From the NCBI GenBank assembly GCA_020724525.1, contig DYGU01000015.1, positions 1 through 34,245 of the forward strand: 34,245 nucleotides of DNA. The letters are read 5' to 3'. Source of the stretch: Dehalococcoides mccartyi. GTDB taxonomy: Bacteria; Chloroflexota; Dehalococcoidia; GIF9; DYGU01. Made by a program: the position numbers and the translations under genes. A model generated the notes under the pieces. The model was not told the origin of the DNA and searched no databases. It saw only the letters and a list, made by a program, of their open reading frames with translations. This document shows positions 1 through 34,245 of the stretch, one piece after another. Position 1 is the stretch's first letter; each line of letters begins with the position of its first letter.

Positions 1-53
1 GTAAAAAATAAAAAGGGTGCGCAGGCTTGACAAAACTGTGCGCTCATGGGAGG
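1..53 (+). repeat. Left copy of 53-bp terminal inverted repeat
   Basis: Bases 1-53 are identical to the reverse complement of bases 34192-34244. The copy ends in GGGAGG, which acts as the ribosome binding site for cutA; at the other end the same GGGAGG serves the aspartic protease remnant. A TTGACA hexamer lies at 27-32, but no matching -10 box is seen at the right distance. Because the copies sit exactly at the sequence ends, they may be the repeat at which an assembler stopped. The identity is directly visible; its meaning is open. Confidence 0.95.
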
Positions 54-58
54 TTGAA

Positions 59-382
59 ATGACAGAATATATTCAAGTTGTCACAACTCTGGAAAAGAGG
101 GAGGACGCGGAGAAAATTGCCAAAGTCTTAGTAGAAAAAAGATTAGCTGGTTGTGTCCAGATAGTTGGACCGGTAAATAGCACCTATTGGTGGAAAGGTA
201 AGGTTGAAACTGCACAAGAGTGGTTGTGCATTATTAAAAGCGAGAAAGACCTTTACCAGAGACTTGAAAAAGCAATTCGAGAGGTTCATCCTTATGAAGT
301 ACCAGAAATTTTAGCTTTCTCGGTGGTCGCCGGTAGTAAAGATTACTTGGAGTGGTTTAGTAGAGAACTTCAGGCATTTTAG
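59..382 (+). CDS. cutA: CutA1 divalent-ion tolerance protein
   Basis: A 107-residue protein of typical CutA1 length. It shows the family hallmarks: an N-terminal strand with VVTTLEKREDAEKIA, then LVEKRLAGCVQI, the STYWWKGK segment, and the C-terminal HPYEVPEILAF. CutA1 proteins form very stable ferredoxin-like trimers in the cytoplasm. They were first linked to copper tolerance in E. coli, but their biochemical role is not settled. The start at 59 is chosen because GGGAGG lies 6 bases upstream and the family N-terminus begins there; the in-frame extension to base 17 is repeat sequence. No co-directional neighbour follows, so it appears to be a single gene. Confidence 0.93.
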   Translation: MTEYIQVVTTLEKREDAEKIAKVLVEKRLAGCVQIVGPVNSTYWWKGKVETAQEWLCIIKSEKDLYQRLEKAIREVHPYEVPEILAFSVVAGSKDYLEWFSRELQAF

Positions 383-434
383 TTGTGGCTGCAAAGGACC
401 TAACCTCCCCTACCCTGCCCCTGAGATAATCCAC

Positions 435-985
435 TTACTTTTTAGCCCTTTTGACTAAACTATCATACTCTATTTTATTTCCTATAAGCATCCCTACAAT
501 TGCACATAAAATGGTTGCCACTGGACCGCCGATAGCTATCCCAATAAGACCACCAAACATTGCCCAACAATAGCACCCTTACCTGACGGTTTTGGCTCCT
601 CATCACCTGGTTTTTTCGGGTGAGGTGATTTAGGAACATAATCATTATCAGGCTTTCCCAGATCAGGAGGTTCAGGAATTGAGGAATTACCGGGCTCTTG
701 GGTAGAAAGCTTTAATATCTTAGCCAAGCTATAAGCTATCTTTTCTGGCAGGACATCTATCTTGCTTCCTATCCCATCTATCTTGTTTCCTAACTTTTTC
801 CCCAACTCATCCATGCCTGCCAAGATCAATAAGGCTAAACAGGCGGCAGTCCATAATGTAAACTGTTCAGGGCGGGATAGATTAAGCCAGTTATTAACGA
901 AGGTGATGAAAGTAATAGCTCCTGCCATAATGGCAAGAATACTCAATAGTTTCCCAATTGACTGAAGCCATTCTTTATAAAACAT
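435..985 (-). pseudogene. Frameshifted membrane protein with glycine-zipper C-terminus
   Basis: The minus-strand frame from 985 encodes two N-terminal membrane segments (about residues 10-33 and 42-58). An amphipathic stretch with repeated K.DGIG and KIDVLPEKI motifs follows, then a proline-rich linker (about residues 95-135), and the frame stops at 536. Just before that stop the -1 frame continues as AMFGGLIGIAIGGPVA and IVGMLIGNKIEYDS, ending at 435. This is a glycine-zipper-like membrane segment that fits the preceding GAIVG. One missing base near 573 explains both halves. The start has GGAGG about 9 bases upstream. I do not recognise the family. It may be a real lesion, a sequencing error, or a shorter functional protein. 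Confidence 0.55.
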
Positions 986-1082
986 TACTCATTGCCTCCA
1001 GCAAGGAATATTATAACAACAAAAGTGGAAAGGGCAAAGCCTATTTTGAAGGCTGGATGAGTCAACAGAAATATAAAAGGGT

Positions 1083-2093
1083 TCAGCCCTTTTCCAAGGA
1101 ATGCCTTAAATCTTCCGCTATCCCCAACGCCTTATCGGCTAACTGCTGCCTTATAAGCTTATCTTTGACACTTTGATACAATTCGGGTCGGTCTATCATC
1201 TTGACTCTACCTTCTGCCCAACGGACAACATCTACTTTTAAGTCAAGATAACGCACTTTATCCGGATATAGTTCAATTCCAGTATTTATATTGTAGATTT
1301 CCCCTATCAGGTCACCAGATCGGCGATAGTAGGAGCGCTTACAAACCCAAGAACCATCCTTGACCTCTATAATACCCCAATCCCCGGGCTCTTGAAGAAG
1401 ATTAAGCCCATCATATTTTCCCATACCGCTGAAACTCCGCTTAATAATAGCTAACCCCGACTCCGGGTCAAACTCGGCTAATTTACCTTTCATCACCACC
1501 ACTTTACCCTCAAGTAAAACATGCTCCACTATAATTGTTCGCCCCAAACGATAATGCTCATAAATCAATTCCTGCTTGAGCTTTTTTGCCATTTCGAGAA
1601 GAGAGGTTGAACTGGCTTCCGCCTCATCTACTTTTTGGGCATCTATTAACTTGAGAAGATGGTGCTGGGAAAGGGTAGGGGTAACCTCACCTCGTAAGGC
1701 ATCAAGAGTAGCTTTAGCAGCATAAGGAAATTCAAGGGTAAAGGTAACTTTGGTACTGAACTTGGCTACAAACTCCTGCCAGGAAAGTTTTGTCCCCGGC
1801 CACTTTTGCCCTGGCTGGAATGGGGATGAAGCTGGTCTAACCGCAATATCAAGGAGATTTCGCCCTAAGACCTCCATTATCTCTTCTACCCCTTTCCCGT
1901 CTCCTTCCACTATAATAGAATGCACGTCTTCTCCATCGTATATGGATACCTGCTCTAACTCTGAGTCAGGTAGGAGGTGAAAACGCTGACAAATAGCGGC
2001 TGACGGCTGGACTATGGAAAAGCCGGCATCCAGAAAAAGTTTGGTCAAAGCCGTAGTATATACGCCCCTTATTTTGACCTTTGGTTTGAGCAA
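1083..2093 (-). CDS. FAU-1 family RNase/AU-rich RNA-binding protein (DUF402)
   Basis: A 336-residue protein resembling archaeal FAU-1, an RNA-binding protein related to the N-terminal part of RNase E/G, with a C-terminal DUF402 domain. The N-terminus KVKIRGVYTTALTKLFLDAG followed by IVQPS matches the family opening. The C-terminal half (about residues 180-315) carries the DUF402 pattern, with RLGRTIIVEHVLLEG, then KRSFSGMGKYDGL and YRRSGDLIGEIYNINTG. Archaeal FAU-1 has been reported to bind AU-rich RNA and to act on rRNA precursors; that activity here is inference. The gene is divergent from rtcA across a 48-bp gap, which suggests shared control in RNA processing. Confidence 0.75.
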   Translation of the reverse strand: MLKPKVKIRGVYTTALTKLFLDAGFSIVQPSAAICQRFHLLPDSELEQVSIYDGEDVHSIIVEGDGKGVEEIMEVLGRNLLDIAVRPASSPFQPGQKWPGTKLSWQEFVAKFSTKVTFTLEFPYAAKATLDALRGEVTPTLSQHHLLKLIDAQKVDEAEASSTSLLEMAKKLKQELIYEHYRLGRTIIVEHVLLEGKVVVMKGKLAEFDPESGLAIIKRSFSGMGKYDGLNLLQEPGDWGIIEVKDGSWVCKRSYYRRSGDLIGEIYNINTGIELYPDKVRYLDLKVDVVRWAEGRVKMIDRPELYQSVKDKLIRQQLADKALGIAEDLRHSLEKG

Positions 2094-2141
2094 GGTGTAA
2101 AAAGTTTAACTTAGGTAGCGTTGTAATTCAATAGAGTCAAG

Positions 2142-3188
2142 ATGATAGAGTTAGATGGTTCAGCCAAATCAGGCAGTGGCACTCTCCTTCGCCACGCGGT
2201 GAGTCTGGCGACTATGCTTGGCGAGGAGCTTCATATGTGGAATATTCGGGCTAAGCGGGAAAAGCCGGGCTTGCGACCACAGCACTACCAAGCAGTCTTA
2301 GCCTGTCAGGATATGTGTCAGGCAACAGTAACCGGAGCTGAGGTGGGCTCTATGGAGATAAGGTATAAACCAGGCAAAATAATAAAGGGAGGCTCCTATA
2401 ATTGGGATATCGGTACCGGTGGCTCAACAACCATGTTAGCCATGACTCTGTTGCCTTTAGCCTGTTTTGCTCCAGAAGCAACCACACTCCGCATTGTCGG
2501 CGGGCTTTTTCAAGACTTCGCCCCTTCGGCTTATCATATACAGCATGTTCTTTTACCGACTTTAGCCAAGATGGGAATTCAAGCTGAGGTGGCAATTGAA
2601 CGACCGGGCTACGCTGAACTTGGAGGTGGCATTATTCGGGTGAAGGTAGAGCCGGTCAAAGTTAAAATTAAGCCCCTGCAACCCCTTAAGGCGGGGGAAA
2701 TCAAGGAAATAAGAGGTATTGCCTTGGCTTCTCATCTCAAACAAGCTAAGGTTAGCGACCGAATGGCGCAGGAATGTGCCCGCCGGTTAAGAAACCAGGG
2801 TTATCAGGTCCGGATAGAAGCTATTTATGATGACACAGCTCTTCACGCAGGTGCCGCTCTGGCAATCTGGGCAGAAGCTGGAAATTGCCGCTTCGGTTTT
2901 GACCAAGCCGGCAGAAAAGGGAGACGAGCTGAAAGCATTGGCAACTATGTAGCCAGCAATTTCCTTCAGGATATAAGAGCTAAGGCAACAGTGGATAGAT
3001 ACTTAGCCGACCAGTTAATAATTTATGGCGCTTTAGCTGACGGCATAACGGAATATATCATACCTTCCCTTACGGAGCATGTGGAAGCTAACTTGTGGCT
3101 GGTGGAGCATATCCTGGGCAAATTTGGGGCTGTTGCCGAATTAACCGGAAATCGCCTGAAGATAAAAGGCATTGGCTATACCCGCTAA
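2142..3188 (+). CDS. rtcA: RNA 3'-terminal phosphate cyclase (RtcA), divergent motif I
   Basis: A 348-residue protein of RtcA length. RtcA converts RNA 3'-phosphates to 2',3'-cyclic phosphates through an adenylated histidine. Visible family features are the opening IELDGS, the conserved REKPGLRPQHYQA at about residues 40-52, the GTGGSTTMLAMTLLPLA segment, GGLFQDFAPSAYHIQHVLLP, and ADQLIIYGALADG. The motif SLTEHVEANLWLVE contains the expected catalytic His at residue 313. The oddity is motif I: the usual GEGGGQ is replaced by KSGSGT, so a metal/RNA-contact glutamate appears absent. It starts 48 bp from the divergent FAU-1 gene, and no strong ribosome binding site is visible. The family call is secure; catalytic competence is less so. 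Confidence 0.85.
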   Translation: MIELDGSAKSGSGTLLRHAVSLATMLGEELHMWNIRAKREKPGLRPQHYQAVLACQDMCQATVTGAEVGSMEIRYKPGKIIKGGSYNWDIGTGGSTTMLAMTLLPLACFAPEATTLRIVGGLFQDFAPSAYHIQHVLLPTLAKMGIQAEVAIERPGYAELGGGIIRVKVEPVKVKIKPLQPLKAGEIKEIRGIALASHLKQAKVSDRMAQECARRLRNQGYQVRIEAIYDDTALHAGAALAIWAEAGNCRFGFDQAGRKGRRAESIGNYVASNFLQDIRAKATVDRYLADQLIIYGALADGITEYIIPSLTEHVEANLWLVEHILGKFGAVAELTGNRLKIKGIGYTR

Positions 3189-3215
3189 CCTGGCTTTACC
3201 CCCTCCATGACAAAC

Positions 3216-3244
3216 TTAGTTATAGAACAAAGTTCTATAACTAA
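3216..3244. terminator. Perfect 13-bp palindrome with 3-base loop after rtcA
   Basis: TTAGTTATAGAAC (3216-3228) pairs perfectly with GTTCTATAACTAA (3232-3244) around the loop AAA. It lies 28 bp after the rtcA stop and could terminate that transcript, though no clear T-run follows. A TATAAT hexamer at 3257-3262 sits just downstream, so the palindrome would cover the -35 region of any promoter for the next gene, and an operator role is equally possible. Confidence 0.5.
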
Positions 3245-3305
3245 ATCACTTCTCTTTATAATCCATGGGTATCAAAATTGTGTTTAAAGCTTACATCCAC
3301 AAACA

Positions 3306-4570
3306 ATGGCTAAAGCAATCCCCAGAAAGAATCGGGTTGTGATCACCGGGTTAAACACAGCTAACCCGTTAGGTTTGAGTGTGTCTGAAACCTGGCAAGC
3401 ACTAATTTCAGGTAAATCGGGGGTTGATTATATCTCCTTGTTTGATCCGGCACCTTTTGAAACAAAAATTGCTGCGGAGGTAAAAGATTTCCGAATAACG
3501 GACTATATAAGCCGTAAAGATGGTCGACATATGGACAGATTTACTCAATTTGCGGTTGCTGCCAAGCCAGCAAGCTATTGAGCAAGCCAGGCTCACCATC
3601 AACTCCGATAATAGTGACGATGTTGGTGTCATCCTTGGTAATTGTGTTGCTGGTTTAGCTATCCTTTCAGAACAACACCGGCTTCTTTTAGATAGAGGCC
3701 CGGATAGAGTAAGTCCATTCCTGGCGCCCACCATGACCTGTGATGCTCCTTCTATTCAACTCTCTCTTCTTCTTGGAGCCAAGGGTATTAATTTTGCTGT
3801 CTCCTCTATGTGCTCCAGCAGTAGCGATGCTATTGGTCAAGCCTTTGAATTATCGCTTATGGTGGTGCCAAAGTCATAATTGCTGGTGGCACTGAAGCAC
3901 CTATTGTACCCCTGTGTGTGGCTGCTTTTGAGTCTTTGCGGGCTCTGTCACACCATAATCACCAACCACAAAAAGCCTGTCGACCTTTTGATCTGGAACG
4001 AGATGGCTTGGTATTAGGCGAAGGAGCTGCTATCATAATATTAGAAGAGCTTAGCCATGCCTTGGAGCGTGGTGCTCCTATTCTGGCGGAGATTGTAGGT
4101 TATGCAGCGACCGCAGAAGCCTACCACCTCACCCACCCGATCGAAAATGGGGAGGGCGCTGCCAGAGCTTTGTGTCTGGCATTAGACAAAGCCGGAGTAA
4201 TCCCGGAAGACATCGATTACATAAATGCCCATGGTACAGCTACTTGGCTTAATGATAGGGCTGAGACAAAGGCGATTAAAACTGTTTTGGGAAAGCAAGC
4301 CTATTCTGTTCCTATTTCAGCGACTAAATCCATGACCGGACATCTTTTCGGAGCTGCTGGCGCCCTTGAAGCAATTATTTGTGTTTTAGCTATTAACCAT
4401 CAAGTGGTGCCCCCACAATAAATCTCACCCGTCCTGACCCTGAATGCGACCTTGACTATGTCCCTAACTTAGCCAGAGAAGCTAATGTTGAAATAGCTGT
4501 GTCCAACTCCTTCGGCTTTGGCGGACATAATAGTGTCCTTATCTTTCGAAATTACCCTGAAGCTTCTTAG
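3306..4570 (+). pseudogene. Beta-ketoacyl synthase (FabF-like), broken by three frameshifts
   Basis: Reading across frames gives a complete type II ketosynthase of about 420 residues. It runs RVVITGLNTANPLG at the N-terminus, the active-site Cys in SSMCSSSSDAIGQA, IIAGGTEAPI, the first catalytic His in NAHGTAT, the KSMTGHLFGAAGALEA segment with the second His, and NSFGFGGHN at the C-terminus. The frame changes near 3570, near 3850 and at 4411-4416 beside a C-run, so no full-length product can be made. FabF-type enzymes extend acyl chains by decarboxylative condensation. The catalytic residues survive, so the loss is recent or the indels are sequence errors. The 3' end overlaps the convergent gene at 4539. 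Confidence 0.85.
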
Positions 4571-5144
4571 AAGGAGTAAAGGATGAAATTGACCGCTGGA
4601 GTAACTTTTGTTTCAGTCCGTACAGTCTCTCCTGAAAGGGCCGGGAAAACTCATCCAGAACTTTTCGCCATTTCTCTTTAGCTTGAGGGTTAATTTCAGC
4701 GATAGCGGTGCCTGAAATCCTGAGCTGATGAAGCGTCTCTCTCCCCGCTCTGTCTATTTGCTGCTTTACTGTCTGTTCGGCTTGTCTGTATTCCTCAAAA
4801 AGACATTCTATCTCTCTCCAGATGCCATGAATTTCTTCCCCGGGCACAAGGATAAAAAGGCTCTGGCTGAGTTCTTTTAATTTACCCTGGCTCTTCAGTT
4901 CAATAGCTTCTACCAGCCAGGTAACTGTCGCTTGCCTTATTATTTCCCCTTCTTCACCTTTATGGCTATTCAGCGCCTCAGTCAGTTCTCTTAAATCAGG
5001 TTTGACAAGGTATTTCTCGGCTAAGGCTTTACCCATAGAATTAGCCCTTTCTTCCCTCTCCTTTCTTATCTCTTCTGCAGACAGCTTACCCAACTTCTCT
5101 GCTTTTTGTTGGGCAATCTCCCAGGCGCTTTTAATCTCCCCCAT
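4539..5144 (-). CDS. Unrecognised charged, helix-rich cytoplasmic protein
   Basis: A protein of 201 residues, counted from ATG at 5144 with AAGAGG upstream. The open frame extends upstream to 5213, but that part encodes RFARNDD, the translation of a chromosomal palindromic repeat, so it is excluded. The protein has no signal peptide or membrane segment. It is rich in Glu, Lys, Arg and Gln and predicted mostly helical, with a start of [20 protein letters not shown] and long amphipathic stretches suggestive of coiled coil. I do not recognise a family and assign no function. Its 3' end overlaps the ketosynthase pseudogene by about 30 bp in convergent orientation. Confidence 0.72.
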
Positions 5145-5188
5145 GTTGCCTCTTAAGTAGAACCGAGGTTGTTTAGCAATTGTCCAGT

Positions 5189-5253
5189 CGTCATTGCGAG
5201 CGAAGCGTGGCAATCCCTGGGCTTGCTTCGTCGGTATGCTCCTCGCAATGACG
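5189..5253. repeat. REP-like palindrome (GTCATTGCGAG family)
   Basis: CGTCATTGCGAG (5189-5200) pairs perfectly with CTCGCAATGACG (5242-5253). Between the arms lie GCGAAGCGTGGCAATCC and GCTTGCTTCG segments typical of this widespread environmental repeat. A related palindrome sits at 11511-11542 and a lone arm at 8384-8394. Confidence 0.85.
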
Positions 5254-5307
5254 GTTAGGAATTAGTAATCAATCTCAGTAGAACCGCAGCTTGACAATGT
5301 TTTTGAT

Positions 5308-5336
5308 TTGGTTTTCAGCAAATTTTACCTTATAAT
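5308..5336 (+). promoter_or_regulatory. Candidate sigma-70-type promoter for the MBL gene
   Basis: TTGGTT (5308-5313) and TATAAT (5331-5336) are separated by 17 bp. The predicted transcript start is about a dozen bases before the ATG at 5355, so the leader would be very short. A TTGACA at 5291-5296 is too far from this -10 box to pair with it. Confidence 0.45.
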
Positions 5337-5354
5337 CGTATCGGATTCAAAATT

Positions 5355-6089
5355 ATGGTTTACCCTCCGCTCTACCAGTCAGTAAAGGTAGCCGATAATT
5401 TATATTGCTATATCTGGCAGGGAAGGGGCAATAACTGTAACACCTACCTCCTGGCTAATGTGTTGAGGGGTGAACATCCTCATATAATTATAGACCCGGG
5501 ACATACTATTAACGAACTCAGAGAGCCGTGCCTTGATACTCTGGTTAAAGCCGTTGAAAAGGACGGTTTTCGAATTGAAGATATAGGTTTAATAATCAAT
5601 ACTCACACCCATCCTGACCACTGTCAAGCCAATGAAGCCCTTATCCGGAGAAGCCAAGCCATAGTTACCCTATCTAAGGAGGAAGACGAATACCACCGGA
5701 CCATAGGTGAAAGATTGTACACTATGTTTGGAGCTAAAGTCCCCCAATTTAACCCTTTCTTTTACCTCAAAGAAGGTAATTTGAGTTTGGGAACAAAGAA
5801 CAAAGTCAATCTCCAGGTTCTGCTGACTCCCGGGCATTCCCCAGGCTCAGTTTGTCTTTACTGGCAAGAAAACAAAGTCATGATAACTGGCGATGTAGTC
5901 TTCTATGGTAGTATTGGCAGGACGGACTTTCCCGGTGGTAGCCTTTCCCAGCTTAAGAAAAGTATTGACCGGCTATCGGAGCTTGATGTGGAATACCTGG
6001 TCACCGGTCACAGTACCGAATTTGGCGCCATCGTCCGAGGCAAGCAGAACGTAGAACGGAATTTTCAGGCAGTCAAGCTATTTATTTAG
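5355..6089 (+). CDS. Metallo-beta-lactamase-fold hydrolase (glyoxalase II-like)
   Basis: A 244-residue cytoplasmic MBL-fold enzyme. The zinc-binding HxHxDH motif is intact as H84-T-H86-P-D88-H89, and further metal ligands are visible at H161 (TPGHSPGS), D180 (ITGDVVF) and H219 (VTGHSTE). The layout fits the glyoxalase II/persulfide dioxygenase/general hydrolase branch, but the sequence alone does not identify a substrate. The next gene starts 9 bp after the stop, so the two are probably cotranscribed. A candidate promoter lies just upstream. The fold and metal site are near certain; the reaction is unknown. Confidence 0.88.
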   Translation: MVYPPLYQSVKVADNLYCYIWQGRGNNCNTYLLANVLRGEHPHIIIDPGHTINELREPCLDTLVKAVEKDGFRIEDIGLIINTHTHPDHCQANEALIRRSQAIVTLSKEEDEYHRTIGERLYTMFGAKVPQFNPFFYLKEGNLSLGTKNKVNLQVLLTPGHSPGSVCLYWQENKVMITGDVVFYGSIGRTDFPGGSLSQLKKSIDRLSELDVEYLVTGHSTEFGAIVRGKQNVERNFQAVKLFI

Positions 6090-6098
6090 GAATTGTCT

Positions 6099-6773
6099 AT
6101 GGAAATTGATGATAAAATTCAACACGCCTTAGCCCATACTGAGGTAATTCGCCCCCCGAAGCAAAGTCTGGCTACTTTCGGCACCACTAATATTTATTAC
6201 TATCTCATTACTGAGTTGACTGAAGTGGTAAATGTGGTCAGGGAAGGGAGGGTAATCGCTGAACGCCCCAGAATCGTTACTCCGTCTTATCTTATTCATC
6301 TGGAAGGATTTTCCGAGCAAGCCCGGCGCTTCATCGAAATAATGGCGGAAAAATACCCTAATGAACCAGGGGTCTTTTATAGATACAAGAATGAACCAAG
6401 GCAGATGAACATTGTCTCCGAACCCATACGGCAGATAATGGACAAGATTAATGCTCAAATAGACAGCCAAGGAGATCCCGTCAGTGCTATCATTAAAGGT
6501 GTCGAAGAATTATGGGATGTATCTCTGCTTAAATTTACTTACGAACTGACCCGGAGGTCACTCTACAGCAATATTGCCGAGCTTGAGAGAAGCGGGCTAT
6601 TGAATATAGATGAGGCTGGAATTCCCCGGGATGCTCGTCGCTACATTGATGAGCTTTTCCGGGAAGTTAAACGGGACTTGTTCCAGGCACCTAAATTAGT
6701 CGCCGAACTCCAGCGCTGGGGGCTGTTCTCAGAGTACCAGGACAGGTTCTTCAGCCTGTTTCGGAGACAATAA
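6099..6773 (+). CDS. Conserved-looking hypothetical protein paired with MBL hydrolase
   Basis: A 224-residue soluble protein. ATG at 6099 is preferred over the TTG at 6093; no strong Shine-Dalgarno is present, and translational coupling to the hydrolase is likely. It has no signal peptide, transmembrane segment or recognised catalytic motif. Visible blocks are FGTTNIYYYLITEL near the N-terminus, VVREGRVIAERPRIVTPSYL, and a helical C-terminus with ARRYIDELFREVKRDLFQAP. Codon use and a clean long frame support real coding. I do not recognise the family. Its tight spacing with the MBL gene suggests a shared pathway; that is inference. Confidence 0.75.
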   Translation: MEIDDKIQHALAHTEVIRPPKQSLATFGTTNIYYYLITELTEVVNVVREGRVIAERPRIVTPSYLIHLEGFSEQARRFIEIMAEKYPNEPGVFYRYKNEPRQMNIVSEPIRQIMDKINAQIDSQGDPVSAIIKGVEELWDVSLLKFTYELTRRSLYSNIAELERSGLLNIDEAGIPRDARRYIDELFREVKRDLFQAPKLVAELQRWGLFSEYQDRFFSLFRRQ

Positions 6774-6808
6774 TCCTTAGCCTAATTTTTAGTCAACCCT
6801 ATTGGCAA

Positions 6809-6846
6809 TTTTCCTATGAGATGGTATTAGTATAGTCATAGGAAAA
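6809..6846. promoter_or_regulatory. 11-bp perfect inverted repeat, possible operator
   Basis: TTTTCCTATGA (6809-6819) and TCATAGGAAAA (6836-6846) are perfect inverted copies with a 16-base spacer containing TAGTAT. The pair lies 35 bp before the small ORF at 6881. The size and position suit a repressor operator overlapping a promoter; a transcript hairpin is the alternative. Confidence 0.4.
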
Positions 6847-6880
6847 AGTGCTAAAGGTAGCGAACAAGGGGGTGGAAGGG

Positions 6881-7033
6881 ATGAAACGCCGCCGGTCTAA
6901 TATTGAAGTAATGCCGATGGGCTTAGAGTCGGCGAATTTCAGCTACCGGCTAACCAAAAAAGGTTCCCGATTACTTAAAAGCATAGATAGCGCCCTGGAA
7001 GCCTTAGAATTTAGAACACCGGACAATTTGTAA
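6881..7033 (+). CDS. Small basic ORF, 50 residues, unknown
   Basis: ATG at 6881 follows a purine-rich GGTGGAAGGG. The product begins MKRRRSNIEV and contains LTKKGSRLLKSIDSALEALE, giving a basic N-terminus and a helical C-terminus. There are no membrane segments. It lies between two palindromes (6809-6846 and 7058-7107) and upstream of a ribbon-helix-helix-like ORF. I do not recognise it. The size, spacing and neighbour recall small regulator or toxin-antitoxin units, but nothing in the sequence proves that. It may not be translated. Confidence 0.4.
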   Translation: MKRRRSNIEVMPMGLESANFSYRLTKKGSRLLKSIDSALEALEFRTPDNL

Positions 7034-7057
7034 CCCTTTAAGCTTTTATTACCAAAC

Positions 7058-7107
7058 TTTAGGGGGTAGTCCTGGAGAGACGAAGCTATATTGGGCTACC
7101 CCCTAAA
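7058..7107. promoter_or_regulatory. 12-bp perfect inverted repeat upstream of RHH-like ORF
   Basis: TTTAGGGGGTAG (7058-7069) and CTACCCCCTAAA (7096-7107) pair perfectly across a 26-base loop. The right arm ends 16 bases before the ATG at 7124, just before the AAAAAAGGAG ribosome binding site. It could be an autoregulatory operator for the ribbon-helix-helix product or an mRNA hairpin near the ribosome site. No T-run follows, so a terminator is unlikely. Confidence 0.45.
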
Positions 7108-7123
7108 AGTAAAAAAGGAGTCT

Positions 7124-7312
7124 ATGCCTGAGAAAAAGATGCTCATTGTAGGCGATGAGCTAATAAAGAAGATAGACGAAAATCGTGGTGAACTGAGCCG
7201 CTCCGACTTTATCAATTTTCTTATTGACAGCCAGCTAAAGGAAAGTATGTCATCACCAATTTCCACGGGGGCGTCTTTATCAGGTACCGGATCGGTGATA
7301 TATTCAGGATAG
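7124..7312 (+). CDS. Ribbon-helix-helix-like small protein with foreign C-terminus
   Basis: The start at 7124 has AAAAAAGGAG upstream. Residues 1-40 include KKMLIVGDELIKKIDENRGE and LSRSDFINFLIDSQLKES, which fits a CopG/ribbon-helix-helix strand-helix-helix pattern, a fold usually used for DNA binding and dimerisation. From about base 7240 the DNA matches a GH3-type ligase in another frame (see 7228-7824), so the last 20 or so residues here are out-of-frame translation of that fragment. The original C-terminus of the regulator may therefore be lost. A palindrome just upstream could be its binding site. The fold assignment is moderate. Confidence 0.5.
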   Translation: MPEKKMLIVGDELIKKIDENRGELSRSDFINFLIDSQLKESMSSPISTGASLSGTGSVIYSG

Positions 7313-7824
7313 TTTCTTTGCGGAACAAAAAGCTTGGCATTAATATCCCTCAGATGACCTTTGAAAGCCGGGCTGACGACCTTGTTGACCTCGCTGGGTT
7401 CACCCGACTTACTGAGAAAGTAATTTGGCAAGCCATCGAAAATACTGGTATCCCTTATGAAGACTGGACGATGCGTAAGGAAGTCCGGGAAACACCAGAA
7501 CTGCATCTCTATCTTGAATTAAAAGATGGTTATGTGGCTCCTGAAACCCGAATAGCAATGGCAGTCCATGAACAACTAAAGAAGCTTGACAAAGATTATG
7601 CAGACTTGGAAGAGATGCTGGGTCTAAGACCATTAAAGGTTACTTTTCTCCCCAGCGGAGCCTTTAAGACATTTACTTCCTGGCGGCAAGCAGAAGGGGC
7701 TGATTTAGCCCATTTAAAAGTCCCCCACATTAATCCTTCAGAAAAGGTTCTCCATTCGCTCCTTAATTCGGTAGCTGTTAAAGAAATTGCGCTTAAAAAC
7801 TCAGAACTGGAAAAGGTAACCTAA
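7228..7824 (+). pseudogene. C-terminal fragment of a GH3-type acyl-adenylating enzyme
   Basis: The frame ending at 7824 is open from 7228. It reads GKYVITNFHGGVFIRYRIGD and FRIVSLRNKKLGIN, then ESRADDLVDLAGFTRLTEK and PELHLYLELK, ending with EGADLAHLKVPHINPSEKV. This matches the C-terminal third of bacterial GH3 auxin-responsive-promoter family proteins (PaaK/ANL-like acyl-AMP ligases). The N-terminal two thirds, with the ATP-binding core, are missing. The apparent TTG start at 7318 is not convincing, because homology continues upstream of it. The 5' side is fused to the ribbon-helix-helix ORF, marking a deletion junction near 7240. No activity is expected. Confidence 0.7.
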
Positions 7825-8299
7825 TTATTCTCCTTTCTAATACCCCGTCTGCCAAAAGTTCTGAGGCAGGCACGAAAGCTTTTGCGCGTGGGGATAAGGA
7901 AAGGGGTCTGAGCACGATATTTGGGATAATCGGCAAACGCTTTGGGAAACAGGAATTTATCCTGGATAAAAACATGAAGCACATCAACGCCAAGCCAAAC
8001 CAAGGCAGCCAGTAGGAGAATTTTAGACGGGAAAAGAAGAAGGAGAGAGACAAAAATAATTGCTAACCACATCACTCCGGGGTGACGTACTAAGGCATAG
8101 GTGCCACTGGTCACAAGTTTTTGGGGACGACTGGAAGCGTACTGGGAGCAGTAAGGCATAATTTAATAATGGCATAAGTGATTAAAAACAGAGCCACAAC
8201 CCAGGTTGCCGGTTTAATTAAAGACAGGCGCTTTAAACTCATCCAGTCAAAAAGAAAAGCAAACCCAAACCCGCAAAGACCGATTAAAATGTAATTCAT
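7821..8299 (-). pseudogene. ICMT/methyltransferase-like membrane protein with internal deletion
   Basis: Two overlapping minus-strand frames form one damaged gene. The 5' part (8299 to 8111) encodes MNYILIGLCGFGFAFLFDWM and a second membrane helix, ITYAIIKLCLTAP. The 3' part (from about 8140 down to 7821) encodes LVTSGTYALVRHPGVMW, a hydrophobic pair of helices, FIQDKFLFPKAF and YPKYRAQTPFLIP. The R-H-P-G and Y..Y...TP.LIP pattern belongs to the isoprenylcysteine carboxyl methyltransferase/NnrU-like membrane family. The joint changes frame and appears to lack one expected central helix. The 3' end overlaps the GH3 fragment by 4 bases. A functional two-ORF arrangement is possible but less likely. 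Confidence 0.55.
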
Positions 8300-8383
8300 A
8301 ACTTCTGGCTATTTTACCAGACCCACATAGACTGAAACCAGACAAATTGCCCCGTTTACACACTGTTAAGCAACTCCCTGTCT

Positions 8384-8394
8384 GTCATTGCGAG
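8384..8394. repeat. Single arm of the GTCATTGCGAG repeat
   Basis: GTCATTGCGAG without a nearby partner arm. It is probably a degraded copy of the palindromes at 5189-5253 and 11511-11542. Confidence 0.6.
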
Positions 8395-8411
8395 TCCTCT
8401 TTCTATCCCCC

Positions 8412-8439
8412 TTGACAATTTCGATAATAAGGATAATAC
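8412..8439 (+). promoter_or_regulatory. Candidate promoter for the GGDEF/HD-GYP gene
   Basis: A consensus TTGACA lies at 8412-8417. A -10-like TAATAC follows at 8434-8439 with 16 bp spacing, overlapping GATAAT at 8432-8437. The ATG is at 8461, so the leader would be short. Confidence 0.5.
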
Positions 8440-8460
8440 TAACAGCAACCTAAAATTGCT

Positions 8461-11400
8461 ATGACTACTTATTCAATAATTTCGTTAATTGCTGTAGTTG
8501 CTTATATTCCGCTTCTCACTTTGGTGCTTCGGCGCCGCCCCTGGCAACGGATATATAAATTGCTTACTTTCTATCTAATTACCGCTACAATCTGGAGTCT
8601 GACTTCCTTCTTCCTTCACAGTAGCTTCTTTGTAGAGTCTAAAACCCTGCTGGTGAAATTCGTTTTTGTTTCTATGATGTGGATGGCAACTCACTATTAT
8701 TACTTTGTGCGTAACTTCGGTTATAAGCCCGGCAACTTTGGAGTTATATGGGGCTACGGGTTTGTCTTTCTCTTTATCGCCTTGGCTGCTCTGGACTATA
8801 TGCCCAAACATGTTTTCTTTACCCCGGGTAAACCGATAATCATTGATTACGGTCCTTATATCTGGCTATTAGCCTTCCCTATACTTAGCCTGGCGGGTAT
8901 GCTCTTGGTTTCCTTACTTAAAAAACAGCATATCTCTACTAACCCGCTGGAACTTAATTTAATAAGGTACCTATTACTAAGCCTGATTATCCTAATAGCC
9001 TTTAGTTCGACTAATTTATTGCCCTTGTCACGGGGCTATCCCATAGTCCATTTTGGTAACCTCATTAATGCTGTCATTCTCACTTATGCTACGCTAAGAT
9101 ACGAGTTAGTTAGTCTAAAATTCGTTGCCCAGCGTAGCTTAGCTTATGGTGCTGTGGCTGGTTTAGTCGCAGTTTTGTATTTTCTTATCCACTACCTCCT
9201 TCACTCCGTTTTTCGTCTTGAGTTAAACTTTACCATGCTTATTGTGGCAATAGTAATCACCGTGCTCCTCATAGGCAGCTTCTGGTACGGCATGGTGCAT
9301 GCCATCAACCAGTTAGTTGACCGTCTTTTCTATGGCAAACGTCTGGACTACCGTAAAGCAGCAATAAACATCAGTCGCCAGGCTGCCAGTATCCTTGACC
9401 TGGCTGGATTAGGCAAAGAAATAACCCAATTGGTGAACCAGGCTCTCGGTGCCAGAGCCGTTTACCTCTTTATCAAAAAAGCCAATGGCGAAGATTTTAT
9501 TCTAAGTCACGCTTTTCCTGAAACTGCGCTAACTACTAAAATCATACTAAAATCGGATAGTCCTATTCTTACCTGGCTGAGGCAGCAGGGCAAATACCTG
9601 ACACTGGAGGAATTAGATATTTTGCCTGAATTTGGCAGCTTGTGGGAAAAGGAGCGAAAAGCTATTGACGCCGCCCAAATTGAGCTTTTCTTCCCTCTAA
9701 TAACTCGCAATGAGGTGGCAGGCATTCTGGCACTAACCAAACCCAGGACAGGGATCAGCTACGATGTGGAGGACATAAACTTACTCCAGCTTATCGTAGC
9801 TCAGATAGCAGTATTGATTCACAACGCTCAGCTATACACTGAGGCCCGGAGAATGGGAGAAGAATTGAATCTGATTAACAAGTTAACCCAGATAATTACC
9901 TCCAGTCCTGATATTGGTCGAGTATATAAAAAGTTTACTCAGGAACTGAGAAAGGTGATGGATGCCGATTGGGCGTCTGTGGTTCTCCTCGAGGGCGATA
10001 AGCTACGCTTTTTTGCCCTATCATCTATAGCTTGTCACTTGTGGAAGCAAGGTGACGTTATAAAGGCGGAAGGGACAGCTACAGCCTATGTTGTCAAGAC
10101 TAAAAGAGCCTTAGCTGAGGATGATTTATTACAGAAACACCTATTCTGGACAGGTAAAGTTCATCTGAATTACGGTATCAAGTCTATCGTTTATGTGCCT
10201 TTACTATCTAAGGGGGAGGGTATTGGAGCGCTGATAATTGGCAGTCAACGACCTCAGGCTTATGGGGTAAGAGAGGTCGGTTTGCTTGAGCAATTAGCTG
10301 GTCAGTTAGCCACTGCTATTGAAAATTTCTGCCTCTACCAGCAACTTCAAAGGCAGGCTATTACTGATGAGCTGACCGGTTTATTCAACCGCCGCTATTT
10401 TGAGAACCGCCTTACCGAGGAAATTGTTCGCTACTCCCGCTACGGCAAGCCCTTTTCGGTGTTGTTTTTGGACATGGACAACTTTAAAAACTATAACGAT
10501 GGTTACGGACATCGAGCCGGGGATAGCCTTCTTAGAGAAATAAGTCAGATAATAAAGAAGGTAGTAAGGAAAATAGACCTGTGCTTTCGCTATGGGGGTG
10601 ATGAGTTTGCCATTATCTCGCCCGAGACAACTGCCGAAGAGGCTTATGAAGTTGCCGAAAGAGTGCGTACCAAAATAGCCAGTGAGATGGAGATAAAAAA
10701 AATTGTCTTAACTGTGAGCCTGGGAGTGGCTTGTTTTCCGGCTGATGGGGCAACAGGAGAGGGAATTTTGCGAGCTGCTGATACTGCCCTTTTCTACGCC
10801 AAACAGAGTGGCAACCAAACCTGTATATTCTCAAAGATAGTTACCATCCCCTCCGAACTAGTTCCAGCTTTGGCCGGTAAGAGCAGAGAAATTTTAGAAA
10901 TTATTCAGGCTTTAGTAACCGCTGTTGACGCCAAAGACCATTATACTTACAGCCATTCCCAGGCTGTAACTAACTACGCTGTTGCCTTAGGCCGAGCTGC
11001 CGCTTTACCTCCTGATAGAGTAGCCATATTAAACATTGCTGCCCTCCTTCACGATGTCGGCAAAATTGGTATCCCAGATGAATTGCTTAATAAAGAGGAC
11101 AAAATCACCAATGAGGAATGGGAAACCCTGCGGAGCCATAGCAGTGTTGGAGTTGATATAATTAGTCAAGTATCAAGCTTAGCTCCCTGTATACCTATCA
11201 TCCTCCACCATCATGAACGCTACAATGCGAAGGGTTACCCCGAACGAATAGGGGGAGAGACTATTCCTATAGAAGCCCGGATTCTGGCTGTAGCTGATGC
11301 TTTTGCGGCTATAATTTCCCAACGCCCCTATCGCCCGGCTCTGTCTTATAAAGAGGCTATAGAGGAACTAAAGCGTGGGTCTGGCACCCAATTTGACCCC

Positions 11401-11472
11401 AAACTGGTGGAACTTTTCATCCCCATAGCTTTATCCCTGACTCCAGAGGAAGTCAGAGCCAAAAAACCCTGA
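8461..11472 (+). CDS. Membrane 7TM-GAF-GAF-GGDEF-HD-GYP cyclic-di-GMP enzyme
   Basis: A 1003-residue inner-membrane protein. Residues 1-280 hold about eight or nine hydrophobic helices, similar to the 7TM sensor of some histidine kinases. Two GAF-like domains follow (about 300-450 and 465-630). The diguanylate cyclase domain has DELTGLFNRRYFE, an intact GGDEF at 712-716, and an RxxD inhibitory site (RKID, 703-706) exactly five residues before it. The HD-GYP phosphodiesterase domain has HD at 864-865, LLHDVGKIGIPDELL, HHHERYNAKGYPER with GYP at 925-927, and ADAFAAI. Both active sites look complete, so it could both make and degrade cyclic-di-GMP. The GAF domains probably choose between them, though that is inference. 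It is a single gene with its own promoter. Confidence 0.93.
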   Translation: MTTYSIISLIAVVAYIPLLTLVLRRRPWQRIYKLLTFYLITATIWSLTSFFLHSSFFVESKTLLVKFVFVSMMWMATHYYYFVRNFGYKPGNFGVIWGYGFVFLFIALAALDYMPKHVFFTPGKPIIIDYGPYIWLLAFPILSLAGMLLVSLLKKQHISTNPLELNLIRYLLLSLIILIAFSSTNLLPLSRGYPIVHFGNLINAVILTYATLRYELVSLKFVAQRSLAYGAVAGLVAVLYFLIHYLLHSVFRLELNFTMLIVAIVITVLLIGSFWYGMVHAINQLVDRLFYGKRLDYRKAAINISRQAASILDLAGLGKEITQLVNQALGARAVYLFIKKANGEDFILSHAFPETALTTKIILKSDSPILTWLRQQGKYLTLEELDILPEFGSLWEKERKAIDAAQIELFFPLITRNEVAGILALTKPRTGISYDVEDINLLQLIVAQIAVLIHNAQLYTEARRMGEELNLINKLTQIITSSPDIGRVYKKFTQELRKVMDADWASVVLLEGDKLRFFALSSIACHLWKQGDVIKAEGTATAYVVKTKRALAEDDLLQKHLFWTGKVHLNYGIKSIVYVPLLSKGEGIGALIIGSQRPQAYGVREVGLLEQLAGQLATAIENFCLYQQLQRQAITDELTGLFNRRYFENRLTEEIVRYSRYGKPFSVLFLDMDNFKNYNDGYGHRAGDSLLREISQIIKKVVRKIDLCFRYGGDEFAIISPETTAEEAYEVAERVRTKIASEMEIKKIVLTVSLGVACFPADGATGEGILRAADTALFYAKQSGNQTCIFSKIVTIPSELVPALAGKSREILEIIQALVTAVDAKDHYTYSHSQAVTNYAVALGRAAALPPDRVAILNIAALLHDVGKIGIPDELLNKEDKITNEEWETLRSHSSVGVDIISQVSSLAPCIPIILHHHERYNAKGYPERIGGETIPIEARILAVADAFAAIISQRPYRPALSYKEAIEELKRGSGTQFDPKLVELFIPIALSLTPEEVRAKKP

Positions 11473-11510
11473 TACCTAATGAGATTGCCCCCCCTTTCAC
11501 AAGGTAAATG

Positions 11511-11542
11511 CTCGCAATGACACTATCCCTGGTCATTGCGAG
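11511..11542. repeat. REP-like palindrome (second copy)
   Basis: CTCGCAATGAC (11511-11521) pairs with GTCATTGCGAG (11532-11542) around a 10-base loop. The AGCGTAGCGAAGGAGACGAA sequence that follows belongs to the same family as the palindrome at 5189-5253. It lies between two genes that converge and may serve as a bidirectional terminator. Confidence 0.8.
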
Positions 11543-11576
11543 AAAGTCCTGAGCGTAGCGAAGGAGACGAAGCAAT

Positions 11577-12221
11577 CTAATTTGGCTTCCTCATAAGGAG
11601 GCATATATTGCGGGAAAAAGTCCTCAGGGGAAAGCGGTAAGACTTTTCCAGAAATACGGTAATTACTTCAAAACCAGTCCTCCTTACCAGCTTTTTCAGT
11701 TCACCATAGGAGAATAGATAATAATACCGGTAGACAATCTTATCTTTGAGACGCCACGGGATGTTGACTTCTTTACCTTGAAACCAGAAGCGGGGTTGCC
11801 AGCGGTTCCAAACGGTGATGAAAGCCTCCCCACCTGGCTTCAGTACTCGCTTTAGCTCGGAAAAAGCCGTTTCTCTCCCCCCCTCTCCCCGGATATGATG
11901 ATAAGTAGCTATGGATATAGCCCAGTCAAAGAAGCCCTCGGAGAAAGGTAAGAAGATGGCATCCCCGACTATTAGATTTGCTTTAAAGTTGAATTTGCCA
12001 GCATATTTCCGGGCAAGCCTGATCATCTCCTGGGAAAAGTCCAGCCCCCAGAGTTCAAAGTTATCTTTAAAGGGTAAAAAATCGGGACCATGGGCACAGC
12101 CAATATTGAGCAATCTTCCCTCTTTCCACCTCCGGGCTATTTCTTCCAACTCCCGCCTCAGGCGTGTCCAGTACCGCAGCCGATACCAGCTTTCCGCTAT
12201 CTGGTCAAAAACTTCCTTCAT
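11577..12221 (-). CDS. Trm9/ALKBH8-like SAM methyltransferase (candidate cm5U34 tRNA methylase)
   Basis: A 214-residue class I methyltransferase. The SAM motif I is LLNIGCAHGPDF (about residues 37-48), motif II acid is in LWGLDFSQEMI, and a post-motif segment reads GDAIFLPFSEGFFDWAISI. Trm9/ALKBH8 hallmarks are the N-terminal VFDQIAESWYRLRYW, the ATYHHIRGEGGR segment, LKRVLKPGGEAFITVWNRWQ, and especially RYYYLFSYGELKKLVRRTGF. In eukaryotes Trm9 methylates the cm5U made by Elongator/Elp3 to mcm5U at wobble position 34. Here it is divergent from elp3 with a 150-bp gap, which strongly supports that role. The exact substrate remains an inference, since generic SAM methyltransferases share motif I. 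Confidence 0.82.
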   Translation of the reverse strand: MKEVFDQIAESWYRLRYWTRLRRELEEIARRWKEGRLLNIGCAHGPDFLPFKDNFELWGLDFSQEMIRLARKYAGKFNFKANLIVGDAIFLPFSEGFFDWAISIATYHHIRGEGGRETAFSELKRVLKPGGEAFITVWNRWQPRFWFQGKEVNIPWRLKDKIVYRYYYLFSYGELKKLVRRTGFEVITVFLEKSYRFPLRTFSRNICLLMRKPN

Positions 12222-12234
12222 ACTCCTCCCGATG

Positions 12235-12300
12235 GAGAGTGTTTATTTTGTCACCCTCACCTACCCTCTCCCTCCAAGGGAGAGGAATAAGGTGAGGGTT
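12235..12300 (-). repeat. 66-bp dispersed palindromic repeat, copy A
   Basis: Its reverse complement closely matches 24350-24417 over the whole length. Both copies contain inverted arms ACCCTCACC and GGTGAGGGT around CTCTCC/GGAGAG inner arms, followed by GACAAAA.AAACACTCTC. Here it fills most of the gap between the methyltransferase and elp3. Confidence 0.8.
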
Positions 12301-12371
12301 TTCTCAAAACTCGTCTTTCATTGCTATAGGACTCAAAAATTTGATAAACTTCAGTGTAAGGAAAACACAGA

Positions 12372-13721
12372 ATGCGAAAAATTTCAAGGACGATATCAGG
12401 AGTAACCCCGGTAGCCGTAATGGTGGCACCCCGAGGTTGCCCTGGGGAATGTGTGTATTGTCCTACCTACCCCGGAGCCCCTCAGAGCTATACAACAGAA
12501 TCACCGGTAGTACTCCGGGCTCACTCATTTAACTACGACCCCAGAAAGCAGGTTGAAAGCCGGCTCAAGATGCTCTCACAAATGGGACACCCTACCGATA
12601 AAGTGGAACTTATCATTATGGGAGGCACCTTTTTAGCTTATCCCAAAGACTACCAGTACCATTTCATAAAAGAATGTTACGATGCTTTAAACGACTGCCC
12701 CAGCTCAAGCCTGAAACAAGCCAAAAAACTCAATGAGAAAGCGGGACACCGCTGTGTTGGTTTGTGCATTGAGACCAGACCGGACTGGTGTGGAGAGACA
12801 GAGATAGAGAGGATGTTAGACTTTGGCACTACTCGGGTCGAGCTGGGAGTACAGACACTGGACAACAATATTTACTGTCTGGTGAGGCGGGGACACACTA
12901 TAGATGAGGTGATTAAAGCTACTTGCTCCCTCAAAGACCGGGGGCTCAAGGTCTATTATCACTGGATGCCCGGCTTGCCCGGCTCCACCCTCGAGCATGA
13001 CCTGGAATTGTCGCGACAGCTCTTTGACGATGAAAGGTTCAGACCGGATGGTCTCAAATTGTATCCAACTTTGGTCATAACCGGTACTGAACTGGAAAGG
13101 TGGTATCAAAACCAGCGCTACCAGCCTTACTCTGACGAGGAGATGGTAGAGCTGATAATAAGAATTAAAACTCTTATCCCCAGCTATGTCCGGATCTCCC
13201 GGGTGATGCGAGACATTCCGAGTAAGTTTATCGTTGCTGGTTTAAAGGACTCCTCCCTGAGAGACACCGTCAAAAGGAGAATGAAAGAGCTGGGACTAAG
13301 CTGCCGCTGCACCCGCTGCCGGGAATATGGACATCGCTATCGGGATGGCTGGAAAATAGGCACACCTACTCTAAAAAGACTTGACTATGAAGCGTCTGGA
13401 GGCAAAGAAATATTTCTATCTTTTGAGGATGACACCGAAACTATCTTTGGTTTGCTACGATTAAGGGTCAACCCTGTAAATGGCTCGACCTTCGTCCGGG
13501 AGTTGCATGTTTTTGGACCTGAGGTGCCCGTGGGAGAAATACGCCCAGAAGCAGCTCAACATAAGGGACTGGGGGGAAGACTCCTTGAAGAAGCTGAAGG
13601 GATTGCCCGGAAAGAATTTCAGTCACGACGGGTAAAAGTGTTGAGTGGTATCGGGGCTCGAAATTACTTCCGGGAATGGGGATACCGGTTAGACGGTGTC
13701 TATATGGTGAAAGACTTATAG
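12372..13721 (+). CDS. elp3: Elp3 radical SAM/GNAT tRNA uridine-34 carboxymethylase
   Basis: A 449-residue bacterial Elp3. Elp3 uses a 4Fe-4S cluster, SAM and acetyl-CoA to build 5-carboxymethyl-uridine at tRNA wobble position 34. The radical SAM cysteines are C23, C27 and C30 in RGCPGECVYCPTYPGAPQSY. Family motifs include IIMGGTFLAYP, CVGLCIETRPDWC, TTRVELGVQTLDN and YHWMPGLPGSTLEHD, followed by RVMRDIPSKFIVAG. Cysteines in SCRCTRCREYG fit the zinc site, and the C-terminal GNAT domain has QHKGLGGRLLEEAE. The radical SAM domain begins almost at the N-terminus, so the extension common in archaea and eukaryotes is absent. The LOG gene follows after 21 bp, and a Trm9-like gene diverges upstream. 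Confidence 0.95.
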   Translation: MRKISRTISGVTPVAVMVAPRGCPGECVYCPTYPGAPQSYTTESPVVLRAHSFNYDPRKQVESRLKMLSQMGHPTDKVELIIMGGTFLAYPKDYQYHFIKECYDALNDCPSSSLKQAKKLNEKAGHRCVGLCIETRPDWCGETEIERMLDFGTTRVELGVQTLDNNIYCLVRRGHTIDEVIKATCSLKDRGLKVYYHWMPGLPGSTLEHDLELSRQLFDDERFRPDGLKLYPTLVITGTELERWYQNQRYQPYSDEEMVELIIRIKTLIPSYVRISRVMRDIPSKFIVAGLKDSSLRDTVKRRMKELGLSCRCTRCREYGHRYRDGWKIGTPTLKRLDYEASGGKEIFLSFEDDTETIFGLLRLRVNPVNGSTFVRELHVFGPEVPVGEIRPEAAQHKGLGGRLLEEAEGIARKEFQSRRVKVLSGIGARNYFREWGYRLDGVYMVKDL

Positions 13722-13742
13722 GTAGTCTGTTAGGGGGCAATT

Positions 13743-14417
13743 ATGCCACCTGTCTATGAAATTAATGAACTGACTAAGGAAGAACCGTGGCGGATGTTCC
13801 GCATTATGGGTGAATTTGTGGAAGGGTTTGACCATCTATCTCAAATCCAACCGGCGGTAACCATTTATGGCTCATCTCGAGCCAAGCCCGGTGACCGAAT
13901 ATATAGTTTGACCGAAGAAATTGCTCAAGGTTTTGCTCAAAGGGGCTTCTCCATAATTACTGGTGGCGGTCCCGGGGTTATGGAAGCAGCTAACAAGGTA
14001 GCCAGAGAAGTCGGTGTGCCTTCAGTAGGGCTCCACATTGAGCTGCCTGACCAAACTCCCAACCCTTATGCTACCCTCCCCATCCACTTCCATTACTTCT
14101 TCGTCCGTAAAGTGATGCTGGTGAAATATGCTTCAGCTTTCATTCTCCTGCCTGGTGGCTGGGGAACGCTGGATGAGACCTTTGAAACCTTGACTCTAAT
14201 TCAAACAGGGAAGATAAGACCTTTCCCGGTAATTCTGGTCGGCAGTGAATATTGGCAGGGCTTGGTCAAGTGGATGAAGGAAACTTTGGTAGGCAACAAT
14301 TTTATTTCAGCAAACGACCTGGGACTATTCAGCATAACCGATGAACCCGAACAGGTGTTGGCTACTTTTGATGCTTGGTATAAGCGTTACGGCAGAGTGC
14401 CCGGGCTGGGGGATTAG
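13743..14417 (+). CDS. LOG-family Rossmann-fold nucleoside 5'-monophosphate phosphoribohydrolase
   Basis: A 224-residue cytoplasmic protein of the TIGR00730/LOG family. The nucleotide-binding GGGPGVMEAANK is at residues 74-85, and the signature PGGWGTLDE at 137-145 contains the catalytic Glu region. LOG enzymes hydrolyse the N-glycosidic bond of (cytokinin) nucleoside monophosphates; many bacterial members act on AMP-like or modified nucleotides. It starts 21 bp after elp3 on the same strand and is probably cotranscribed, which raises the idea of modified-nucleotide salvage, though the link is only positional. Confidence 0.88.
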   Translation: MPPVYEINELTKEEPWRMFRIMGEFVEGFDHLSQIQPAVTIYGSSRAKPGDRIYSLTEEIAQGFAQRGFSIITGGGPGVMEAANKVAREVGVPSVGLHIELPDQTPNPYATLPIHFHYFFVRKVMLVKYASAFILLPGGWGTLDETFETLTLIQTGKIRPFPVILVGSEYWQGLVKWMKETLVGNNFISANDLGLFSITDEPEQVLATFDAWYKRYGRVPGLGD

Positions 14418-14546
14418 TTTTACTTATTGGAGACAAAGGAGGGAGAAAAATCCCCATGGCAGATATCGTTTAACCTAAGACTATTGCTGGCGACATAAGC
14501 AGAAGGTAGACGCTACCCATAATGGGGTTAAAAAAGGAGAGATAGG

Positions 14547-14909
14547 ATGGAAATCTTTGGAATTGCCATTATGTTGCTTTCAGTCGTGATTGCAGTGCAG
14601 ACTTGGAAAAATGGAAAATGGATGAGAGAGATGTTGAATACAATTCATAGGGAGGGAGAAAGGAGACATCAAGAAGTAATAGAGATGTTAGACCAGCAGC
14701 ATTCGGAGGTGGTGAAACTTTTTGAGAGAATGGATGGAAGGTTTGAGAAACTATTTGAGAGAATGGATGAAAGGTTTGAGAGAATGGATGGAAGATTTGA
14801 GAAACTTTTTGAGAGAATGGATGAAAGGACTGCCACAATAGCTGAGCTTGTTGAAAAAATTCCGGAAAAGACAGCAAAGATTGTTTCAAACCTGAGCCAA
14901 AAGAGTTAG
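14547..14909 (+). CDS. Membrane-anchored coiled-coil protein with tandem repeat
   Basis: A 120-residue protein with AAAAAAGGAG in front of its ATG. One N-terminal membrane segment (about residues 3-20, FGIAIMLLSVVIAVQTW) is followed by a long charged helix. Residues 59-94 are two exact copies of an 18-residue unit, FERMDGRFEKLFERMDER, each made of shorter FERMD.R/FEKL steps with coiled-coil character. The C-terminus reads AELVEKIPEKTAKIVSNL. Such proteins usually form membrane-tethered coiled coils. The repeat number probably varies by slippage. No family is recognised. A hairpin overlaps the stop. Confidence 0.7.
   Translation: MEIFGIAIMLLSVVIAVQTWKNGKWMREMLNTIHREGERRHQEVIEMLDQQHSEVVKLFERMDGRFEKLFERMDERFERMDGRFEKLFERMDERTATIAELVEKIPEKTAKIVSNLSQKS
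14721..14828 (+). repeat. 54-bp in-frame tandem repeat, two copies
   Basis: Units 14721-14774 and 14775-14828 encode the same 18 residues and differ at only a few bases. The 54-bp period keeps the reading frame and adds exactly one coiled-coil block per unit. Confidence 0.9.
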
Positions 14910-14926
14910 CCTGAATCGGCTAACTC
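14903..14926 (+). terminator. 9-bp hairpin over the stop codon
   Basis: GAGTTAGCC (14903-14911) and GGCTAACTC (14918-14926) pair perfectly with a 6-base loop. The stem covers the TAG stop of the coiled-coil gene. Only a short weak T stretch follows, so it is a possible terminator rather than a strong one. Confidence 0.4.
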
Positions 14927-15069
14927 CTTAATGTTGGCAAGAAGAAAGGCTACTAAAAATCTGTGAAATCAGGAGTTAGTATTCGAGTGAAGAGAATGTT
15001 ATACTAACCCTGAAGATGTAATTCCGGTAGGGATGGCTTCTGTGAAGCAATCATTAGGGAAAGCGTAAG

Positions 15070-17565
15070 ATGAGAAGTGCTCTTACCAACTTACTGGCAC
15101 TCTGGATAGTGTTCTACGCTGTGCTGTTGTTTCTCTTACCTTTGCTAATTACTTTGCCCATCGCCCCAAAAGTGGTGCCAACCCCTGTGACAGCGCCGAG
15201 CCGCCTTGTCGATGAGGTAGTGTTCGTCGAAGAGCCTGGCTCGGCTAAGGCGGTCAGGATGCTTGAAGCGGGCGACATGCATGTTTGGGGTTTCCGCCTT
15301 CCGGATCCGGAGCTGGTACTGAGGGTCAAAGCCTCTCCGGTAATGGGCTATGAAACTTCTTATGGTTCGACGATAGAACTGACGTTCAACCCAGTAGGTC
15401 CAATGTTCCCCAAGACGGGCAAGCTCAACCCGTTCCATATCCCCGCTATTCGTGAGGCAATAAACTGGCTTATTGACCGTGCCTACATCGCCGAGGAGAT
15501 ATATGGGGGGTTGGCGGTAGTGCGGTATTTCCCCCTGTCGACCGCCTTCCCCGACTATGCGAGATTAGCACATATCGCCCGCGCTCTGGAAATCAAATAC
15601 GGGCACAATCCGGCGAAGGCAAAGGCGATTATTACCGAAGAGATGAAGAAGCTGGGTGCTACTTTGGTGGGTGGGAAATGGCACTACCGGGGAGAGCCGG
15701 TGAAGCTAATCTTTTTGATCCGCCCCGAGGATAAACGACGAGAGGTTGGTGACTATGTAGCCGGATTGCTGGAAGACCTGGGCTTTGTCGTCGATCGCCA
15801 GTACAAGAGGGCAGCCGAGGCCTCACCAATCTGGATTGGCAGCGACCCAGCCGAAGGACGCTGGCACCTTTACACCGGTGGCTGGATCAGCACTGTGATC
15901 AGTCGGGACCAGGCTGGCAACTTCAATTTCTATTACACACCGAGGGGTCGACCAGAGTTGCTCTGGCAAGCCTACACACCTTCCCCCGAACTGGACAGAA
16001 TCGCCGATATCCTCCATAGGCGGGACTATGGCACATGGCAGGAGAGGCAAGAGCTTATGGCGGAGGTGCTAAGGCTAACGATGACGGATTCTGTGCGCAT
16101 CTGGCTTGTGGACGCCATCGACGTCTGGCCACGGCGTGCTGAGGTTGCCCTGGCAGCCGACTTAGCCGGGGGCATCTCCGGCTCTTACCTCTGGCCATAC
16201 ACGCTGCGGTTTCTCAATAGGGAAGGCGGTACGGTTAAGTTCGGGTCTCCGAGTATCCTGACTGAACCGTGGAACCCCGTCGCCGGCACGAACTGGATCT
16301 TTGATGTCATGGTTATCCGCGCCACCGGCGGCAGTGCTGTACTACCGGATCCTTTTACGGGACTCCTCTGGTCCCACCGGATTAAATCGGCTGAAGTTTA
16401 TGTGAAGGAGGGTCTACCAGTTACCAGGACACACGACTGGCTCAAGTTGAGTTTCCTGCCGTCAATTCCAGTCCCCCAAGATGCCTGGATTGATTGGGAG
16501 CCTGTGGCGCAGAGGTTCCTTACCGTCAGAGAGGTGCATCCCGGCGGCTTGACGGCGCGAACAAAAACGGTAATCCATTATGCTGACGACCTATATGAAA
16601 GGCACTGGCATGATGGCACCAGATTATCTCTTGCTGACTTCGTGTTGGGGCTGATTCTCACCTTTGACCGGGCGAAGAAGGAGAGTGCTCTCTTTGATGA
16701 GGCTGAAGAGCCAGCTTTCGAGACGTTCATCCGCCACTTCCGCGGCGCCAGAATCGTGCAGGAGAATCCGCTTGTAACTGAGGTGTATAGTGACCTCATC
16801 TTTCTGGATGCGGAATGGATTGCTACCAGCGCCGTCGGTTACTTTTATACCACTGTGCCGTGGCACATGCTTGCCATCGGAATTCTGGCTGAGACAAACC
16901 GTGAGCTTGCCTTCTCCTCCAGTAAGGCAGACCGACTTAAGGTAGAATGGATGAGTTACATTGCTGGTCCCAGCCTTCCTGTCCTTGAGCGACACCGGGT
17001 TCGGGCGCAGACCGAGGGTTTTATTCCTTATCCAAACACCTTAAGAAAGTATGTAAGTGCCGAGGCGGCTAAAGAAAAGTATAAGGCTCTTGGCGAATGG
17101 TATCGAAAGAGAGGTCACTTCTGGGTGGGCAACGGTCCTTTCTATGTGCATTCAGTGCATCCTGTTGAGAAGATCATTGTCTTGCGGCGGTCGGGGGAAT
17201 ATCTCAAAATAGAGCCGAAGTGGCTCGCCTTCACCAAACCAAAAATTGCCCAGCTCAAGGTCTCGGGACCAGCCCAGGTTCGCATCGGGACAGATACTGA
17301 ATTTTTGGTGGAGGTCACCTTTAACGGCGAGCGCTACCCGGTGCTGGATGTGGACTTCGTGAGATTCCTTGTCTTTGATGCTCGCGGCGAATTGGCGATC
17401 ACGGGGGATGCTGAGGTTGTTCGGGACGGACTATGGCGGACCAGGCTCACCTCGGAACAGACCAGACTTCTCCCGGTTGGCTCCAACCGGCTTGAGGTGA
17501 TTGTTTCATCTCGAGTCGTTAGCATTCCTTCCTTCGAGTCGTTTGCTTTCGTGACGCTACCTTAG
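15070..17565 (+). CDS. Family 5 ABC transporter substrate-binding protein (oligopeptide type)
   Basis: An 831-residue exported protein. Residues 7-30 form a hydrophobic signal or anchor (LLALWIVFYAVLLFLLPLLI). The body resembles SBP_bac_5 proteins (DppA/OppA/NikA), with recognisable stretches NPFHIPAIREAINWLIDRAY, LLEDLGFVVDRQY, HWHDGTRLSLADFVLG and KRGHFWVGNGPFYV. It is much longer than the usual 500-600 residues: there is a large middle region, and the last 90 residues (from about 740) look like an Ig-like beta domain. It heads an operon with two permeases and two ATPases. The substrate cannot be told; peptides are the default guess. Base composition is GC-richer than the flanks by eye. Confidence 0.85.
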   Translation: MRSALTNLLALWIVFYAVLLFLLPLLITLPIAPKVVPTPVTAPSRLVDEVVFVEEPGSAKAVRMLEAGDMHVWGFRLPDPELVLRVKASPVMGYETSYGSTIELTFNPVGPMFPKTGKLNPFHIPAIREAINWLIDRAYIAEEIYGGLAVVRYFPLSTAFPDYARLAHIARALEIKYGHNPAKAKAIITEEMKKLGATLVGGKWHYRGEPVKLIFLIRPEDKRREVGDYVAGLLEDLGFVVDRQYKRAAEASPIWIGSDPAEGRWHLYTGGWISTVISRDQAGNFNFYYTPRGRPELLWQAYTPSPELDRIADILHRRDYGTWQERQELMAEVLRLTMTDSVRIWLVDAIDVWPRRAEVALAADLAGGISGSYLWPYTLRFLNREGGTVKFGSPSILTEPWNPVAGTNWIFDVMVIRATGGSAVLPDPFTGLLWSHRIKSAEVYVKEGLPVTRTHDWLKLSFLPSIPVPQDAWIDWEPVAQRFLTVREVHPGGLTARTKTVIHYADDLYERHWHDGTRLSLADFVLGLILTFDRAKKESALFDEAEEPAFETFIRHFRGARIVQENPLVTEVYSDLIFLDAEWIATSAVGYFYTTVPWHMLAIGILAETNRELAFSSSKADRLKVEWMSYIAGPSLPVLERHRVRAQTEGFIPYPNTLRKYVSAEAAKEKYKALGEWYRKRGHFWVGNGPFYVHSVHPVEKIIVLRRSGEYLKIEPKWLAFTKPKIAQLKVSGPAQVRIGTDTEFLVEVTFNGERYPVLDVDFVRFLVFDARGELAITGDAEVVRDGLWRTRLTSEQTRLLPVGSNRLEVIVSSRVVSIPSFESFAFVTLP

Positions 17566-17588
17566 GAACATCCTTAGAAGACTTTGCC

Positions 17589-18686
17589 GTGAGAAGGCGT
17601 TTAGCGTTGCCTCCTGCCTTGAGCAGGGTTACAAAATATACTCTCTACAGAGCTATTACCCTCTTCCTAACTGTTGTCGTAGGCGTGTATCTTACCATCG
17701 TCATTGCTAATATGGGTGGTCATATCGATAAGATTAGAATTGCTCAAATTCGGGAAGCAGTAGGAGCACGTCTCCTTGTTGACCCACAGGTACAAGCACT
17801 ACCGGCAAGTGAGATCCACAAGCGCATTGAGCAACAAGTGAACCTTGAGAGCCAGCGCCTTGGGCTGGACAAGCCATTCATGCTGCGCAGCTTCAATTAT
17901 CTCAGTGATGCCCTCTCGCTTTCTCTTGGGCGCGCTGAAGTCCTGACCAGTGATAGCGGCTCGAGACAAGTACGATTAATTCTGGTTGAGCGTCTCCCAG
18001 CGACACTCCTGCTCTTTGCCACCGCTAACCTTCTGCTCTTCTTCGTTGCCATATTCGTTGGTCTCTTCCTTTCCCGACGGTATGGCAGCTTTCTTGACCG
18101 GGCAGTGGTCGCCTTAGCTCCTGTCTCGGCAGCGCCCTCCTGGTTTTACGGGATTTTTCTCATCCTTATCTTTGCTGCTCTGCTAAAAGTCTTGCCCTTC
18201 GGGGGTATGGTGTCAGCACCGCCCCCTGGACCGGCGCTGCTATATAGTCTTAGCGTGCTCAAGCATCTCATCCTGCCGGTGAGTGCTATCCTGATTGGAG
18301 CGATTTTCGTTACTATCTACTCGTGGCGAACTTTTTTCCTCATCTACTCAGCTGAGGACTATGTAGAGATGGCAAAAGCCAAAGGGCTGTCGTCGGGCAC
18401 TATTGAGCGGCGGTATATCCTGCGACCAACCCTGCCCACAATTATCACTACCTTTTCTCTGGGGATTATTGGTATCTGGACTGGATCAATCATCCTCGAA
18501 ATCGTGTTCAACTGGCCTGGGGTTGGACGGCTTCTCTTTCAGGCAATTGGGGCTTTTGATACCCCGGTCATCGTGGGCGCTGTTGTCATCTACGCCTACC
18601 TTTTGGCGCTCACCGTCTTTCTCCTCGATATCGCCTATGCACTCGTCGATCCCCGAGTGAAGGTTGGGGGGGAGGGGAAGCCATGA
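17589..18686 (+). CDS. ABC transporter permease, DppB/OppB type
   Basis: A 365-residue membrane protein starting with GTG 23 bp after the binding-protein gene. The N-terminal helix (YRAITLFLTVVVGVYLTIVI) is followed by an extracytoplasmic loop of about 90 residues, then five helices of the transporter core. The ATPase-contact loop is visible as DYVEMAKAKGLSSGTIERRY followed by ILRPTLP, near residues 257-283. The family C-terminus DPRVKVGG is present. It forms the translocation channel with the next gene, whose start overlaps this stop by 4 bases. Confidence 0.9.
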   Translation: MRRRLALPPALSRVTKYTLYRAITLFLTVVVGVYLTIVIANMGGHIDKIRIAQIREAVGARLLVDPQVQALPASEIHKRIEQQVNLESQRLGLDKPFMLRSFNYLSDALSLSLGRAEVLTSDSGSRQVRLILVERLPATLLLFATANLLLFFVAIFVGLFLSRRYGSFLDRAVVALAPVSAAPSWFYGIFLILIFAALLKVLPFGGMVSAPPPGPALLYSLSVLKHLILPVSAILIGAIFVTIYSWRTFFLIYSAEDYVEMAKAKGLSSGTIERRYILRPTLPTIITTFSLGIIGIWTGSIILEIVFNWPGVGRLLFQAIGAFDTPVIVGAVVIYAYLLALTVFLLDIAYALVDPRVKVGGEGKP

Positions 18687-20020
18687 CTGCGTTGCGGCAA
18701 GGGTTAAAACAACTAGGACGGCATCCGTCTGCCGTTGTTGGAATAATCATCATAGTTGGGCTTATTTGCCTTGCTATCTACGCAGTAACCACCATTCCCT
18801 ACGGCGAGGCTATTAGGTTGTGGCGAGGAGGAGAGGGTGTCTGGGACGAAAGCCCCCGAAACGCTCTGCCAGGATGGGTCAACCTCCTACCGGGAACCAA
18901 CCTGCCCAACACATTGGTTCTGAGCACAAAGAATGGAGTGAGCAAATCGGTAGAGGTGTTACCAGCAGGCGTCAAAGCAGTAGGGGTCGCCATGCCATTC
19001 GACTACTGGTACGATGACTTTCCCAGCGAGCTCGCGCTCTTCTTTGAAGCCCGATTCGACCGGTGGAAACCAAAGGTCTCTATGTTCTGGCTGACTCCGG
19101 ATCGGCGGCAGATACCGCTCGGAGAGCGCAGCCTCTCAGCCAGTGAGCGCTATAGCATCTCGCTTGATCCACGCCTGAGGGAGAGACTGCGAGGGCAGTT
19201 ACCAGAGGTAGGCCTGTTCGCCGACCCGACTAAAAAGACCATCGTGCTGAAAGGTCGCTATGAACTGGTCATTGAGGCACTGGTATTTGAGGAGGCATCT
19301 GACATCGATGCCAAGCTTGTCGTTTACGGCAAGGTGAAGGGTCTGGCAGGGACAGATGACCGGCGGCGTGACTTATGGATAGCGCTCCTGTGGGGGACAC
19401 CAATCGCGCTGGCATTCGGGCTCCTGGCTGCTGTTGGCTCAACTATTACTACCTTAATTATAGCCGCCATAGGCGTCTGGTACGGGAGATGGGTCGATGC
19501 TGTCATCCAGCGCATCACTGAGGTGAATGCCATCTTGCCGGGGCTGCCCATCCTCATCCTGGTGGGGACATTCTATTCGCGCAGCATCTGGGTAATGCTG
19601 GGAGTAATCGTCCTTCTCGGCATCTTCAGCCTCAGCATCAAGGTCTATCGGTCGATTTTCCTGCAGGTGAAGGAAGCACCTTATATCGAGGCGGCACGGG
19701 CTTACGGGGCCGGGAACCTGCGGATCGTCTTCCGTTACATGGTGCCCAAGGTTGTTCCTGTGCTTGTTCCCCAGTTTGTCCTTCTCATACCATCTCTGGT
19801 GTTTCTGGAAGCAGCGCTGGCTATCCTGGGTTTGGGCGACCCTGTCCTCCCCACCTGGGGCAAGGTGTTGAACGACGCTTTCCAAAGCGGCGCGCTGTAT
19901 AAGGGCTACTACCACTGGGTGGTGATGCCCTCCATCTTCCTGATCGTGACCGGGCTCGGCTTTGCCATGCTCGGATACACGCTTGACCGAATCTTCAACC
20001 CCAGACTGAGGGTAGAGTGA
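18683..20020 (+). CDS. ABC transporter permease, DppC/OppC type, with large insert
   Basis: A 445-residue permease, about 150 longer than usual DppC proteins. After the first membrane helix (VVGIIIIVGLICLAIYAV) there is a soluble region of roughly 170 residues with FDYWYDDFPSELALFFEARF and FWLTPDRRQIPL. The core helices start near residue 230 at LWIALLWGTPIALAFGLLAA. The ATPase-contact loop is PYIEAARAYGAGNLRIVFRY, and the C-terminus is FNPRLRVE. The inserted domain is predicted to face outward and may help dock the oversized binding protein; that is inference. ATGA overlap couples it to the upstream permease. Confidence 0.88.
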   Translation: MTALRQGLKQLGRHPSAVVGIIIIVGLICLAIYAVTTIPYGEAIRLWRGGEGVWDESPRNALPGWVNLLPGTNLPNTLVLSTKNGVSKSVEVLPAGVKAVGVAMPFDYWYDDFPSELALFFEARFDRWKPKVSMFWLTPDRRQIPLGERSLSASERYSISLDPRLRERLRGQLPEVGLFADPTKKTIVLKGRYELVIEALVFEEASDIDAKLVVYGKVKGLAGTDDRRRDLWIALLWGTPIALAFGLLAAVGSTITTLIIAAIGVWYGRWVDAVIQRITEVNAILPGLPILILVGTFYSRSIWVMLGVIVLLGIFSLSIKVYRSIFLQVKEAPYIEAARAYGAGNLRIVFRYMVPKVVPVLVPQFVLLIPSLVFLEAALAILGLGDPVLPTWGKVLNDAFQSGALYKGYYHWVVMPSIFLIVTGLGFAMLGYTLDRIFNPRLRVE

Positions 20021-20976
20021 TGGAAGAAGTGCTCCTACGAGTCGAAGAACTGTGCCTCCACTACCGTACCTCCAGAGGGATTGTACAGGTGGTGGATAGC
20101 GTCAGCTTTGAGGTTGGTCGCAACCAAGCTCTGGCAGTCATTGGCGAGTCGGGCTGCGGCAAGAGCTCCCTGGCCCGGGCTATCTTACGCCTGCTTCCCC
20201 GCAACGTCGCCGTCTACACAGGGGGGGTCTTTTTGGATGGAACCAATGTTATGCTGCTGGGGGAGGAACGTTTCCGACAGGAAGTGCGCTGGGTTAAGGT
20301 GTCCCTTGTGCCACAAGCGGTGATGAACTCATTAAACCCCGTCGTGAAGGTTGGCGATCAGGTGGCAGAACCACTGGTGACCCATAACCTCGTGAAGAAA
20401 GCAGAAGCACAGGAACGGGCTAAACAAGTTTTCCGCCTTGTTGGCGTGCCCTTGGATTTTCTCCAGCGCTACGCCTTTGAGTTGAGCGGAGGGATGCGGC
20501 AGCGGATGGCAATAGCAATGGCATTAGTGGCAGACCCATCACTGGTCATCCTTGACGAACCAACTTCAGCGCTGGACGTGCTGACTCAAGCCAACATCCT
20601 AAATATGCTTAAACGGATCAAGCGAGAGTTCCAAAGGAGCTTCATCCTCATCAGCCATGATGTAGCTACCTCCAGCGAGCTGGCAGATAGCGTAGCTGTT
20701 ATGTACGCAGGACAAATTGTGGAAGTAAGCAATGCGGCACACTTCTACCATGAGCCGCTCCATCCGTACTCGCAGAAGCTCATGGCGAGCGTGCCCAGGC
20801 TCCGCCAGGACAGAAAACCAGAGTTTATTCCGGGACAACCAGCCAGCCTGATTAATCCGGCGAAGAATTGCCGTTTTGCACCACGCTGCCAGCTTCGGTT
20901 TTCCGAATGCGAGCAGGAGCCACCTTTCTTCGAGTGTGGCGACAGGGGGAGGGTGAAGTGCTGGCGGTATGCATGA
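20020..20976 (+). CDS. Oligopeptide ABC transporter ATPase, DppD type
   Basis: A 318-residue cytoplasmic ATPase. Walker A is GESGCGKSS (about residues 43-51), the signature is LSGGMRQR, Walker B is LVILDEPTSALD and the switch His is in ILISHD. The C-terminal oligopeptide-transporter extension carries NCRFAPRCQLRFSECEQEPP, whose cysteine pattern in some relatives binds an iron-sulfur cluster. The start is taken as the ATG at 20020, which overlaps the permease stop by one base; a GTG at 20017 is the alternative. It powers the permease pair together with the next ATPase. Confidence 0.92.
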   Translation: MEEVLLRVEELCLHYRTSRGIVQVVDSVSFEVGRNQALAVIGESGCGKSSLARAILRLLPRNVAVYTGGVFLDGTNVMLLGEERFRQEVRWVKVSLVPQAVMNSLNPVVKVGDQVAEPLVTHNLVKKAEAQERAKQVFRLVGVPLDFLQRYAFELSGGMRQRMAIAMALVADPSLVILDEPTSALDVLTQANILNMLKRIKREFQRSFILISHDVATSSELADSVAVMYAGQIVEVSNAAHFYHEPLHPYSQKLMASVPRLRQDRKPEFIPGQPASLINPAKNCRFAPRCQLRFSECEQEPPFFECGDRGRVKCWRYA

Positions 20977-21968
20977 GACAAGGTGTTAAGGAAAGCCCAC
21001 TTCTATCGGTGCGTGGTCTGCACATGTGGTTCGAACTTCGGCGGTGGGGCTTTGGACGTACCGGGTTTGTGCGGGCAGTTGCTGGCGTGAGCTTCAACAT
21101 GAGACGGGGGGAGGCTATAGCTGTGGTCGGCGAGAGTGGCTGTGGCAAATCCACGCTGGCGAAAACTATCCTGGGCCTGTACCAGCCAACCGAGGGCGAG
21201 GTTATCTTTGAAGGGAAAAGCCTGAATGGCATGGGGATAAAGAAGAGGCAATGGTACTGCTCCCAGGTTGGCTATGTGCAGCAAGACCCGTATGGAGCAC
21301 TCCCATCCTTCATGAATGTGCATCGCATCCTGGAAGAACCTCTTATTGTTAATAGGGTTAAAAACAGCCGTGAAAGGCAAAGCCGTGTCCGCGAAGCACT
21401 TGAAGAGGTGAGGCTGGTGCCCCCCGATGAGTTGTTGTCTAAGTTCCCTCACATGCTCAGCGGTGGCCAGCAGCAAAGGTTAGTGATTGCCCGGGCGATT
21501 ATCCTCCGTCCCAAGCTCATCGTGGCTGATGAGCCGGTTTCAATGCTTGACGCCTCGGTGCGGGTGGAAATTCTCGAGCTTTTGAAACAACTACAGCATC
21601 AGCATAACCTCGGCGTAATTTATATCACGCACGACCTCGCCACAGTGCGCTACTTTTCAGAGCGCGTTTTAGTAATGTACGCTGGCAAGGTGGTCGAGGC
21701 GACGGAAGTGGGGAGCCTTTTGTCTGACCCGTGCCATCCTTACACCAGAGCCCTTATTGTGGCAATCTCTGATCCTGATGCGGCAAACCTTGAGACCTTC
21801 AAAGAGGTGCCTCCGGGAGAGCCGCCAAGCCTCCTCAACCCTCCCTCGGGATGCTGTTTCCACCCACGGTGTCCTTCCGCTATCCACAGGCTATGCAACA
21901 AGGAGGAACCCCCACAATTCGAAGTCAAACCGGGACACCTGGTGATGTGCTGGCTTTATCGCAAGTGA
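20973..21968 (+). CDS. Oligopeptide ABC transporter ATPase, DppF type
   Basis: A 331-residue ATPase with Walker A GESGCGKST, signature LSGGQQQRLVIARA, Walker B LIVADEPVSMLD and the switch His in IYITHD. The C-terminal extension has CCFHPRCPSAIHRLCNKEEP. The open frame runs back to 20868, but the ATG at 20973 is chosen: it overlaps the DppD stop as ATGA, and family homology starts shortly after it (LLSVRGLHMWFELR). It is the second ATPase of the heterodimer. Confidence 0.92.
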   Translation: MRQGVKESPLLSVRGLHMWFELRRWGFGRTGFVRAVAGVSFNMRRGEAIAVVGESGCGKSTLAKTILGLYQPTEGEVIFEGKSLNGMGIKKRQWYCSQVGYVQQDPYGALPSFMNVHRILEEPLIVNRVKNSRERQSRVREALEEVRLVPPDELLSKFPHMLSGGQQQRLVIARAIILRPKLIVADEPVSMLDASVRVEILELLKQLQHQHNLGVIYITHDLATVRYFSERVLVMYAGKVVEATEVGSLLSDPCHPYTRALIVAISDPDAANLETFKEVPPGEPPSLLNPPSGCCFHPRCPSAIHRLCNKEEPPQFEVKPGHLVMCWLYRK

Positions 21969-22150
21969 AGATACTAAACCCTCTGAATTTGATCACCGTT
22001 GGCTTGACATTCATCATTGGGGGATTCTTGTTACTTTTTTCCATGGTCATCCGGCTGATTGCCCCCAGTTTTGCACTAAGCTTTCTTGCTTATATTGCCT
22101 GCTCAACTGGACTAATTCTGGGGCTTATCGGTGTCATTTTGCGCCGGTGA
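21965..22150 (+). CDS. Small two-helix membrane protein coupled to the ABC operon
   Basis: A 61-residue protein starting with GTG that overlaps the DppF stop as GTGA, a classic translational coupling arrangement. It has two membrane helices (LITVGLTFIIGGFLLLFSMV and AYIACSTGLILGLIGVIL) and ends in a positive RR. I do not recognise a family. The overlap says it is made together with the transporter, so an accessory or stabilising subunit is a reasonable inference. A GTG at 21947 is a less likely start. Confidence 0.6.
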   Translation: MKILNPLNLITVGLTFIIGGFLLLFSMVIRLIAPSFALSFLAYIACSTGLILGLIGVILRR

Positions 22151-22253
22151 CCAGAAGCTAATAGTCTCAGGCTTGTGGGCAAAGGAAGGGCTAAACAAGG
22201 TATTGTAACACCTGACATTTTGGTGATGAGAATGTTTATAATAATCTATTTTC

Positions 22254-22287
22254 AATGTAGCGCGACCCTTTAGCCTCGCACTACATT
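22254..22287. terminator. Imperfect 12-bp hairpin after the ABC operon
   Basis: AATGTAGCGCGA (22254-22265) and TCGCACTACATT (22276-22287) pair with one mismatch. Outer GTTTATAAT (22234-22242) and ATTATAAAC (22285-22293) are also complementary. It lies in the 180-bp gap between the transporter operon and the protease gene, so it could be a terminator or a leader structure for the latter. Confidence 0.4.
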
Positions 22288-22330
22288 ATAAACAACCACT
22301 GGTGATTTATCTGGCAATTTGTGATAATTC

Positions 22331-23242
22331 ATGATAAAATTAGTCAAAATTGCTGGAGTTGCCGTGAGTCGTATTTGGGATAGACTTGAAGTTATAAAGA
22401 AGTTGGGGCACCACCCAAAATATTCGGTCGTCCTTTTTATACTTCTTGGTTTACTTCTTGGTTTTCTCATCTCCTCTATTTCTATAAGACAACCACAGGT
22501 TGGTTTCATAACTATTTCCGGGATTATTGTCGATCAGAAGACGACAGATGATATTGTCAAGATGATAAATTATGCTAATGACAATAGCCGGATAAAAGGT
22601 GTGGTTATAAAGATAGATAGTCCGGGAGGAGTGGCAGCCGCTATTGAAGAGGTCTATCTTAACCTGGTTACATTGAAAAGGAATAAGCCAGTAGTTGCCT
22701 CTATTGGTCGGAGAGCTTTGAGTGGTGGCTACTATATTGCTTCGGCATCTCATTTTATCTACTCCAAACCTACTTCACTGGTTGGTGGGGTAGGTGCCTT
22801 GGTTTTCTTGCCCAAGCCTGAAGATTTGAAAGAGGATGTAATAGGCTCTGGTCCCTTCAAGGAGAGTGGAGGCCCAGCAAGGCACTGGCTTGGAGCTCTT
22901 GATATGGTAAAGCAAGCCTTTATTCAAGCCGTTGTCTCTCAGCGAGGGCAAAGCCTCAAAATTGATGCCGTAGAGTTATCCGAAGCTAAGGCTTACATTG
23001 GTATTGAAGCAATTAAACTCGGACTGGTTGATAAAATGGGGACAGATAAGGAAGCCGAGAAAAAAGCCGCTTCACTTGCCGGTGTTAGAAATTACAAACT
23101 GGTGGATATAAACCAGGAGCTAAAGATTTATCCATCATGGTGGGGCTGGTTCCTTTCTGAAACCACCGCTGAAGCCGACCTTATGAAACTCTCTACTGGT
23201 CTATCACCCATTTATTACTACTTATATATTGAGCAAAGATAA
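22331..23242 (+). CDS. S49 family membrane serine protease (SppA-like)
   Basis: A 303-residue protein with one N-terminal membrane helix (YSVVLFILLGLLLGFLISSI, about 31-50) and an extracytoplasmic S49/ClpP-like domain. The oxyanion-side motif is KIDSPGGVAAAIEEVY. The candidate nucleophile is Ser131 in RALSGGYYIASAS, and the partner lysine is probably Lys177 in SGPFKESGGP, by comparison with Bacillus and archaeal SppA. SppA enzymes degrade signal-peptide remnants or membrane proteins. A probable partner gene starts 5 bp downstream. The size fits the short SppA form rather than the double-domain E. coli form. Confidence 0.9.
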   Translation: MIKLVKIAGVAVSRIWDRLEVIKKLGHHPKYSVVLFILLGLLLGFLISSISIRQPQVGFITISGIIVDQKTTDDIVKMINYANDNSRIKGVVIKIDSPGGVAAAIEEVYLNLVTLKRNKPVVASIGRRALSGGYYIASASHFIYSKPTSLVGGVGALVFLPKPEDLKEDVIGSGPFKESGGPARHWLGALDMVKQAFIQAVVSQRGQSLKIDAVELSEAKAYIGIEAIKLGLVDKMGTDKEAEKKAASLAGVRNYKLVDINQELKIYPSWWGWFLSETTAEADLMKLSTGLSPIYYYLYIEQR

Positions 23243-23247
23243 GCTAA

Positions 23248-24066
23248 ATGAAAGGGCTAAGGTTCCTATTTATAGGCGTGCTCGTTTTCATCCTGGCTCA
23301 GGGGTTGTTCTTTTATAAAGGCTGGTATTTTGTCCCCAAATTGAAAACGCCAGGGTTTGAACAAATTATTGCCCCAGTCTACGAGCCGGTTGAGTTTGTT
23401 GATAGTATTCCTGAGAAGAAGAAAGGTAAAGTAGTAGTTGACCTGGCGCATAATAACAATTTTAGCTTGTCAGAACTTAATGTCTTATTTCTGCGAGTCC
23501 TCTCCCGAGGCTTTACTATTGAACTCCAGCGCAGTGCCTGGGAACTCAAAGGTTCCCTATCGGATGCCAATGCCCTGATCATTATCTGCCCAAAGAAAGA
23601 TTTTTCTAAGGAGACTATTAAGGCCATAGACGAATTTGTTGGTCGAGGTAAAAAGGTATTACTTATTGGCGACCCAACCCGAGTAAGTGAGATTAACAGC
23701 GTCTCTTTTGGCTTTAATCTTATCTTTGAGCCCGACTACCTCTACAACCTTAAGGATTACGAGGCTAATTACCGAAATATCTTTGTAACTAAATTCACAG
23801 ATAATGCGGTCACTAAAGGTCTAAAAAAGATTGTTTTATATACTACTGGTTCTATTAGTTCCCCTGACCTGGGTATTGCCTTTAGTGACGAAAATACTTT
23901 CTCGTCTTTGTTCCCCTATAGGAAAAGTCTATCGCCTATCGCTCTTGCCAAAGAAGGCAAGGTGTTAGCTATTTACGATCTTACCTTCTTCGCTGAACCC
24001 TGGAACACAGTTGTTGACAATAATCAGCTTATTAGCAATATTGCTGATTGGCTTGTCGGTAACTAA
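23248..24066 (+). CDS. DUF4350-like exported protein paired with the S49 protease
   Basis: A 272-residue protein with a signal anchor (LRFLFIGVLVFILAQGLFFY, residues 4-23) and a soluble outer domain. It contains VVVDLAHNNNFSLSELNVLF, SLSDANALIIICPKKDFS and FVGRGKKVLLIGDPTR, typical of the Rossmann-like DUF4350/GldG-type fold that may bind ligands or partners rather than catalyse. It is 5 bp after the protease gene, so the two are almost surely one operon. A role in presenting substrates or regulating the protease is inference. The family call is moderate. Confidence 0.7.
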   Translation: MKGLRFLFIGVLVFILAQGLFFYKGWYFVPKLKTPGFEQIIAPVYEPVEFVDSIPEKKKGKVVVDLAHNNNFSLSELNVLFLRVLSRGFTIELQRSAWELKGSLSDANALIIICPKKDFSKETIKAIDEFVGRGKKVLLIGDPTRVSEINSVSFGFNLIFEPDYLYNLKDYEANYRNIFVTKFTDNAVTKGLKKIVLYTTGSISSPDLGIAFSDENTFSSLFPYRKSLSPIALAKEGKVLAIYDLTFFAEPWNTVVDNNQLISNIADWLVGN

Positions 24067-24076
24067 TAGAATAACT

Positions 24077-24187
24077 TTAGAACTTTTTGCGAGGCTTTTC
24101 TGGTTTTGACTCTTTGGTTTGTCGCTTTACCGCTTTGCCTGATTTGAAGCGATTTAGATTCAGAAAACCTTTCTTTCCCTTAGCCAT
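24077..24187 (-). CDS. Possible tiny Lys-rich protein (36 residues)
   Basis: The minus-strand frame starts MAKGKKGFLNLNRFKSG and ends KPEKPRKKF. Very basic composition without frame interruption is suggestive, but the Shine-Dalgarno (AGGA) is too close to the ATG. Just upstream on the same strand, fragments VDNPDVQVAAVLNSSWK and RLGIQTPEDVDKAILRFK lie in two other frames. This could therefore be the tail of a decayed gene rather than an intact small one. Confidence 0.3.
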   Translation of the reverse strand: MAKGKKGFLNLNRFKSGKAVKRQTKESKPEKPRKKF

Positions 24188-24349
24188 TTTCCTAAATGAA
24201 GCAATTCTTGAACCTGAGTATGGCTTTATCTACATCCTCTGGAGTCTGAATACCCAGGCGCCTATTTCCAGCTTGAATTCAAAACCGCCGCCACTTGCAC
24301 ATCGGGATTGTCTACCAATGTTTATCCACCGTCCTGAACAAAGTAGAGA

Positions 24350-24417
24350 AACCCTCACCTAAATCCTCTCCTTTGACGGGAGAGGATTTAGGTGAGGGTG
24401 ACAAAACAAACACTCTC
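24350..24417 (+). repeat. 68-bp dispersed palindromic repeat, copy B
   Basis: It matches the reverse complement of 12235-12300. Arms ACCCTCACCTAAATCCTCTC and GAGAGGATTTAGGTGAGGGT form a long, nearly perfect hairpin, and the same GACAAAACAAACACTCTC tail follows. The stem is better preserved here than in copy A. The rest of the 24067-24466 gap holds only the weak ORF traces described at 24077-24187. Confidence 0.85.
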
Positions 24418-24466
24418 AACACATCGCCAATTGCTAAACAAACTTGAGCAGTGATATCATATTTTT

Positions 24467-25105
24467 GTGTCTTTGAATGACATCAAGATAATTTCCTTTG
24501 ATGTGGAAGGGACGCTGGTAACTCCCGACTTCAGTTATGCTGTCTGGTTTGAAGCTATCCCAAAGCTCTATGGACAAAAACACGGAATTAGTTGTGAGAA
24601 AGCCAGGCAAATTGTTAAAGCCGAGTATGAGAAAGTGGGTGACCAGAGACTGGAATGGTATGATGTCGGCTACTGGTTTAACTATTTTGGAATAAGTTCA
24701 CCAGCTCCCATATTGAAAGGTTACGAAAACAAAGTCTGTTATTACCCGGAAGTCTTTGATATCCTGAAAGTCTTAGGGCAGAAATTTAAGCTTGTAGTGG
24801 CTTCAGGCTCTTCACGGGAATTTCTGCGCCATCTTCTCAAAGACGTAGAGACTTATTTCACTAAGGTTTTTTCCTCTATTTCTGATTATCAGCAACTTAA
24901 GACTAAGGACTTCTACCTCAGGATGTGTCAAGACCTGGGAGTCTCCCCACATCAGATAATTCATGTGGGAGACAACCGGCAATTTGATTTTGATATTCCG
25001 CAACAACTCGGCATACTCGCTTTCCACTTAGATAGAAACGGACAGACTCCCGGCACAGAGTCCGTTAACAGCCTGAAACAGTTCCAGTCCCGTCTTCTGG
25101 ACTAA
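24467..25105 (+). CDS. HAD-superfamily hydrolase
   Basis: A 212-residue cytoplasmic protein starting with GTG. Motif I is SFDVEGTLVTPDFS with the nucleophile Asp12; the usual second Asp is Glu14 (DxE instead of DxD), which occurs in some HAD branches. Motif II is VVASGSSREF, and the late acidic motif is HVGDNRQFDFD. The helical cap lies between residues 20 and 100 (WFEAIPKLYGQKHGIS). A small-molecule phosphatase is the likely role, with unknown substrate. It stands alone between the repeat and the LIV operon. Confidence 0.85.
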   Translation: MSLNDIKIISFDVEGTLVTPDFSYAVWFEAIPKLYGQKHGISCEKARQIVKAEYEKVGDQRLEWYDVGYWFNYFGISSPAPILKGYENKVCYYPEVFDILKVLGQKFKLVVASGSSREFLRHLLKDVETYFTKVFSSISDYQQLKTKDFYLRMCQDLGVSPHQIIHVGDNRQFDFDIPQQLGILAFHLDRNGQTPGTESVNSLKQFQSRLLD

Positions 25106-25194
25106 AAACCACTACCAGTCAATAGCTCAAAGCCTTACCGAGATTAGTTAGCCCATTGGGTGAACGGCTTCCCCTTGTGATATACTTCTTGAGT

Positions 25195-26073
25195 ATGGTC
25201 AATTGGGCACAGGTCTTATTTAATTCAAGTGTCACCGGCTGTATTTATCTTATTTCAGCAGTAGGTCTTACTTTAACCTACGGTCTTTCCAAATTCCCTA
25301 ACTTTGCCCATGCCGAATTTATGACTCTTGGTGCCTATGCTGGCTATTTTTTAGCTGACCAGTTAGGTCTTGGTTTTCCTTCTGCCTTTGTGGCTGCTTT
25401 TATAGCTTCGGGCATCCTCGGGGCTTTGTCCTACCGGGGAATTTTCCAGCCATTAGCTAAAAGAGGGGCAAGCCTGATCCACCTTATGGTAGCCGCCATA
25501 GGTCTTGGCTTTGTTATCAGGCATTTTGTGGGTGAGTTATGGGGATGGTCTCCCCGCTCCTTCAAGGTTACTTGGTCTGCTTTTGATATTGGTATCGTAA
25601 GAGTAAGTGACCTCTGGCTATGGCTCATCTTTGCTGCTTTAGCTATGGCAGGACTTATGCATCTTTTACTGACAAAAACCAAAATAGGTAAAGCTATTCG
25701 GGGAACTTCCAGCAATCCGGAACTGGCTTTAGCTTCAGGAGTCAACATCAACCGGGTAACCCTGGTGACCTGGCTGGTTGGAGCAGCTCTGGCAGGTATT
25801 GCCGGACTATTCCGTGGTGCTGGGACCCGGCTCTCCCCCATGCTTGGCTGGGATATCCTGCTACCCACTTTTGCCGTGACTATATTGGGCGGGATAGGTA
25901 GTTTCTACGGAGCTATAGCAGCCGCTTTTATTATTGGTTTAGCCGAAAATATCGGAGTGGTCTTTCTGACCAGTTTTGGAATTTCTACGGAATATCGCAT
26001 GGCAATAGCTTTTCTCATTTTAATCATAACTTTAATTCTGAGACCCGGAGGGTTAGCCCGAATGTTTAGATAG
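25195..26073 (+). CDS. livH: Branched-chain amino-acid ABC permease LivH type
   Basis: A 292-residue inner-membrane permease with about eight helices. The start is taken as ATG at 25195 (MVNWAQVLFNSSVTG), where family homology begins, rather than an upstream in-frame TTG at 25156. Typical segments are YLISAVGLTLTYGLSKFPNF followed by AHAEFMTLGAY, GKAIRGTSSNPELALASGVN with the ATPase-contact region, and TILGGIGSFYGAIAAAFIIG. It pairs with livM. Substrates of this family include branched-chain and other amino acids, amides and aromatic acids, so leucine is not assured. Confidence 0.9.
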   Translation: MVNWAQVLFNSSVTGCIYLISAVGLTLTYGLSKFPNFAHAEFMTLGAYAGYFLADQLGLGFPSAFVAAFIASGILGALSYRGIFQPLAKRGASLIHLMVAAIGLGFVIRHFVGELWGWSPRSFKVTWSAFDIGIVRVSDLWLWLIFAALAMAGLMHLLLTKTKIGKAIRGTSSNPELALASGVNINRVTLVTWLVGAALAGIAGLFRGAGTRLSPMLGWDILLPTFAVTILGGIGSFYGAIAAAFIIGLAENIGVVFLTSFGISTEYRMAIAFLILIITLILRPGGLARMFR

Positions 26074-26101
26074 TCCGGCGCTAATTTTGGAGGGGCTTAA
26101 T

Positions 26102-27031
26102 TTGGACCCACTTATCTATATTCTGGACATCATAGTTTTTGTCGGTATCTTTGCCATAGTTGCGCTAAGTCTTAACCTGGAATATGGCTTTGCTGGCTTA
26201 GGCAACTTTGGTAAGGTTGCCTTTTTTCTGACGGGTGCTTATACTTATGCCCTCCTCAGCCAAATCGGTCTTCCCTTCTTTCTTTGTCTCATCATTGCTG
26301 CTTTAATCTCAGCCAGTATTGGTTTTCTCATTTCCTTGTCAGCTCTGAGATTGCGAGAAGATTATCTGGCAATAGTAACCCTGACCTTTGGCGAAATCCT
26401 GAGATTAGTAGTCAAGGCTGAGCACTGGATTGCCGGGGGGGTCTGGGGAATTACCATGCCCTCAGCTATCTCCTGGGCAGGAGCTTCGCCAAGGATGATG
26501 GCGGCGGCTAATATTGGGTTGGTATATTTTTGCTTGATATTGGGCTTTATTCTGGTCCAACTGGTAAGCAATTCACCTTACGGTCGGGTGCTTCGCGCCA
26601 TCCGTGAAGACGAAACAGCCGCTGAAGCCTTAGGAAAGGACAGGTTCAAATACAAAGCTCAAGCCTTCATGCTTGGTTCGGGATTAGCCGGATTGGGTGG
26701 CGGTCTTTTTGCCCAATACCTCAGGTTTATCGACCCCTATATGTTTCTGCCTACAGTTACTTTCTCAGTATGGATAATGGTCATCATCGGTGGTCCAGCT
26801 AATAACTGGGGAGCACTCCTCGGAGCAACTCTGGTTGAGCTTTTTAGCCGGGGAACAAGAATACTAAAAGACTATTTACTTGTCCCTATCGACCCAAATA
26901 ATTTACAATATATTTTGTTTGGTCTGCTAATCGTGTTTATTCTCCTTTACCGTCCTCAAGGGCTATTGAAGGAGAGCCAGGTCAAGACCAAAGCTTTAGA
27001 GGTAATTTCTCGATGGAAGAAGCACTCTTAA
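26102..27031 (+). CDS. livM: Branched-chain amino-acid ABC permease LivM type
   Basis: A 309-residue permease with about eight to ten helices. TTG at 26102 is the preferred start, with GGAGGGG about 7 bases upstream. Family segments are VALSLNLEYGFAGLGNFGKV, LREDYLAIVTLTFGEILRLV, the contact loop GRVLRAIREDETAAEALGKD, and IIGGPANNWGALLGA. It overlaps livG by 19 bp, consistent with coupled translation in the operon. Confidence 0.9.
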   Translation: MDPLIYILDIIVFVGIFAIVALSLNLEYGFAGLGNFGKVAFFLTGAYTYALLSQIGLPFFLCLIIAALISASIGFLISLSALRLREDYLAIVTLTFGEILRLVVKAEHWIAGGVWGITMPSAISWAGASPRMMAAANIGLVYFCLILGFILVQLVSNSPYGRVLRAIREDETAAEALGKDRFKYKAQAFMLGSGLAGLGGGLFAQYLRFIDPYMFLPTVTFSVWIMVIIGGPANNWGALLGATLVELFSRGTRILKDYLLVPIDPNNLQYILFGLLIVFILLYRPQGLLKESQVKTKALEVISRWKKHS

Positions 27032-27777
27032 GAATAAGGGAGATTAGAAAAAACTTTGGTGGTCTTCGTGCTGTCGACGGAGTCAGTCTCGATGTTGCCG
27101 CCGGGAGCACTACCGGGCTGGTAGGACCCAACGGTAGTGGCAAGACAACTCTGTTTAACATTGTCTTTGGTATACATAAGGCAGATAAGGGTAGTGTCTA
27201 TTTTAATGATGAAAGTATTAGCCACCTGGCTCCCCATGAAGTTTATGCCCGGGGATTAGTCAATGCTTTTCAACTACCCCGGTTATTCTACCGCCTTACC
27301 GTATTAGACAATATGCTTTTAGCTGCCCGAGGACATAAAGGTGATAGCTTTGTAAATAGTTTAGCCTTAAGACAAGAATGGCAAGAGCAAGAAATGAAGC
27401 TGGCTGATAAGGCTATGGAACTTCTAGAACTTCTTGAGCTCGACCACTTAAGCCTTCACCCAGCGGCTGAATTGTCTGGTGGGCAAAGGAAGCTTCTTGA
27501 GATAGGTAGAGCCCTTGTGTCTGAACCCACATTGTTACTACTGGACGAGCCAGCAGCCGGCATAAACCCTAATTTGGGCAGGAGAATTTTTGAGAAAATT
27601 GAAACTTTCCGGCAAAAAGGACTTAGCTTCTTTATTATTGAGCACAGAGTGGAAATATTGCTCGAGTTTGCCCACTGGATTTATGTTATGGATAAAGGAA
27701 AAATAGCTGTTGAGGGTAAACCAGAGGAAATTGTCAACAACCCTACTTTCTATCAAGTTTACTTTGGGGAGGCATAA
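27013..27777 (+). CDS. livG: Branched-chain amino-acid ABC ATPase LivG type
   Basis: A 254-residue ATPase. Walker A is GPNGSGKTT, the signature is LSGGQRKLLEIGRAL, Walker B is LLLLDEPAAGINP, and the switch His is in FFIIEH. The AGIN variant after Walker B is characteristic of LivG. Its first codons lie within the end of livM. Confidence 0.92.
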   Translation: MEEALLRIREIRKNFGGLRAVDGVSLDVAAGSTTGLVGPNGSGKTTLFNIVFGIHKADKGSVYFNDESISHLAPHEVYARGLVNAFQLPRLFYRLTVLDNMLLAARGHKGDSFVNSLALRQEWQEQEMKLADKAMELLELLELDHLSLHPAAELSGGQRKLLEIGRALVSEPTLLLLDEPAAGINPNLGRRIFEKIETFRQKGLSFFIIEHRVEILLEFAHWIYVMDKGKIAVEGKPEEIVNNPTFYQVYFGEA

Positions 27778-27786
27778 GTTTCAGGA

Positions 27787-28494
27787 ATGCTCATAGCCGA
27801 AAACATTGACGCTGGTTATGGTGATGTCGTTATTGTTCACAATGTCTCCATTAAAGTAGGTAAGGGGGAGACGATAGCTATTGTTGGTCCTAACGGAAGT
27901 GGCAAATCAACCTTAATCAAAAGCCTGCTCGGTTTTGCCTGCCTCTTCCGCGGTCGGGTATTTTATCAAGGAAAAGAGATTACGGGTATAACTCCCGACC
28001 GAGCCGTAGCTCTTGGTATAAGCTATGTTCCCCAGCTCAACAATGTTTTTGTTAACCTGACAGTAGCCGAAAATTTAGAGATGGGAGCTTATATCAGAAA
28101 AGACGGTACCGTTAAAGCTGATATTGCTGAAATCTATCGCTTATTTCCGGAACTGGAAGCCAGAAGGGGAACCTGGGCAGGTAATCTGAGCGGGGGAGAG
28201 AGGCAAATGTTAGCTATTGCCCGGGGAATGATGACTAACCCAAAGGTGATACTTCTTGATGAGCCTTTAGCTTCTTTATCGCCCAAGTCTACTTCCCTAA
28301 TTTTATCCAAAATAGAGAAGATTAGAGATAGCGGCACAGCTATAGTTATAATTGAGCAGAATGTCAAAAAGGCTTTAGACTCCTCACAGCGAAGTTATGT
28401 TCTGGTGGATGGCACCTGTGTTCTCGAGGGTGACTCTCATTCCATTTTGTCTGACGAGACCGCCAGGCGACGTTATTTAGGGCTGAAAGCCTGA
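27787..28494 (+). CDS. livF: Branched-chain amino-acid ABC ATPase LivF type
   Basis: A 235-residue ATPase with Walker A GPNGSGKST, signature NLSGGERQMLAIARGMM, and Walker B VILLDEPLASLSP. The usual His of the switch is replaced by Gln in VIIEQNVKKAL, normal for LivF. It starts 9 bp after livG and forms the heterodimeric motor with it. Confidence 0.92.
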   Translation: MLIAENIDAGYGDVVIVHNVSIKVGKGETIAIVGPNGSGKSTLIKSLLGFACLFRGRVFYQGKEITGITPDRAVALGISYVPQLNNVFVNLTVAENLEMGAYIRKDGTVKADIAEIYRLFPELEARRGTWAGNLSGGERQMLAIARGMMTNPKVILLDEPLASLSPKSTSLILSKIEKIRDSGTAIVIIEQNVKKALDSSQRSYVLVDGTCVLEGDSHSILSDETARRRYLGLKA

Positions 28495-28558
28495 AAAGGT
28501 ATTGACAGTCCTTGTTACTTGCCTTAAGATAGGGCTAATTTCTGAAAGGAGGGAGTAA

Positions 28559-29734
28559 ATGGGTAAAAAACTAATTTTGTTGTTTGTGGTATTTCTGCTT
28601 TTGTTACCGGTAGCTGTCGCCTGTCCGGCAGCACCAGTCCCGGGACTGCCAGAGGAGATAAAAATAGGCTGTGTTATGTCTATGACCGGGGCTCTGGCAG
28701 CCATGGGCGTCAATATGAGAGACGCTGCCAAACTTGCCGTTAGTGAAATTAATGCTGCCGGTGGCATAGCCGGAAAGAAGGTGACTTTGCTGGTTGAAGA
28801 CGATGCTACTGACCCGGCAGCCTCTCTTCTGGCTATCAAAAAACTTGTTGAGGTCAAAGGGGTTAAAGTAATTGTCGGTCCTATGATCAGTGGTGCTGTA
28901 ATGGCATCAGGACCTTATGTCGCTGAGAGAGGCGTCTTGCTGTTATCTCCATCGGCAACCTCTCCAAAGATTACTGAACAACCCTGGACTCACTGGGCTT
29001 TCCGGACTTGCCCCAGTGATATCTTTCAAGGTGCCGCAGCAGCCAAAATCATTATCGATAAAGGCTTTAAGAAGGTAGCTATCCTGGTTATGGACAATCC
29101 CTATGGTGTGGGTATTGAGACTGTAGCCAAAGAAGCCCTTAAGGGTAAAGCCGAAATTGTGGCTTCCATAAGGTATGATGAGAAAAAACTGGACTACCTG
29201 ACAGAACTCGGGATAATTAAGGATAAGAAGCCTGATGCTGTCCTTCATGTTGGTTATCATGATGATGGTGCCATTGTCTATAAGCAAGCTTTAGGATTAG
29301 GTCTGGATATAATCCAGTGGGTAGCTGTTGAGGGTGTTCACGGCATGCCTCTGGATAAATTCCCTGAAGCTGGCAAATTTATGGCTAAAGCTGTTGTCGG
29401 CACTGTTCCACAAACACCTGAAGACCTGCCCGCTTTCAAGAAGTTCCGTGATGTTTACGAAAAAGAATTCAAGAAATCCACTACTGTTTATTGTGACTCT
29501 ACTTATGATGCGACTAAGCTAGTGGCTTTAGCTATCAAGGAAGCCGGTGTTTACGATGGGGCTAAAATAAGGGATGCCCTGTGGAAAGTGGGTAAGAAGT
29601 ATTCAGGTGCCAGTGGCACCATATCTTTTGATGAAAAAGGCGACCGGATTGCTGCCAGCTACGGAATTTGGAAGGTGGAACTGGTGGCTGGTAAATACCA
29701 CTTCAAAACAATAGAGTTTATAACCCTCAAATAA
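28559..29734 (+). CDS. LIV-type periplasmic/lipoprotein substrate-binding protein
   Basis: A 391-residue binding protein with an ideal AAAGGAGGGAG ribosome site. The signal peptide (KLILLFVVFLLLLPVAVAC) ends at a Cys, giving a lipobox-like VAVAC. The mature part is a type I periplasmic binding fold with IKIGCVMSMTGALAAMG, AVSEINAAGGIAGKKVTLLV, VKVIVGPMISGAVMASGP and YDATKLVALAIKEAG. It is the last gene of the transporter operon, after a 64-bp gap. The strong ribosome site fits the excess of binding protein such systems need. The exact ligand is unknown. Confidence 0.92.
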   Translation: MGKKLILLFVVFLLLLPVAVACPAAPVPGLPEEIKIGCVMSMTGALAAMGVNMRDAAKLAVSEINAAGGIAGKKVTLLVEDDATDPAASLLAIKKLVEVKGVKVIVGPMISGAVMASGPYVAERGVLLLSPSATSPKITEQPWTHWAFRTCPSDIFQGAAAAKIIIDKGFKKVAILVMDNPYGVGIETVAKEALKGKAEIVASIRYDEKKLDYLTELGIIKDKKPDAVLHVGYHDDGAIVYKQALGLGLDIIQWVAVEGVHGMPLDKFPEAGKFMAKAVVGTVPQTPEDLPAFKKFRDVYEKEFKKSTTVYCDSTYDATKLVALAIKEAGVYDGAKIRDALWKVGKKYSGASGTISFDEKGDRIAASYGIWKVELVAGKYHFKTIEFITLK

Positions 29735-29807
29735 ACCACATTGTATCTCTAATTCAGCCTGGCTGGTGTTCGAGTAATCCAGAGATATTCAGCAGAGGGA
29801 AGTCATC

Positions 29808-30743
29808 CTATGGAGTTACCAGCTCTATTCTGACCATAGGTAAAAGTTTCTCCACATCCTGACGATGGCAGAGACGGGTTCCAGGTGTTAGCACTGTGGC
29901 TGTCCCGGCGGCAACTGCCAAACGGCAAGCCTCTTCTAAACTGGCTCCTTGACTAAGCTTTAGCACCAGACCAGCAACTGCGGAATCACCAGCACCAACG
30001 CTACTTTTTATTTTCACCCGAGGTGGCACCGCTTTTACGGCTTGACCCCGGGTCGCCGCCAGGAGACCATCCTTACCCCGTGAAATAGTCACCACTTCAA
30101 TACCTTGGTTAAGGAAATAGTAGATAGCTTTAATAATTGCCTTTTCATCTTTTAACTCCATCCCTAATAATTGTTCTGCTTCGCGGACATTAGGCTTAAT
30201 AAGATTCGGTTTAGCCTCAACCCCTTTCTTTAGCCATATTCCTTCAGTGTCCAAAGCTGTTTTTATTTTTCGAGCCTTAGCCTTCTCTATTAGTTCCCGG
30301 TAAATATCGTCAGGTATACCCGGGGGGACACTACCAGCAAAGACTATAAAACCTGGTTTTGATTCTATATTCCTTAGCTTGCTTTTCAACCTTTGAAGTT
30401 CTACCTGCGAAATACGGGGACCCGGGGCGCCAATTCTGGTCTGCTGACGGGTTTTAATGTCCGTAATTATGATGTTGCTGCGTATGGCTTGCCGGATAGG
30501 CACAAAGTCGAAGGTGACACCTTCTCTCCGCAATAGCCTCCCCATTATCTCCCCATCATCACCCCCGATAAAACTATAAGCAATCGTCTCGCCCCCAAGT
30601 TCGTGGACAACCCGGGAGACATTAATTCCCTTACCTCCGGGGTCATGACGAAAAGTAGTCCACCGATTAACTTCATCTATAACCAGTCCGTGGACAGTAA
30701 GGGTCTTGTCCAGGCTCGGATTTAGAGTCACCGTAGCAATCAT
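29808..30743 (-). CDS. PfkB-family sugar-phosphate kinase (FruK/LacC-like)
   Basis: A 311-residue ribokinase-family kinase. The N-terminus MIATVTLNPSLDKT and PGGKGINVSRVVHELGG are typical of 1-phosphofructokinase and tagatose-6-phosphate kinase. The catalytic motif is KSSVGAGDSAVAG, and FAGSVPPGIPDDIYREL precedes it. The product is a sugar 1,6-bisphosphate. Its operon partners, a LacD-type aldolase and pyruvate kinase, suggest it supplies the aldolase. Whether the substrate is tagatose-6-phosphate, fructose-6-phosphate or fructose-1-phosphate cannot be told. The ATG lies just after a three-hairpin element and has no SD at normal distance. Confidence 0.88.
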   Translation of the reverse strand: MIATVTLNPSLDKTLTVHGLVIDEVNRWTTFRHDPGGKGINVSRVVHELGGETIAYSFIGGDDGEIMGRLLRREGVTFDFVPIRQAIRSNIIITDIKTRQQTRIGAPGPRISQVELQRLKSKLRNIESKPGFIVFAGSVPPGIPDDIYRELIEKAKARKIKTALDTEGIWLKKGVEAKPNLIKPNVREAEQLLGMELKDEKAIIKAIYYFLNQGIEVVTISRGKDGLLAATRGQAVKAVPPRVKIKSSVGAGDSAVAGLVLKLSQGASLEEACRLAVAAGTATVLTPGTRLCHRQDVEKLLPMVRIELVTP

Positions 30744-30746
30744 TTT

Positions 30747-30833
30747 AGACCGTTTAAAAATTCCTTTTTAAACGGGTGAAGCTTTCACCCTCAATTTAAT
30801 TACCCGTTGAAAATAGGAGATTTTCAACGGTCT
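30747..30833 (-). promoter_or_regulatory. Three-hairpin element between pyk and the PfkB kinase gene
   Basis: The 93-bp gap is filled with nested palindromes. Arms 30804-30814/30820-30830 form an 11-bp stem, 30774-30780/30784-30790 a 7-bp stem, and 30751-30760/30765-30774 a 10-bp stem. Alternative long-range pairs also exist: 30747-30754 with 30826-30833, and 30771-30777 with 30802-30808. On the transcribed strand one loop is CTCCT and another presents AGGA; these are complementary to each other, and AGGA resembles a ribosome binding site. It ends 3 bases before the kinase ATG. This suggests a translational or processing control element; a repeat or terminator is the alternative. Confidence 0.6.
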
Positions 30834-30836
30834 TAA

Positions 30837-32282
30837 TCATTTCACCCTTTCTACCTTTAAGAGGTTGGTAGTGCCAGGGACACCAATGGGAACACCACCC
30901 GTAATAACCACCAGGTCACCACTGCGGGCTATACCCTTTCCCTTAGCTATTTCTGCCCCTTGCCCAAAAAGCTCAGCTAAAGGCAGAGGCTCAGGAATCT
31001 GATGGGCGCGCACTCCCCAGAATAGACATAGTTTTCTCTGGACAGCGTCACTGGGGGTAATTGCCAGAATAGGGACTTTAGGTCTATATTTAGCTACCCG
31101 TTGAGCTGTGCTCCCTGAAGAAGTAGCGGCAACAATGGCAGATGCCCTCAACTGATGGGCAATATGACAAGCGGCATAACTAATAGCATCATCCGTTTCC
31201 GGGGGAAGCTCCTTCCCTTTTTCTGCCAGAAGTTGTTGGTAAGGTAGAGTGGCTTCTGCCTCCAGAGCAATCTGTGCCATCATTTTAACCGCTTCTGCCG
31301 GATACTTACCAATAGCTGTCTCCTCAGAAAGCATTAAAGCATCAGCGCCATCGATCACAGCATTAGCCACATCGGTGACTTCAGCCCGGGTGGGGAGAGA
31401 CATTCTGACCATAGATTCCAGCATCTGAGTAGCTACAATAACCGGTTTCCCCAGGCGATTACATTTATGGATGATCTCCTTCTGCACCACCGGGACCTTC
31501 TCAATGGGAATCTCCAAGCCCAGGTCGCCTCGGGCAACCATTACCCCATCAGCAACTTCAAGGATTTCATCAATGTTAGCTATAGCTTCCTGTGTCTCAA
31601 TTTTAGCAATGACGGCTATTTCCCCACCTCTTTGATGCAGAAACTGCCTTACCTTAAGGACGTCCGAAGCTTGCCTGACAAAGGAAATAGCCACAAAGTC
31701 TACCTGTTGCTTCAAGCCAAAAAGAAGGTGCTTTTTATCTTCTTCTGTGAACGGGGCTGACCTAAAAACAACTCCCGGGATATTAATACCCTTGTCTTCA
31801 CCTAAAAAACCGCCAGTTACGACCTGGCATTTAATGTCACTACCATCGGTAGCTATTACTTCTAACTTTATAGCTCCATCATCAAGAAAAATAATATCAC
31901 CAGTAGCCACTTCTTGAGCAAGAGAGGGCAAACCAACAGATACCCGCTGTTCATCTCCTAATATTTCTTTGGTGGTGAGGATAAATTCACCACCAGTTTT
32001 AAGTTCTATCTGACCCTTTTTAAGCTTACCCGTTCGGTTCTTGGGACCGGGTAAGTCTTGCATCACCGCGAGCGGTTTCCTTACTCGGGAAGCAGCTTGA
32101 CGCAACATTCGCAAGTATCTGGCATGCTCCCGATGCGTCCCATGGGAGAAATTGAGCCGAGCCGCATCCATGCCAACTCGAAGCATCTCTTCAAGCGTTG
32201 AGGCTGAGCCACTGGCTGGTCCGATGGTAGCAACTATTTTTGTTCTCGGTGATAGATTATCTGAATGAATTTTGGTAAGCAT
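30837..32282 (-). CDS. pyk: Pyruvate kinase
   Basis: A 481-residue enzyme of normal length converting phosphoenolpyruvate and ADP to pyruvate and ATP. It starts with SPRTKIVATIGPASGSASTL and has NFSHGTHREH, the phosphate-site variant DLPGPKNRTG, and VAISFVRQASDV. The catalytic Lys is in VIAKIETQEAIANIDEIL, followed by the signature MVARGDLGLEIPIEKVPVVQ and ATQMLESM. The C-terminal domain ends with ITGGVPIGVPGTTNLLKV. It follows lacD by 4 bp and precedes the sugar-phosphate kinase. Confidence 0.95.
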   Translation of the reverse strand: MLTKIHSDNLSPRTKIVATIGPASGSASTLEEMLRVGMDAARLNFSHGTHREHARYLRMLRQAASRVRKPLAVMQDLPGPKNRTGKLKKGQIELKTGGEFILTTKEILGDEQRVSVGLPSLAQEVATGDIIFLDDGAIKLEVIATDGSDIKCQVVTGGFLGEDKGINIPGVVFRSAPFTEEDKKHLLFGLKQQVDFVAISFVRQASDVLKVRQFLHQRGGEIAVIAKIETQEAIANIDEILEVADGVMVARGDLGLEIPIEKVPVVQKEIIHKCNRLGKPVIVATQMLESMVRMSLPTRAEVTDVANAVIDGADALMLSEETAIGKYPAEAVKMMAQIALEAEATLPYQQLLAEKGKELPPETDDAISYAACHIAHQLRASAIVAATSSGSTAQRVAKYRPKVPILAITPSDAVQRKLCLFWGVRAHQIPEPLPLAELFGQGAEIAKGKGIARSGDLVVITGGVPIGVPGTTNLLKVERVK

Positions 32283-32286
32283 ATTT

Positions 32287-33282
32287 TCAATAAATCTGAT
32301 ACCAATCTTCGGAAACAGAAACTAACTGGTATGCCTCAAGTCCAAGTTTCCGGTACCAGGGGGTAGCATATTTGGTAGCAATATCGGTTAGCTTTTTTAG
32401 CCTGTCTACGGCTACAGTCCTCAAATATCTGCCTCGCTCGGAGGTGTCCTTTATATACATGGCTTCCTGCCATATAGCCCGTCCCCCTAAAAAGCCAGAG
32501 GCACCTGCCCGACAAGCAATTTCTACTTGCTTGTAAAAAATTTCATAATCAACTCCGGCACTGAGGATAACCCAGGGTACCGATGAAGCCTTGTCCAGTT
32601 GCCGGCACATTTCTAAGAGTTTTCCCTCATCCTTCTCATAATCAAGGTTGGCAGGAAACTCAGCCTTAAGGACATCAATGGGTATCGCAGTAATCTGTCG
32701 AGCTGTCTCTATGACCAATTCGGGTTTCTTAAGGGCAAACTGAGCTGGCTCTGACTTCTCCCTGCCTACTGGGTAGCTCTTGGGCTCGACCACAAAGGGG
32801 ATATCATATTTCAAACAATCTTCAGCCACTTTCCTTATTGTAGCTAACTGCTTAGAAGCTGCTGAACTTAGGTCAGGGCGATAATACACTAAAATCTTGA
32901 CCGCCGAAGCCCCTGAACGCTTGATTTTCTCTACATTCCAGCCTTCAAGCAAAGTATTCAGGCGCTCCTCCTTACTCCCTGTATATCCAGTATCTTCTAT
33001 ACTTACCAGCAAGCCCGTATTACCTGGAAGAACATTGCCAGCAATACACTGGGCAGCTCCATAATTTGGGTCAAGCAAAACGCCACTGGCATAGGGTGCC
33101 AGAGCCTGGCACAATTCTAACTTATGCGCCACCATTTCCTGATAGTCCACTGTCTCCGGGGCTTCTTCATCAAGCATGCGCCGCAAAGACTCGCGATGGT
33201 CCATAGCACAGATAACAAAAATGCCATCAGCGGTTGAAAACTGTTGTAAGCCCCGAATTTTACCGACACTTAATCGATTCAT
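32287..33282 (-). CDS. lacD: Tagatose 1,6-diphosphate aldolase (LacD type)
   Basis: A 331-residue class I aldolase. The family features include FVICAMDHRESLRRML, SGVLLDPNYGA, VSIEDTGYTG, and PFVVEPKSYPVGR. The Schiff-base Lys is probably in IPIDVLKAEFPAN, and SAGVDYEIFYKQVE with GASGFLGGRAIWQEA completes the barrel. Streptococcal LacD cleaves tagatose and fructose bisphosphates with little stereochemical preference, so it may serve as the glycolytic aldolase here. It is the first gene of the lacD-pyk-kinase operon and lies about 100 bp after the tRNA cluster on the same strand. Confidence 0.9.
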   Translation of the reverse strand: MNRLSVGKIRGLQQFSTADGIFVICAMDHRESLRRMLDEEAPETVDYQEMVAHKLELCQALAPYASGVLLDPNYGAAQCIAGNVLPGNTGLLVSIEDTGYTGSKEERLNTLLEGWNVEKIKRSGASAVKILVYYRPDLSSAASKQLATIRKVAEDCLKYDIPFVVEPKSYPVGREKSEPAQFALKKPELVIETARQITAIPIDVLKAEFPANLDYEKDEGKLLEMCRQLDKASSVPWVILSAGVDYEIFYKQVEIACRAGASGFLGGRAIWQEAMYIKDTSERGRYLRTVAVDRLKKLTDIATKYATPWYRKLGLEAYQLVSVSEDWYQIY

Positions 33283-33384
33283 TTTGGTATTGCCTCAGCC
33301 AGGGATTCCTTCCAGGCACCGAGACTTTATTGTTACTTACTTTAGACAAATTCGCAAGGAGCTGTGGGAGACAAAAAGACAAAA

Positions 33385-33457
33385 TGGGCGATAGTGGATT
33401 TGAACCACTGACCTCCTGTGTGTAAAACAGACGCTCTAACCTCTGAGCTAATCGCCC
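33385..33457 (-). tRNA. tRNA-Val (anticodon UAC)
   Basis: It folds as a full cloverleaf: acceptor GGGCGAT/ATCGCCC, D stem GCTC/GAGC, anticodon loop TTTACAC with TAC, and T arm AGTGG-TTCAAAT-CCACT. Discriminator is A. CCA is not encoded. It is the last gene of the tRNA cluster. Confidence 0.95.
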
Positions 33458-33462
33458 AGGTA

Positions 33463-33538
33463 TGGCGCGCCTGGCGGGATTTGAACCCACGACCTTAGCC
33501 TCCGCAGGGCTACGCTCTATCCGCTGAGCTACAGGCGC
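33463..33538 (-). tRNA. tRNA-Arg (anticodon GCG), CCA encoded
   Basis: Acceptor GCGCCTG/CAGGCGC, D stem GCTC/GAGC, anticodon stem TAGCC/GGCTA, loop CTGCGGA giving anticodon GCG, and T arm GTGGG-TTCAAAT-CCCGC. Discriminator G is followed by encoded CCA. The loop differs by one base from the common bacterial Arg(CCG) loop CTCCGGA. Bacteria normally read CGU/CGC with Arg(ACG), edited to inosine, so GCG is unusual. Confidence 0.9.
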
Positions 33539-33543
33539 CTATT

Positions 33544-33629
33544 TGGTGCCGAAGGGGGGATTTGAACCCCCATGTCCTTATGGACACTACGCCCTGAACG
33601 TAGCGCGTCTGCCTTTCCGCCACTTCGGC
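33544..33629 (-). tRNA. tRNA-Leu (anticodon CAG), CCA encoded
   Basis: A class II tRNA with acceptor GCCGAAG/CTTCGGC, anticodon stem CTACG/CGTAG, loop TTCAGGG with CAG, a long variable arm (TGTCC/GGACA), and T arm GGGGG-TTCAAAT-CCCCC. Discriminator A and CCA are encoded. Confidence 0.95.
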
Positions 33630-33630
33630 G

Positions 33631-33703
33631 TGGGCGGTACTGGACTTGAACCAATGACCTCTTGCGTGTGAAGCAAGCGCTCTCACCACTGAGCTAACCG
33701 CCC
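33631..33703 (-). tRNA. tRNA-Val (anticodon CAC)
   Basis: Acceptor GGGCGGT/ACCGCCC, D stem GCTC/GAGC, anticodon stem CTTGC/GCAAG, loop TTCACAC with CAC, and T arm ATTGG-TTCAAGT-CCAGT with one G-T pair. CCA is not encoded, and only one base separates its discriminator from the 5' end of tRNA-Leu. It is the first gene of the cluster. Confidence 0.95.
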
Positions 33704-33724
33704 AGAATCGTATTTATTTTAGCG

Positions 33725-34185
33725 TTAAAAGTCAGCTTTGTAAAGAAAGACCGATTTTGACGTGGCCGAGGGCGAAGCTATGTACTTGCTGTTATACGCC
33801 GTTGCCACAAGTATCTCAACCATGGGCATCTCCGGCGACCTTGGATTGGGCATTAGTGTTCGAGTTCTCGGATCGACTACCAGATCCAACACCTCTAACA
33901 CTACTTGCCCTACCAATGACTGTGACTCCTCTGCTTCAGCCAATACATCAAAAGTTCCTATCCGTCCCTTGAGTTCAAGTGTTACAACGCTATAGGTTTT
34001 ATTTGAACTTGATTATTTGCGTATTTCACCTTAGCATCTCGTATTTTCCTTAGAGCAAGTTCGTCAACAAGATTCTTAGGCAACACAAACATTGTTGCCT
34101 CGGTGTCGATGACCGCCTCAACATTCATCGTCTTTGTTGTGTCAAACAAACTTGTAATCTTAACCTTCTCGATTACCTTCCCCAT
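33725..34185 (-). pseudogene. Clan AA (retropepsin-like) aspartic protease, inactivated
   Basis: The gene starts at ATG 34185 after GGGAGG from the terminal repeat. The first frame reads VEAVIDTEATMFVLPKNLVD and VKYANNQVQIK, then stops at 33982. The shifted frame continues with VVTLELKGRIGTFDVLAEAE, then LVGQVVLEVLDLVVDP and LMPNPRSPEMPMVEIL, the normal C-terminal half of small bacterial retropepsin-like proteins. The catalytic DTGAT is changed to DTEAT (residues 27-31), so Gly of the active loop is lost as well. About 27 extra residues after MVEIL suggest the original stop is also gone. A frameshift near 34000 plus the active-site change point to a dead gene. Confidence 0.8.
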
Positions 34186-34191
34186 TTCTTT

Positions 34192-34244
34192 CCTCCCATG
34201 AGCGCACAGTTTTGTCAAGCCTGCGCACCCTTTTTATTTTTTAC
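34192..34244 (-). repeat. Right copy of 53-bp terminal inverted repeat
   Basis: Exact inverted copy of bases 1-53; only base 34245 lies outside it. It provides the ribosome binding site of the aspartic protease remnant, just as the left copy does for cutA. Confidence 0.95.
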
Positions 34245-34245
34245 C

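Follow-up and report, generated by a model that had tools for sequence, protein, structure and literature searches.

A tRNA-Arg with anticodon GCG, probably in place of the inosine system, in a Chloroflexota genome

The window, i. e. the whole stretch of 34,245 nucleotides analysed here, is contig C20 of a draft assembly of 1.34 Mb (25 contigs, 98.29% complete) and carries an intact tRNA-Arg gene with the anticodon GCG. Very probably this gene encodes the normal arginine tRNA for CGU and CGC, inherited vertically in a lineage of Chloroflexota that does without inosine. What was observed directly is the gene content of the source genome, in which neither Arg(ACG) nor TadA was found, the conservation of Arg(GCG) in the class, and the co-occurrence of Arg(ACG) and TadA in a sample of the phylum. 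Most sampled members of the class share Arg(GCG), which makes it a trait of the lineage, of a kind already described, and not a freak mutation.

Results

The tRNA-Arg(GCG) gene

At 33463-33538 on the minus strand, ARAGORN called a tRNA-Arg with the anticodon gcg (33503-33505). It belongs to a series of four consecutive tRNA genes on the minus strand at the right end of the window: tRNA-Val(TAC) (33384-33458), Arg(GCG), tRNA-Leu(CAG) (33544-33629) and tRNA-Val(CAC) (33630-33703), the three neighbours being identified by both ARAGORN and Rfam. The Arg(GCG) gene matched Rfam RF00005 with 70.2 bits (E 1.5e-13) compared to a gathering score of 29, which excludes a match by chance. In the sequence itself, the acceptor stem has 7 bp, all of them paired, the anticodon loop is CUGCGGA with GCG at 33505-33503, and the CCA end is encoded (33465-33463). 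The RNAfold structure (-33.3 kcal/mol, z -2.07) is a cloverleaf with one additional pair within the anticodon loop; 6 of 200 shuffles folded equally well or better. The elements that confer arginine identity, established in E. coli, are A20, C35 and a purine discriminator. All of them are present in Arg(GCG), as A20 in the D-loop, C35 and the discriminator G73, and the tRNA is presumably expressed and charged with arginine. The intact cloverleaf with encoded CCA and anticodon GCG, described in an earlier note on this DNA, is hence confirmed as real by ARAGORN, Rfam and sequence reading.

Elsewhere in the window, two open reading frames named by eye resemble an RNA 3'-terminal phosphate cyclase (2142-3188) and an Elp3-type tRNA modification enzyme (12372-13721).

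Arg tRNAs, TadA and codon use in the source genome

In the source genome 46 tRNA genes were found, 45 by Rfam (with the anticodons read by ARAGORN) and Thr(GGT) by pattern search. The latter (L190:1484-1559), missing from the list of 45 Rfam matches, is called as a tRNA by ARAGORN; its apparent absence was an Rfam miss. Because of this gap in the Rfam list, pattern searches were needed as a second test for Arg(ACG). The strict Arg(ACG) pattern had no match in the source genome, and a relaxed pattern permitting G34 or A34 matched the GCG gene only. None of the 46 genes found in this draft assembly by Rfam, ARAGORN and pattern search has A34. According to ARAGORN, the Arg tRNAs are GCG, TCG, CCG, TCT and CCT. 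Arg(TCG) is located at L045 and Arg(CCG) at L041, so that U34 and C34 genes for CGA and CGG are present, and every four-codon box of the genome has G34, U34 and C34 genes.

The TadA model NF008113 found a single match in the draft assembly, with 34.1 bits far below the cut-off of 150. This protein of 370 aa was rejected as TadA, being RibD (TIGR00326, 367.6 bits), and it was also the only protein in the source genome to match the wider deaminase family PF00383. TadA thus seems to be missing from the source genome, and the canonical Arg(ICG) system, defined here as Arg(ACG) together with a TadA bearing the HAE motif, was not found, which in an assembly of 25 contigs is no proof of absence. The earlier note had called for a search for Arg(ACG), Arg(CCG) and tadA and had expected CGN decoding to differ from that of most bacteria. 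Arg(CCG) was found, the other two were not, and the expectation is supported, with the difference being a trait of the lineage.

Codon usage was counted in 22 selected ORFs of the window (8209 codons including stops). With CGU 43, CGC 82, CGA 71, CGG 113, AGA 89 and AGG 79, all CGN codons occur, and therefore the CGN box is in full use. Nothing in the source genome suggests a changed codon meaning.

Survey of the class and the phylum

The phylum sample comprised 301 genomes, 38 of them from the window's class. Arg(GCG) was present in 34 of these 38; it is not a peculiarity of one genome. Arg(ACG) was found in none of the 38 with strict and relaxed patterns, and four (G122, G249, G270, G298) showed neither GCG nor ACG by the probes used. 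The best score of the TadA model in the class was 66.2 bits; among the matches listed the frames had 369-636 aa, and two genomes had no match at all. In a second class sample, which overlaps the first, the relaxed pattern matched 148 of 197 genomes. All listed rows in which tRNA stems could be recognised by eye had G34 (removed by eye: G345, both reverse rows of G318, G364:C19, G390:C28, G307:C118, G334:C318, G321:C9).

In the phylum sample of 301 genomes, the strict G34 pattern had matches in 129 and its A34 twin in 25. With the relaxed pattern, G000 and 79 of the 147 genomes without a strict match were searched; 46 of these 80 matched, 43 once rows without tRNA stems were removed by eye (G104, G005:C1:313515, G123, G252:C22, G161). 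Twelve genomes were probed with BLAST and ARAGORN, the latter on 27 of 30 loci, and a still looser pattern was run on 14 genomes, from which only rows with stems visible by eye were kept (ACG: G136, G091:C125; GCG: G072:C23, G112:C1:562473). Altogether GCG was found in 171 genomes, ACG in 33 and both in one (G192). The anticodon was thereby resolved in 203 of the 301 genomes and not in the other 98; 66 of the latter were probed solely with the two strict patterns.

ACG and TadA go together across this sample. A strong TadA match was found in 31 of 33 ACG genomes versus 0 of 170 genomes with GCG only, with the line for "strong" drawn at about 124 bits upward after the scores were known and with the catalytically dead TadAs described below not counted; these overlap the line (up to 125.2 bits, G040), and it was the HAE/HAV motif rather than the score that separated them. 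The two ACG genomes without a strong match are G171 (89% complete) and G294 (94%). Fisher's test for anticodon versus strong TadA gave 1.4e-34, which measures association and not a number of events since the genomes are related. In G075, Arg(GCG) adjoins Arg(TCG) (L116:1183-1352) and no strong TadA match was found; G250 from the same genus has a TadA match of 145.8 bits, with its own CGY-reading Arg tRNA not resolved. A switch of CGY decoding within this genus is possible.

These data bear on the question of whether Arg(ACG) and tadA could be hidden in assembly gaps of the source genome, with GCG being an extra gene. An assembly in 25 contigs at 98.29% completeness has room for such a gap, and G192 (family f75) demonstrates that the two tRNAs can stand in tandem in a genome with a live-looking TadA. 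However, none of the 38 class genomes, several of which are single contigs, yielded ACG or a TadA-model score above 66.2 bits. We thus regard hidden genes as very improbable.

Origin of the gene and conservation of the cluster

A scan with a G34-loop pattern located Arg(GCG) in ten stretches, which belong to nine MAGs with Chloroflexi, Chloroflexota, Dehalococcoidia or Dehalococcoidaceae in their titles; as the pattern specified GCG, this shows where the gene is located and not how frequent it is, and the window's own genome was possibly excluded. By these titles the window's class would be Dehalococcoidia. ARAGORN called Arg(GCG) in all ten stretches, within similar tRNA clusters: Leu(CAG) adjoins it in nine and Val(TAC) is near in eight, and the complete four-gene order of the window recurs in two (L101, L102). 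The Arg(GCG) gene of the window is identical to those of the ten stretches in 67-71 of 77 aligned columns. To Arg(TCG) and Arg(CCG) of its own genome it is identical in 59 of 77 and 59 of 76 columns, respectively.

The scheme of G34, U34 and C34 is archaeal in style, and the gene could in principle have been acquired from an archaeon. Yet it resides in a tRNA cluster common to other Chloroflexota, it is near to their genes in a comparison among Chloroflexota sequences, and the G34 type is widespread across the phylum sample. Archaeal acquisition is thus very improbable. The anticodon switch proposed in the earlier note, i. e. a recent change of C34 to G34 in Arg(CCG), would require only a single letter, as would a sequencing error at this position. 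Both are rejected as next to impossible given the separate and divergent Arg(CCG) in the same genome, the closeness to the ten named stretches, and G34 in the independent assemblies of 34 of 38 class genomes.

A catalytically dead TadA clade and a tandem of Arg(ACG) and Arg(GCG)

Two families of the phylum sample, f29 and f41 (26 genomes), deserve separate treatment. In 25 of the 26 the TadA model scored 73-125 bits, and all 25 have Arg(GCG). The other genome, G131 (f41), had neither a listed TadA-like match nor GCG; Arg(CCG) was the sole Arg tRNA found. In all 25 TadAs read (L109-L114, L117-L119, L120-L135) the HAE motif is replaced, by HAV in 23 and by HAI in two, i. e. the catalytic glutamate is changed to valine or isoleucine. 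The PCxMC zinc motif is kept. In the live TadAs of other families HAE was present in 22 of 22 read; this reading covers 22 of 37 strong matches, leaving out 14 and L140 (G119), in which neither the motif search nor a repeated inspection recovered the TadA. A further difference lies at the C-terminus, where the FFxxLR-like end of two live TadAs aligned alongside is missing from the dead ones.

In the tree the dead TadAs form a single clade (support 100/100), next to the live TadA of G136 (f64; 92/88). Of 12 pairs printed, the four close ones had a dN/dS of 0.05-0.13, which suggests that the dead TadAs evolve under constraint; the values of the eight distant pairs (0.46-1.07 at a dN of 0.29-0.51) were distrusted as saturated. 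Arg(ACG) was not found in the 25 genomes with strict and relaxed patterns (one row, G099:C11, removed by eye). Dead TadA and Arg(GCG) share a contig in 21 of these genomes, at a distance of 1.0-19.8 kb. Ser(CGA) was near TadA in 8 of 9 dead and in 3 of 4 live stretches scanned, and thus the nearness of dead TadA and tRNA may simply reflect old gene order.

As they appear to be under constraint, the dead TadAs have probably been retained for some role that does not involve deamination. A parallel is yeast ADAT3, for which PMC7713142 describes loss of the same glutamate to valine with the zinc site kept, just as in the dead TadAs with Val and an intact zinc motif.

In G192, the tandem of Arg(ACG) and Arg(GCG) is located at L115:896-1049, and the genome also has a TadA with HAE. 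The two genes are identical in 52 of 76 columns and thus are not recent copies of each other. A possible interpretation, to which we give about even chances, is that Chloroflexota preserve steps in the dismantling of the inosine system: the tandem with a live-looking TadA in G192, GCG only with a dead, ADAT3-like TadA in f29 and f41, and GCG only with no TadA found in the window's class.

Discussion

Decoding of the CGN box

By the wobble rules, G34 recognises C by standard pairing and U by wobble. In the source genome CGU and CGC are presumably read by G34, CGA by U34 and CGG by C34 or U34. That is, Arg(GCG) would read CGC and CGU, Arg(TCG) would read CGA and probably CGG too, and Arg(CCG) would read CGG. 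By this, the whole CGN box would be decoded without inosine, and no codon would change its meaning. The same scheme of G34, U34 and C34 could serve the remaining four-codon boxes as well, as it does in archaea. As no A34 tRNA that could be edited was found in it, the source genome would have no need of TadA.

One class and 171 of 301 sampled genomes of the phylum, more than half, hereby join the bacteria with a G34 Arg tRNA. Chloroflexota offer a natural test bed for the gain and loss of a nearly universal bacterial tRNA edit, and the clade of dead TadAs is a bacterial pseudo-deaminase approachable by experiment.

Comparison with known systems

The canonical bacterial Arg(ICG)/TadA system serves the same codon box and amino acid. 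In the window's genome, in contrast, neither an A34 Arg tRNA nor TadA was found, and a U34 tRNA for CGA is present. In Mollicutes without TadA, A34 or U34 reads the CGN box; the window's genome, unlike these, uses G34. The likeness to these Mollicutes (PMC3711424) is a CGN box without inosine. According to PMC10454642, Bacillus subtilis can dispense with TadA, which indicates that its loss is survivable.

The closest likeness is found in other bacteria with G34. The earlier note had held GCG to be atypical for bacteria and typical of archaea. It is true that most bacteria differ, but the anticodon is known from Thermotogae, Spirochaetes and CPR bacteria (PMC8007984, PMC8629427). According to PMC8007984, Arg(GCG) replaces Arg(ACG) in all sequenced Thermotogae and Spirochaetes, and the presence of ACG tracks that of tadA. 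The likeness is a G34 Arg tRNA in place of the A34/I34 one, in a different phylum; Chloroflexi are in the sample of that study and, in the sections available, are not named as an exception. We found no statement on Chloroflexota and Arg(GCG) in the literature searched, and Rafels-Ybern 2019 or a 2018 survey of bacterial tRNA modifications may already cover this phylum; the former is cited by PMC8629427 for deep-branching bacteria without inosine. For CPR bacteria, the genetic-code screen in PMC8629427 reports that ACG is absent and that GCG, UCG and CCG are used, i. e. the same scheme of three tRNAs for CGN as in the window's genome. Some CPR members reassign CGA or CGG; the window's genome, in contrast, is a 1.34-Mb Chloroflexota genome in which no reassignment is indicated. 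Inosine-free decoding with Arg(GCG) is already known from these groups, and Chloroflexota are, as far as our searches reach, an addition to them.
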